Notes under the pieces: generated by a model
What the model was told of the DNA's origin: nothing
The model's input: only the letters and a program-made list of their open reading frames with translations
Databases searched by the model: none
In this document: positions 1 to 49,468 of the stretch, in pieces
How positions within the stretch are numbered: the stretch's first letter is position 1
How the letters are laid out: every line of letters starts with the position of its first letter
Assembly (NCBI GenBank): GCA_024275095.1
Contig: JAJRZV010000002.1
Span: 1-49,468, forward strand
Source: a bacterium
GTDB taxonomy: Bacteria > JAJRZV01
Direction of reading: 5' to 3'
DNA length: 49,468 nt
Translations under genes and position numbers: made by a program

Positions 1-237
1 CCTGAAATATTGCCCCGCATTTTCGAGCCGTTTTTCACCACAAAAGAGAACTGGGAAGGAGTCGGCCTGGGACTGGCCATAACCCACCGAATTGTGGAAG
101 ATCACAAAGGCCGCATAGCCGTGGCAAGCAAGGTGGGAGAGGGTAGTACATTTACGATTATCATTGATATTGACGAGAACAAAAAGTTGAAAGGTGTGAA
201 AATCAAAGAAGAAGAAATTAAAGCCCATCTGGTTTGA
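1..237 (+). CDS. Sensor histidine kinase, C-terminal ATPase fragment (5' end outside window)
   Basis: Only the last 78 codons are present; the frame is open at base 1. The translation holds the end of a HATPase_c domain: an F-box (FEPFFTTK) followed by a G2 box ([18 protein letters not shown]) and the usual beta-strand [10 protein letters not shown]. This is the ATP-lid part of a two-component sensor kinase that would phosphorylate a partner histidine. The tail after it is lysine- and glutamate-rich. The stop TGA (235-237) shares one base with the next start, so it is the upstream gene of an operon with the FecR-like, kinase and receiver genes that follow. Sensor input and the phospho-accepting histidine lie outside the window. 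Confidence 0.9.
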
Positions 238-1085
238 TGAAGAAGATTGTCATCCCATCCCTGATAGTAATAGGTATTCTGGTTGTTGCTTTCGTGGTTT
301 ACCGTGTGTTGTTTGCAAAGAAAGTATTTCTGATTGTTGACGTGAGCGGAGCTGTAGAAATTGAGAGTGGCGGTGTGTGGATCCCTCTGACCCCCGGGAT
401 GAAGGTGAAGGAAAATACGCGCGTAAGAACATCTAAAGGAAGTAAGGTGGTATTGGCTCTTGCAGAAGGTGTAAATGTGGAAGTAAAGGGGGATTCTGAA
501 GTTTTGTTAGGCGGGGTAAAAGAGGATAAAGTGGTGATGAAACTCGAGCGAGGAGTGGTGAGCACGGAAATTCGAGCTGCTGGTCCTGTCAAGAAGGTGA
601 TGGTTACAGCAGGTGACAACGTAATAGAGGCTTCTTCTGGTACTGTACTTCTTTCCTCAGACGGAAAGGGTACGGTTGCCGTTTCGTCCAAGGGAACGGC
701 GGCCAAATTCGTCATTAATAAGAACACTGTGGAAGTAAAGCCGGGCGAAAAAATCGTGTATTCGAAAGGCGTGGAGGTGCTCAGAAAAAGCAAAGACGCT
801 CCCCTCGAGTTGAAGGTGAAATGGCCGCCAACGAAAATCAACAAAAAGGAAGTGACAATTTCTGGAACGACCGAACCCGGAGCACTGATCACTGTAAATG
901 AGACAGTACTCTATGCTGATGATAAGGGTTCATTTGAATCTAAGGTAACGCTGGAAGAAGGAAAAAACGAAATTGTTGTAATAGCATCAGATATTCTGGG
1001 CAGGGAGAACATAAAGAGAAAAGTCATAGAAGTGGATACATCACTGCCTGAACTGCGTATAGATAGAAAGACACTCTGGAGGTAA
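237..1085 (+). CDS. Membrane-anchored FecR-domain protein with C-terminal Ig-like domain
   Basis: The protein of 282 residues starts with a charged MKK and one hydrophobic segment (about residues 4-24), so it is probably anchored in the inner membrane with the rest in the periplasm. Residues about 30-180 resemble a FecR fold: a surface such as GVWIPLTPGMKVKENTRVRT, then KVVLALAEGVNVEVKGDSEV and GTVAVSSKG stretches. The last 80 residues (GTTEPGALITVNETVLYADD, then GSFESKVTLEEGKNEIVVIASD) read as a bacterial Ig-like domain. ATG at 237 overlaps the preceding stop (TGATG); a TTG one codon earlier is possible but less likely. FecR domains usually sense or transmit envelope signals, so a periplasmic input for the neighbouring kinases is a reasonable inference, not shown. 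Confidence 0.75.
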   Translation: MKKIVIPSLIVIGILVVAFVVYRVLFAKKVFLIVDVSGAVEIESGGVWIPLTPGMKVKENTRVRTSKGSKVVLALAEGVNVEVKGDSEVLLGGVKEDKVVMKLERGVVSTEIRAAGPVKKVMVTAGDNVIEASSGTVLLSSDGKGTVAVSSKGTAAKFVINKNTVEVKPGEKIVYSKGVEVLRKSKDAPLELKVKWPPTKINKKEVTISGTTEPGALITVNETVLYADDKGSFESKVTLEEGKNEIVVIASDILGRENIKRKVIEVDTSLPELRIDRKTLWR

Positions 1086-1089
1086 ATGA

Positions 1090-1863
1090 ATGTTAGTGGA
1101 TGAAAATAGAAAAGTACAGCAGCTTGAACAGGAGTTGAAGGAGTTGAAAAACCAGTTGGTGCAGGCATCGAAACTTGCTGAGATCGGTCTTCTCGCTTCT
1201 ATTATCGCCCATGAAATGAAGCAGCCGCTATTCGGAATAAAGTCTTATGCACAGCTTTTACTTGAGGAGCTTGACGAGTCTTCGCGGTCTCATCGAAAAG
1301 TGGAAAACATATTGAAACAGGCTCAACTGCTGGAAAAGATGGTTGCTCGAATTCGTGATTTTTCCAGGGTCCAGGAGGCGGACGCATTTACTGAAGTAGA
1401 TGTAAACGTACCGGTACGTGATGCTCTGGAGCTCATCTCACACCGGGCCAAAAAATTCAGCATCAATCTCCAGCAGAACCTTGCTGATTCTCTCCCGAGA
1501 GTAAAAGGTAATGCCAACCGGATACAGCAGGTTGTTCTCAACCTCCTGGACAATGCACTGGATGCCATTGAGGAGACCAGCGGAGGTACTGTAGGCGTGA
1601 GAACCTTTTCCACCGATGGGTTTGTATGCATACTCATATACGATACAGGTCCCGGTATTCCTGAAGAGTTGAAAGAGCGGATTTTTGAACCTTTCTATAC
1701 CACCAAGGGACAGGGCAAAGGCACGGGCCTGGGTTTGTATATATGTTCTGAGATTGTTAAGGAACACGGGGGAGAAATTAAGCTTCTGGAGGAAATTCCC
1801 GAAGAGTTGAGACAACACGGTGTGAAAACAGCTTTTCTTGTTAAATTCCCTTCTACCAGGTAA
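1090..1863 (+). CDS. Soluble histidine kinase without a recognisable sensor domain
   Basis: 257 residues. Residues 4-30 are heptad-like (QQLEQELKELKNQLVQ), probably a coiled coil, leading directly into the H-box IIAHEMKQPLFGI with His41 as phospho-acceptor. The ATPase part has an N-box (QQVVLNLLDNALDAIE), G1 (DTGPGIP), F (FEPFYTTKG) and G2 (GKGTGLGLYI) boxes, so all catalytic motifs are present. There is no transmembrane segment or PAS/GAF domain; signal input must come from a partner such as the upstream FecR-like protein or a receiver. A GGAGG sequence precedes the ATG. It sits between the FecR-like gene and two receiver genes, its likely phosphotransfer partners. Confidence 0.9.
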   Translation: MLVDENRKVQQLEQELKELKNQLVQASKLAEIGLLASIIAHEMKQPLFGIKSYAQLLLEELDESSRSHRKVENILKQAQLLEKMVARIRDFSRVQEADAFTEVDVNVPVRDALELISHRAKKFSINLQQNLADSLPRVKGNANRIQQVVLNLLDNALDAIEETSGGTVGVRTFSTDGFVCILIYDTGPGIPEELKERIFEPFYTTKGQGKGTGLGLYICSEIVKEHGGEIKLLEEIPEELRQHGVKTAFLVKFPSTR

Positions 1864-1880
1864 ATGTGAGGTGAGGCGTG

Positions 1881-2342
1881 ATGGAAGATGAAATAAAAAC
1901 GTATGTCCTGGGTGTAGGAGATGAGGTGTTTGCTCTGTTACAGCGGCTGGGGATCCGCTGTGTTGAATTGGTGGAACCTCATCTGGACGTTCTCGAGAGA
2001 GAACAGTATTTCCTTCTTATTACGAAGCAGGAGCTGAAAACCACTACCGGCATGCATCTGGTAAAGAAAATTCGGGAAAAAAATGAAGATGCGCAGATTA
2101 TTATTATCTCAAATAATGTGTCATTGGATATGCTCCGAGAGGGCATCTCATGGGGTGTACGACGCATTATTACTGAACCGATTGATGAAAACGAGCTTGA
2201 GGTTTCAATAAAATCGGCGCTGGAGATGCTCACCAATATCCGCAGAATGAGAGAAAAACTGATGAGATTAAAAATGGAAAATGAAAGAATAAAAAAGATG
2301 ACCGAACAAATAGATTACAGTGTCGAGGGTGAGAAGAAGTGA
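1881..2342 (+). CDS. Degenerate receiver (pseudo-receiver) with C-terminal coiled coil
   Basis: 153 residues. The first 120 follow the CheY-like pattern: LVEP loop, hydrophobic strand YFLLIT, helix HLVKKIREKNEDAQ, strand IIIISNN, then GVRRIITEPID. The residue that should be the phospho-accepting Asp is Lys49 (ITKQEL where ITDxxLP is expected), and the conserved Lys before Pro is Glu99 (TEP for TKP). It therefore probably cannot be phosphorylated and may act as a docking or constitutive-state module. The C-terminus (residues 118-145) is a charged coiled coil resembling that of the next protein. ATG 1881 follows a purine-rich GAGGTGAGG; a GTG one codon earlier is possible. It overlaps the next gene by 4 nt. 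Confidence 0.75.
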   Translation: MEDEIKTYVLGVGDEVFALLQRLGIRCVELVEPHLDVLEREQYFLLITKQELKTTTGMHLVKKIREKNEDAQIIIISNNVSLDMLREGISWGVRRIITEPIDENELEVSIKSALEMLTNIRRMREKLMRLKMENERIKKMTEQIDYSVEGEKK

Positions 2343-3991
2343 AAAACGTAATTGCAGAGTTTAATGAACGTCTGAACAGGTACAAACAGGAAGTAGAGAA
2401 AAACAACACTGTCCTGGTGATTGACGACGAAGAGGTTGTGAGAATGGTGATGGAAGAGATTATCTCTGGAATGAACCTGCGGGTACTTCTGGCGGAGACA
2501 GGTGAAGAAGGTGTTGAGTGTGTTAAATCCCATCCGGTGAACCTGGTGGTTACGGACAAGAACCTTCCCGGGATTTCAGGCGTGGACGTGATGAAACAGG
2601 TCAAGCAGTTGTCTCAACTGATAGAGGTAATTATGTTGACAGGATACGCCTCGTTTGAGTCGGCGCTCCAGGCCATTGAAATCGGTGCATACGACTACAT
2701 TACCAAACCTTTTGAATCTGTTGACGTTATTCGCACGAAAATTATGCGGGCTCTTCACAAACAAAATCAGATTCTCGTGTACAGAAAAATGATCGAGCTT
2801 CTCAAGGAGATGGCTTCTGGTATCATGAAGGAACTGGGTGAAGTGAATAAAGAACTGGTCACCCGGTTTGCCAGAGACCTCCAGGTGCTTAAACAGGAGA
2901 TAAAAAGGAAGAACAGGGTTTTTATTCTTGAAGCCTCCGAAGAAGAGGGGAGATTTCTCGAAGAAAAGATAAGGCAGTGGGGTTTTGAGGCGTCCTTTTC
3001 ATGCCGAATTGAAGAAGCCAGGAAGAATGTTGGAGAGAGAAAAGTGGATGTGCTCGTGGTGGAGAGGATGCTTGGTGATGAAGACGGACTTAACGTGATA
3101 AAGGAATTTAAAAAGTTAGACCCTGCACTCGATGCCGTACTCATCACTTCTGATCACTCGCTCCAGGCTGCAATTGATGCAATACGCAGCGGCGTAAGTG
3201 AATACATCCTGAGACCATACGAATCACCTTTTGTAATAGAGAAAAAATTGCGAAAAGTGGTGAGGGACCACAACGAGAAACTCAAATACACAGTTCTTAT
3301 CGCTCGCATCAAACAGTTGCTTAAAGAAGCACTGAGTGTGGCGCGGCGGAAAACCCCGGTTGTAAGGCCTGTTTCCACTGCACAACCTGCAGCAAGGGAA
3401 ACCACTCCAGAGCCTCCACGCGTCGTGGCTTCTCCACCACAAAAGGAAAAAAGAACGGAGGATGCGAAATTGCATGAAGAAAAAGGCATAAGCAGCGAAC
3501 AAACAGAACGGCAGAAATTTAAGGGAAGGATTCTGGTTGTAGACGATGAGGAGGTAATCCTCGATGTGCTCAAGGAACTGCTCACATCTCACGGGTACGA
3601 AGTGCTCACGGCAGCCACAGGTGAGGAAGGTGTGGAAATTGTGAAAAAAACGGATGAGATACCTGTGATTATCACGGATAAAAATTTACCCGGAATATCA
3701 GGGCTCGACCTCATTAAGGAGGTAAAATATATTTCTCCCGACACTCAATTCGTGGTGATTACGGGATATGCTTCTGTAGATTCTGCAGACACGGCCATGA
3801 AACTCGGGGTATGCGAGTACATCGTGAAGCCGCTGGGTGATCTCAAGGATATTCTTACCACCGTGGAAAGAGCCTTTACACGTTATCACAAAATGAAGAA
3901 GATACAGGAGGAGATCGCGCAGCTGGAAAGGGAGAACGAACAGCTCAAATGGAAATATAAAAAAATTCATCAAATCTCTGAGGAGAGTTGA
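2339..3991 (+). CDS. Triple-receiver response regulator without output domain
   Basis: 550 residues with three CheY-like receivers. Domain 1 (about 24-140) has Asp73 in VVTDKNLPGISG and Lys123 in ITKPF. Domain 2 (about 193-310) is degenerate: Glu242 (VVERML) replaces the Asp and Arg292 (ILRPYE) the Lys. Domain 3 (about 397-515) is intact, with Asp447 (IITDKNLPGISG) and Lys497 (IVKPL). A Pro/Thr-rich linker (about 338-390) separates domains 2 and 3, and a coiled coil ends the protein. No DNA-binding, c-di-GMP or enzyme output is visible, so it probably relays phosphate or scaffolds. The GTG start overlaps the previous stop by 4 nt. Domains 1 and 3 are similar in sequence, suggesting internal duplication. 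Confidence 0.9.
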   Translation: MKNVIAEFNERLNRYKQEVEKNNTVLVIDDEEVVRMVMEEIISGMNLRVLLAETGEEGVECVKSHPVNLVVTDKNLPGISGVDVMKQVKQLSQLIEVIMLTGYASFESALQAIEIGAYDYITKPFESVDVIRTKIMRALHKQNQILVYRKMIELLKEMASGIMKELGEVNKELVTRFARDLQVLKQEIKRKNRVFILEASEEEGRFLEEKIRQWGFEASFSCRIEEARKNVGERKVDVLVVERMLGDEDGLNVIKEFKKLDPALDAVLITSDHSLQAAIDAIRSGVSEYILRPYESPFVIEKKLRKVVRDHNEKLKYTVLIARIKQLLKEALSVARRKTPVVRPVSTAQPAARETTPEPPRVVASPPQKEKRTEDAKLHEEKGISSEQTERQKFKGRILVVDDEEVILDVLKELLTSHGYEVLTAATGEEGVEIVKKTDEIPVIITDKNLPGISGLDLIKEVKYISPDTQFVVITGYASVDSADTAMKLGVCEYIVKPLGDLKDILTTVERAFTRYHKMKKIQEEIAQLERENEQLKWKYKKIHQISEES

Positions 3992-6252
3992 AAAAGCTCT
4001 CTCCATTTCTCTGGGTTGTAGCAGTCTTTCTTTCTTATCAAAGCGCCTCAGGCACTGAAATTCGTTTTGTTAATCCGTACGACGTTTTTTTGAAAGGATG
4101 GGAATATACCATTCCCTTTTTTACAAAAGATAGCAGAGGTTATCCCCTTGGTCTCAGTGATTTGAGAGTGAAGTCTACCGGACTGGAGAACAGGAAGATA
4201 TTTCGTACAACAAATCAGCTGTACCTTCTTCGTTTTCGAGCAGGTCCTTCCCAGGATGGTAAAGTAAAAGTTGAAATTAAGGGATTGCGTCCCGACGGCA
4301 GAATCGCGCGGGGAATTCTTCAGGTTCCCGTTGTGGATAAGATCCCGAGCCTCCATGTGAAAGTAACACCTGAGAAAGGAGTAGTAGTGGCTGGAACACG
4401 CAAGAGCATAACCCTTACTGTAGAGATAAAAAATCTACAGGGAAGACGCGTAGATGCAAATATAAAAGGTTTTGTTACCAGGGGAAGGCTGGGAAAATTC
4501 AAAAGAAAGAAAACAGGAGTTTATCAAACAGAACTCTTTCTTCCCCCGGAGAAATACCCTCAGATAATTATTGTCTCTGTACTGGGAAACAATGGTGTGT
4601 TCCAGGGTGTGGGCTATGCTAAGGTAATATTGAGAGGTTCAACCGTGCTTCGAGGAACCACAAAACCTCAGTCTCATATTACCATCGTGATAAAAAAAGG
4701 ATATGTTGTGGAGGGTGATTCCGATGAAAAAGGATACTTTGAAATTCCCATCACGGTGGACCCGGGTGTAGATGCTCTTATTGCGCAGGTAAAAGACCCT
4801 TACGGGAACGTAACCAAAAAGCGGATCTCTCTCGGTGTTCCGCCTTCTCCTCTGATGGGAGAGCCTTTTGTTTTTCCCGCTCGGGTTGTGGGAGATGGTT
4901 TTTCTGCTTCTTCCATTTTTGTGTTTGCTGTTGATGCAACCGGTCGACCGTTACGCAAAAACGAGATTGTTTTTCTTGCTCATCAGGGCACAATAAAAGA
5001 GGTTTCCATGATAGAACCGGGTGTATGGGTCGCCACCTACCAGCCACCGCATCCATCTGGAAAGAGAAAGCAGGGCATTGAAATTCGTTACAAAGGGGCC
5101 AGAAAAGCAGTGGATGTTGAGATAATTCCTTTTACTGTTCCATTACGCCTTCGGACGGTTCTGGATAAAAAGGTGCTTCCTGCTGATGGCACGGGCCTGG
5201 CCACACTTGCCGTACAAGTTGAATCCTTCAAAGGGAGAAAGGTCTCACCGGAATGTGTACGGGTGACAGCAGATGCCAAAGAGGTGGAGATAAAAATTTC
5301 CAAGAGACAGGCCACTGCTTATATCAGATCACCGAAGAAGCTCCTGCATGAACGCATGAACATCGAAGTACACTGTTCCACAAAATACGGGTATACACTT
5401 CGAACCAGAAAAAGCATTCGTCTGGTTCCCGGGGAGCCCTCAGAGATTGAGTTAAGAGCACAACGACGTACACTCAGGGCCGGAATAGACAAAAGCACAG
5501 GCGTGAGCGTTTTTGTGACTGATAGGGGCGGCAATCCTGTACCAGGTCTTAAACTTCGGATAAATGCTGCCTCCGGGAGAATAGAAGACATAGCAGAGCA
5601 GGGCAAAGGTCATTATACCTTCAGGTACGTTCCTCCTCTGGCAAAAGATGTGGAAATAATAAGAATAAACGTCCAGGCAGGTAGAGCCCGGAATAGTTTG
5701 AAGGTTGTAGTTTTACCCAAACTTTACAACGTGGGCATCGCTCTCGAAGCAGGGTATATTTCCAACTTTCAGAGTATTTCGTCTTTTTACCCTGTTGTTT
5801 CGTTTGTCGCACGACTGCCGCTGTATAACAGACGTTTTTTTACAGGGATGGAAATCAGTTATTTCTCATTTTCGTCAAATCAACCCTCGAGAAACGGGAG
5901 TGCTTATGATACTGTGGTAAAAGGGGAATTTGTTCCTGTATTTGTTAAATTTCGCTACCAGATTCCGCTGTCTGAAGATGCAGGTATTAATTTCGGGGCA
6001 GGTATTGGTGCCGAATTCGCCAGCATCAGGGTGGCCCTTAAGGAAGAGGCGGGTGGGGCGATTGTAAAAGAGAGAACGTTGAATTTTTCCACGCTTCTTC
6101 ACGTGGGAGGTGAGTATCAGTTGGGACCGGGCAGGATTAAAGGCGGGCTGAATTATGCGTACTCCCCATTACACGGTAGAGAGGGATCGTTAAAAACGAG
6201 CGGATACACAGGGGGGCTTTTCTTTACAGTGGGATACATGTTTACTTTTTAA
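3988..6252 (+). CDS. Secreted Ig-repeat protein with C-terminal outer-membrane beta-barrel
   Basis: 754 residues starting at TTG, after a GAGGAG ribosome site and overlapping the preceding stop. Residues 1-22 look like a signal peptide (KKLSPFLWVVAVFLSYQSASG). Residues about 25-570 are beta-rich and contain several Ig-like repeats; KKVLPADGTGLATLAVQVES and RRTLRAGIDKSTGVSVFVTD resemble invasin/Big_1-type repeats, and GTTKPQSHITIVIKKGYVVEG resembles the Ig motif of the FecR-like protein in the same operon. The last 160 residues alternate polar and aromatic residues like a small OmpA/OmpW-type barrel and end in FTVGYMFTF, a typical C-terminal Phe barrel signal. It is probably an outer-membrane protein exposing Ig domains on one side; ligand or role is unknown. 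Confidence 0.75.
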   Translation: MKKLSPFLWVVAVFLSYQSASGTEIRFVNPYDVFLKGWEYTIPFFTKDSRGYPLGLSDLRVKSTGLENRKIFRTTNQLYLLRFRAGPSQDGKVKVEIKGLRPDGRIARGILQVPVVDKIPSLHVKVTPEKGVVVAGTRKSITLTVEIKNLQGRRVDANIKGFVTRGRLGKFKRKKTGVYQTELFLPPEKYPQIIIVSVLGNNGVFQGVGYAKVILRGSTVLRGTTKPQSHITIVIKKGYVVEGDSDEKGYFEIPITVDPGVDALIAQVKDPYGNVTKKRISLGVPPSPLMGEPFVFPARVVGDGFSASSIFVFAVDATGRPLRKNEIVFLAHQGTIKEVSMIEPGVWVATYQPPHPSGKRKQGIEIRYKGARKAVDVEIIPFTVPLRLRTVLDKKVLPADGTGLATLAVQVESFKGRKVSPECVRVTADAKEVEIKISKRQATAYIRSPKKLLHERMNIEVHCSTKYGYTLRTRKSIRLVPGEPSEIELRAQRRTLRAGIDKSTGVSVFVTDRGGNPVPGLKLRINAASGRIEDIAEQGKGHYTFRYVPPLAKDVEIIRINVQAGRARNSLKVVVLPKLYNVGIALEAGYISNFQSISSFYPVVSFVARLPLYNRRFFTGMEISYFSFSSNQPSRNGSAYDTVVKGEFVPVFVKFRYQIPLSEDAGINFGAGIGAEFASIRVALKEEAGGAIVKERTLNFSTLLHVGGEYQLGPGRIKGGLNYAYSPLHGREGSLKTSGYTGGLFFTVGYMFTF

Positions 6253-6324
6253 GGAGAGACCTGTAAGATATGTAAAACTTTTCGCGTATTTTGTTGTCTT
6301 TCCAGAATAGAGAAGAATAAAAAG

Positions 6325-6825
6325 ATGCGACTGAGAGAAACACAACATTATTTATTCAAGGCCCCTTTTTGCGATGTGCACTATCTTCTTGATGTCGGGG
6401 AAATGCGTCTTCGACGTCTTTACGTGGTTGCTCGGGGTTCTGCCACACGGGGGGTTGCTGTAGATTCTGAAAACTGGGTCGCTTCCCTTCTTGAAGAATA
6501 TTTCACAACAGCTGCTTTCCCCGACAGACTTCCGTGGAAATTGTTTGATTTTTCATGGTGTAACGCTGAAATGTTAAGGTTTTACATGAATGTTGTTCAA
6601 ATACCACCCGGGAGCACTGTTACATATGGTGAAATTGCTCGAAAAGTATTTGGGTCTTCCAGATATGCGAGAAAAGCAGCTCTGTATCTGGCCCGGAATC
6701 GTATCGGGCTTTTTATACCCTGTCACAGAGTATGGCGCAGGGAAAGCCCCGGAGGCTATACACCCGGTGGTCCGGAGATCAAGTTCTTGCTTGTTCAATG
6801 GGAGAAAATAAAGAGGAGAAATTGA
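6325..6825 (+). CDS. ogt: Methylated-DNA--protein-cysteine methyltransferase
   Basis: 166 residues. The C-terminal half carries the diagnostic IPCHRV motif, whose Cys accepts the alkyl group from O6-alkylguanine, preceded by the wing/helix PGSTVTYGEIARKVFGSSRYARKAALYLARNR and followed by GGYTPGGPEIKFLLVQWE. This matches the MGMT/Ogt family in length and order; the usual Asn-Pro before the active site is RIGLF here. It is a suicide DNA-repair protein acting in the cytoplasm. The stop TGA (6823-6825) shares a base with the ATG of the next gene. Whether that co-expression with the ABC-class ATPase is meaningful is not known. Confidence 0.93.
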   Translation: MRLRETQHYLFKAPFCDVHYLLDVGEMRLRRLYVVARGSATRGVAVDSENWVASLLEEYFTTAAFPDRLPWKLFDFSWCNAEMLRFYMNVVQIPPGSTVTYGEIARKVFGSSRYARKAALYLARNRIGLFIPCHRVWRRESPGGYTPGGPEIKFLLVQWEKIKRRN

Positions 6826-8609
6826 TGCAGCATTCATCATATTCCGCTGAAGCCCTGAGGAAGAAACTCAAGCGTATTCATGGAAAATCGTATAAAGCCT
6901 ACAGGGATATAAAGGGTCGGTACCGTTTCGAAAATTTTGTGATCTCTATCATACATCCTCAGGGAGACCCCTTTGCCCCTCCCACAGTGATGGAGGTATT
7001 CATTCAACATAAAGATGCGCAGTTTCCCACAACTTTCTATGCTTCGGAAAGCAGAATTTTAGGCATGGAAGACTTTCTGTTGCGTGAGTTGAAAAAGCGC
7101 ATCAGGTATTACGGTGGTGGTATTCGGGGTACGGGTAATAGTGGATTGATCACCGCATGTACACCGGGCCAGGAAGTGCTCAGGCGAGATGCAGTGCAGG
7201 TATCCCAGGTGGGTATCCGGGTTATACTTCAGGTGGGACTTCCAGGACGCGGTCGCACCGTTGATGGATTGACCGCTGTTAAAATGATTTTCCACGAGCT
7301 GAAGAGCATAATTCAGACAGCTCTTTTTGCCTCTTCCGTGAATTTGCACGAAATGGAGAAACATATACGCGTGGTAGAAGACCAAGAGCATATTCGTAAA
7401 GTTTTACCGGAAAGAGGGCTTGTGGCTTTTGTGGCAGATGGAAGTGTGCTGCCCCGAAGAAGTGGAATAGACGAAAGGCCTCCGATTGAATTGCCCGAGG
7501 TTCCATTGGTCGAACCTCTGGAGACGGGAAGCGGTCGTATCATTCCTTTTAAGTCACCTGAAACCCTACGTGTTGAAATTGTTGCTCCCAATGCGGGCAG
7601 GCTTACGGGCATGGGTATTCCAGAAGGCGTAACAGTCATTACCGGTGGGGGATTCCACGGCAAGTCCACCCTGCTCAATGCTCTTATTCGGTGTGTATAT
7701 CCGCATGTTCCCGGTGACGGAAGAGAGTACGTGGTCACCCGTGAAGACGGGGTACTTATAAGAGCTGAAGATGGTCGCAGCATTGAGCGTGTGGACATCA
7801 GCAATTTTATCAACAACCTTCCTTTTGGAATATCTACATCTGAGTTTTCAACACGCAGTGCCAGCGGGAGCACATCCCAGGCTGCTAACATCATGGAATA
7901 CATAGAGGCTGGCTCCAGGCTTTTCTTTATAGACGAGGATACCTCGGCCACCAACTTCATGGTCAGGGACGCAATTATGCAGGAGGTCGTGAAAAGGGAC
8001 TTCGAACCCATTACCCCGTTCGTGGAGAGGGTGCGTGAAATGTACGAGTTTCACAGGATTTCGTGCGTGCTTGTTACAGGGGGCATTGGTGATTTTATTG
8101 GGTGCGCGGATACCGTAATCCTCATGAAGGAATATGTGCCTTTTGATGTTACAGGAGAGGCAAAAGAAATTTACCGAAGGCACAGGCGTCGCAGAAAATC
8201 CGAGACTCCTTCAATTCCGTTTCGCCTGCCGGATGAAAGAGTAATAGATCCCCATACTTTTAGTTTTTTGGAAAAAGGTGGCCGTCTGAAGATTAAGCCA
8301 ACATCTCTGCGTGAGTGCATCATCAACGGAGAAAAACTCAACCTCGATGCAGTTGGTGGTGTGGTTGAAGTCAATCAACTTAATGCTCTGGGCAGGATGC
8401 TGGGACGTGTGGCTGCTGTTGCTGCAGAAGGAAACCGAACCCTGAGGCATGCAGTTGCAGAAGTGTTTCGTGAAATTGAAAAAGAAGGATTCGATATTCT
8501 TGACTCCAGGCCGATGGGTCACCTTGCCCTCACCAGGCCTTATGAGCTTTTTGCAGCCATCTCCCGCCTGCGCACACTAAAAGTCAAGAGGCGAATAAAA
8601 AGCAAATAG
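6825..8609 (+). CDS. Predicted ATPase of the ABC class (COG3044/DUF2791-type)
   Basis: About 594 residues from ATG 6825, with an AAGAGGAG ribosome site and one base shared with the ogt stop. The N-terminal 200 residues contain GTGNSGLITACTPGQEVLRR and a conserved LPGRGRTVDG; the central part has a Walker A-like VTVITGGGFHGKSTLL, an ABC signature-like STRSASGSTSQAANIMEYIE and a Walker B SRLFFIDEDTSATNFM. This order is that of the uncharacterised ABC-class ATPase family COG3044 (MRB1590 in trypanosomes binds RNA). There are no membrane segments, so it is a soluble cytoplasmic ATPase. Function in bacteria is not established; an RNA-related role is only an analogy. Confidence 0.85.
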   Translation: MQHSSYSAEALRKKLKRIHGKSYKAYRDIKGRYRFENFVISIIHPQGDPFAPPTVMEVFIQHKDAQFPTTFYASESRILGMEDFLLRELKKRIRYYGGGIRGTGNSGLITACTPGQEVLRRDAVQVSQVGIRVILQVGLPGRGRTVDGLTAVKMIFHELKSIIQTALFASSVNLHEMEKHIRVVEDQEHIRKVLPERGLVAFVADGSVLPRRSGIDERPPIELPEVPLVEPLETGSGRIIPFKSPETLRVEIVAPNAGRLTGMGIPEGVTVITGGGFHGKSTLLNALIRCVYPHVPGDGREYVVTREDGVLIRAEDGRSIERVDISNFINNLPFGISTSEFSTRSASGSTSQAANIMEYIEAGSRLFFIDEDTSATNFMVRDAIMQEVVKRDFEPITPFVERVREMYEFHRISCVLVTGGIGDFIGCADTVILMKEYVPFDVTGEAKEIYRRHRRRRKSETPSIPFRLPDERVIDPHTFSFLEKGGRLKIKPTSLRECIINGEKLNLDAVGGVVEVNQLNALGRMLGRVAAVAAEGNRTLRHAVAEVFREIEKEGFDILDSRPMGHLALTRPYELFAAISRLRTLKVKRRIKSK

Positions 8610-8827
8610 GCACAGGGATCACATCTCAACCTTCAGGATTTCAGAGGATCAAAATGAAAGCATAAAAAAGTGTGGGACTGAGGAAATGCAAAGAAAAAGT
8701 GCTTCACAATCCGATGGCGGTAGGAAAAGTAACTGCACCGATGATGGTAATAAGTGATGCAATACGGGAAAATTCCTGTTTATGTTAAACTAACCCGTTA
8801 AGCAACGTGGACTGTACATAGAAGAAC

Positions 8828-10012
8828 ATGGACATTCTTTACCTCCGCAACGACCCTGTGGAAACGCACCTTGCAGGGGGGGCTTACGCCCATACCACCG
8901 GTGTTATCAAGGGCTTTATGGCTCACAATGCAAGGGTTGTATTTGCTGGATATATGAATCTTCCACTTACTCACCAGCACCTGAAATGCATACGATTGCA
9001 GGCTCCTCCGATGATACCCTCTACTTCTGTCCGAAGGATGATGGCTGGTTTTCAACCCGCACACCGGGTGCGGAGACTTTTACCCTCGTACTCCTGGTCA
9101 TTTTTATATCACCGCTACAGTCTCAATGATTGTCTTCCTCTGCGACTGGCTCGTTCACTGGGCATACCGTGCGTGACAGAATACAACGGTTCCGAGGTCT
9201 GGATTGCCAGAAAGTGGAGTGGTTCCCGCTCTCCTTTGCTTTTCGTATCTTCAATAATTGAAAAACAGATTTTGAAACACACTGATGCGCTTGTTACTGT
9301 TTCAAAGCCTCTTGCAGACGAATTGAAAAAGATTGGTGCTGATGCAGGGAGGATCCTTGTAAATCCCAATGGCTTTGATGACGAATTGTTTACCCAAGAG
9401 AACGACTGTAGAGCTGTAAGAGAAAAGTATGAAATTCCACTGGATGCCGTTGTGGTGACTTATGTGGGAAGTTTCGCACCTTTTCACGGCGTTGAGATTT
9501 TGGCCAAAGCCGCTGGCACAGCGGTGCGCCGGGGCAACAGCAATCTTTTTTTTCTTTTTGTAGGTGAAGGCAAAATGCGTGCAGAAGTGGAGGACATTAT
9601 CCGGAGTGAAGGACTTGTGAAGCGTACACTTTTTACAGGCCTGGTGCCCCCCGAGGAGGCAGCAAGACTAATGAAGGCTTCGGATATTCTCGTTGCTTCT
9701 CACGTGTTTCGCGAAGGTGATGAATTTTTTGGCTCACCAACAAAGCTGTTTGAATATATGGCCAGCGGTCGCGCCGTTATTGCTTCAGCCATTGGCCAGA
9801 TAAAAGAAATTATCCGGGACGGAGAAAACGGGCGCCTTGTACCTTCAGGAAACGAGAAAGTTCTTGCAGATGTAATCCTCGAACTTGCCAATGACATAAA
9901 CGAGAGAACCAAACTCGGCGGAAATGCACGAAAGGAAGCTTTCAACCTGTACACATGGAAAGCTCATGCAAGGCGTACCCTTGATTTTTTGCGATCCCTC
10001 GGTTTGATTTGA
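8828..10012 (+). CDS. Glycosyltransferase family 4 (GT-B) protein
   Basis: 394 residues. The N-terminal Rossmann half begins MDILYLRNDPVETHLAGGAYAHTTGVIKGF, the acceptor-side glycine-rich loop typical of GT4 enzymes; the C-terminal half has ILVNPNGFD, VVVTYVGSFAPFHGVEILAKA, LFTGLVPPEEAARLM, and the donor-binding FGSPTKLFEYMASGRAVIASAIGQIKEII with the EX7E-like Glu. It probably transfers a nucleotide-activated sugar onto a glycolipid or polysaccharide. No sugar-nucleotide genes are adjacent, so the substrate cannot be named. The 218 bp upstream (8610-8827) contain no gene I can support and no clear regulatory element. Confidence 0.88.
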   Translation: MDILYLRNDPVETHLAGGAYAHTTGVIKGFMAHNARVVFAGYMNLPLTHQHLKCIRLQAPPMIPSTSVRRMMAGFQPAHRVRRLLPSYSWSFLYHRYSLNDCLPLRLARSLGIPCVTEYNGSEVWIARKWSGSRSPLLFVSSIIEKQILKHTDALVTVSKPLADELKKIGADAGRILVNPNGFDDELFTQENDCRAVREKYEIPLDAVVVTYVGSFAPFHGVEILAKAAGTAVRRGNSNLFFLFVGEGKMRAEVEDIIRSEGLVKRTLFTGLVPPEEAARLMKASDILVASHVFREGDEFFGSPTKLFEYMASGRAVIASAIGQIKEIIRDGENGRLVPSGNEKVLADVILELANDINERTKLGGNARKEAFNLYTWKAHARRTLDFLRSLGLI

Positions 10013-10072
10013 TCGATAACTGAACTCATTTCATTTTTTTCTGGTCACATTCTTGATGCGCTGCTAAAATGC

Positions 10073-10088
10073 CTGATTGACAAATCAG
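10073..10088. promoter_or_regulatory. Candidate operator palindrome upstream of acyl-CoA synthetase
   Basis: CTGATTGACAAATCAG is a perfect 6+4+6 inverted repeat lying 20 bp before the ATG at 10109 and just after a TAAAAT that could serve as a -10 box (10065-10070). Position and symmetry fit a repressor site, and fatty-acid-degradation genes are often controlled by FadR- or TetR-type repressors, but no regulator is encoded nearby. A short palindrome could also occur by chance. Confidence 0.35.
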
Positions 10089-10108
10089 TCAGAAAAAGGA
10101 GGTGGAGT

Positions 10109-12022
10109 ATGTCAGAAACACCCTTTAAGGTTGAATACTCTAATATTCGCGAAATGATTGAAAAACGGGCTGAAGAGTCAGCAGATAATGTCTTTTTAGC
10201 CTTTTACGACCGTTACATCACCTTTGGAGAATTCAACGAGCTGGTAAACCGCTTTGCCAACGGGCTTTTGAACCTGGGTATAAAGAAGGGTGACGTCATT
10301 TACGTATACCTTCAGAACTCACCTGAACATCTTGTGGCATCGCTTGCTGCTGTCAAAATTGGTGCAATTGCCTGTCCAATCAATATTTTGTTAAAGCAGG
10401 AAGAAATCGAGTACGAGTTCAATGATTCAGGCGGCAAGCTGGTTGTCACTGAACCCATGTTTATGCCCATCGTGGAAGCCATAAGGCCCAACACACCTTC
10501 CATTCAACACATAGTGGAACTTTCCGACAGCCCGAAAGAAGGAAATGTCTCTTATCAGGCTCTGCTGGATGAGAACAGCCCGGAATTGCAGGATATTCCA
10601 ATAGATAAAAATGACCTCGCTTTCATTTTTTATACTTCAGGCACAACAGGCAAACCCAAAGGGGCCATGCTTACTCACTGGAACGTGGTTTTTTGTCTCG
10701 CGGGCATTCGGGAGGCACTGGGGCCACAGCCTGGAGAAGAGATTGATGAGGAATCGCAATGTGCATTGATCTTTCTGCCCATGTTCCATGTCAACGCGAT
10801 GATGTCACTTTTGAGCGGTATTTACCGGGGATTCAAGATTGCGTTGCTGAGAAAGTTCTCCGTGAGGGAATTCGGGCCCACGGTTGAAAAGGAGAAGTGC
10901 ACGTTTTTCAGTGCTGTACCCAAGGTTTACAAAATCCTGCTTGAAGCCAAGGATCAGGTACTGCAGTACGATCTCAGTTCATTGAAGTACGGTATCTGTG
11001 GTGCAGCACCCATGCCTCCGGAAACGATCAAAGAGTTTGAAAGAGAATACGGCATAGAAATTCTTGAAGGATACGGTCTTACAGAAGGAACCGTTGCCAG
11101 CACATTGCACCGTCGAGGGGGTAAAAAGAAAATTGGTTCCATTGGTCCGGCACTGCCTGGCCAGGAAGTAAAAATCATGGATGAGAATGGCAACCCCCTG
11201 CCACCCGGAGAGATAGGAGAGATCTGGATCAGGGGTGATAACGTAATGGTGGGTTACTGGGGTAAAGAAGAAGAAACAAAGAAAACTTTGGTTGATGGAT
11301 GGCTGCGCACAGGAGACATTGGATACATGGATGAGGAAGGTTTCTTTTACATTGTGGATCGGGCGAAAGATATGATTATCAAGGGTGGAGAGAACATCTA
11401 TCCCAAGGAAATCGAAGATGTGATTTCTCAGCACCCCAAGGTTCACGATGTGGCAGTGATCGGTGTTCCTGATGAACTCTCAGGAGAAGAAGTGAAAGCA
11501 TTTGTTGTTCCACGAATTGGTGAAAAAGTAGAGCCTGAAGAAATCATTGAATATTGCAAAGAGCGATTGGCAGATTTCAAGGTGCCCAGGTATGTAGAAA
11601 TTGTGCTCGCACTCCCGGTCAGCCCTGTAGGTAAAGTATTGAAAAAAGACCTGCGCAAAGGAAAGGGTTTTATCACGTTTAAAGAACTGGAAGAGGTCGG
11701 TGAACTCAATCTGGATATGCTTTTCCAGATGATGCCCTATCGTTTCAATAAGGAAAAAGCCGGTAACTGGGAAGCCCTGATACAGTATGAAGTGCACGGT
11801 AAGAACGGAGGTGAATGGTACATTGAGGTAAAAAATGGTGAAATGAAATCCGGAAAGGGGAAGGTGGATAATCCCACCTGCGTGGTAAAGACATACGACC
11901 TGGTACTTCAGAAACTTATTGCTAAAGAGCTGGACGGCATGACTGCCATTAACAGTGGACTCATTCAGATTGAAGGTAACGAGTCGGATATGGCCATCCT
12001 CAGTGAAGTGCTGGCTGGTTGA
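10109..12022 (+). CDS. Long-chain acyl-CoA synthetase fused to a C-terminal SCP2 domain
   Basis: 637 residues, preceded by a strong AAAGGAGGTGG ribosome site. Residues 1-540 are an AMP-forming adenylating enzyme: P-loop FYTSGTTGKPKGAML, GYGLTEGTVAS, the YWGKEEETKKTL/DGWLRTGDIGY region and the C-terminal catalytic loop SPVGKVLKKDLRKG with its Lys. It activates a fatty or other carboxylic acid to its CoA thioester. Residues about 545-637 (LDMLFQMMPYRFN, VDNPTCVVKTYDLVLQKLIA, GLIQIEGNESDMAIL) match the SCP2 sterol-carrier fold, which binds lipids in a hydrophobic tunnel. The fusion suggests handling of a bulky or very hydrophobic substrate. A terminator follows. Confidence 0.92.
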   Translation: MSETPFKVEYSNIREMIEKRAEESADNVFLAFYDRYITFGEFNELVNRFANGLLNLGIKKGDVIYVYLQNSPEHLVASLAAVKIGAIACPINILLKQEEIEYEFNDSGGKLVVTEPMFMPIVEAIRPNTPSIQHIVELSDSPKEGNVSYQALLDENSPELQDIPIDKNDLAFIFYTSGTTGKPKGAMLTHWNVVFCLAGIREALGPQPGEEIDEESQCALIFLPMFHVNAMMSLLSGIYRGFKIALLRKFSVREFGPTVEKEKCTFFSAVPKVYKILLEAKDQVLQYDLSSLKYGICGAAPMPPETIKEFEREYGIEILEGYGLTEGTVASTLHRRGGKKKIGSIGPALPGQEVKIMDENGNPLPPGEIGEIWIRGDNVMVGYWGKEEETKKTLVDGWLRTGDIGYMDEEGFFYIVDRAKDMIIKGGENIYPKEIEDVISQHPKVHDVAVIGVPDELSGEEVKAFVVPRIGEKVEPEEIIEYCKERLADFKVPRYVEIVLALPVSPVGKVLKKDLRKGKGFITFKELEEVGELNLDMLFQMMPYRFNKEKAGNWEALIQYEVHGKNGGEWYIEVKNGEMKSGKGKVDNPTCVVKTYDLVLQKLIAKELDGMTAINSGLIQIEGNESDMAILSEVLAG

Positions 12023-12051
12023 TTAACCTTTTCAAGGAGAGGTTTCCGGAT

Positions 12052-12094
12052 CCCCCGTGGATGACATCAAAATTATCCATGGGGGAATTTTTTT
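12052..12094 (+). terminator. Rho-independent terminator after acyl-CoA synthetase
   Basis: An 11-bp stem, 12052-12062 (CCCCCGTGGAT) pairing with 12075-12085 (ATCCATGGGGG) with one G-U pair, a 12-nt loop, then AA and seven T (12088-12094). It lies 30 bp after the stop codon of the SCP2-fusion ligase and also insulates it from the convergent tRNA. Confidence 0.88.
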
Positions 12095-12159
12095 ATCTGG
12101 TTTGTCGGGTATCGAGAGGTTAAAAAAGATGTCAATAATCTTGCTCATAAGCAATAAAA

Positions 12160-12236
<77 letters not shown>

Positions 12237-12249
12237 CCGTTGTGAAATG

Positions 12250-12279
12250 ATTATAAGGGAGGCATTTTTTTACTGTCAA
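12250..12279 (-). promoter_or_regulatory. Consensus sigma-70 promoter of tRNA-fMet
   Basis: On the minus strand TTGACA (12279-12274) and TATAAT (12255-12250) are both perfect consensus hexamers, separated by 18 bp. The -10 box ends 13 bp before the first base of the mature tRNA, which leaves a short 5' leader for RNase P. The upstream sequence is AT-rich (an UP-like stretch near 12300-12320). Confidence 0.8.
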
Positions 12280-12330
12280 CGCTCCGTATAGCAGTATGCG
12301 AGTTTATATAAAATTACGTTTACAAGGATT

Positions 12331-13968
12331 TCAGATCCGCTTGCGCCAGTCGGGCATTTCCTTGTCTCTATCCCATCCGTGGTCTGTCTTTTCCTTTTCT
12401 TCAGCAATCAACTGATGTTTGACCACGCGTCCCGTGGGAGTGTACGGTAGCCTTTCTACAAACTCGATGAAACGCGGAACCTTAAAATATGCAAGTTGTT
12501 TACCAACGTGAAGCACAATATCTTCCGGTGATACCTGTTCACCACCGCGCAGGAGTATAATGGCTTTTATTTCTTCGCCTCGCATGGGATCGTGTACGGG
12601 AATCACAGCACAGTCCTGAACAGCGGGGTGATCCTTAATAACCGCTTCCACTTCCCATGCAGCGATGTTTTCACCAGAGCGACGAATGATGAATTTTTTC
12701 CTTTCAACAAAGTATGTAAATCCTTTTTCATCGCGTTTTACTATATCACCTGAACGGAGCCAGCCGTCCTTGAGGGTTTCCTGTGTCCTTTCTTCGTCCA
12801 TGAAGTATCCCTTCATGGTACACGGGCTGCGCCTGATGAGTTCACCTGTGGAACCAACAGGCACGTCGTTGCCGTTCTCGTCGACCACGCGTACTTCATG
12901 CCCGAGGTCCCAGAAAGCGGGAACACCAAAAGAACCAAGCATGCGCAGAGATTTATCTCCGTGATTGAGAAAGGGCAGTGGATCTTCGGTCTGACTGTAT
13001 CCCTCGAGGATAGTCAGATTGTATCGTTCTTCAAATTTTTCCCAGAGTTCTCGAGGGGTTCCTCCCACGATGACAAAGTCTGCTGGTGTGGTTTTGTCTT
13101 CCGGGCTTTCAGGAAGTGAATAAATGATCTGCATAAGAGAACCCAGTGCATTAAATGCTTTTGCTTCGTAGTCTCGAATTTCCTTCCAGAATTTCTGAGG
13201 TGAAAAACGGTCAGAAAGGATGAGACGCCTACCGGCAACCATCATCCCGAGTGAAGAATATATCTGTGCGTTGATGTGGAACAGGGGCAGGCATGTGTAA
13301 TCACTTTCAATCTTTTCTATTGGCCAGAGGCTGATGGCTTTGGCGGCGAGCGCGTATGAACGCTGCGTGAGCATGGCGCCCTTTGGAAGACCTGTTGTAC
13401 CGGATGTATAAATAATTGCGAACAGGTCTTCTTCTGTGAGGTTCACGGCAACATCAGCAAGGGTGACAGAATTGGCAAGGGATGAGAGCGTTTCACCGTC
13501 ACCCTCTGTTTTTATCACGGTTTTTACCCCGGGTAATTTGGGCAGGACCTTTTCTACTATGGGGTAAAGGTCTTCGTCTGCAACCACAAGGGAGGATTGA
13601 GAATTGCCGACAATGTATTCCACTTCACGTTCTCGGTAGAACCAGTTGACCGGGACTTCGATGGCGCCAATCTTACCACAGGCATAAATACAGCCGAGAT
13701 ACCACGGAGAGTTTTTCATGTAAAGGGCGATTCTGTCACCTTTTTGGATACCTTTGGAAAGAAACACGGAGGCGATTCTGTCTACCAGTTCTTTAAAAGC
13801 TCCGTAGGTAAACGATTGTCCTGTAGGTGCAAATTGGAGATACACATTGTCTCTCCACAAACGAGCAGCTGCAGATAAAATACCGTAAACTGTTGTGCTC
13901 TCAAGAATACTTTTTTCGAGTTTTGCCTTTGCTGTTTCGAAGCTGGACCATTTTTTGATTTCATCCAT
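12331..13968 (-). CDS. AMP-dependent acyl-CoA ligase (crotonobetaine/carnitine-CoA ligase-like)
   Basis: 545 residues with a good AGGGGGAACA ribosome site before ATG. Motifs of the adenylate-forming family are complete: IIYTSGTTGLPKGAML, the substrate-pocket CLPLFHINAQIYSS, GYSQTEDPLPF (unusual for the common GYG.TE), DGWLRSGDIVKRDEKGFTYFVERKK and the C-terminal YTPTGRVVKHQL with the catalytic Lys. Overall it resembles CaiC-like and other medium or branched-chain acid:CoA ligases. It lies downstream of the monoglyceride-lipase-like gene on the same strand, which could supply the fatty acid. The exact substrate is unknown. Confidence 0.87.
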   Translation of the reverse strand: MDEIKKWSSFETAKAKLEKSILESTTVYGILSAAARLWRDNVYLQFAPTGQSFTYGAFKELVDRIASVFLSKGIQKGDRIALYMKNSPWYLGCIYACGKIGAIEVPVNWFYREREVEYIVGNSQSSLVVADEDLYPIVEKVLPKLPGVKTVIKTEGDGETLSSLANSVTLADVAVNLTEEDLFAIIYTSGTTGLPKGAMLTQRSYALAAKAISLWPIEKIESDYTCLPLFHINAQIYSSLGMMVAGRRLILSDRFSPQKFWKEIRDYEAKAFNALGSLMQIIYSLPESPEDKTTPADFVIVGGTPRELWEKFEERYNLTILEGYSQTEDPLPFLNHGDKSLRMLGSFGVPAFWDLGHEVRVVDENGNDVPVGSTGELIRRSPCTMKGYFMDEERTQETLKDGWLRSGDIVKRDEKGFTYFVERKKFIIRRSGENIAAWEVEAVIKDHPAVQDCAVIPVHDPMRGEEIKAIILLRGGEQVSPEDIVLHVGKQLAYFKVPRFIEFVERLPYTPTGRVVKHQLIAEEKEKTDHGWDRDKEMPDWRKRI

Positions 13969-14028
13969 TGTTCCCCTCCTTGAAAAATGAATGTGCTTTT
14001 TCTCCTTTCACGAATTCTCTTGTATATA

Positions 14029-14886
14029 TTACTTTTTCAACTCTTTGATCCATCCTTCAAGATCGGAATATACAATTTCCTTTTCTGGTTCGTTAAAAAT
14101 CTCGTGGTAAAGTTGAGGATAACGTATAAACTTCTTTTTGCGTGAACTGCTTCTTTTTACAAATTCCTCGCTGGCATCGGGATCGGTAAGCATGTCACTT
14201 CCTCCATGCATAACAAGAAGAGGGTAATACATCGTGTGTGCCCTGTTCATTGTGTCTTCCATTGCTCTTAGGGTGTTGAAAAACCACCTTACACTCACTT
14301 TTCGATGGACAAGAGGATCTTCTACATACTTTTTGACCACTTCCTTATCACGTGAAAGATTTGAAGGGTCTATCCCGTTGGGCATGGAGAACGTTGGAAA
14401 CAAACGCAAAAGCAACCTTCCCAGGAGCACCTTCCAGCGGGGTACAGGGGCTTTAATCCGCAATAGAGGGCCCGATGCGATGATCGCCTTCATGTTGGGC
14501 GTGGAATATATAAGTCCATATCTCAACACGATCAGGCCGCCCATGCTGTGACCGATGAGAAATCCCGGTACATCCTTTCTTTCCTCTGCTATAAATTGCC
14601 AGAATATATCCACATCATCTATGTACTGCTGAAAGTCAGCCACATCGCCCCTTTTTCCTCCGGAACGCCCGTGTCCCCGAAGGTCAAAGGCGGCCACGTC
14701 GTACCCTAAGCTATTAAAGTAGGAAGCAAAATGCTCATACCGGCCCGAATGCTCTCCCAGGCCATGAACAACAACAAAAAAGCCGATTCGTTTATCCGTT
14801 GTGGCAGGCCACAGCCTAAAAAAGAGTTCTGTGCCATCGTGACTCTTTATGAAATTTTTTGAATTATTTTGTGTGTCTGTGGTCAT
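14029..14886 (-). CDS. Alpha/beta hydrolase, monoacylglycerol-lipase-like
   Basis: 285 residues from the ATG at 14886, chosen because a GGGGG ribosome site precedes it and the family begins near SHDGTELFFRLWPA; the open frame runs on to 14985 without a good start. The oxyanion HGLGEHSGRYEHFASYF, the DLRGHGRSGGKRGDVADFQQYIDDVD stretch and the nucleophile GHSMGG are those of the Hydrolase_4/monoglyceride lipase family; the catalytic Asp lies in SDMLTDPDASEEF and the His in YHEIFNEPEKE. No signal peptide is seen. It probably cleaves acylglycerols or similar esters, feeding the acyl-CoA ligase downstream. Confidence 0.88.
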   Translation of the reverse strand: MTTDTQNNSKNFIKSHDGTELFFRLWPATTDKRIGFFVVVHGLGEHSGRYEHFASYFNSLGYDVAAFDLRGHGRSGGKRGDVADFQQYIDDVDIFWQFIAEERKDVPGFLIGHSMGGLIVLRYGLIYSTPNMKAIIASGPLLRIKAPVPRWKVLLGRLLLRLFPTFSMPNGIDPSNLSRDKEVVKKYVEDPLVHRKVSVRWFFNTLRAMEDTMNRAHTMYYPLLVMHGGSDMLTDPDASEEFVKRSSSRKKKFIRYPQLYHEIFNEPEKEIVYSDLEGWIKELKK

Positions 14887-14907
14887 GGTACCCCCATTTC
14901 CAGAGTG

Positions 14908-14922
14908 CCTGTATTTTACAGG
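14908..14922. promoter_or_regulatory. Candidate operator palindrome between lipase and bioB
   Basis: CCTGTATTTTACAGG is a perfect 6+3+6 inverted repeat, 22 bp upstream of the lipase ATG and in the divergent region shared with bioB. It does not match the BirA site I know from enterobacteria. It may regulate either gene; nothing in the window names the protein. Confidence 0.3.
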
Positions 14923-15011
14923 ATGCAAGCAGGAATGATACAGACCTTGATTTTCACAGCCCTCTCCAATAAAGTAATGTCTCAATAATTTTTAACAAAA
15001 AGGTGGGGCTG

Positions 15012-16046
15012 ATGAGAAGTAAAATCCTTGAATTAAGAGAAAAGGTGCTGAGCGGAGAGTGTCCTGCACGCAGGGCTTTTTATGAATTGAAGAGTATGCC
15101 CCGGCTGGAGATGTGGGAGTTCATATTCGGTGGTGGAATTATTCGTGAACATTATGCAGGACAGGAAGTTTTTATGTGTGCTATTGCCAATGTGAAATCT
15201 GGAGGATGTTCAGAAGATTGTGCTTTCTGCGCCCAGTCCTCGCGAAGCAAAGCAAATATTCCACGTTATGACCTTATTGAGGACATCGAAAACCTGGTGG
15301 AGAAGGCAAGGATAACAGCCGAAAAAGGTGCCTCTGAATTCTGTCTGGTGGCTGCATGGAAAAAACCTGGCCGAAACAGTGAACGTATTTTGAAGACAAT
15401 AGAACGCATAAAAGAGGAAGCCGAGGTTGAAGTGGCAGTGTCACTGGGTCATATAGATGCTTCGTTTGCAAGGGAGCTCAAGGATGCGGGTGCTGTCAGG
15501 TACAATCATAATCTGGAGACATCGGAGCAGTTTTTCCCGAAAATCTGTTCTACCCATCCATGGCGGGATCATGTGAGAACCGTAGAGGTTCTCAAAGAAG
15601 CAGGGCTTGAGGTGTGCAGTGGAGGGATTATAGGCATGGGGGAGAGCTGGGATGATCGAGTGGACCTTGCATTTAGTTTGAGAGAGCTGGATGTGGAGCA
15701 TATCCCCGTTAACATACTCATTCCGATTCCAGGGACCCCCCTCGCTGATGCAGCTCCTCCGGAGCCCTTGGAGTCGCTCGCTTCAATAGCGCTCTTCAGG
15801 TACGTCAACCCTACTAAAACCATCATTGTGGCAGGTGGAAGGGAGCGGAACCTCAGGGATTTGCAATCGTATATCTTCGCAGCCGGGGCTAACGGTTTCA
15901 TAGGGGGAGATTATCTGACGACCAGGGGTCGTTCCATAGAAGAGGATCTTCAGATGGTTAAGGACCTTGGATTGAAATTCAGACGGTTGAGTGGGTTTAA
16001 TAGAATACCAGAAGATTTAAATCTAATAGAGGGAGGTACCAAATGA
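15012..16046 (+). CDS. bioB: Biotin synthase, variant lacking two canonical [2Fe-2S] ligands
   Basis: 344 residues from ATG 15012 (AGGTGGGG ribosome site; a GTG nine bases earlier is less likely). The radical-SAM motif is C66-S-E-D-C70-A-F-C73, followed by FCLVAAWKKP, YNHNLET, VCSGGIIGMGE and IPVNILIPIPGTPLAD as in BioB, which inserts sulfur into dethiobiotin. Compared with E. coli, Cys97 and Cys188 are kept (C111, C202), but Cys128 is Ala142 and Arg260 is Ile272, both ligands of the classical [2Fe-2S] cluster. An additional Cys179 (KICSTHPW) is present. This pattern suggests an enzyme with a different auxiliary cluster, like the alternative (type II) biotin synthases of anaerobes. No other bio genes are in the window. 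It overlaps the next gene by 4 nt. Confidence 0.9.
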   Translation: MRSKILELREKVLSGECPARRAFYELKSMPRLEMWEFIFGGGIIREHYAGQEVFMCAIANVKSGGCSEDCAFCAQSSRSKANIPRYDLIEDIENLVEKARITAEKGASEFCLVAAWKKPGRNSERILKTIERIKEEAEVEVAVSLGHIDASFARELKDAGAVRYNHNLETSEQFFPKICSTHPWRDHVRTVEVLKEAGLEVCSGGIIGMGESWDDRVDLAFSLRELDVEHIPVNILIPIPGTPLADAAPPEPLESLASIALFRYVNPTKTIIVAGGRERNLRDLQSYIFAAGANGFIGGDYLTTRGRSIEEDLQMVKDLGLKFRRLSGFNRIPEDLNLIEGGTK

Positions 16047-17083
16047 AGAGGGTGACGTGGTTATACGTAGCATGTTGTATTGCACTGACAGCTGGGTGTG
16101 CCCGTAAAGAGGGTAAGGTTGTTGCCCGTGTGGGGAGTGAGACCATTACCACCGCGGATTTGAAAGCTGAGCTGAATAGAATGAGGCGTCCCCCCACAGA
16201 GCGGGATGTGAAAAGAGTACTCAATAAATTAATTACGGACGCGGCTTTTGTGGCAGAGGCCAAAAAGCGCGGAATAGACAGGCGTCCTGAGTTTGTCAGA
16301 GAGGTTGAGAATTATAAGAAGCGACTGCTCATGAAATTGCTCAATCAGGAGATTATGAAAAGTGAAGCACGTAAAACAATCAGTGAAAAAGAGCTGAGGG
16401 AGTATTACGAAAAGAATAAAAACTTCTACAGGGCTCGCAAGACGTTTGTGATCAATCACATTACGGCTGCAAGTGAAAAACTGGCCAAAAAAATAATAAA
16501 ACAATGGAAGAAGGCCAAAAAAGCTGATCTGAGACAGATAGCGAAGAAGCTAATGCAGGAGTCTCCAGGTAAGATAAACATCACGGAAAGGGAATACGTG
16601 GAAGTGCCCTCAAGAAAGTACGGAGCGGAATTTTCAAAAGAACTGGAGAAGCTTCACAATGGTGATGTTTCAAAGATTATTCGAGGCAGAGATGGACGCT
16701 GGCATGTAGTGCAGGTTGTGAGCAGACGCGACATTCCAGAGCGTTCCTTCGAGCAGGTCAAGAATAATATAAAAATGCGTCTTATGGCTCAACGGCGTTC
16801 AGCAGCTTCAACGAAATTCAGGGAAGAATTGAGAAAGAATTATAAGCCGAAAATATACGATACCATCCTCCAGGAGTTTATCAAAAACATTGCCAAGGCA
16901 AGGGAAAAAGCACCTTTTACTCTTCCGGGACTCGGCAAGAAGAAACCCCCTGCTGCTCGGACGCCAGGAGTAGAAAAAACCCCGAAAAAGGTAATACCAG
17001 GCACTCCGCCATCTCCTCCAGGACCTGGCCGCCCCCTTCCGTCTCCAAGAAAAGGCAAAGAGGCCCCAGCACCTCAAAAATAA
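16043..17083 (+). CDS. SurA/PpiC-like peptidyl-prolyl isomerase lipoprotein
   Basis: 346 residues. The N-terminus has a lipobox ending at Cys19 (ALTAGC), so it should be a lipoprotein, probably outer-membrane or periplasmic. Residues 25-125 are the SurA-N-like helical chaperone part (VVARVGSETITTADLKAELN, NKLITDAAFVAEAKKRG). Residues 140-250 contain a parvulin-like core (FVINHITAASEKLAKKIIKQ, EFSKELEKLHNGDVSKII, GRWHVVQVVSRR). The last 55 residues are Pro/Lys-rich and probably disordered. Such proteins help outer-membrane barrels fold. The operon with bioB is unexpected, since no functional link is known. Confidence 0.82.
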   Translation: MKRVTWLYVACCIALTAGCARKEGKVVARVGSETITTADLKAELNRMRRPPTERDVKRVLNKLITDAAFVAEAKKRGIDRRPEFVREVENYKKRLLMKLLNQEIMKSEARKTISEKELREYYEKNKNFYRARKTFVINHITAASEKLAKKIIKQWKKAKKADLRQIAKKLMQESPGKINITEREYVEVPSRKYGAEFSKELEKLHNGDVSKIIRGRDGRWHVVQVVSRRDIPERSFEQVKNNIKMRLMAQRRSAASTKFREELRKNYKPKIYDTILQEFIKNIAKAREKAPFTLPGLGKKKPPAARTPGVEKTPKKVIPGTPPSPPGPGRPLPSPRKGKEAPAPQK

Positions 17084-17096
17084 GAAGAGGAAGCTA

Positions 17097-18035
17097 TCAA
17101 CCCGGGGACTGAGGGGACTGACATATTTCCGGGTAGTGCGTTATCAGACCAGGAGGGACGAAAGGCGGTGATACACCTGACATCTGCATGAACATAATAG
17201 CGTTTGCTGGAGCCTGTCCTCGAGGATGGTTGTTGAAGATCACAAAGACTTTGCCGACGTTTCTACTCAGCGCACGTTTTACCATTCTTACAAAAGGCTG
17301 CAATTCAACGCGGGTGTAAAAGTAGTCGTAACGCTTCCCTTCTCCTGATGGGTCATCCTCCCACCATGCGTTACGGTTTCTTCCGTGAAAACGCAGGTAC
17401 AAAAAGTCCTGTTGTACATATAAATACAAAGGCGGCCTGAAGGATGAACGGGAGCGAGGTTCATCAGTGATGACAATGGTGAAATTGTATTTATTACGCA
17501 TTCTTTTCAGTACATCCATATTGTCAGACCATGAGTGGTGTCGCAGCTCAACAGCAACTGGACAGAAGGAGAAGAGCTCCAAAAGCTTTTCCAGATAAAA
17601 TGCGTTTCCTCTACTGTAGTGAAATCGAGGAGGGAATTGCATGATAAGACATCCCAGCGTGTTTGCTGTTTGAAGAACCCTTAAAAAGTTGCTTACCGAT
17701 GTAACATCATTCTCAAAGGCGGCATCTTTTCCTTTTAAATCTCCATGTGTCAAGCGATTCCACAGTTTTACCGTGAAATAGAAACCATGTGGAACTCGTT
17801 GAACCCACGATCTTGCTGTTGAAGGTGACATGAGTCGATAAAAGGTGCTGTTGACTTCCACACAATTAAAAACACGTGAATAAAAACCCAGTTCATCTGC
17901 TGTGCCGGGTGGATAGAAGATATTATTCCAAGAGTTCTTTCCTCCCGGGTAACTCCAACCGGCAGTACCTATAAAAATTGTATTGTTTAAAGTGTCCACT
18001 CCCAATACATATGTATAACCCATCTGAATAACCAT
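17097..18035 (-). CDS. DUF72 (YecE-like) family protein
   Basis: 312 residues. The family's opening IFIGTAGWSYP, then FYSRVFNCVEVNSTFYRL, FYFTVKLWNRLTH, LGCLIMQFPPRFHYS, VAVELRHHSWSD, FLYLRFHGRNR and VFVIFNNHPRGQAPANAIMFMQM are in the order seen in DUF72 proteins, which adopt a TIM-barrel fold. No biochemical role is established. It converges on the SurA-like gene with 13 bp between stops and diverges from the receiver gene. A second in-frame ATG at 18023 is also possible. Confidence 0.88.
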   Translation of the reverse strand: MVIQMGYTYVLGVDTLNNTIFIGTAGWSYPGGKNSWNNIFYPPGTADELGFYSRVFNCVEVNSTFYRLMSPSTARSWVQRVPHGFYFTVKLWNRLTHGDLKGKDAAFENDVTSVSNFLRVLQTANTLGCLIMQFPPRFHYSRGNAFYLEKLLELFSFCPVAVELRHHSWSDNMDVLKRMRNKYNFTIVITDEPRSRSSFRPPLYLYVQQDFLYLRFHGRNRNAWWEDDPSGEGKRYDYFYTRVELQPFVRMVKRALSRNVGKVFVIFNNHPRGQAPANAIMFMQMSGVSPPFVPPGLITHYPEICQSPQSPG

Positions 18036-18078
18036 GTTAATTTATTTTTTGTTTTGTTGAGCTTTGATGCTATTTTTG

Positions 18079-18107
18079 TTGTCAATTCAAGATTGATATT
18101 TTAAATT
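18079..18107 (+). promoter_or_regulatory. Candidate promoter for the single-domain receiver gene
   Basis: TTGTCA (18079-18084) and TAAATT (18102-18107) are separated by 17 bp in a very AT-rich stretch. Transcription would start around 18114, a few bases before the ATG at 18119, where no ribosome site can be seen; the message may be leaderless or nearly so. Confidence 0.45.
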
Positions 18108-18118
18108 TATTTTCTGTG

Positions 18119-18499
18119 ATGAGCCCGCGGAAAGTTCTTATAGTCGACGATTCCAAAGTTGTACACGCAATACTGGGAATGCTTTTCAAACGGTACAATG
18201 GTTGCCACGTCATAGATGCATTCAACGGGGATGAAGCGCTTAAGATACTCGAAAAGGAAGAGGATTTTGACCTCATAGTTCTCGATCTTAATATGCCTGT
18301 ACTGGATGGTCTCACCTTTCTCAAAATTGCGGGTGAGCGCGGCCTTACAAAAAAAATCCCTATCGTGGTTTGCAGCGAAGCAGATGAAGAGACCGTCCAG
18401 AAATCTCTTCAAAGTGGTGCACGAGCACTTCTCAGAAAACCTTTTAAAAACACCCAATTTTTCGAGGTGGTTGAGAAAGTTCTTTCTGGTGAGTTTTGA
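18119..18499 (+). CDS. Single-domain response regulator (CheY-like)
   Basis: 126 residues making up one receiver: KVLIVDDSKVVHAILG (acidic pair), Asp in LIVLDLNMPVLDGL (phospho-acceptor), the Ser/Thr-position residue in IVVCSEAD and Lys in ALLRKPFKN. All phosphorylation residues are present and there is no output domain, so it works as a diffusible signalling protein. A GTG at 18116 could be the start instead of the ATG; neither has a ribosome site. No kinase is adjacent, so the partner is not known. Confidence 0.92.
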   Translation: MSPRKVLIVDDSKVVHAILGMLFKRYNGCHVIDAFNGDEALKILEKEEDFDLIVLDLNMPVLDGLTFLKIAGERGLTKKIPIVVCSEADEETVQKSLQSGARALLRKPFKNTQFFEVVEKVLSGEF

Positions 18500-18564
18500 T
18501 TTTTTTCGAAACCTGGATTTTTGTAGATTTTAAAAAAGATCGCATGTCCTGCTGGAGTTGAAGA

Positions 18565-19662
18565 TTGATTAAATGGGGAAGGGTTTATGTCTTCTTTATT
18601 CTTACTGGTGCATTTCTTATTCCTTTACAGGGAAACTCAGGACTTGTATCTGTAAAGGAGTTTTTACAATTAGATAAATGTGGAGAAGTGACAAACAGCG
18701 TGTACTTGAAAAGATTTGTATGTGCGGGTCATAGCATTTCTTTTATCAATAGTGCAAATTTTATAGGGATAGATAATCAGGTAATATATACATCTGCACC
18801 AGTGTACTGCACAAAAGAAGATTGCTTTATTCCTTATCATGTGGCAGAAAATCTGAGAGCTCTTCTTCAGGGAAAAAAAATTACAATACTCAAGAACCAG
18901 AAAAAAACAACACTATTGAAATACGAAGTTTCACCATTTTTCAATTTTTACCCACGCGAGGAATTCATCAGAAAAGTTGCTGCACACTCAGGTATCATTT
19001 TAATTGACCCTGGGCACGGGGGTGAAGATTCCGGGGCGATAAGCCCAAGCGGCTTGAAAGAGAAAGACCTTGTTCTCGACATAGCCCTGCGATTGCAGCG
19101 AAAATTGCAATCCAAAGGTTTTAAAACATTGCTCACACGCACAAAGGATATTTACGTGCCCCTTGAAGAACGTTCTCGCATTTCCATGCAGGCGACTCCT
19201 GATCTTTTTCTCAGCATTCACGCAAATTATGCGTCCAATTCTGAAGCCCGGGGAGTGGAGATTTACTATGCAGGTTTTTTTGCTTCTGATGTTCAGGCAG
19301 AAAGAGTTGCAGAAATTGAAAATACCGGGAAAAAAATTAATCCTCAGGTAATGCGCATTGTTGCTGATCTTATTCTCTGGAGACAGCTTGAGCTGAGCCT
19401 CAGGTACGCGAAAATTTTTCACTATTTTTTTTCCAGGTACAGCAAAACACCGAGCCGGGGAGCAAGAAAAGGGCCTTTCTGGATATTACTGAGTGCTGGT
19501 GCGCCTTCTATTTTGCTTGAGGTAGGTTTTCTCAGCAACAGGAAAGAAGAGAAATTGCTTCGGAGCAAAGAATACAAGGAAGAACTCGTTGATGTAATAA
19601 TGATGGCTATAGTAAACTCCCTTCAATTGAAAGAAACATGGAAAAATGGATTTCTCAGGTAA
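18565..19662 (+). CDS. N-acetylmuramoyl-L-alanine amidase (Amidase_3)
   Basis: 365 residues, start TTG after CTGGAG. Residues 1-26 look like a signal peptide. The catalytic domain starts near residue 142: IILIDPGHGGEDSGA (Zn ligand His151), GLKEKDLVLDIALRL (Glu166), LFLSIHANYASNSEARGVEIYY (His219) and SILLEVGFLSNRKEE (catalytic Glu about 329). This is the AmiC/Amidase_3 family that cleaves the amide between MurNAc and the stem peptide during cell separation. Residues 27-130 contain a beta-rich region (VYCTKEDCFIPYHVAENLRA) like a copper-amine-oxidase-N-type or related N-domain and are less certain. Confidence 0.9.
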   Translation: MIKWGRVYVFFILTGAFLIPLQGNSGLVSVKEFLQLDKCGEVTNSVYLKRFVCAGHSISFINSANFIGIDNQVIYTSAPVYCTKEDCFIPYHVAENLRALLQGKKITILKNQKKTTLLKYEVSPFFNFYPREEFIRKVAAHSGIILIDPGHGGEDSGAISPSGLKEKDLVLDIALRLQRKLQSKGFKTLLTRTKDIYVPLEERSRISMQATPDLFLSIHANYASNSEARGVEIYYAGFFASDVQAERVAEIENTGKKINPQVMRIVADLILWRQLELSLRYAKIFHYFFSRYSKTPSRGARKGPFWILLSAGAPSILLEVGFLSNRKEEKLLRSKEYKEELVDVIMMAIVNSLQLKETWKNGFLR

Positions 19663-19706
19663 CGGTTGACCCGGTACATCCGGACAGTAGTCCTTAGGAG
19701 TTTCAT

Positions 19707-20429
19707 GTGGAGATAGTTGACGGGAGAAAGCCTGATGAAATCAGGCCTTTGAAGGTGGAAATTGGTGTGCTCAAGTATCCCCCAGGTTCCTGTCTTATAT
19801 CAATGGGAGATACCAAGGTTCTCTGTGCTGCATCGGTGGAAGAGGGTGTTCCTCAATTTCTCAAGGGTACAGGTCAGGGCTGGATTACTGCAGAATACTC
19901 CATGCTTCCCGGATCCACTCACTCCAGAAAGCTGAGAGAGGGCCAGGGGGGACGTTACCAGGGACGAACGTATGAAATTCAACGCCTTATCGGACGATCA
20001 CTTCGCGCAGCAGTTAACCTTGAAGTATTGGGAGAGCGTACGATATGGGTGGATTGCGATGTTATTCAGGCAGATGGAGGGACACGTACCGCTGCAATTA
20101 ATGGAGGATTCATAGCTCTTTCGAAAGCTCTGGAAAAGATGATGGAGGCAGGTATGATTGATGAGAATCCTGTTAAGAGTCCAGTAGCAGCAGTGAGCGT
20201 GGGTGTGGTAGAAGGAGTGAGTCTTCTCGATTTGTCTTACGTCGAGGATTTAAACGCGGAAGTTGACATGAACGTGGTAATGAATGCCAGAGGTGAATAC
20301 ATTGAAATCCAGGGTACTTCGGAGAAAGAACCATTTGATGACGTAAAACTTAAAGAACTGCTGGAGCTTTCAAAGAAGGGCATAAGGCAAATTATGAACA
20401 TTTTGTTGCAAGCGATTAGTTTAAAATGA
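19707..20429 (+). CDS. rph: Ribonuclease PH
   Basis: 240 residues from GTG 19707, with AGGAG eight bases upstream; the overlapping ATG is out of frame. It matches the RNase PH sequence from end to end: [94 protein letters not shown], and [23 protein letters not shown]. It trims tRNA 3' ends using inorganic phosphate. The stop overlaps rdgB by 4 nt and a tRNA gene follows; rph-rdgB is a common pairing. The length is normal and no residue is obviously missing. Confidence 0.97.
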
Positions 20430-21028
20430 GAAAAGTTGTAGTCTCTACAGGCAACAGGGGAAAATTTGAAGAAATAAAAGAAATCGTTCGCGAAGTTCTC
20501 AATGCGGAAAGCATAATGGCTACTGATCTGTTTCATGACTACCGGGGAGTGAATGAAGGAGATGATTATTTTACAAACGCACTTTTGAAGGCGTCTGTTC
20601 TGGCTGTTCATTCGGACATTCCTGTTCTGGCCGAAGATTCAGGCCTGGAAATTCCTTGCTTGGGAGATGCGCCGGGGCCTCACTCCAGTCGTTTGGGAGG
20701 CAGCAGTGCCACGGATGAAGATAAGATTCGCTTGATCCTGGAAAAGATGAAAAGTGCAGAAGACAGACAGGCTCGATATATATGTACTGCAGTGCTCATG
20801 GATCACAGAGGCAGGTATGTCCGGGGATATGGAACAGTGGAAGGAGTCATTGCTAAAGAAAAAAAGGGAGAAAAAGGATTCGGTTATGATCCCATTTTCT
20901 ACTATCCGTTAGCGGGGAAGACTTTTGCTGAAATGGAAGCACCTGAGAAGAATGCAGTTAGTCACCGCAGAAAAGCCATTGAGGCGCTGGCTGAAAAGAT
21001 TAAAAAAGTAAATTTTTGGAACATGTGA
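20426..21028 (+). CDS. rdgB: XTP/dITP diphosphatase (Ham1 family)
   Basis: 200 residues. The N-terminal [48 protein letters not shown] and the [38 protein letters not shown] segment are diagnostic of the Ham1/RdgB family, which hydrolyses deaminated purine nucleotides (XTP, ITP, dITP) to monophosphates. The active-site Asp is in AEDSGLE. The ATG overlaps the rph stop, so the two are translated from one message. Confidence 0.96.
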
Positions 21029-21383
21029 GGTCGAGATGTAGGGGGAACCATTGCCTGAGGGTATCTGTTGTAAAATAATTTATTTCATGTTCATGTGCAC
21101 CAAATGTTATTAAGGCCGAACCTGGTAGAAGGCGTTAAGGGACTGACGACATTTGCTAAAATAACAGGCGGACACCGGGGCGTAGCGCAGGAGACGCGGT
21201 TGAGGCAGTGGGCGTGTTGATGATGTTAGGCGCGGGAGAAGCACCTGTGGTTTCACAGGCACAGTCTCCTTGCGGAGCAGTGGGGAGCGGAGCGACGGAT
21301 CAACCAGGAGCTGCGCGTGGGCGTTGAATGGTTGAAGGAGCGTTAAGGGACTGACGACATTTGCTAAAATAACAGGCGGACAC
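21029..21383. other. Gene-poor segment between rdgB and tRNA-Pro
   Basis: No protein-coding gene is supported. The segment holds two copies of a 58-bp direct repeat (listed separately) flanking 150 bp (21191-21340) that is about 61% G+C by my count, above its neighbours. That core contains a small hairpin, CCTGTG-GTTT-CACAGG at about 21244-21259, and a short frame from GTG/TTG near 21211 of under 40 codons with no ribosome site. The repeated bases include TTAAGG-16-TAAAAT, which might be a weak tRNA promoter. Confidence 0.5.
21133..21190 (+). repeat. 58-bp direct repeat, copy 1 (with truncated tRNA-Pro 5' end)
   Basis: This copy is identical to 21341-21398. Its last 15 bases (21176-21190) are the first 15 of tRNA-Pro (CGGGGCGTAGCGCAG); after that the sequence departs completely from the tRNA, so this copy ends in a tRNA fragment. 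The copies start 208 bp apart. Confidence 0.93.
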
Positions 21384-21398
21384 CGGGGCGTAGCGCAG
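21341..21398 (+). repeat. 58-bp direct repeat, copy 2 (reads into intact tRNA-Pro)
   Basis: Perfect second copy of 21133-21190; it continues into the complete tRNA-Pro at 21384. The repeat therefore consists of 43 bp of upstream sequence plus the tRNA 5' end to the D-arm. A tandem duplication followed by loss of most of the first tRNA, or insertion with target duplication, would both leave this arrangement. Confidence 0.93.
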
Positions 21399-21455
21399 TG
21401 GTAGCGCACCCGCCTTGGGAGCGGGTGGTCGGCCGTTCGAATCGGCTCGCCCCGA
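21384..21455 (+). tRNA. tRNA-Pro (anticodon TGG)
   Basis: 72 nt without encoded CCA. Acceptor stem CGGGGCG pairs with CGCCCCG, discriminator A at 21455. The anticodon stem CCCGC/GCGGG encloses loop CTTGGGA, giving anticodon TGG, which reads CCA and other proline codons. The T-arm is GGCCG-TTCGAAT-CGGCT. Six T follow directly, probably aiding termination. Confidence 0.95.
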
Positions 21456-21568
21456 TTTTTTATATTTTGAGAACTGTATCGGCGTTCGAGGAGGATATTC
21501 TCTTGAAAAGGACCGCAATAAATGGTAAAGATTAAATACGTCTAACTTTCATCGGGAGAGGGAAAAGC

Positions 21569-22447
21569 ATGACACCGCAACAGCGTGAGGCCGTATGGAG
21601 GCTGGTTGATCGGCTTCTTCCCAAGGAAGAAGCTAAACGCCTTAAAAATATGAATTTTGTCGACGAGGGTTTTGGGTACGATGTATTTGGTTTTGAGAAG
21701 GAGAGCTTCGCACTTGCGTATTTGTTTTTACGTTTTTTCTACAAATACTGGTTCCGGGTGAGAGGATATGGTTATGAGAATGTACCACGAAAGGGCAAGG
21801 TGCTCATTGTGCCAAATCACAGCGGTACCATACCTGTAGATTTTATTATGATTGCGATAGACCTTTTTCTTCATGTAAATCCTCCCAGGGTGGCTCGGGG
21901 GATTGTTGATCATTTTGCAGGAGCGCTTCCGTATATAGGACTGATCATTTATCGCACCGGCTCTGTGATCGGTGCGCGTAAGAATTTTGAGGTGCTTTTG
22001 CAGAGGCACGGGGAAACGGTGGTGGTGTTCCCGGAGGGCACCAGAGGTATTGGTAAAGGCTGGGCTAATCGCTACAAACTTACACGTTTTAATGTGGGGT
22101 TTATAGAAATGGCATTGAAGTATCGCACACCTATTGTGCCAACGGCTGTAATCGGAGCAGAGGAACAGGCTCCACAAATTGCAAAACTCACAACCGTGGG
22201 TAAACTTCTGGGACTTCCTTACCTACCTATAACCCCGACTTTTCCTCTTTTTGGCGTTCTGGGTTTGATCCCTCTTCCATCCAGATATTACATTTACTAT
22301 GGGACACCACTTCATTATTACAAAGCCTATAAACCATCAGCTATAAAGGATCCTGTTCTCGTAAGGCAGCTCGCTGATGAAGTCCAGGGCATTGTTCAGG
22401 ACATGATAAACAAAGGACTTAAACGCAGAAAAAGTGTGTTTTTCTGA
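21569..22447 (+). CDS. Lysophospholipid acyltransferase (PlsC-like) family protein
   Basis: 292 residues. The acyltransferase block is visible: motif I IVPNHSGTIPVDFIMI (a His-x6-Asp form, as in HSGGxPxD acyltransferases rather than the common NHxxxxD), then FEVLLQRHGETVVVFPEGTRG (motif III) and TPIVPTAVIGAEEQAP (motif IV). It should transfer an acyl chain from CoA or ACP to a lysolipid at the inner membrane face; one amphipathic or hydrophobic segment lies at about residues 46-60. It heads a group with an epimerase, GDPD, phosphate transporter and lptD, pointing to envelope-lipid metabolism. ATG is preceded by GGGAGAGGG. Confidence 0.88.
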   Translation: MTPQQREAVWRLVDRLLPKEEAKRLKNMNFVDEGFGYDVFGFEKESFALAYLFLRFFYKYWFRVRGYGYENVPRKGKVLIVPNHSGTIPVDFIMIAIDLFLHVNPPRVARGIVDHFAGALPYIGLIIYRTGSVIGARKNFEVLLQRHGETVVVFPEGTRGIGKGWANRYKLTRFNVGFIEMALKYRTPIVPTAVIGAEEQAPQIAKLTTVGKLLGLPYLPITPTFPLFGVLGLIPLPSRYYIYYGTPLHYYKAYKPSAIKDPVLVRQLADEVQGIVQDMINKGLKRRKSVFF

Positions 22448-22458
22448 GAGGGTAAACC

Positions 22459-23472
22459 ATGGCTGAAAAGAAGAAAAACCAGGTCCGCCCGAAGAAAAAA
22501 ATCCGGGGAGTACGCGCCTCTCAGGTAAAAAACGTTCTTATCACAGGTGTGACAAGTACGATAGGACGCATGCTGGCCGAGCAGTTTTACTTTGATGAAC
22601 GGGTGGGCAAGATTATAGGTGTGGCAATTGACCCTAAGCCTTACTATTTTGAGGATTACAGCCCTGAACGTTTTGTTTATATCCGTGCAAACATTCTCAA
22701 GTATCGCGAATTAAACAATCTTTTTCTTTCGGAAGTTTTCAAGAACTCAAAAATCAACACCGTGGTTCATCTTGCATTTGTGACATCAACTCGCTTCACT
22801 CCTGAAGAAGCATATAACATCAATGTTGAGGGTACCCGCAACCTTTTGCTCAGATGTATTGAAACAGGGACCATTAAAAAGTTTGTTTTCAAGAGCAGTA
22901 TGATTGTGTATAAAATTCGGCCTCACACTCCGGTTTTGTTGGATGAAGAGGCAGAGTTAAATCTCGATCCCAACGCAGACCCCTGGATTAAGAATCGGGT
23001 GGACGCAGATATGATATGTCGCTCCATGATGGATAATCCCAAAATGGACATCGTCGTGCTCAGATTTTCCAATATAATAGGGCGAAATATCACCTCTGAG
23101 CTCAATGAATTTTTCGATATGAAACCGTGCCTGGTGCCCATGGGGTACAATCCCATGGTGAATCTTATACATGCCAAAGATGTGGTCAATGCAATTCAGC
23201 TTGCGGTACACAAGAAAGTAAGAGGCGTGTTTAACATCGGTGGCAGAGAGACAGCTCCCCTGCGGACATTCCTTTATTACAATAAAAATACCCCTGTGCC
23301 CTTACCACATCCTTTGCTTGGTCCAGTATACGGGTTCATTAACAAAATTGGTTTAACGAGTTACTACTATCCTGTAGAAAAGGACCTGCTTCGATTTACA
23401 GCTCTTCCAGACTGGAGCAAAGCCCAGAAAGTTCTGGGATACAGACCTTACAACCGCGTGAGGTTTGGTTAA
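22459..23472 (+). CDS. NAD-dependent epimerase/dehydratase family protein (extended SDR)
   Basis: 337 residues. A Lys-rich N-terminal tail of about 24 residues precedes the nucleotide-binding VLITGVTSTIGRMLAEQF, then INTVVHLAFVTS, NVEGTRNLLLRCIETGTIKKFVFKSSMIVY and VVLRFSNIIGRN, as in extended short-chain dehydrogenases. The catalytic Tyr-x3-Lys is not evident: the expected position reads PWIKNRVDAD, with Trp in place of Tyr. It may therefore bind NAD(H) and a substrate without the usual chemistry, or use another base. Immediately downstream of the acyltransferase, and such pairs occur in several bacteria; role unknown. Confidence 0.85.
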   Translation: MAEKKKNQVRPKKKIRGVRASQVKNVLITGVTSTIGRMLAEQFYFDERVGKIIGVAIDPKPYYFEDYSPERFVYIRANILKYRELNNLFLSEVFKNSKINTVVHLAFVTSTRFTPEEAYNINVEGTRNLLLRCIETGTIKKFVFKSSMIVYKIRPHTPVLLDEEAELNLDPNADPWIKNRVDADMICRSMMDNPKMDIVVLRFSNIIGRNITSELNEFFDMKPCLVPMGYNPMVNLIHAKDVVNAIQLAVHKKVRGVFNIGGRETAPLRTFLYYNKNTPVPLPHPLLGPVYGFINKIGLTSYYYPVEKDLLRFTALPDWSKAQKVLGYRPYNRVRFG

Positions 23473-23509
23473 AGATTCCCGGAGTAGACACTTTACTGTT
23501 ACCGAAAAC

Positions 23510-24244
23510 ATGTCCTTACTGATCATCGGGCACAGGGGCAATCCAGCAGAGTATCCGGACAATACCATACCTTCCATTCTTTCCGCTATAAAATGCGGAG
23601 CTGATGCCGTGGAGGTGGACGTTCACCTTACAGAAGACGGTGAGCTTGTGGTTTTTCACGATGATAGCCTGGTGCGATTGACAGGAAAATTTACACCTAT
23701 CAAGCAGATGGCCTATGAAGAAATAAAGAATGAGACACGTCGAATATACGAGCGACAATGCACGGAAAATTGCTATGCTCCTGTTTTAGAAGAAGTGATA
23801 GATAGGGTAAAGGATAGCGGTGAAACCCGGCTTGTGGTTGAAATTAAAAAAGGTGAAGCATCGTATCCGGGTATTGGAGATAAAGTAGTGAATACCCTGC
23901 AAAGAAAAGAGATGCTGGACAAATGCATAGTTACTTCTTTTGATCTCTTTACAATCCAAAAGATTCGTGAAAAACATCCCTTTATGAATGCTGCGTACCT
24001 CCCCCGTATTTTTGATGTAAAGTACATGCTTGGAGTGGTGAAAAGACTCGGACTCCATTCCATTCACCTGCCCGCCAGTGCCAGAGGTATAGAAACCGGG
24101 ACAGCTCTTTCGAGAAATGACGTCAAAGTGTTTTATTACGTGGTCAATGATGAAGATACGCTCAGAACCTGCCTCGCATCAGGTGCAAGCGGGATATTTA
24201 CGGACAACCCGTGTTTTATAAAACGCATACGTGATCGGGTGTAA
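23510..24244 (+). CDS. Glycerophosphodiester phosphodiesterase
   Basis: 244 residues from ATG 23510, where the family domain begins; the same frame is open from a TTG at 23465, which overlaps the epimerase stop and is an alternative start. Active-site motifs are LLIIGHRGNPAEYPDNTIPSI (His, Arg, Asn), DAVEVDVHLTEDGELVVFHDDSL (Glu, Asp, second His), and VVEIKKGE (Glu, Lys). The barrel ends with GASGIFTDNP. The enzyme hydrolyses glycerophosphodiesters to glycerol-3-phosphate and an alcohol. No signal peptide is seen, so it is probably cytoplasmic. The stop overlaps the ATG of the phosphate transporter gene. Confidence 0.92.
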   Translation: MSLLIIGHRGNPAEYPDNTIPSILSAIKCGADAVEVDVHLTEDGELVVFHDDSLVRLTGKFTPIKQMAYEEIKNETRRIYERQCTENCYAPVLEEVIDRVKDSGETRLVVEIKKGEASYPGIGDKVVNTLQRKEMLDKCIVTSFDLFTIQKIREKHPFMNAAYLPRIFDVKYMLGVVKRLGLHSIHLPASARGIETGTALSRNDVKVFYYVVNDEDTLRTCLASGASGIFTDNPCFIKRIRDRV

Positions 24245-25848
24245 TGCTGTTTCTCACGGGTATTTCACTTTTTTTCCTGGGCCTTTTGCTTGCTCAACAA
24301 TATTTGCGTCAGGCAGGAAGCCAGCTTATTAACAGAGCAGTAGATGTTGTATCCAAGAACGTAATACTTCAAATATTTTCCGGCTTTCTCTTGGCTCTTG
24401 TACTTCAGAGTTCTTCTGCGGCCACGGTTGTCATTATCAGCCTTGCCGGAGCAGGACTGCTGGCTTTTTCTGAAGCATATCCCATGCTTTTTGGTGCAGC
24501 AGTAGGTTCTACAGTTGTGGTTCAAATTATATCTCTGCGATTATTTGATGCGGCACCCCTTATGCTCCTTGCAGGTATTTTGGGATGGGTGCTTGTAAGA
24601 AGGGATTTCGTCCGGTATGCATCCATGCTTCTCATTGTGCTGGGTCTGGTTTTTACAGGCATGGAATTGATGGAAAGCGGCGTAAAGTCTTCACTTAATG
24701 CGGCCGATTTCATTAATTCTGTGCTTTATCATATTCCCGGACTTTGGGGTTTCTTTGCTGCAGGATTTGCTGTTACAGCCATATTTCAGGCCAGCGCATT
24801 TGTTATCGGTGTCGTGATGATTTTGACCCTCAAGGGGCAGATGCAGATATTACCCGCCATGGCCATCGTTCTTGGAGCGAACGCGGGAACTGCTGTGACA
24901 GGTGTGCTTGCCGTACCGATGCTTTACGGAGAAGGAAGGCGCATTGCCGTATTCAATGTCGTGTTGAAGTGTATTCCTGCAATGCTTTTTTGTGTGCTAC
25001 TACCTCATATACCCGTTCTGGCATTACCAGGGAAAAACGCAGCGAGAATAATTGCCAACTTTCACTTTTTTTACAATCTTATTGTTTTGATATTGATGGT
25101 GCCGTTCAAGACAGTGGTGACAACACTCGCGGATAAAGTATGGTCCGTGAAACCATCTCTCAGAGAAGAGTTTCGTCTGGAACACTTGAAACCTGATTTG
25201 ACAAAGACTCCATCTATTGCCCTGAGACAGGCAAGAAAAGAAATTGCAAGGCTTGCTTCTCTGGTTATTGAAATGGCAAATTTAATTCCATACGCATTTT
25301 CCGGAGACAGGGGTGCTATTGAAGAAATCAGGAAGCGCGATGATGTTGTTGATTATGTGGAGAAAAACATAAGAATGCTTTTAACCCATATGATCAAAGA
25401 AAACTTGAGTTCAGGTGATGCTAAAATTCAAATGGCCATTGTGCTGACAGCTAACCATCTTGAGAATATCGCAGACGTGATGGCCCGAAACCTCGTTTAC
25501 CTTGCGGAGAAGAAAATGCGCAAAGCACTGGATTTTTCGCAGGAGGGAAAGGAAGAGCTGCATCGTCTTCACAGAAATCTGTTACACCTTCTCAAGCTTT
25601 TACGAACAGCTGTCGAGAAAAATGACAGGAGGCTTGTGGAAGAGTTGCAACAGGAAATTAACGGGTTTAAAAACGATGTGGCATCGTGTCACATTCAACA
25701 CCTGCAGCGTCTCCAGGAAGGCCTGAAAGAATCGATTGTGACTTCATCGGTTCATATTGATATCCTGGGCAATTACGAGCGCATAGCTGATTATATTCTA
25801 GATTGCGTTTACATGCTTCATGATATGCTGCCAGAATCTAAAAAATGA
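24244..25848 (+). CDS. Na/Pi cotransporter family protein with C-terminal PhoU-like domain
   Basis: 534 residues. The first 300 residues are highly hydrophobic with roughly eight segments and an inverted-repeat signature LALVLQSSSAATVVIISLAGAG; the second repeat is degenerate, IFQASAFVIGVVMI, where QSSS is usual. Residues about 330-530 are helical and charged, with a PhoU-like pattern (ANHLENIADVMARNLVYLAEK and ILGNYERIADYILD). Family members import phosphate with sodium; the degenerate second motif might alter transport. The overlap with both the GDPD gene upstream and lptD downstream suggests one transcript, and phosphate release by GDPD fits. Confidence 0.88.
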   Translation: MLFLTGISLFFLGLLLAQQYLRQAGSQLINRAVDVVSKNVILQIFSGFLLALVLQSSSAATVVIISLAGAGLLAFSEAYPMLFGAAVGSTVVVQIISLRLFDAAPLMLLAGILGWVLVRRDFVRYASMLLIVLGLVFTGMELMESGVKSSLNAADFINSVLYHIPGLWGFFAAGFAVTAIFQASAFVIGVVMILTLKGQMQILPAMAIVLGANAGTAVTGVLAVPMLYGEGRRIAVFNVVLKCIPAMLFCVLLPHIPVLALPGKNAARIIANFHFFYNLIVLILMVPFKTVVTTLADKVWSVKPSLREEFRLEHLKPDLTKTPSIALRQARKEIARLASLVIEMANLIPYAFSGDRGAIEEIRKRDDVVDYVEKNIRMLLTHMIKENLSSGDAKIQMAIVLTANHLENIADVMARNLVYLAEKKMRKALDFSQEGKEELHRLHRNLLHLLKLLRTAVEKNDRRLVEELQQEINGFKNDVASCHIQHLQRLQEGLKESIVTSSVHIDILGNYERIADYILDCVYMLHDMLPESKK

Positions 25849-27431
25849 AACTCGGAATTATTATTTTTGCATTATCGTTGATTAACGGTGGAGGAATATC
25901 ACGGATTATTTCAGGCGGAGCACTTTACAGGCTCACAGTAAAAGCACCTGAAGCAAAGTATATGGAAGATTCTGTTATTCTCGGCAGCCCTGTAAGTTTT
26001 TATGGCCCCGGAATTACAGGGCAGGCATGGGAAGGTGTGTATTTTATTCGTGAAAGGAAGGTGCACCTTCAGGGGGGCGTATGGTTAAAAACAAGGGGAG
26101 AAGTTCTTTCCGGTGATGAGTGTGTGCTGGATTTGAAAAACGGTGTGATCACCATCAAAAACGGTGAGGTGATTTTACGCAAGCCTGGTTATAAGGGTAA
26201 GGTCACAGGAGAAGAGATTACTGCAAAAAAGAACAGAGAGTACTTTTTAAAAAATGCTATGTATACAACATGCCAGTGTGCTGTCGACGAAATACCTGCA
26301 TGGAGAGTTAAATTCAGTTCCGCGAATCTGGAGAGAGATGGATACCTGAAAGTAAAAAATGCATCTTTTCAAATACTGGATATTCCCGTGCTATTTTTCC
26401 CCTATCTTGTGCTTCCTTCAAAAGTCAATCGTCAGTCAGGTTTTTTGACCCCCCAATTCGAATACTATACCAAAAAGGGCTTTTATGCGTCTCTTGGATA
26501 CTACCAGGTTTTGTCTGAGTGGAGTGATTTGACATTTGATGTAGATTATTACGAGAAAAGAGGAATAGGAGGAGGTGTTAACCTCAGATATGCACTACCT
26601 TATGGAGGAGGCAATCATTATTTTTACTACATAAATGAGTTTGTGGGACCGCTGAACTCGAGATTCTGGTTTTTCAGAATTAATCACCGACAGCGCGTAC
26701 CTCAGTACAAATTGCGCCTGATGGGTTATGGAAGATATTATTCTGATACAGAACACCTCAAGGAATACAGTCAGTACGTTCAGACCGTTTACTCTTCTCA
26801 TACAAAACTGGGCTTTTTTGTAGAGGAACACCTGGATAAAGTCCCTTTTTATCTTTCCTATGAGCGTTATCAGCCGGTTATGCTATACGCCAAGGAACTC
26901 AACACCCTTTTTGCACGCATGCGCACGCAGCCTTTGAACTTTTTAAAATATTTTGATTTCTATATGGATACAGGAGCATATGTTTACGGGGAAGTCATGG
27001 AAAAATATGGTATTTATGCCCGGCCCGTACTTTCGTTCAGCACACGCAAATGGTTCTATGTGAACGCCACCGTAAATGGTATTGGTACATATTTCAATAC
27101 AAACAACATGGAAGATTTTAAAGGAAAGACAGGATGGAATGGGTCTTTTAAAATCGGGATTCCATTGCTTGCGCTGTTTTCGGAAAACTCTGCTCACAGA
27201 ATGATATTCGAAGGCGGGGGAGAATACTTCGAACACTGGAGAGAGGTTCCTTATGGAATTAATACAGGAGCTTATTATTTCTTTAATACTGTACGCTCGA
27301 GAGACTTGTTTCTCGCAACAGAACATACACTTGGCGTATGGAAGATATTAAGCATTTCCGCCCGATACAGGCATTACTGGCTGTGGAATGCGTATTCTCC
27401 GGAAAAGAAGGAATATGTGCAGTATGAATAA
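25845..27431 (+). CDS. lptD: LPS-assembly protein LptD, N-terminal and main part (ends at premature TAA)
   Basis: 528 residues, overlapping the transporter stop by 4 nt. The N-terminal 20 residues can serve as a signal peptide. Residues 40-130 form the OstA-like periplasmic domain (REKVHLQGGVWLKTRGEVLSGDECVLDL pattern, with RKVHLQGG), followed by YTTCQCAVDEIPAWRV and the family segment VPVLFFPYLVLPSKVNRQSGFLTPQF-like (IPVLFFPYLVLPSKV), leading into barrel strands. LptD inserts lipopolysaccharide into the outer leaflet with LptE. The frame ends at TAA 27429-27431, but the same frame continues with more barrel strands (next entry), so the gene appears split by a stop within the barrel. Confidence 0.88.
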   Translation: MKLGIIIFALSLINGGGISRIISGGALYRLTVKAPEAKYMEDSVILGSPVSFYGPGITGQAWEGVYFIRERKVHLQGGVWLKTRGEVLSGDECVLDLKNGVITIKNGEVILRKPGYKGKVTGEEITAKKNREYFLKNAMYTTCQCAVDEIPAWRVKFSSANLERDGYLKVKNASFQILDIPVLFFPYLVLPSKVNRQSGFLTPQFEYYTKKGFYASLGYYQVLSEWSDLTFDVDYYEKRGIGGGVNLRYALPYGGGNHYFYYINEFVGPLNSRFWFFRINHRQRVPQYKLRLMGYGRYYSDTEHLKEYSQYVQTVYSSHTKLGFFVEEHLDKVPFYLSYERYQPVMLYAKELNTLFARMRTQPLNFLKYFDFYMDTGAYVYGEVMEKYGIYARPVLSFSTRKWFYVNATVNGIGTYFNTNNMEDFKGKTGWNGSFKIGIPLLALFSENSAHRMIFEGGGEYFEHWREVPYGINTGAYYFFNTVRSRDLFLATEHTLGVWKILSISARYRHYWLWNAYSPEKKEYVQYE

Positions 27432-27842
27432 TTGAAAGGAGGCGTATCTCTGAAACGCTGGATTTCCATTTCCCTTTGCGGTCTGTATAATTCCACCGGT
27501 GGTACATGGGAGTTTTTGAGCACGGGTTTTACTCTCAGAATGCAGAGATGGTTCTCAGTGGGGTTAAAGTACGCGAAGAGAAATCCGATGGAACAGCTTT
27601 CTTTTAACGTCCGTGTCCGCCTGCCGGGCTGGCTTGTTTTAGGATCGTCGTTGAATTATATAAAAACATCGGGGGGGGACTGGAACGTGAATAATTCTAT
27701 TTACAGTTTGACATACACTTCTCCTCAGCGATGCTGGTCAATTTCGGTCTCGTATCGGAAAATGGAATTTTCAGGAGACGCTTTTTCATTCCGTATTAAC
27801 CTGACAGGATTAGGAGGATGGGGACGAAGAGAAACCATATAG
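27432..27842 (+). pseudogene. lptD: LptD C-terminal barrel fragment, in frame after premature TAA
   Basis: 136 codons in the same frame as the preceding lptD part. The residues keep an outer-membrane strand pattern (KGGVSLKRWISISLCGLYNS, FLSTGFTLRMQRWFSVGLKY, YSLTYTSPQRCWSISVSYRK) and end near NLTGLGGWG; the WSISVSYR motif with neighbouring Cys is usual near the LptD C-terminus. No ribosome site supports a separate start (the GGAGG at 27438 lies inside the frame with no ATG, GTG or TTG at a useful distance). Together with the upstream part the protein would be about 665 residues. It overlaps trpE by 25 nt. Confidence 0.78.
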
Positions 27843-29266
27843 TTGCTTCCCGGCGCGAACTCGTTGTCGACGGTCATACCCCGGTCAGCCTTTATAAAAC
27901 TTTGTCTGAAGGGGAAATTTATTCTTTTCTGCTCGAAAGTGTGGAAGGGGGTGAAAAGTGGGCGAGGTACAGTTTCGCAGGATGGGCACCGATGAGAATT
28001 TTCACCTTCAGCAAGGGAAGGTTCAAGGTTACGAATGGCGAAGGGAAAGAACTGTTTTCCGGAGAAACAACTGACCCTTTATCGCTCCTGCGAACACAGA
28101 TGGCAGGCATTGAAATGCTGGATGAACTTCATTTGCCCCGTCTCGCCGGTGGCGCTGTGGGGTTTCTTGGATATGACCTGGTTCGGTTCTTTGAGAACCT
28201 GCCTGATATGCAAAAACCCGAACTTGAAATCCCCGAATTTCAATTGATTATTCCGTCACGATTGGTGGTTCATGACAATCTCAAGCATACAGTAACACTT
28301 CTTGCTTTTGAAGAGGTAAATGGTGGTGATGTCACCACGGCGCGAAAGATTGCAGAGGAAAAAATGCAGGACATGGTGAAGTGTTTGAGGGCTTCGACTC
28401 ATGTATTCGAACCGTTCACATTAATGGAAAACAGGCGGAAGCTGAATTTCCATTCCAATTTTGAAAAGTCAGAATTTGAACGAAGAGTAGCTGCGGTGAG
28501 GGACTATATCCTTCAGGGAGAAGCCATTCAGGTGGTTCTTTCCCAGCGGTTTGAATTGGAAGCAGGAGTGGATCCTTTCAACACATACAGGGCTTTAAGA
28601 ATTATTAACCCTTCTCCTTATATGTACTTTATCAAAATGGATGACTTGGCTATCGTGGGTTCGTCACCCGAGGTTATGGCACGGGTAAACGGTGGGGTTG
28701 TGGAGGTAAGGCCTATTGCCGGAACGCGTCCAAGAGGACAGACAGAGTCCGAAGACAGGGCTTTTGAGGCTGAACTCTGTGCGGACCGCAAAGAAGCTGC
28801 TGAACACGTGATGCTGGTGGATCTGGGACGCAATGATGTGGGAAGGGTAGCACGTAAAGGCTCCGTGGAGGTAACGGAATTCATGGTGGTTGAAAGATAT
28901 TCCCACGTGATGCATCTGGTAAGTCATGTAAAAGGGATTCTTGAAGAAGGAAAGGACGCCTTTGATGTTTTTAAAGCCACATTCCCTGCAGGCACTGTGT
29001 CCGGCGCTCCAAAGGTGAGAGCAATGGAAATCATTGAAGAAATGGAAACGGTGAAAAGAGGTCCATACGCCGGAGCCGTGGGTTATTTTGACCTGAAGGG
29101 AAACATGGATATGGCCATCACGATTCGGACTCTGGTGTTCAAGGGAAATGCTGCGTATGTACAGGCAGGTGCTGGTATCGTGGCAGACTCCGTTCCCGAA
29201 AGAGAATATGAGGAAACAAGAAATAAAGCGCTGGCGCTTTTAAAAGCTGTGGAGATGGCACCGTGA
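27818..29266 (+). CDS. trpE: Anthranilate synthase component I
   Basis: 482 residues. The N-terminal TPVSLYKTL and SFLLESVEGGEKWARYSFAGW are the regulatory tryptophan-binding region (LLES) that distinguishes TrpE from PabB. The catalytic chorismate-binding domain has ILQGEAIQVVLSQRF, PYMYFIKMDDLAIVGSSPEVMAR, VEVRPIAGTRPRG, ELCADRKEAAEHVMLVDLGRNDVGRV, and FPAGTVSGAPKVRAMEIIEEME. It makes anthranilate from chorismate with ammonia from TrpG. The ATG directly abuts AGGAGG, and the start lies inside the end of lptD. The GTG of trpG overlaps its stop. Trp-responsive regulation is likely through LLES-type feedback. Confidence 0.93.
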   Translation: MGTKRNHIVASRRELVVDGHTPVSLYKTLSEGEIYSFLLESVEGGEKWARYSFAGWAPMRIFTFSKGRFKVTNGEGKELFSGETTDPLSLLRTQMAGIEMLDELHLPRLAGGAVGFLGYDLVRFFENLPDMQKPELEIPEFQLIIPSRLVVHDNLKHTVTLLAFEEVNGGDVTTARKIAEEKMQDMVKCLRASTHVFEPFTLMENRRKLNFHSNFEKSEFERRVAAVRDYILQGEAIQVVLSQRFELEAGVDPFNTYRALRIINPSPYMYFIKMDDLAIVGSSPEVMARVNGGVVEVRPIAGTRPRGQTESEDRAFEAELCADRKEAAEHVMLVDLGRNDVGRVARKGSVEVTEFMVVERYSHVMHLVSHVKGILEEGKDAFDVFKATFPAGTVSGAPKVRAMEIIEEMETVKRGPYAGAVGYFDLKGNMDMAITIRTLVFKGNAAYVQAGAGIVADSVPEREYEETRNKALALLKAVEMAP

Positions 29267-29850
29267 AGGTGTTTTTGCTCGATAATTACGATTCTTTCAC
29301 TTACAACATCTACCAGTACCTGGGTACGCTTGGTGCTGATGTTATTGTGAGGCGAAATGACGAGTTTGATATAGAAGAAATGGAAAAGTGGGGTGTTTCA
29401 GCGGTAATAATTTCTCCTGGTCCCAGCAGGCCGGAGAATGCAGGACTGACGGTAGAGTTTATTCGCCAATACGCCGGAAGAGTTCCTATTCTGGGAGTCT
29501 GCCTGGGTCATCAGGCAATTGCTTATGCTTTTGGTGCCCGGATTGTGAGAGCGAAACGGGTAATGCACGGTAAGACATCAGATATTTTTCATGACGGCAA
29601 AGGAGTTTTTTATCGCATGAGAAACCCCTTTCAGGCCACGCGTTATCATTCGCTTGTTGTTGATAGTAATTCACTTCCGGAAATGTTCTCGGTTTCTGCA
29701 TGGACAGTGGACAATGAAATCATGGGCATCAGGCACAGGGAATGGCTGCTTGAAGGGGTGCAGTTTCATCCTGAATCCATACTTACAGAAGACGGCATAT
29801 TAATTTTCAAAAATTTTTTGGAACTTTCAGAAAAATACCAAGGAGGGTAA
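29263..29850 (+). CDS. trpG: Anthranilate/para-aminobenzoate synthase component II (glutamine amidotransferase)
   Basis: 195 residues from GTG 29263, overlapping the trpE stop. The class I amidotransferase triad is complete: the nucleophile in ILGVCLGHQAIAYAFGA, and His/Glu in LLEGVQFHPESILTEDG. The opening LLDNYDSFTYNIYQYL and IISPGPSRPENAG are typical of TrpG/PabA. It supplies ammonia from glutamine to TrpE; in many bacteria the same subunit also serves PabB, so a double role is possible. No further trp genes follow; an acyl-CoA dehydrogenase begins 3 bp later. Confidence 0.92.
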   Translation: MKVFLLDNYDSFTYNIYQYLGTLGADVIVRRNDEFDIEEMEKWGVSAVIISPGPSRPENAGLTVEFIRQYAGRVPILGVCLGHQAIAYAFGARIVRAKRVMHGKTSDIFHDGKGVFYRMRNPFQATRYHSLVVDSNSLPEMFSVSAWTVDNEIMGIRHREWLLEGVQFHPESILTEDGILIFKNFLELSEKYQGG

Positions 29851-29853
29851 ATC

Positions 29854-31008
29854 ATGCGTTTTGAACTGACAGACCAGCAGAAAATGGTGGAAGAGACGGC
29901 AAGAGACTTTGCAAAAAATGAGGTTGCTCCTCGTGCGAAAGAAATTGATGAAAAAAAAGAATTTCCCGTGGACCTTATAAAAAAACTGGCGGAGCTGGGT
30001 TTTATGGGCATGATGGTGCCGGTGGAGTATGGAGGCGCAGGAATGGATACGGTTTCCTATGTGCTTGCCTTAGAAAATATTTCTGCAGCTTGTGCATCCA
30101 CCGGTGTGATTATGTCGGTTAACAACTCTCTTGTATGTGGTCCTATTGAAAAGTTCGGTACCGAAGAACAAAAGAAAAAATATCTCACTCCCCTGGCCAG
30201 AGGAGAAAAGCTCGGGTGTTTCTGCCTTTCAGAACCCGAGGCAGGAAGTGACGCAGCGTCTCAGAAAACACGGGCTGTGAAAAAGGACGGAGGATATATT
30301 CTTAACGGGGTTAAAAACTTTATTACCAACGGCATTGAAGCGGACGTGGCAATTGTATTCGCCATGACAGAACCGGAAAAGCGTCACCGCGGCATCACGG
30401 CATTTATTGTGGAAACTGACTGGAAAGGATTTACCATCGTGAAGGAAGAGGAAAAATTGGGGATAAGGGGCTCCTCAACAGCACAAATCGCCATTGAGGA
30501 TCTTTTTGTACCCGAAGAGAACGTTCTGGGCAACCCGGGCGAAGGGTTCAAAGTGGCCATGAACACGCTTGACGGAGGTCGTATCGGAATTGCGTCCCAG
30601 GCTCTGGGTATTGCCCGCGCCGCTTTTGAAGAAGCACTGGAGTTTGTCAACGAGAGACGTGCCTTTGGTCAGCGGGTGGTGGATTTTCAAGGAATACAAT
30701 GGACCATTGCTGATATGTCACTGAGGCTGGAGGCTTCGCGCCTTCTCACTCTCAAAGCGGCATGGTACAAAGACCAAGGCCGTCGCTATACCCTTGAGGC
30801 AGCGATGGCGAAACTCCATGCATCAGAGACAGCCATGTGGCTCACTACAAAAGCACTTCAGCTTCACGGGGGGTACGGATATGTGAAGGATTACAATGTG
30901 GAACGGCATTTTCGTGATGCCAAGATTACTGAAATATATGAAGGAACATCGGAAATACAACGTCTGGTGATTGCGAGGGAGACACTCAAGCTTTACAACT
31001 ATATTTGA
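29854..31008 (+). CDS. Acyl-CoA dehydrogenase (short/medium chain type)
   Basis: 384 residues with AAGGAGGG before the ATG. Typical family blocks: LGCFCLSEPEAGSDAASQKT (FAD/substrate), YILNGVKNFITNG, EKLGIRGSSTAQIAIEDLFVPEENVLG, AFGQRVVDFQGIQWTIADM, LQLHGGYGYVKDYNVERHFRDAKITEIYEGTSEIQRLVI with the catalytic base Glu at about 363. It oxidises acyl-CoA to the 2-enoyl form and passes electrons to ETF. Overall closest to butyryl-CoA dehydrogenase-like enzymes. It shares the trpEG transcript by position, which looks accidental. Convergent with the DUF429 gene. Confidence 0.93.
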   Translation: MRFELTDQQKMVEETARDFAKNEVAPRAKEIDEKKEFPVDLIKKLAELGFMGMMVPVEYGGAGMDTVSYVLALENISAACASTGVIMSVNNSLVCGPIEKFGTEEQKKKYLTPLARGEKLGCFCLSEPEAGSDAASQKTRAVKKDGGYILNGVKNFITNGIEADVAIVFAMTEPEKRHRGITAFIVETDWKGFTIVKEEEKLGIRGSSTAQIAIEDLFVPEENVLGNPGEGFKVAMNTLDGGRIGIASQALGIARAAFEEALEFVNERRAFGQRVVDFQGIQWTIADMSLRLEASRLLTLKAAWYKDQGRRYTLEAAMAKLHASETAMWLTTKALQLHGGYGYVKDYNVERHFRDAKITEIYEGTSEIQRLVIARETLKLYNYI

Positions 31009-31035
31009 AGATATTTGAAGATTGACGCACAACAT

Positions 31036-31887
31036 TTAACGGTGTACAGCGATCCATCCTTCTGCATGGAAGGCGCCGGAAGGTGGGAGCGCAAGAGAAT
31101 TTGTAAACACTGCCATACCAGCGAACGTGCATATTACCGCGTCCAGTGCATCGGCTGATGCAAGCAGGACTGCTTCAAACTTGTTGATGTTCAGGCGTTT
31201 TTTCAAACCTGGTGTTTCTTCTGTGCCATTAAGAATTTTTTGTCGATTTTTAAAAGCCTGCTGGGAGGAGCCATTGTATTTTTTAAACGGAAGACCCCAC
31301 CGGGCAAGTTGTGCTGCAGGGAAAGCCTCGGCTAAAAAGGGCTTGATAAGAGGCTTGTTTGTTGAGATAGGCCAGACCGGAATTTTACTCCGGTGTATGA
31401 GTGTTGTAACAGCGGCTGTGAGACCTGCACCTCCACGCGGTCCTGCCCACAGGGGAGAGCGTGGAATGACCCCGTATTTCATCCACACTTTTTCCGTGTT
31501 GCGAAACAGCTTTTTGCCATGGAATCCAAGTTCGGGAGCAACGAGATTGACAAAATCAGGGCCCTTTGGAAAGGGTCGATCTCTGGGAATTATTTTACTG
31601 AGCAGTTCAAGCATAAAATGAAACTTCCTGGCAGGTACATAATTTTCGGGAATAGAAAATGGAGCATCTATCGCAGCAGCAACATAATCTCCTTTTTTAA
31701 GCATTTTTACCAGACGCTGAAAAGGAGGGTCACTACCTGGAAGTTTCTGCACGGGCATTATTGAGAGGAGTACCGGCTTGTTTGAGTTCAGCTCTGCTGC
31801 AGCAATCCATACTCTGGGCCGCAGGACGTTTTTTCTCCACATCCGGAGGTCAGAACTGAAATCTATACCCAGAAATATGTTTTTCAT
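31036..31887 (-). CDS. DUF429 family protein (predicted RNase H-like fold)
   Basis: 283 residues from the ATG at 31887; the frame is open further upstream to 32073, but that extension looks non-coding and the family begins at NIFLGIDFSSD. Visible motifs are the initial IDFSSD with the acidic residue, VAAAIDAPFSIP, AEAFPAAQLARWGLP, KFEAVLLASADALDAVICTFAGMAV and the terminal HAEGWI; these recur in DUF429, thought to have an RNase H-like fold. Function is unknown. No ribosome site is obvious. Convergent with the acyl-CoA dehydrogenase gene, with only 27 bp between stops. Confidence 0.78.
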   Translation of the reverse strand: MKNIFLGIDFSSDLRMWRKNVLRPRVWIAAAELNSNKPVLLSIMPVQKLPGSDPPFQRLVKMLKKGDYVAAAIDAPFSIPENYVPARKFHFMLELLSKIIPRDRPFPKGPDFVNLVAPELGFHGKKLFRNTEKVWMKYGVIPRSPLWAGPRGGAGLTAAVTTLIHRSKIPVWPISTNKPLIKPFLAEAFPAAQLARWGLPFKKYNGSSQQAFKNRQKILNGTEETPGLKKRLNINKFEAVLLASADALDAVICTFAGMAVFTNSLALPPSGAFHAEGWIAVHR

Positions 31888-32266
31888 ATTATAAAAATAC
31901 CAGGAATTGATCAGGAGGACATTCCCCCTTGATGTTTGCGATGGATTTTTGGGGTGTGGAATTTTTAATTTTCGACTTTTTGTGTGAAAGCTGGCAAAAA
32001 AACCTCCGGTTGTTGACGGAAATTGTTCAGCCGGCGGTTTGCAATGCTGGGCATGGGATCTACGAAGGAGCAAATGGAAAATTAATCCCTACACGGTTTC
32101 TTTTCTCAGGGAAGGAGCCCATTTCGGTGTTTTAATTTACAAAAAGGAGTTATCGTGAAGTTGTTTTGTAGAAAAAGGGGTTGACCTCAATCACTGGCAC
32201 ATTTCAGAATGTCTCTGGTATACTCAACAACACCGTTTGTTAGAACTAAAAAGAAAGGAGTGCCTT
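31888..32266. other. Intergenic region upstream of the tig-clp-lon operon
   Basis: 379 bp divergent between the DUF429 gene (minus) and tig (plus). Short frames on both strands (for example 31929-32135 plus) show no family-like content and no convincing ribosome site. A 9-codon frame beginning at GTG 32155 does follow AAAAAGGAG, so it could be a tiny leader peptide, but nothing else supports it. A possible promoter is listed separately. Confidence 0.5.
32181..32224 (+). promoter_or_regulatory. Candidate promoter of the tig-clpP-clpX-lon operon
   Basis: TTGACC (32181-32186) is 18 bp from CAGAAT (32205-32210), and a better -10-like TATACT lies at 32219-32224 without a matching -35. Either may drive the operon, whose first ATG is at 32267. 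No heat-shock or CIRCE-type element could be recognised. Confidence 0.35.
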
Positions 32267-33529
32267 ATGGAAGTGGTAAAAAAAGCACTGGAAACAGTAG
32301 ATCCGGTTAACAAACGTATTATCGTGGAAGTTCCTATGGAAGATTTCAATCAGGTATTCGAAGAGGTTTTACAGGTTTTTGCTCGTTCTGCAAAAGTAGA
32401 CGGTTTCAGACCGGGAAAGGCTCCTGTTCCTCTGGTCAGACGCAAATATGAAAGTGAAATCAGGGAGAAAGCCGCTGATGAGATCATATCCCGCACCATT
32501 TTTGAAATTCTGGAAGAGTATGATTTACCTGCTGTGGAAGCTCCTGTGATTGAAGCGGTGGAAGAGAAGGACGGACGCTTTCGATATACCGCCATTGTGG
32601 AAGTAAAACCAGAATTTGAGGTTAGAGGCTATACAGGGTTAAAGCTCAAGAAAACGAAACGTGAAGTAAAAGATGAAGATGTAGAGAAAGTGATAGAAGA
32701 TGTGCGCAATCAACTGGCTGAGCTTGTGCCGCAGGAACGTCCGGCCAGAGAAAACGACGTGGTGGAGCTGGGCTACACGGGGTACGAGGGGGAAGAAGAG
32801 AAAGATAAGGTGGAACGAACGGTGATTGAACTGGGTAAAGGCCAGTTTCTCGAGGATTTTGAAAAGCACATTATTGGTATGAAACCCGGCGAAGAGAAAG
32901 AGGTAGACATCACATTCCCGTCCGATCATCCCAAACCCCAACTTGCCGGAAAGACATTTCGATACCATATTCGTATTATGAGGGTGTTTGAAAAAAAATT
33001 GCCTGAACTGAACGACGAGCTGGCTCAAAAGATAGCCAAGGTTGAAACACTGGATGAGTGGAAGAAGCAGATAAGGGAACAACTCGAGAAGCGGATAGAA
33101 AAAATGACCAGGGAAAGTTTGATTCAGCAGGTATTAGAAAGGCTTTCCAGTGAGCATAAGGATGTTCCCATTCCTCCGACACTGCTGAGACGCAGGTTCA
33201 ATGCCCTCCTGGATGAGGCCATGCGAGGTTTTTATCTCAGTCGCATAACCGAGGAAACCGCCAGGAAACTGCTCGACGTTGCAAAAGAACACGTAAAGAG
33301 AGATCTCATCTTAGAGCGAATTGCTGAACAGGAAGGTTTAAATGTCACAACAAAGGATGTGCTCAATTATACCAGGACGCGATTTCCGGATTTGAGTGGA
33401 TTGAGTGATGAGGACCTCGAAAATTTTCTCTGGGAGCGGGACCTGTTTCCAGAAATTGAGGAGCTTTTGAAACGTCAGAGAGCTCTTGATTTTGTACTGG
33501 ACAAGGCACAGATTAAAGAGGAGGGCTGA
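32267..33529 (+). CDS. tig: Trigger factor
   Basis: 420 residues from ATG 32267 (AAAGGAG ribosome site); a frame-extension to 32237 is unsupported. The ribosome-binding N-domain carries [22 protein letters not shown], the signature around the GFRxGxxP loop. A central FKBP-type domain (about 150-240) has [46 protein letters not shown]. The C-terminal helical chaperone arms run to the end. It binds nascent chains at the ribosome exit. It heads the tig-clpP-clpX-lon operon, common in Proteobacteria. Confidence 0.95.
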
Positions 33530-33530
33530 A

Positions 33531-34154
33531 ATGTTGATTCCCATTGTAATAGAACAAACGCACAGAGGTGAACGGGCATACGATATTTACTCCAGGCTTC
33601 TTAGAGATAGGGTGGTGTTCATCGGTACTCCTATCAACGATGACATTGCGAATCTCGTTATTGCCCAGCTGTTGTTTTTAGAGGCAGAAGATCCGGAAAG
33701 TGACATTTATCTCTATATTAACACGCCGGGTGGATATGTTACTTCTGGTCTTGCTATTTACGATACCATGCAGTATATCAAGCCGGATGTCTCGACCATA
33801 TGCATGGGGCAGGCTGCCAGTATGGGAGCACTTCTTCTTGCCGCGGGTGCCAAAGGAAAGCGCTTTGCTCTTCCTCATTCGAGGATTATGATTCACCAGC
33901 CTTACGGAGGATTTCAGGGGCCTGCCAAGGATGTTGAGATTCACGCGAAGGAGATACTCAAGCTCAAAGAAGAGATCGTAAACATTCTGGCACGTCATAC
34001 AGGTCAGCCCTCGGAAAAGATTGAAAAAGATATTGACCGGGATTTTTTCATGTCAGGTGAGGAAGCAAGAGAGTATGGTATAATTGATGAAGTGATAGTG
34101 AAACGTAGAGAGAAGCAAGAAGGGGGAGATGGTGAGTCAAAGAAGAAAGGATAA
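33531..34154 (+). CDS. clpP: ATP-dependent Clp protease proteolytic subunit
   Basis: 207 residues; ATG one base after the tig stop, with GAGGAGGG before it. The catalytic triad is visible: Ser97 in [16 protein letters not shown], His122 in [13 protein letters not shown] and Asp171 in DIDRDFFMS. It forms a barrel protease with ClpX or ClpA. The frame ends with a Lys-rich tail (KKG), overlapping the clpX start by 26 nt. Confidence 0.97.
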
Positions 34155-35388
34155 CATTGGTACCATTCACTGTTCCTTTTGTGGTAAGAGCCAGCGGGAG
34201 GTACGCAAGATTATCGCGGGGCCGACGGTGTACATTTGTGATGAGTGTGTGAGTTTGTGTAATGAAATTATCGAGGATGAGTTCGAACGCGAAAGGCGCG
34301 CGGAGCTGAAGAAAAAACTTCCCACTCCGCAGGAAATCAAAAACCATCTGGACCGCTATGTGGTGAAACAGGATCACGCCAAAAAGGTTATTTCAGTAGC
34401 CGTGTACAATCATTACAAACGCATATACTACGGTTCTTCGGTGAAAGATGTTGAAATTCAGAAGTCTAACATTCTTTTTGTGGGACCGACGGGCACCGGC
34501 AAAACTCTGATTGCACAGACGCTGGCCAAGTTTCTTGATGTGCCATTTGCTATTGTCGATGCAACACCCCTTACTGAAGCAGGTTATGTGGGTGAAGACG
34601 TGGAAAACATCTTGCTTGCTCTTCTGCAAAATGCGGATTTCGATGTTGAAAGAGCTCAAAAGGGCATTATTTACATAGATGAGATAGACAAACTTTCGCG
34701 TAAATCTGATAGTCCTTCCATAACCCGTGATGTTTCAGGCGAAGGGGTTCAGCAGGCGTTGTTGAAGATCGTGGAGGGTACTGTGGCGAATGTTCCTCCC
34801 AAGGGTGGGCGCAAGCATCCTCAGCAGGATTTTATACAGATTGATACCACCAACATTCTTTTCATTGCAGGCGGCTCTTTTTCCGGGGTTGAGGACATTA
34901 TTATGAAACGCCTCAACCAGGGGGGTATCGGGTTTAACAAAGAACTGAGGAAAAGCAGTGACATGAGTATCGGTGAAATTCTCGAGCATATCAGGAGCGA
35001 AGACCTTCTCAAGTACGGTCTCATTCCGGAGTTCGTGGGCAGATTTCCCATCATTGCAACCTTCCATGAACTCACGGAATCTGATCTGGTGGAGATCCTG
35101 AAAAATCCCAAGAATGCGGTGACCAAGCAGTACCAGAAGCTGCTCGAGCTGGATAACATCCGGCTGACATTTACTGATGAGGCATTGCGGGCCATTGCGC
35201 GCAGGGCGCTGGAAACGAAAATGGGCGCAAGGGGATTGAGAAGTATTATCGAAAATATCATGATGGATGTGATGTTTGAGTTACCTTCGCTCAAGAGCGT
35301 GAAAGAATGTGTGATTCAGGAAGAGGTGATCACCAAGGGAGAAAAGCCCATTCTCGTATTTGAAAACGGGGCCACAACGGCCAACTAA
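34129..35388 (+). CDS. clpX: ATP-dependent Clp protease ATP-binding subunit ClpX
   Basis: 419 residues. The N-terminal zinc-binding domain has the four Cys in HCSFCGKS and [10 protein letters not shown]. The AAA+ module carries Walker [15 protein letters not shown], Walker [11 protein letters not shown], the pore-adjacent [20 protein letters not shown], sensor and arginine-finger region [16 protein letters not shown], and the C-terminal ARGLRSIIE. The start overlaps clpP in another frame (GGGGGAG before ATG). It unfolds substrates for ClpP. The length is normal. Confidence 0.97.
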
Positions 35389-35399
35389 GTGAGGTTGAA

Positions 35400-35555
35400 A
35401 TGGTTATCAGAGACGGCGGAGCAGGCAGGAGAGGGTCTGGTCAATCCATGAAACTCCCCATGATCCCTCTCAGGGATATGGTATTGTTTCCGTATATGGT
35501 GCAGCCTCTGGTTGTGGGAAGGAAAAAGTCCATTACTGCTCTCAACCGAGCTTAG
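35400..35555 (+). pseudogene. lon: Lon N-terminal fragment, closed by in-frame TAG
   Basis: 51 codons and the stop TAG at 35553-35555. After a 17-residue leader the sequence [20 protein letters not shown], then [14 protein letters not shown], is the start of the Lon substrate-binding N-domain. The frame continues past TAG without any shift as [20 protein letters not shown], which is the expected next Lon segment, so the stop interrupts a single gene; a TTG or another sense codon changed in one base would restore it. ATG 35400 is preceded by GAGGTTG, 11 bp after the clpX stop. Confidence 0.85.
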
Positions 35556-35576
35556 AACAGCGATAAACTCATTTTT

Positions 35577-37853
35577 ATGGCTGCGCAGGTGGATGCGGAG
35601 GAACAGGAACCTGTACCCGAGGATATTTTCTCCGTGGGTACTGTCGCTTACATTCTGGAGGTACTTCGTCAGCATGACGGTACCATACGCCTTGTGGTTG
35701 AGGGGCGTCGTCGTGCTCGCATAAAAAGATACGCTGAGACAGAAGATTATTTTCTGGTAGAAGTGGAACCTGTTGAGGACGTGGTGACACTGGACAAGGA
35801 AACCGTTGCGATGATGCGGGGGATAAAAAATGCTTTCGAGACTTACTCGAAGATAAACCCGAAGATTTCGAGGGACCTGCTGCAAAACATTCTGGAGATC
35901 AAGGAGCCTTCCAGGCTTGCGGATACTGTGGCCGGGTTTATTACAGCCCGGACTGAGGACAAGCAAAAAATCCTTGAAGAGAACGACGTGAAGAGACGCC
36001 TCGAACTGGTCCTGGGGCTTATACACGGGGAGATTGAACTCATCGAACTTGAAAAGCGTATCAGAGAACGGGTGAAGAAGCAGATGGAAAGGGCTCAAAA
36101 AGAATATTTCCTCAATGAACAGATGAAGGCTATCCAGAGAGAGCTGGGTGAAAAGGATGATATGAAAAATGAAATCGCTGAACTTGAGGAGAAGCTCAAA
36201 AACAAAGACATGCCTGAAGAGGCTCGTGAAAAGGTAAAGAAAGAGATCAACCGGTTGAAGATGATGGCACCCATGTCAGCGGAGGCAACCGTAGCACGAA
36301 CGTACATAGACTGGATGCTTTCACTGCCCTGGAATGAAAAGACGGAAGATAAATTTGATCTTGACGAGGCCAAAAAAATTCTTGACGAGGACCATTACGG
36401 TCTTGAAGAACCCAAGGAGCGAATTCTTGAATTCCTGGCAGTGAGATCGCTCGCAGGGCCAAAAATGAAGAGTCCTATACTCTGTTTTGTGGGGCCACCG
36501 GGCGTGGGTAAAACCTCTCTCGGAAAATCCATTGCAAGAGCAATGGGAAGAAAGTTTGTCAGGATCAGTCTCGGTGGAGTGAGGGACGAAGCTGAAATCA
36601 GGGGACATCGCCGGACCTACATCGGTGCACTTCCAGGAAAAATCATTCAGGGTATAAGAAAAGCGGGCTCGAGCAATCCCGTGTTTTTGCTGGATGAAAT
36701 AGACAAGCTGGGAGTGGATTTCAGGGGTGACCCGGCAGCGGCTTTACTCGAGGTTCTTGACCCTGAACAGAACAATTCTTTTCAGGACCACTACCTGGAT
36801 GTGGAATACGATCTTTCGGATGTGTTGTTCATTACCACAGCCAATATGATGCACACCATTCCCAAGCCACTACTGGACCGCATGGAAGTCATACGCATTC
36901 CCGGATATACCGAGGATGAAAAATATGAAATAGCAGTACGGCACCTTATTCCCAAGCAACTGGAGGTACATGGACTCAAGGAAGAGAACATCCGGTTTAC
37001 TCGACAGGCAATTCTCGAAATAATCAGGAAATACACACGCGAGGCCGGTGTGAGAAATCTGGAAAGGCAGATTGCATCCGTAATGCGTAAAGTGGCCAAA
37101 GAGGTGGTTTCCAAAGGCAAAGATTTGCGGATTAATATTACCCCTGCAAAACTTGAAAAGTACCTGGGTGTGCCCAAATACAGGCACAGCAAATCTGAAA
37201 AGCAAGACCTCGTGGGTATTGCCAACGGACTTGCCTGGACGGAGACAGGCGGGGAAATTTTGAGTGTTGAAGTGAGCATTATGCCGGGCAAGGGCAACGT
37301 GAAGCTTACAGGAAAACTTGGAGAAGTGATGCAGGAGTCCGCTCACGCTGCAATCAGCTACGTGCGCTCGAAGGCAAAGGAATTGGGCCTTGACCCTGAG
37401 TTTTATAAAAAGGTGGATATCCACATTCACGTGCCTGAAGGTGCAATACCCAAGGATGGTCCTTCTGCCGGTATCACGATGGTAGTGGCTGTTGTTTCAG
37501 CGCTCACGCGCATTCCCGTGAGACACGATGTGGCGATGACAGGTGAGATAACCCTTCGTGGTCGCGTTCTTCCTGTCGGGGGACTCAAGGAAAAACTGCT
37601 TGCTGCTGTACGGGCGGAAATTCCAAATGTGATTGTACCCGAAGAGAATGCGAAGGATCTGAAGGAAGTGCCGCGGCGGATACTGAAGCATCTCAATATA
37701 ATTTACGCTGACCACATGGACAGGGTTCTTGAGGAGGCCTTGAAAATTTCCTCTCCTGAAGAGTTGTGGAAGAAGACAGAGGATGATGAAACTGAAGAGC
37801 GGTCCGTGTATACTTCTCGTGAGGACCGCCCCGAGGATACTGTGCACCCCTGA
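35577..37853 (+). CDS. lon: Lon protease (endopeptidase La), main part after in-frame TAG
   Basis: 758 residues from the first ATG after the stop; without the stop the protein would be about 817 residues, a normal length. The AAA+ module has Walker [21 protein letters not shown] and Walker [16 protein letters not shown]. The serine-lysine dyad of the Lon protease domain is in [11 protein letters not shown] (Ser) and [11 protein letters not shown] (Lys). It degrades misfolded and regulatory proteins. No ribosome site precedes ATG 35577, so a truncated Lon made from this start would be poorly expressed unless TAG is read through. Ends 3 bp before tRNA-Val. Confidence 0.93.
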
Positions 37854-37856
37854 GGT

Positions 37857-37928
37857 GGGCGGATAGCTCAGCGGGAGAGCGCCTGCCTTACACGCAGGAG
37901 GTCACAGGTTCGAAACCTGTTCCGCCCA
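37857..37928 (+). tRNA. tRNA-Val (anticodon TAC)
   Basis: 72 nt without CCA. Acceptor GGGCGGA pairs with TCCGCCC, discriminator A. The anticodon stem CTGCC/GCAGG-type arm encloses the loop CTTACAC, with anticodon TAC reading valine codons GTA/GTG. The T-arm is ACAGG-TTCGAAA-CCTGT. It starts only 3 bp after the lon stop, so it may be cotranscribed with lon and processed out. Confidence 0.95.
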
Positions 37929-37975
37929 CCCCTTCCCGGATTTTAATGGTGGTTATGAATTTATCGAAGTAAAAG

Positions 37976-38329
37976 ATGATCAAAAAAGTAGTTTTCACAA
38001 TTAAAGAAGGTCCCTTTTCAGGAACATCACCCTATGCAGCGGTAAAAATGGCCCTTTCAGCGCGGAAGAGAGGAGTGGAAGTGGCGGTATTTTACTATTC
38101 GGAAGGGATTTTGTGCTTGAAGAAGGACCTGGCATCACGCAGCGAGACATTTTTTGAGTATCGCCTCAAGCTGGAAGCGCTTAAAAATGCAGGGATCAAA
38201 ATTCTTGCATGCAGAGCTTCTATGGAACTGCACGGCATGAATGAAAACGAGCTTGTTGATGGTGTCGAGGTCATTGCTTCGATAACCGACTTTATACTCG
38301 ACCCTGAAACACGTGTGCTGGCAGTTTGA
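37976..38329 (+). CDS. DsrE/DsrF-like family protein
   Basis: 117 residues. The fold begins VVFTIKEGPFSGTSPYAAVKMALSARKRGVEVAVFYYSEGILCLKK and ends with FEYRLKLEALKNAGIKILACRASMELHGM and an EVIASITDFIL helix, the pattern of small DsrE-like proteins. A Cys lies in ILACRAS, where related sulfur-carrier proteins may hold a persulfide. No dsr or tus genes are near, so a role in sulfur relay is uncertain. The ribosome site is weak. A terminator follows. Confidence 0.8.
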   Translation: MIKKVVFTIKEGPFSGTSPYAAVKMALSARKRGVEVAVFYYSEGILCLKKDLASRSETFFEYRLKLEALKNAGIKILACRASMELHGMNENELVDGVEVIASITDFILDPETRVLAV

Positions 38330-38347
38330 GAAAGAAAAAAGGTACCG

Positions 38348-38383
38348 GGTGAATGGCATTCACCAGCTTTTTGAAGTTTTTTT
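38348..38383 (+). terminator. Rho-independent terminator after DsrE-like gene
   Basis: GGTGAAT (38348-38354) pairs perfectly with ATTCACC (38358-38364) over a 3-nt loop, followed by two T-runs (38368-38372 and 38377-38383). It separates the DsrE-like gene from the thiolase cluster. Confidence 0.6.
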
Positions 38384-38484
38384 GATTTTTTCGACAGGTT
38401 TTTGTCCCCCATGTTTCGTGTCATGAGCACGCCACGGTGAAACTGAACGTCGTTTTATTTTTACAGGTTCAGAGTATTTTAGTC

Positions 38485-38513
38485 TTGCAATGGTGTTGTT
38501 ACTATAGTAAAAA
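38485..38513 (+). promoter_or_regulatory. Candidate promoter of the thiolase/DUF35 cluster
   Basis: TTGCAA (38485-38490), 17 bp, TAAAAA (38508-38513). Transcription would start about 38520, a few bases before ATG 38525, where no ribosome site is visible; like the receiver gene at 18119, the first message may be leaderless. Confidence 0.35.
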
Positions 38514-38524
38514 TATGCGCAACT

Positions 38525-39709
38525 ATGGTATCAAAAGAAGCCCATACAAAGGTTGCGGTTGCCGGCGTATCGCAGGTGGGTTACCGCCGCATTACTGATC
38601 TGTCATTTCCCGAAATGATTTTTGAGGCCTGTCGCCTGGCCCTGGATGATGCAGGTGTTACGCCGGGACAGGTGGAGTGTGTGTTTTTTGGAAGCGGGCC
38701 GGAACTGTTCACCGGAGTAAATTATCCGGAAATGTGGTGTGCTGATGCATCACTTGGTCCTGGACGGCCCTTCATGCGTGTGCACACGGGCGGTACCGTG
38801 GGAATGAGTACCTTTGCTGCTGCGTATTATGCCGTGGCATCGGGAGAATATGATGTGGTGCTGGCGGTTACCGGTGACAAGCTTACGGAAGGTTCTGTTC
38901 AGGCAGGGCTTGCTGCTGTTGCTAACCCCCTGTATAACCGCCGTTTTTCAGCCGGTGCGGTGGGGGGAGCAGGACTGGGTTTTCGCGAGGTGATGCACAA
39001 GAAAGGACTTACTCTTCAGGATGCCACGGTGGTGGCGGTGAAACAAAGAAAAAACGCCCTGAAGAATCCTCATGCTCATCTGCACATAGAGGACATCAGT
39101 GAGGAAAAGGTGAATTCTTCGAAGGTGATTTCCGAACCACTGAGACTTCTTGATTCCTGTCCAACGTCAGACGGTGCAGCAGCCATGGTGCTTGTGAGCG
39201 AGAACGTGGCCGAGAAGTTAAAAAAGGATGTAGCGTGGGTGCTGGCCGTTGCGGGATGCGCAGAGGATTCCCAGTGGCCCGGCAGGGACCACGTAACGAG
39301 GCCGGAAGCATTGATACATGCGATAAGAAGAGCTTATGAACTTGCCGGTATAAAGAACCCAGCGGAAGAGATTGACGTGTTCGAGTTTTACGACCCTTTC
39401 TCTTTCATGGAGTACCTTTACTTGGAGTATTTTGGTCTTGCGTCCTCGCCCGAGGAGGCGCGCGAACTTGTTCACTCGGGTGCAACACGCATAGAAGGTT
39501 CCATCCCGGTTAACCCATCAGGTGGGGTTCTCTCTGCCAATACCATTGGGTGCGCGGCTATGGCACGGGCAGTGGAAGCTGTTCTTCAGGTGACCGGAAA
39601 GGCCGGGGAGCGCCAGGTCCAGGGCGCTCGAACAGCCCTCGCGCATGGATGGGGCGGTGCTTTCCAGTTTCATGTGGTGGCCATTTTTTCACGGGAGGAG
39701 CCAGAGTGA
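38525..39709 (+). CDS. SCP2-type thiolase-like protein lacking the catalytic Cys (possible aldolase)
   Basis: 394 residues with the thiolase fold: VAVAGVSQVGYRR start, helix ACRLALDDAGV, GEYDVVLAVTGDK, and a DSCPTSDGAAAMVLVSE core. The position of the nucleophilic Cys (ACASG) is VHTGGTVGMSTF at about residues 86-96, without Cys. The C-terminal His of GHPxGATG is Asn (SANTIGCAAM), and the usual HDCF is EFYDPFSFMEYLY. These changes resemble Ltp2-type enzymes, which cleave CoA aldols with tyrosines and a DUF35 partner, rather than thiolases. A DUF35 protein follows with overlapping stop/start. Its substrate is unknown. First gene of the cluster. Confidence 0.82.
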   Translation: MVSKEAHTKVAVAGVSQVGYRRITDLSFPEMIFEACRLALDDAGVTPGQVECVFFGSGPELFTGVNYPEMWCADASLGPGRPFMRVHTGGTVGMSTFAAAYYAVASGEYDVVLAVTGDKLTEGSVQAGLAAVANPLYNRRFSAGAVGGAGLGFREVMHKKGLTLQDATVVAVKQRKNALKNPHAHLHIEDISEEKVNSSKVISEPLRLLDSCPTSDGAAAMVLVSENVAEKLKKDVAWVLAVAGCAEDSQWPGRDHVTRPEALIHAIRRAYELAGIKNPAEEIDVFEFYDPFSFMEYLYLEYFGLASSPEEARELVHSGATRIEGSIPVNPSGGVLSANTIGCAAMARAVEAVLQVTGKAGERQVQGARTALAHGWGGAFQFHVVAIFSREEPE

Positions 39710-40110
39710 GTGAACGTGTAGAACACTATCCGGGCAAGCTTGAGCTGCCGTATACATGGCATTATGGAAAAGTATTGTCCCGCTTTTTTGAAGGCTTGAA
39801 GAACATGGAATTTCTCGCATCCCGGTGTCCACGCTGCATGAAGGTGTCGTTTCCTCCCGTCCCGGTGTGCAGTATGTGTTTTGTCCCTGTGGAAGATGAA
39901 CTCATTTCCTTGGAACCCCGGTGCACTGTGGAAACCTATACTATTGTAAAGTTTACCTATCCCGGTCAGTTGATGAAGCCGCCCTATGCTGTAGCCATTC
40001 TCAAGCCCGCAGGAGCGCACACGCGGTTCCACCACCTGATCTGGTGTCCGAACCTGGAGACTTTGCACATCGGCATGGAAGTGGAGCCAGTATGGAGAGA
40101 GGAACGTTAA
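39706..40110 (+). CDS. DUF35 zinc-ribbon/OB-fold protein (partner of thiolase-like protein)
   Basis: 134 residues from GTG 39706, overlapping the previous stop with GGGAGGAG before it. After an N-terminal helix (VLSRFFEGLKNMEFLASRCP) the zinc ribbon has CPRC and CSMC; then the OB-fold begins VETYTIVKFTYPG. This is the DUF35 architecture, known to form complexes with thiolase-fold enzymes (for example ChsH2/Ltp2, BbsA/BbsB) and to bind CoA or the acyl chain. The pair with the preceding gene is typical of these complexes. Confidence 0.88.
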   Translation: MSERVEHYPGKLELPYTWHYGKVLSRFFEGLKNMEFLASRCPRCMKVSFPPVPVCSMCFVPVEDELISLEPRCTVETYTIVKFTYPGQLMKPPYAVAILKPAGAHTRFHHLIWCPNLETLHIGMEVEPVWREER

Positions 40111-40154
40111 GGAGAATTCTTCGATATCAAGTATTTCACGCCGGTGGAGCAAAA

Positions 40155-40715
40155 ATGAAAAACGAACTCGTCATAACCGGATGGCACGAAACCTCCATGA
40201 AGGCTGAAAACGCGGAAGAGAGTCTCCAGGAGATGATTTTCCAGGCCGCCAGAGGTGCACTTGAAAAAGCAGGAATGAGCAGAGACGAAATTGGCACAGT
40301 GATTGTGGCCTCCTGTGATGTGGTTGATGGTGTGAGCATATCCAATGTTTACTCCGTGGGACCTTCCGGTGCTTTTCTCAAGGACGAGTCAAAAATCGAG
40401 GCTGACGGGGGATTCGCCCTTTACTATGCGATGCTCAGGTTGCTTTCTGGAATTTTCGATTCAGCACTTGTTGTAGCATGGGGAAAAGGCTCTAACTTCT
40501 CACGGTTTCACTACTGGTGGACGCAATGGGAGCCGTTTTTTACACGACCGCTGAAACTTTCACAGGCAGAGGTACTGGCACTCCAGGCAAAGGCGTTTTC
40601 AAGAAAGACAGGTTTCAGCGAATCCGATGCAGCGAAAGTGCTTGAGAAGAACCTCCGCAATGCAGCAGCCAATGGTAACGTTGTGAGAACGTGGAAGGAA
40701 AGCAGGAGGATGTGA
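40155..40715 (+). CDS. Thiolase-like protein without catalytic Cys, N-terminal half (before frameshift)
   Basis: 186 residues from ATG 40155 with GGTGGAG. The thiolase start ELVITGWHETSMKAEN, helix QEMIFQAARGALEKAG, IGTVIVASCDVVDG and SALVVAWGKGS are visible. The nucleophile loop reads IEADGGFALYYA (residues 81-92), with no Cys. The frame stops soon after NLRNAAANGNVV, while the next frame, displaced by minus one, continues with the expected segment (next entry). The missing base lies in or near 40680-40705, around GTTGTGAGAACGTGG. The gene is thus broken, or the sequence has a one-base deletion. Confidence 0.75.
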   Translation: MKNELVITGWHETSMKAENAEESLQEMIFQAARGALEKAGMSRDEIGTVIVASCDVVDGVSISNVYSVGPSGAFLKDESKIEADGGFALYYAMLRLLSGIFDSALVVAWGKGSNFSRFHYWWTQWEPFFTRPLKLSQAEVLALQAKAFSRKTGFSESDAAKVLEKNLRNAAANGNVVRTWKESRRM

Positions 40716-41242
40716 GGGGTGAGGTGATAGCCGAACCTTTGAGAGAAGGAGATATTTCCCCTGTTACCGACGGTGCATGTGCAGTGGTGCTGGAAAGGGC
40801 GGAGAATGCACGGGATAAAAAAGGCGTACGAATTGCAGGTGTGGGATTGGGTACAGAAACTTATTACCCCTTCTGGAGAGACCTCTCTGTTCTCAATGCT
40901 GCTGTTCAGGCGTCACGTGTCGCCTTTGAAAGAACAGGGTGGAGTGTTGATGATGTGGATTATTTTGAAGTTGTGGAGAGAACGCCTTATCACGAAGCCA
41001 TGCTTGCTGAAGCGATTGGGATGAAAGTTCGGGATTATCTGGATGGGGGAATGAAAAAGTTTAACCTGTCCGGTGGCGCTCTCGCAGCAGACCCTGAACC
41101 TGCAACAGGACTCGTGAGAATTGTTGAAGCCGCCGGAATTCTTACGGGAAAGTATAACCTCGATGCCGAACGTGTACTTACAGTCAGCGGCTCGGGACTG
41201 GGTTACCAGACCTGCATTGCTTTCGCTCTGGAGAAGGAGTGA
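40691..41242 (+). CDS. Thiolase-like protein, C-terminal half (after frameshift)
   Basis: 183 codons from a GTG at 40691 without convincing independent translation. It contains the C-terminal thiolase half: GKQEDVRGEVIAEPLREGDISPVTDGACAVVL, VDYFEVVERTPYHEAMLAEAIGM and SGGALAADPEPATGLVRIVEAAGI. The His of the usual GHPxGATG is Asp here (AADPEPATG), so both thiolase catalytic residues are absent, as in the first thiolase-like protein. Joined with the upstream half this makes about 360 residues, the normal length. The stop overlaps the ATG of the next DUF35 gene. Confidence 0.75.
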   Translation: MEGKQEDVRGEVIAEPLREGDISPVTDGACAVVLERAENARDKKGVRIAGVGLGTETYYPFWRDLSVLNAAVQASRVAFERTGWSVDDVDYFEVVERTPYHEAMLAEAIGMKVRDYLDGGMKKFNLSGGALAADPEPATGLVRIVEAAGILTGKYNLDAERVLTVSGSGLGYQTCIAFALEKE

Positions 41243-41649
41243 TGAAGAAATACATTAAAGATACCATTTCCATACCGTATCAGTGGACCACTGGACGGGC
41301 TGGCTCAGCATTTCTTACAGCACTTAAAGATGATGGTGTGATACTGGCGGCTCGATGCAGCAGCTGCGGGAAACGCTACCTGCCACCACTTTCGTTCTGT
41401 CCGGCGTGTTTCAGGCATATTGACGAGTATGTAAATGCAGGCAGAGAGGGGGAAGTAAAGGAATTTACAGTAACCCGTGACGGTCGGGTAATAGGTGTGA
41501 TTCAGATGGATGGCGCTGATACTCCGTGGCTGCATGTGATTCTTGAGCCTCCGGAGGATGTGAAGGTTGGAATGCGTGTGAGAGCGAAATTGTGCGAGCA
41601 GCGTAGGGGTTCGATTACGGATATTGAAGGGTTTGAGAGAGTGAAATGA
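41242..41649 (+). CDS. DUF35 zinc-ribbon/OB-fold protein
   Basis: 135 residues from ATG 41242, sharing a base with the previous stop (GGAGAAGGAG before it; GTG 41239 also possible). Zinc ribbon Cys pairs are CSSC and CPAC; the OB-fold part has VKEFTVTRDGRVIGVIQMDGAD and PEDVKVGMRVRAKL. It follows the broken thiolase-like gene as its likely partner and precedes the HMG-CoA-synthase-like fusion with a 4-nt overlap. Confidence 0.87.
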   Translation: MKKYIKDTISIPYQWTTGRAGSAFLTALKDDGVILAARCSSCGKRYLPPLSFCPACFRHIDEYVNAGREGEVKEFTVTRDGRVIGVIQMDGADTPWLHVILEPPEDVKVGMRVRAKLCEQRRGSITDIEGFERVK

Positions 41650-43001
41650 GAGTGCCTGCCCTGAAGGGTATCTGCCTTTATCTTCCGGCATTCAGGATTG
41701 AGAAAGGTCTTATCGCTTCTCAGTACATGCAGCGAGCCAGAGGCACCAGGACTTTTCGATGGTTTGACGAAGATGAGTGCACCATGGCTATCGAGGCTTC
41801 TATGGGTGTGGTTGAAGGTACAGGCGTTGACACTATCGGTTGCGTTATATATGCCGCTGAAAAAGGGCCTTACCGCAGGAAGTCCACAGCTTCTGTGATT
41901 GCGGATGTGCTGGGCCTTTCTACTGACACCCTCACCGTGGATATAACCGGCTCGGAAAGGGTTTCAGCGGAAGGACTTTTGGTGGCGAAGAGGATATGCG
42001 AGGCGACAGGTCAGGAGGTTCTGGTGACAGGAGGCTTTTGTGAGCACGGTGAACCAGGAAGTGATGAGGATATTCATGGAGGTGATGCAGGATGGGCAAT
42101 GGTGGTTGGAGAAGGAGGAGGTATTGTCCTTGAGGAATTTTGGGTTGCTCGAGCGAACGTGTTTGTCAAATGGGAAAGAGGTGAAGATACATATTTCCTT
42201 CCCGATGGATTTACAGTTCCGTTTGAGCTTCTTCCCACTGCTGCAGCTATACTCAACAGAGCCATCGAAAAGTCCGGTGCTTCTAAGGTTGTAATAGGGA
42301 CATCTTCAAATCGATTGCCTTCGCAACTTAAAAGAAAACTCGGTGACAGGAATATTACCCTTTTTCACCACGATTCCACTACCACAGGCGTCCTCGGGTC
42401 AGCAAGCCTTCCGTTTGCTATGGCAGACGCTGTTGAAAAGTGTGAGCCGGGTGAGTCCATTGTTATGCTTGCACCCGGAGACGGTGCCCTCGCTATTACT
42501 GCGAAATCAAGTGATCCTGATAATGTAAAGATTGTTCGGATCAACGCCGAAAATCCTGTAGTGTTTGACCTCTACGGACTCTACAGAAAAATAGTGACAT
42601 ACTCCTTTGAAGAGGCCGATACATCACCCATTGCGTACTGGAGAGACGCGCAGCGGATTTTTCAGCTTCGCGGAGGAAAATGCGGAAATTGCGGGAAGGT
42701 CTTTTATCCTTATTCGGATTTATGTCCGTCCTGTGGTTTTACCCCCGTTCGGGAAACCGTGCCGCTTTCGCGGGAAGGCAGGGTTTTTACCTATACCACA
42801 GACCACATCACTCCGTCACCGATTGGAAAGGTTACTCATGCTGTGGTGGAACTTGAGGGTGGAGGGCGGATTTTTGTTCAGATGACAGATTCCCTGGAAG
42901 AGATGGTGGAAATAGGAGCTCCCGTAAAGTTAGTGATCAGAAGAATTCACTCTGGCGGTGGCATTGAGAATTACGGCTGGAAGGCGAGGATGGTGAAATG
43001 A
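41646..43001 (+). CDS. HMG-CoA-synthase-like protein fused to a C-terminal DUF35 domain
   Basis: 451 residues. Residues 1-330 follow the archaeal-type HMG-CoA synthase/KAS III fold (GICLYLPAFRIEKGLI, DECTMAIEAS, ADVLGLSTDTLTVDIT, VLVTGGFCEHGEPGSD, HDSTTTGVLGSASLPFAMADAVE). Where the reactive Cys is expected (NACYGGTAAL-type loop) the sequence is TGSERVSAEGLL (residues 101-112), without Cys. Residues about 345-451 are a DUF35 module: CGNCG and CPSCG zinc ribbon, then RVFTYTTDHITP and ending WKARMVK. A fused partner removes the need for a separate DUF35 gene. Reaction unknown; decarboxylative or hydrolytic chemistry cannot be excluded. Confidence 0.82.
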   Translation: MRVPALKGICLYLPAFRIEKGLIASQYMQRARGTRTFRWFDEDECTMAIEASMGVVEGTGVDTIGCVIYAAEKGPYRRKSTASVIADVLGLSTDTLTVDITGSERVSAEGLLVAKRICEATGQEVLVTGGFCEHGEPGSDEDIHGGDAGWAMVVGEGGGIVLEEFWVARANVFVKWERGEDTYFLPDGFTVPFELLPTAAAILNRAIEKSGASKVVIGTSSNRLPSQLKRKLGDRNITLFHHDSTTTGVLGSASLPFAMADAVEKCEPGESIVMLAPGDGALAITAKSSDPDNVKIVRINAENPVVFDLYGLYRKIVTYSFEEADTSPIAYWRDAQRIFQLRGGKCGNCGKVFYPYSDLCPSCGFTPVRETVPLSREGRVFTYTTDHITPSPIGKVTHAVVELEGGGRIFVQMTDSLEEMVEIGAPVKLVIRRIHSGGGIENYGWKARMVK

Positions 43002-44140
43002 AGGAAGTGTATGTCATTGGCGCAGGATGCACACCGTTTGGAGATTTGCACACCAGAGATGCTGTGGCTATGGCCCGGGAAGCATCTTTCCAGGCCTTGG
43101 AAGATGCCGGTGTGGATATTTCGGATATTGATATTTTTTACGTGGGGAGCGTGAGGTCTGTCACATCAGGGTCATTCCTGGGCAACGCGCTTGGCGTGCG
43201 CAATAAACCCGTGACCAGGGTGGAGAACTTCTGTGCCAGCGGAATGGATGCGGTGAGACAGGCAGCCATTGCCGTGATGAGCGGACAGGCGAGGATTGCA
43301 TTGGCCGTGGGCGTGGAAAAGCTCCGCGATGCCACGCGAAGAGGGTTGGGGTTCAGGTCGTTTCACCCTGTGTTTGTGTTTGGTGCTACACCCCCGGGGC
43401 TTTTCGCACTGGCAGCTAACCGGTACATGCACACTTACGGAATTGGTCGAGAAACCCTGGCAAAGGTCGCCGTGAAAAATCACCGCAATGGAGCCAAAAA
43501 TCCCCTTGCCCATTTCAGGAAGGAAATCACGGTAGAGACCGTATTGAAAGCACCCATTGTCGCCTATCCCTTTGGCGTATTTGATTGCAGTCCCGTCACG
43601 GACGGTGCCTCTGCAGTGGTGATCGCCAGCAGAGATGTGGCAGAAGGATTGGGTAAAGCTCAGGTCTTCATCCGGGGGTTTGGACTTGCAGTAATGCATA
43701 CTGAACCCATGTATGACCCTTCTTTTAAATACACGGGTTTTCCCGTGACAACAGAGGCGGCAGGACAGGCGTACAAGATGGCAGATATATCGCGCCCACT
43801 CGAAGAGATCAGCTTTGCCGAAGTACACGATTGCTTCACCATGACAGAAATACTGAACTACGAAGACCTGGGCTTTGCGGAGAAAGGCGAGGGGTGGAAA
43901 CTTATCGAAGAGGGGGTTACAGAGCTTGAGGGGAAATTTCCTGTTAACCCGTCGGGTGGACTCAAGTCGTTTGGACATCCCATAGGGGCCACGGGCGCGA
44001 GGATGATTTTTGAAGTTTACAGCCAGTTGACAGGACGCTGCGGAGAAAGGCAGGTGAAAAATGCGCATACAGGTCTGGCACATAATATTGGAGGTCCGGG
44101 AACCGTCTCCACCGTGATGATTCTGAGCTTGAGGTCATGA
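42998..44140 (+). CDS. Thiolase family protein (SCP2-type), catalytic residues present
   Basis: 380 residues. Nucleophile Cys79 in VENFCASGMDAVRQA, His at about 327 in NPSGGLKSFGHPIGATGARM, VHDCFTMTEILNYEDLG and GERQVKNAHTGLAHNIGG. These are the blocks of acetyl-CoA acetyltransferase-like SCP2 thiolases; the second Cys (GGGxG region) reads IGGPGTVST, as common in SCP2-type enzymes. It likely catalyses thiolytic cleavage of a 3-oxoacyl-CoA. No own DUF35 gene is adjacent; the fused DUF35 of the upstream protein could be shared. The ends overlap both neighbours by 4 nt. Confidence 0.9.
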   Translation: MKEVYVIGAGCTPFGDLHTRDAVAMAREASFQALEDAGVDISDIDIFYVGSVRSVTSGSFLGNALGVRNKPVTRVENFCASGMDAVRQAAIAVMSGQARIALAVGVEKLRDATRRGLGFRSFHPVFVFGATPPGLFALAANRYMHTYGIGRETLAKVAVKNHRNGAKNPLAHFRKEITVETVLKAPIVAYPFGVFDCSPVTDGASAVVIASRDVAEGLGKAQVFIRGFGLAVMHTEPMYDPSFKYTGFPVTTEAAGQAYKMADISRPLEEISFAEVHDCFTMTEILNYEDLGFAEKGEGWKLIEEGVTELEGKFPVNPSGGLKSFGHPIGATGARMIFEVYSQLTGRCGERQVKNAHTGLAHNIGGPGTVSTVMILSLRS

Positions 44141-45480
44141 TGCGCCGCCGATACTGGAATGAGAAAATAGAGAAAAAACTGGGCACTCCTGAACTCGATG
44201 CTCTCAGACTCAGAAGGCTAAAGAAAGCCCTCATCTACTTTAAAGAGAATAGTCCCTTTTATCGCAGAAGGTTTAAAGAGGCGGGTTTTGATCCTGAAAG
44301 GATAAAGTCCCTGGAAGATATCAAATATCTCCCGCCGTTTACCAAAGATGACATCAGAATGTCACAGGCGGAGTCCATGGAAAGATACGGACATCCCTAC
44401 GGTATACATCTCACGATAAAACCCCGCGAAATCGCACTTCTATCCGCCACGTCAGGAACTACAGGTGAACCCACGTTCTACGTGTTTGGCAAAGAGGACA
44501 TTAAAGTATGGTGTGAAGTGAGGGCCCGTGCTCTGTGGAGGGTGGGGCTGCGCCCCGGGGATACTCTTATGATAGCCTTCGGTCTGGGCATGTTTGTAGG
44601 GGGTGTACCCAATGTGATAGCTGCACAACATTTTGGACTGGTTACCGTGCCGGTGGGTGCAGAGGGAGGAAGTACAAAGGTGCTCTCGTTTGCACGTTTA
44701 ACCAGACCTAAGGCGCTCATGGGCACCCCTTCACTGGCAAAAATTCTGGTGGAACGTGCTCCGGAAGTTGTGGGAAAGAAAGTAGGAGAGCTGGGCATAA
44801 AGAAGCTCATACTCGGGGGTGAACCAGGTGCTGGAGTGAAAGAGGTAAGGGGATTTCTCTCGAGAGAGTTTGATGCGGAAATTTATGACCTGCAGGGACC
44901 CAACGTGTCCTGTCACCTTCCGGACTACGCAGGTATGCACCGCGTTGGTGACGATTACTACCTTCATGAACTGGTGGACCCGGTGACGAAAGAGCCTATT
45001 CCGCTTGAGGATGGGGCTGAGGGAGAAGTGCTTGTTACGCACCTGTTCAGGGCATCTGCTCCTTTTGTACGGTATGCTCCGGGTGATATTCACAGGGTGT
45101 TTATTTCTCCGTGCTCGTGTGGTTTCAGCGGTTTCAGGACCATGATCGTCGGTCGGACAGATGACATGCTCAAGGTGAAAGGGGTCATTATTTACCCCTC
45201 TACCGTGCAGGGAATCGTTGCGTCCCTGGGTACTCGTCTCACCGGGGAGTTCAGGATTGTTTTGAAGAGCCCGCCCCCCCGTGTTGATGGAACGCTGAAC
45301 CTCCAGGTGGAAGCAGCACCTGATGTGCCCGCCGAAAAGTGGGAACTTATAGCAAGGGAGGTGGAGGAAAAATTCAAGGAAAAAACAGGGATACGACCGA
45401 TGGTGAAGATAGTTTCTGCAGGTACATTTCCCCGTACAGAACACAAAAAAGAATTCTTCATCAGGGAATATGCAAAATGA
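44137..45480 (+). CDS. Phenylacetate-CoA ligase (PaaK)-like AMP-forming ligase
   Basis: 447 residues. Family-specific start RLRRLKKALIYFKENSPFYRRRFKEAGFDPERIKSLEDIKYLPPFTKDDIR, P-loop LLSATSGTTGEPTFYVFG, ILGGEPGAGVKEVRGFL, and the C-terminal GRTDDMLKVKGVIIYPSTVQ with later RTEHKKEFF, matching the PaaK family. It should activate an aromatic or other carboxylic acid with ATP and CoA. In the cluster it is the only acid-activating enzyme, so it is a candidate for the pathway entry step. Cys-rich SPCSCGFSG at about 325-333 is a common feature of PaaK-like proteins. Confidence 0.88.
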   Translation: MMRRRYWNEKIEKKLGTPELDALRLRRLKKALIYFKENSPFYRRRFKEAGFDPERIKSLEDIKYLPPFTKDDIRMSQAESMERYGHPYGIHLTIKPREIALLSATSGTTGEPTFYVFGKEDIKVWCEVRARALWRVGLRPGDTLMIAFGLGMFVGGVPNVIAAQHFGLVTVPVGAEGGSTKVLSFARLTRPKALMGTPSLAKILVERAPEVVGKKVGELGIKKLILGGEPGAGVKEVRGFLSREFDAEIYDLQGPNVSCHLPDYAGMHRVGDDYYLHELVDPVTKEPIPLEDGAEGEVLVTHLFRASAPFVRYAPGDIHRVFISPCSCGFSGFRTMIVGRTDDMLKVKGVIIYPSTVQGIVASLGTRLTGEFRIVLKSPPPRVDGTLNLQVEAAPDVPAEKWELIAREVEEKFKEKTGIRPMVKIVSAGTFPRTEHKKEFFIREYAK

Positions 45481-45869
45481 AAAAATACAGGCCTTTCATG
45501 AAGGGAGTGATTAAGGTAAAGGATGGAGGGAAGGTTGCTCTCATAGGAGGCAGGTGCAGCAGGTGCGGCAAAAGGTTTTTTCCCCGGCGGGTTTACTGTC
45601 CTGCATGTGGAGCAGAGAAAGTGAACGAATTTGAAATTGGGGGCACTGGCATTGTTTACACTTACACCGTGTGTCACGTGGCTCCCCCCGATGCCGAGGT
45701 TCCCTATGCCATCGGATATGTGGATTTTGACGGGGTTCGTGTTTTCGGAAAGTTTGTGAACTGGCAGGAGAGACTTGATATCGGCAAAGAGGTTGAGTTG
45801 ATACCGTGGAAAGAGGGCGTTACGGAAGAGGGGGATGAACTGATCAGTTATCGTTTTGAGGTGAAGTGA
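45477..45869 (+). CDS. DUF35 zinc-ribbon/OB-fold protein (partner of downstream thiolase)
   Basis: 130 residues from ATG 45477 (overlapping the ligase stop by 4 nt). Zinc ribbon CSRCG ... CPACG, then GIVYTYTVCHVAPPDAEVPYAIGYVDFDGVRVFGKF of the OB-fold. The thiolase gene starts at its stop (TGATG). The order DUF35-then-thiolase is like bbsA-bbsB of anaerobic toluene degradation, where both form benzoylsuccinyl-CoA thiolase. Confidence 0.88.
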   Translation: MKKYRPFMKGVIKVKDGGKVALIGGRCSRCGKRFFPRRVYCPACGAEKVNEFEIGGTGIVYTYTVCHVAPPDAEVPYAIGYVDFDGVRVFGKFVNWQERLDIGKEVELIPWKEGVTEEGDELISYRFEVK

Positions 45870-47008
45870 TGAGTTGCGCGTTTGTGGCAGGAGTGGGTAT
45901 GACACGTTTCGGAAGATTTCCGGAACGCTTTATCAAGGATATAGGTGCAGAAGCAGTACTTGAGGCCATCAGGGATGCAGGAGTCAATCCTGCAGAAATA
46001 GAAGTGGCTTACTGCGGACACACCCGTGGCGGCTCCACAGTGTGCCAGCGCATCCTCAATGAGATAGGGATTTCAGGTATTGAAATGGTCAACATGGAAG
46101 ATGCATGTGCTTCGGGTTCCGCGGCTTTTCGTTACGCGTATCTGGCTGTTGCCAACGGTATGGCAGACGTTGTGCTGGCCATTGGAGTGGAAAAGTTAAG
46201 TGACAAAATCAAGGGCGTGATACCACCCCGTAAAGATGACCTTGAGGGACTGTTTGGAAGAATTATGCCCTCTGTATTCGCCATGATTGCCAAGAGACAC
46301 ATGTACCAGTACGGCACAAAGGTGGAGCACTTTGCCCTCGTGTCTTACAAAAATCACCTTAACGCGGTAAAGAACCCACGTGCCATGTATCGCAAAGAAC
46401 TCAGCGTGGAGGAGATTCTCAACTCACCCGTTATATGTGAACCAATCACGCTTTACCAGTGTACAGCCAATGCTGACGGGGCGGCAGCAGCCGTGGTGGT
46501 CTCGGAAAGAAAAATTAAGCAACTGGGCAAGCTGCCCGTACGGATTGCGGCGTCTGTCCTGTGTGCGGGTGGGGCCCGCGTGGAGGACTGGGATTACACG
46601 GTATCGCTCTCGACTGTCAATGCATCACGTCGGGCATACGAAGAGGCAGGTATAGGTCCGGAAGACCTGGATGTGATCGAGCTGCACGACTGCTTCAGCG
46701 TGGCGGAACTTGTGCACTACGAGAACCTGGGATTGTGTCCAAAAGGTGAAGGTGCACGCTTCATAGAGGAAAAAAGGTCTTACATCAACGGGGATGTGGC
46801 TGTCAATCCCTCAGGAGGACTGCTTTCAAAAGGCCACCCCCTGGGCGCTACAGGCCTGGGGCAGGTATACGAGGTCGTCCAGCAGCTGAGGGGCAACTGC
46901 GGTGAGAGACAGGTGGAAAATGCGAGGGTGGGATTAACTCACACCATGGGCGGGGGTGTGAGCGGTCTGGAATCTGGAGCGTGTGCCGTACACATCCTGG
47001 TGAGGTGA
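45869..47008 (+). CDS. Thiolase family protein with catalytic residues present
   Basis: 379 residues from ATG 45869 with GAGGTGAAG (GTG 45866 also possible). Nucleophile Cys80 in VNMEDACASGSAAFRYAYL, His about 323 in NPSGGLLSKGHPLGATGLGQVYE, ELHDCFSVAELVHYENLG, and GERQVENARVGLTHTMGGG. Complete thiolase chemistry is therefore possible. The DUF35 gene before it is the likely partner. Together with the upstream CoA ligase and the downstream acyl-CoA dehydrogenases and hydratase it fits a terminal thiolytic step in a beta-oxidation-like route. Confidence 0.92.
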   Translation: MSCAFVAGVGMTRFGRFPERFIKDIGAEAVLEAIRDAGVNPAEIEVAYCGHTRGGSTVCQRILNEIGISGIEMVNMEDACASGSAAFRYAYLAVANGMADVVLAIGVEKLSDKIKGVIPPRKDDLEGLFGRIMPSVFAMIAKRHMYQYGTKVEHFALVSYKNHLNAVKNPRAMYRKELSVEEILNSPVICEPITLYQCTANADGAAAAVVVSERKIKQLGKLPVRIAASVLCAGGARVEDWDYTVSLSTVNASRRAYEEAGIGPEDLDVIELHDCFSVAELVHYENLGLCPKGEGARFIEEKRSYINGDVAVNPSGGLLSKGHPLGATGLGQVYEVVQQLRGNCGERQVENARVGLTHTMGGGVSGLESGACAVHILVR

Positions 47009-47012
47009 GAAG

Positions 47013-48176
47013 GTGAACTTTCATCTCAGTGAAGAACAAAGAGCTTTAATTGATACAGTGCAGAAATTTCTCGAAAAAGAAGTTGATCCTTTTGTGGACG
47101 AGCTGGACAGAAAGGGGCCCATGGACAAGGATACGGCTCTGGAGTTTCTTCACAAACTCAAGCCCTTTGGATATGTCGGCGGCCAGGTTCCGGTTTCTGA
47201 TGGTGGTGACGGTTTGTCACACCTCACCTACGGGCTTTTGCTTGAAGAATTGAAGAAGGTCTATCCTTCTCTTGGAGGAATTGCATCAATTACTGCCTCC
47301 TGTGCGCGGGTGATATCAGAACACGGCAACAAGGAACAGAAACAGCGGTTTCTTCCACCTCTGCTCAGCGCAGAAAAAATCGGTTGCATGGGCATTACAG
47401 AGCCGGATGCTGGCTCTGATGTAAGGTCTATCAGGACAAAAGGGGTGGTGAAAAAAGACAGGGTGGTTCTTAACGGGACAAAAATGTGGATTTCCAACGG
47501 AACGATCGCTGACATTTGCGTGGTGCTGTTCAGAGCATACGATGAGAATGGCAGTGAACTTGGGTTTACCCGGATCGTAGTGGAAAAGGAAGAGTCACCG
47601 TTCGAAGCGCGAGAACTCCACAAGATGGGTTTGAGATCCTTTCCCACTGCGGAATTGCATTTTGACGAATGCGAGGTGCCCCGGGAGAACGTACTCGGAG
47701 GATTTGGGGAGGCCCTGAAGGGTGTAATGCACGGATTTAACGTCGCCCGGGCCAACGTGGCAGCGGGATGCGTGGGCCTCGCTCAGGGTGCTCTTGACCT
47801 CGCAAAAAGGTATGCGAGAGAGCGAAAACAATTTGGAAAGGAAATTGCGAATTATCAGCTTGTTCAGGAGATGATTGCGGATATGGAAATCAAGGTTGAT
47901 GCGGCAAGGCTGCTCACGTATCGCGTGCTGTGGATGCTGGACGAAGGAATTCCATGTGCTCGAGAGGCATCCATTGCCAAGGCTTATGCCACCGAAGCAG
48001 CAGTGCAGGTGGCTTCAGCCGCTCTCCAGGTTCACGGAGCGTATGGACTTTCGGAAGAGTTTCGGATCGAAAGGTATTTCAGGGATGCACGGTGCTATAC
48101 CATTCCGGACGGAACCACCCAGATTCAAAAATTGATTATTGGAAAGGAGGTGCTGGGAACCGGTGCCTTCCGATAG
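47013..48176 (+). CDS. Acyl-CoA dehydrogenase with Asp at the catalytic-base position
   Basis: 387 residues from GTG 47013 with GAGGTGAGAAG. Blocks: LEKEVDPFVDELDRKG, IGCMGITEPDAGSDVRSIRT, VVLNGTKMWISNG, ELHKMGLRSFPTAELHFDECEVPRENVLG, KQFGKEIANYQLVQEMIADM and QVHGAYGLSEEFRIERYFRDARCYTIPDGTTQIQKLII. In the last block YEGTSEIQ is PDGTTQIQ, so the usual catalytic Glu is Asp (about residue 366), a change found in some acyl-CoA dehydrogenases of cyclic substrates. It probably oxidises the CoA ester made by the PaaK-like ligase. Overlaps the hydratase gene by 14 nt. Confidence 0.9.
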   Translation: MNFHLSEEQRALIDTVQKFLEKEVDPFVDELDRKGPMDKDTALEFLHKLKPFGYVGGQVPVSDGGDGLSHLTYGLLLEELKKVYPSLGGIASITASCARVISEHGNKEQKQRFLPPLLSAEKIGCMGITEPDAGSDVRSIRTKGVVKKDRVVLNGTKMWISNGTIADICVVLFRAYDENGSELGFTRIVVEKEESPFEARELHKMGLRSFPTAELHFDECEVPRENVLGGFGEALKGVMHGFNVARANVAAGCVGLAQGALDLAKRYARERKQFGKEIANYQLVQEMIADMEIKVDAARLLTYRVLWMLDEGIPCAREASIAKAYATEAAVQVASAALQVHGAYGLSEEFRIERYFRDARCYTIPDGTTQIQKLIIGKEVLGTGAFR

Positions 48177-48903
48177 TCTCATTCTTGAAGAAAAGGGCGG
48201 TGTTCTGGTGCTCACCATTAACCGCCCGGAGCACAAGAACGCCTTGAACATAGATGTATTGCAAAGATTGAAGCATGCGTGGGAGGAATTTAACAGGGAG
48301 TCTCGCCTCAAGGTGGCGATACTCACGGGTGCTGGCTCAGAGGCATTTTCTGCCGGTGCAGACCTGAAAGAGATTGCCCGTACAAAAGGCAAAAGAAAAA
48401 AGAGACCCTCTGGCATTCACAAGGGTGTGAAGGTGAAAAAGCCTGTCATTGCTGCTGTTAACGGTCTGGCATACGGAGGCGGGTTTGAGCTGGCCCTGGC
48501 ATGTGACATACGCGTGGCTTCAAAAAATGCCACCTTTGCGCTCAGGGAGGTAACCCTGGGCTTTATGCCGGGAGGCGGTGGAGTTGTACGGCTGGCCCGG
48601 GTTGCCCATCCGGGTTACGCGCTTTATTTACTGCTCACAGGAAAGCCCGTTACAGCACAGGAAGCATACGATGCGGGAATAATAGATTTTATCACGGACG
48701 AGGGGAAGGCCCTGGATAAAGCACTGGCTATTGCAGATGAAATAGCGGCCAATGAACTGGAATCGCTGATTGCCATAAAAGAGTGCTTTTATTCTTCCAT
48801 TGACCTTTCTCTTGAAGAGGCATTGAAAAAGGAAACGTCAGAGGTGAGGAAATTAGCACGGAGGAGCGCTTTTGAAAAACATCTGGAGAGGTTCAAGAAG
48901 TAG
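48163..48903 (+). CDS. Enoyl-CoA hydratase/isomerase (crotonase family)
   Basis: 246 residues from GTG 48163; a strong AAAGGAGG lies about 12 bases upstream, a little far, and the frame is open from 48139 (TTG). The oxyanion-hole segments are EAFSAGADLKEIA and AYGGGFELALACDIRVAS; both hydratase glutamates are present, Glu109 (GGFELA) and Glu129 (LREVTLGFMPGGGG), consistent with water addition to a 2-enoyl-CoA. A basic KGKRKKRP stretch at 76-83 is unusual. It follows the acyl-CoA dehydrogenase as in beta-oxidation. No 3-hydroxyacyl-CoA dehydrogenase is seen within the window. Confidence 0.92.
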   Translation: MPSDSLILEEKGGVLVLTINRPEHKNALNIDVLQRLKHAWEEFNRESRLKVAILTGAGSEAFSAGADLKEIARTKGKRKKRPSGIHKGVKVKKPVIAAVNGLAYGGGFELALACDIRVASKNATFALREVTLGFMPGGGGVVRLARVAHPGYALYLLLTGKPVTAQEAYDAGIIDFITDEGKALDKALAIADEIAANELESLIAIKECFYSSIDLSLEEALKKETSEVRKLARRSAFEKHLERFKK

Positions 48904-49468
48904 ATGAAATTGACGGCAGAAGAGATTCAAATTCAAGAAGTTGCGCGACGGTACGCACGTGAAAGAATTGCTCCCGTCGTTGAACAATACGAGTCGCTGG
49001 GGACATTTCCGCTGGAGATGGTTTTGGAAATGGGAGAGTACGGATTCTTTGGAGCGGCCTTTCCTGAAGATGTGGGAGGTACGGGAGCTGGTTACAGGGC
49101 ACATGCTCTCATTGTGGAAGAGATCGCGGCTGTATGGTCGTCGTTGAGGGCCTTGTTCAACACCAACGGACTGACCGGTGCCATGACCATTTACAGGCAC
49201 GGGGGCTCTCGCTGGTACGATTGTGTAAAAAAGCTCGTGAAGGGCGAGTGGATAGGAGCGTTCGCACTTACCGAGCCGGGTGCCGGGTCGGACGTGGCAT
49301 CCATTTCTCTCAGGGCAGAGAAAGTGGAAGGAGGATACGTGCTCAACGGGACAAAGATCTGGATTTCGCACGCACCAATTTTCGACGTTGCTGTGGTGTT
49401 TGCACGCACGGACCCTGCCAGGAGGAAAGAGGGACTCTCTGCATTCATTGTGTTTTCTCAAACGGAAG
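48904..49468 (+). CDS. Acyl-CoA dehydrogenase, N-terminal part (runs off window)
   Basis: 188 codons from ATG 48904, immediately after the hydratase stop, with AGGTTCAAGAAG before it; the frame is open to the window end. Visible blocks are the N-terminal helices EEIQIQEVARRYARERIAPVVEQYE, GFFGAAFPEDVGGTGAGYRAHALIVEEIAAVWSSL, and the FAD-site IGAFALTEPGAGSDVASISLRAEKVEGGYVLNGTKIWISHA. This is a second acyl-CoA dehydrogenase beside the one at 47013; the two may work as a pair or on successive intermediates. Catalytic-base region is outside. Confidence 0.9.
   Translation, partial: MKLTAEEIQIQEVARRYARERIAPVVEQYESLGTFPLEMVLEMGEYGFFGAAFPEDVGGTGAGYRAHALIVEEIAAVWSSLRALFNTNGLTGAMTIYRHGGSRWYDCVKKLVKGEWIGAFALTEPGAGSDVASISLRAEKVEGGYVLNGTKIWISHAPIFDVAVVFARTDPARRKEGLSAFIVFSQTE

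Follow-up and report, generated by a model that had tools for sequence, protein, structure and literature searches.

Described relatives and the layout of the cluster

Several described systems resemble parts of the cluster reported here. Ltp3 and Ltp4 are described as a heteromeric aldol-lyase that cuts the C24-C25 bond of branched sterol side chains (PMC6678751, a review), and in M. tuberculosis, Rv3521, ltp4 (Rv3522), and ltp3 (Rv3523) are neighbours (PMC6429209). For aldolases of the Ltp2-ChsH2 and Sal-Shy type, published mutagenesis has found a tyrosine to be required for the aldolase reaction; the known general acids are Tyr344 of Ltp2 and Cys304 of Sal, and a loop that is ordered in most thiolases is disordered in both. 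In the PhlABC complex, PhlA is without the key Cys and Glu and PhlC alone is catalytic, while BbsAB is a benzoylsuccinyl-CoA thiolase. The modules of the cluster are each of a known kind; what is new is their combination, their double stacking, their setting, and a third active-site pattern.

The stretch analysed (the window) is 49,468 nucleotides long and is the whole of one contig (C13) of a 2.45-Mb genome that is 97% complete. Among the genomes compared, the nearest relative shares the domain only, and the host is probably an anaerobic bacterium of a sparsely sampled lineage. From position 38525 to the contig end, the genes form a single run on the plus strand, in which most neighbours overlap by 4 or 7 nt and the other junctions are spaced at +44, +4, 0, and -38 nt. 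The order is T1, a DUF35 gene, T2 (in two frames), a DUF35 gene, T3, T4, a PaaK-like ligase, a DUF35 gene, T5, an acyl-CoA dehydrogenase (ACAD), an enoyl-CoA hydratase (ECH), and the start of a second ACAD. The initial annotation had described five thiolase-superfamily proteins, three of them without the nucleophilic Cys, together with four DUF35 modules in mostly overlapping genes on one strand. All of these genes are present, the alignment agrees on the cysteines, the DUF35 modules lie at 39703-40110, 41239-41649, the C-terminus of T3, and 45474-45869, and the arrangement is operonic.

The last ACAD gene (48904-49468, assigned by its families) is cut by the contig end. Reversed, contig C57 opens with 317 bases that overlap the window's end within this same gene, 315 of them identical, and the cluster therefore very likely continues there with Ltp4-like, Ltp3-like, and double-DUF35 genes, followed by ACAD, MaoC, ACAD plus a short ACAD, SDR, ECH, SDR, ACAD, and FadD. 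Joined, C13 and C57 would carry seven thiolase-superfamily proteins, five of them Cys-less. The join rests on one 317-bp overlap with two mismatches. The initial annotation had proposed looking 3' of the contig for 3-hydroxyacyl-CoA dehydrogenase and ring-attack genes; the putative onward run would supply SDRs and a second pair. Searches of the genome found no Rieske ring hydroxylase or P450.

The T1/T2 pair and its relatives

The best NCBIfam model for T1 (38525-39709) is PRK08313, at 363.5 bits against a curated cut-off of 514, and for the two halves of T2 it is PRK07937, at 73.8 and 77.5 bits against a cut-off of 419. The first half (40155-40715) covers model positions 4-179, and the second (40691-41242, in the other frame), which also matches PF22691, covers positions 186-349. 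We take PRK08313 to be Ltp3 and PRK07937 to be Ltp4. Adjacent actinobacterial pairs score above both cut-offs and adjoin a DUF35-like protein of ~310-340 aa that, judged by its length, is probably double. In a tree of 73 rows, built by a quick method and rooted at the midpoint, T1 falls within a T1-type clade and T2 within a T2-type clade, each with the actinobacterial pairs, and a starred branch (99) unites Ltp2 and Sal with the thiolases and leaves the T1-type proteins outside. On this placement, T1 and T2 are neither ordinary thiolases nor members of the Ltp2/Sal group; the first point had been anticipated in the initial annotation, and the kinship with Ltp2 that it pointed to does not extend to a place in the Ltp2/Sal clade.

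By sequence, then, T1 is of the Ltp3 type and T2 of the Ltp4 type, and together they are homologous to the actinobacterial pair described as a sterol aldol-lyase. Each pair consists of neighbouring thiolase-fold proteins without Cys, one like PRK08313 and the other like PRK07937, and the Tsukamurella and Streptomyces pairs adjoin a DUF35 protein, probably double, just as the pair on C57 adjoins a double one. They differ in that identity to the Tsukamurella pair is ~40% for T1 and ~30% for T2, no sterol genes were recognised around them, and two separate DUF35 genes alternate with them in the window. The first of these (39703-40110; zinc ribbon plus OB fold, PF12172 and PF01796) overlaps T1 by 7 nt and is presumed to be a T1/T2 partner; the second (41239-41649, identified by Pfam) completes the module. 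The earlier statement that no described pathway has this gene set thus holds for the whole order, as the window's entire gene order had no match among the fetched loci, but not for T1/T2, which have a described relative in Ltp3-Ltp4.

As first noted, both proteins lack the loop Cys and the C-terminal His. In the alignment, the nucleophile loop of T1 reads HTGGTVG, T2 has a deletion at the site of the thiolase Cys loop, and the His of the GHP motif is replaced by Asn in T1 and by Asp in T2; family-wide alignments and the tree rule out that the Cys is missing through misalignment. T1 retains Tyr289, in an FYDPF motif, in place of the His of thiolase HDxF, and this residue stands where Ltp2 (YDHF) and Sal (YDCY) have their catalytic Tyr. 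The second catalytic residues are lacking, with Asn339 and Pro291 at the Tyr344 (Ltp2) and Cys304 (Sal) positions. Neither Tyr289 nor Asn339 varies among 18 T1-type homologues, which were picked by similarity and not by motif. The AlphaFold2 model of T1 (pLDDT 88, pTM 0.91) matches the fold of SCP2 thiolases, 6esq, Ltp2 (TM 0.81), and Sal (TM 0.83), and its low-confidence loop, residues 127-140, corresponds to the loop disordered in Ltp2 and Sal. T1 therefore shares with Ltp2-ChsH2 and Sal-Shy the thiolase fold, the absence of a Cys nucleophile, the YD-motif Tyr, and a DUF35 partner, but it belongs to another clade, lacks Tyr344/Cys304, has an invariant Asn, and is accompanied by a separate, degenerate partner subunit. 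Since both known general acids are missing, a retro-aldolase mechanism in T1 would need a third solution.

The initial annotation had treated the two frames at 40155 and 40691 as a Cys-less thiolase-like protein. The lack of Cys stands, but the two frames are better read as one gene split by a frameshift near 40691-40715, as T2 homologues are single ORFs of ~350-390 aa; the window copy may therefore be inactive or misassembled. The frameshift also lends something to the reading that neither T1 nor T2 is catalytic, both being CoA-binding or scaffold proteins, or that the module is decaying, as do the absence of the known acid residues from T1 and of Cys from both. We regard this as unlikely, since the invariance of Tyr289 and Asn339 in divergent homologues and the conserved pairing argue for a selected function, and the genome carries further intact copies of the pair on contigs C8 and C57.

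The pairing itself is widespread. Of the 73 T1-type genes located (11 of them repeat fetches of a place already counted), 65 neighbour a T2-type gene, and two DUF35 domains lie near most pairs. Among the eight exceptions, three in spirochaetes (L120, L124, and L127) look genuine, and the remainder are contig edges or miscounts from overlapping ORFs. Among the named carriers are members of Planctomycetota, Leptospirales and other spirochaetes, Actinomycetota, and Syntrophomonadaceae, together with one Clostridia bacterium and one deltaproteobacterium. No COX1 was found in five of ten carrier genomes tested, which is weak evidence because these are draft genomes. With the residue losses being family-wide and the gene pair recurring across phyla, the pattern of the cluster is far from chance.

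The T3/T4 module and T5

T3 (41646-43001), which the initial annotation had counted among five thiolase-fold proteins and called HMG-CoA-synthase-like, is not an SCP2-type thiolase: by Pfam and NCBIfam models, it has an HMG-CoA-synthase (HMGCS)/KAS-III-like domain with a DUF35 domain fused at the C-terminus. That it lacks the Cys was correctly observed, a Glu standing at the Cys of the FACKAG motif of archaeal-type HMG-CoA synthase. The Cys is likewise absent in 20 of 20 distinct fusion-length HMGCS-DUF35 homologues, and three unfused HMGCS homologues retain FACKAG. Close to the position of the catalytic Glu of HMGCS, T3 itself still has a Glu, a residue missing there from most of its relatives. 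The model of T3 (pLDDT 73.5) is weaker than that of T1; its best fold match is 6esq_I, the HMGCS of an archaeal complex, and PhlA was matched too. A search of the genome's contigs with T3 gave no match, and a literature search found no paper on HMGCS-DUF35 fusions. Proteins of this architecture directly adjoin a thiolase in other bacteria, among them Novosphingobium sp. ES2-1, where the gene cluster lies on a plasmid, and the partner thiolases examined keep their Cys. Because the fusion family is Cys-less and, where examined, stands beside a Cys-containing thiolase, much like inert PhlA in PhlABC, T3 is probably a non-catalytic scaffold for T4. Its lack of Cys throughout the fusion family, together with the likeness to PhlA, disfavours T3 as an aldolase candidate, and the former disfavours it as an active HMG-CoA synthase.

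T4 (42998-44140), which overlaps T3 by 4 nt and is presumably its partner, has the Cys, HDCF, and GHP motifs intact in the alignment and is placed by alignment and tree as an SCP2-type thiolase. Judged by their motifs, both T4 and T5 count as ordinary thiolases. The composition of the T3/T4 module, with HMGCS-like, thiolase, and DUF35 parts and a Cys-less, PhlA-like subunit, recalls PhlA-PhlB/PhlC and MucABC and would suit a biosynthetic cluster in which T3/T4 act as a PhlABC-like C-acyltransferase and T1/T2 run in the aldol/Claisen direction to build a natural product. The module differs from PhlABC in the fusion of DUF35 to T3, in the ordinary thiolase site that T4 retains, and in its catabolic surroundings. 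A biosynthetic role is improbable given that T4 scores 181-254 bits against acetoacetyl-CoA and SCP2-type thiolases and only 71 bits against PhlC, that several ACADs, hydratases, and ligases lie in the same run, and that relatives of the module stand amid catabolic-looking genes.

Downstream of T4 follow a PaaK-family acyl/aryl-CoA ligase (44137-45480; AMP-binding_C_2; TIGR02155 at 200.7 bits, below the equivalog cut-off) and, just upstream of T5, a BbsA-like DUF35 gene (45474-45869), the likely T5 partner. T5 (45866 or 45869 to 47008) has intact Cys, HDCF, and GHP motifs, matches 7pxp_C at 280 bits, and groups in the tree with BbsB and SCP2 thiolase (5-row set, 97*). T5 and its adjacent DUF35 protein thus resemble BbsB and BbsA in sequence but, at 318 and 61 bits (NF053627 for the latter), score far under the equivalog cut-offs of 750 and 250, and the genome has no PFL-like, fumarate-adding glycyl-radical enzyme. 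The run ends in an ACAD (47013-48176, by Pfam), an ECH (48139-48903, Pfam ECH_1) whose true start may be slightly downstream, and the truncated ACAD.

Metabolic setting and proposed pathway

Searches of the genome for COX1, cytochrome bd, P450, the Rieske ring hydroxylase alpha subunit, and PFL-like glycyl-radical enzymes gave no match, and for BamA and dsrA nothing scored above cut-off. As the genome is 97% complete, these empty searches suggest an organism without oxygen respiration and without oxygenase ring attack. An aromatic or fumarate-addition route (BamA, PFL-like enzyme), an oxygenase-based steroid route (P450, Rieske), and sulfate reduction (dsrA) were each rejected on this basis. 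The substrate had been proposed to be an aromatic, alicyclic, or steroid-like acid; the aromatic and steroid options are left unsupported by these same searches.

For the catalysis, subunit roles, and substrate class of the cluster, we infer, with rather more confidence than doubt, an anaerobic beta-oxidation that includes retro-aldol steps and acts on a beta-branched, probably isoprenoid-like or alicyclic, acid. The substrate is not fixed by any single gene of the cluster. The ACAD, ECH, MaoC, SDR, and ligase genes all lie within the same gene run. The ligases would form the CoA ester of the branched acid, and the ACADs and hydratases (crotonase, MaoC) would convert it to a 3-hydroxyacyl-CoA. 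If the alcohol at the beta carbon can be oxidised, the SDRs would yield a 3-ketoacyl-CoA to be thiolysed by T4, on the inert T3-DUF35 scaffold, or by T5 with its BbsA-like DUF35. At a tertiary beta carbon, a retro-aldol step would be needed, because a ketone cannot form there, and a T1-T2 heteromer with DUF35 would cleave the hydroxyacyl-CoA to a ketone and a shorter acyl-CoA. T1 would be the catalytic subunit, with Tyr289 as the base, and T2, its nucleophile loop lost, the structural half of the dimer. The combination of thiolysis with aldol cleavage put forward in the initial annotation survives in the division between T4/T5 and T1/T2, given the retained Tyr and the tree, but not for T3.

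Little is understood of how anaerobic microbes pass the branched carbons at which beta-oxidation is blocked, and our literature search found no fitting paper on anaerobes that degrade branched acids by retro-aldol cleavage. We tentatively suggest, as an idea that is more speculative than the pathway itself, that Ltp3/Ltp4-type pairs are widespread heteromeric retro-aldolases beyond sterols, also in anaerobes, which bypass the beta-branching block by means of a Tyr, an invariant Asn, and a loop-less partner, and which are stacked twice here with two thiolase modules. If T1/T2-type pairs are general retro-aldolases, the pairs of Planctomycetota, spirochaetes, Actinomycetota, and Clostridia would acquire a testable function, new names would be due for many proteins that annotations now call thiolase or lipid-transfer protein, and HMGCS-DUF35 fusions would no longer be read as HMG-CoA synthases.

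There is also a small chance that the cluster belongs to a steroid or sterol side-chain pathway in which T1/T2 carry out the exact Ltp3/Ltp4 step, in keeping with their homology to such pairs and with the short ACAD on C57, which is IpdE2-like (89 bits). The missing P450 and Rieske ring hydroxylase weigh against this for an oxygenase-based route only, and the scores of T1 and T2 below the PRK08313 and PRK07937 cut-offs weigh against it as well. So does the company that the pair keeps, its nearest named relatives being in Planctomycetota, spirochaetes, Actinomycetota, Syntrophomonadaceae, and Clostridia, some of them without COX1.

Reading frame and probable continuation of the cluster

The gene for T2, the Ltp4-type member of the Cys-less thiolase-fold pair T1/T2, is broken by a frameshift at 40691-40715 of the window, which leaves two overlapping frames; its homologues are single ORFs. 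The frameshift may be a genuine lesion of the gene, or it may come from variation between strains or from a mistake in the assembly. At the other end of the cluster, positions 49152-49468 overlap the high end of C57, another contig of the same genome, over 317 bp with two mismatches, which links both contigs, and strain variation is probably the reason that they stayed separate in the assembly. Directly upstream of the cluster, a small DsrE-like protein is encoded at 37976-38329.

Further T1/T2 modules in the same genome

An additional copy of the T1/T2 module is found on contig C8 (L074, 4845-11503), where the gene order is TetR, acyl-CoA dehydrogenase (ACAD), ACAD, T2-type, T1-type, DUF35 and DUF35. 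More copies are present on C27 (L075) and, in partial form, on C125 (L080).

Related modules in other organisms

For L106 (11767-14043) and similar spirochaete loci, the T2, T1 and DUF35 genes are followed by an AMP-binding acyl-CoA ligase with a C-terminally fused DUF35 OB domain, a fusion that may link the ligase to the aldolase in such loci. On a Simplicispira suum plasmid (L095, 6343-13839), a T2-type/T1-type pair shares a single gene run with an Ltp2-type aldolase that has YDHF and the second Tyr. The Novosphingobium sp. ES2-1 plasmid cluster contains a module of an HMGCS-DUF35 fusion, the architecture of T3, and a thiolase (L039, 14971-17528), together with a P450, ACADs and a FadD3-like ligase. 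Two thiolase homologues (L071 and L073) carry Ser at the nucleophile position and retain HD and GHP.
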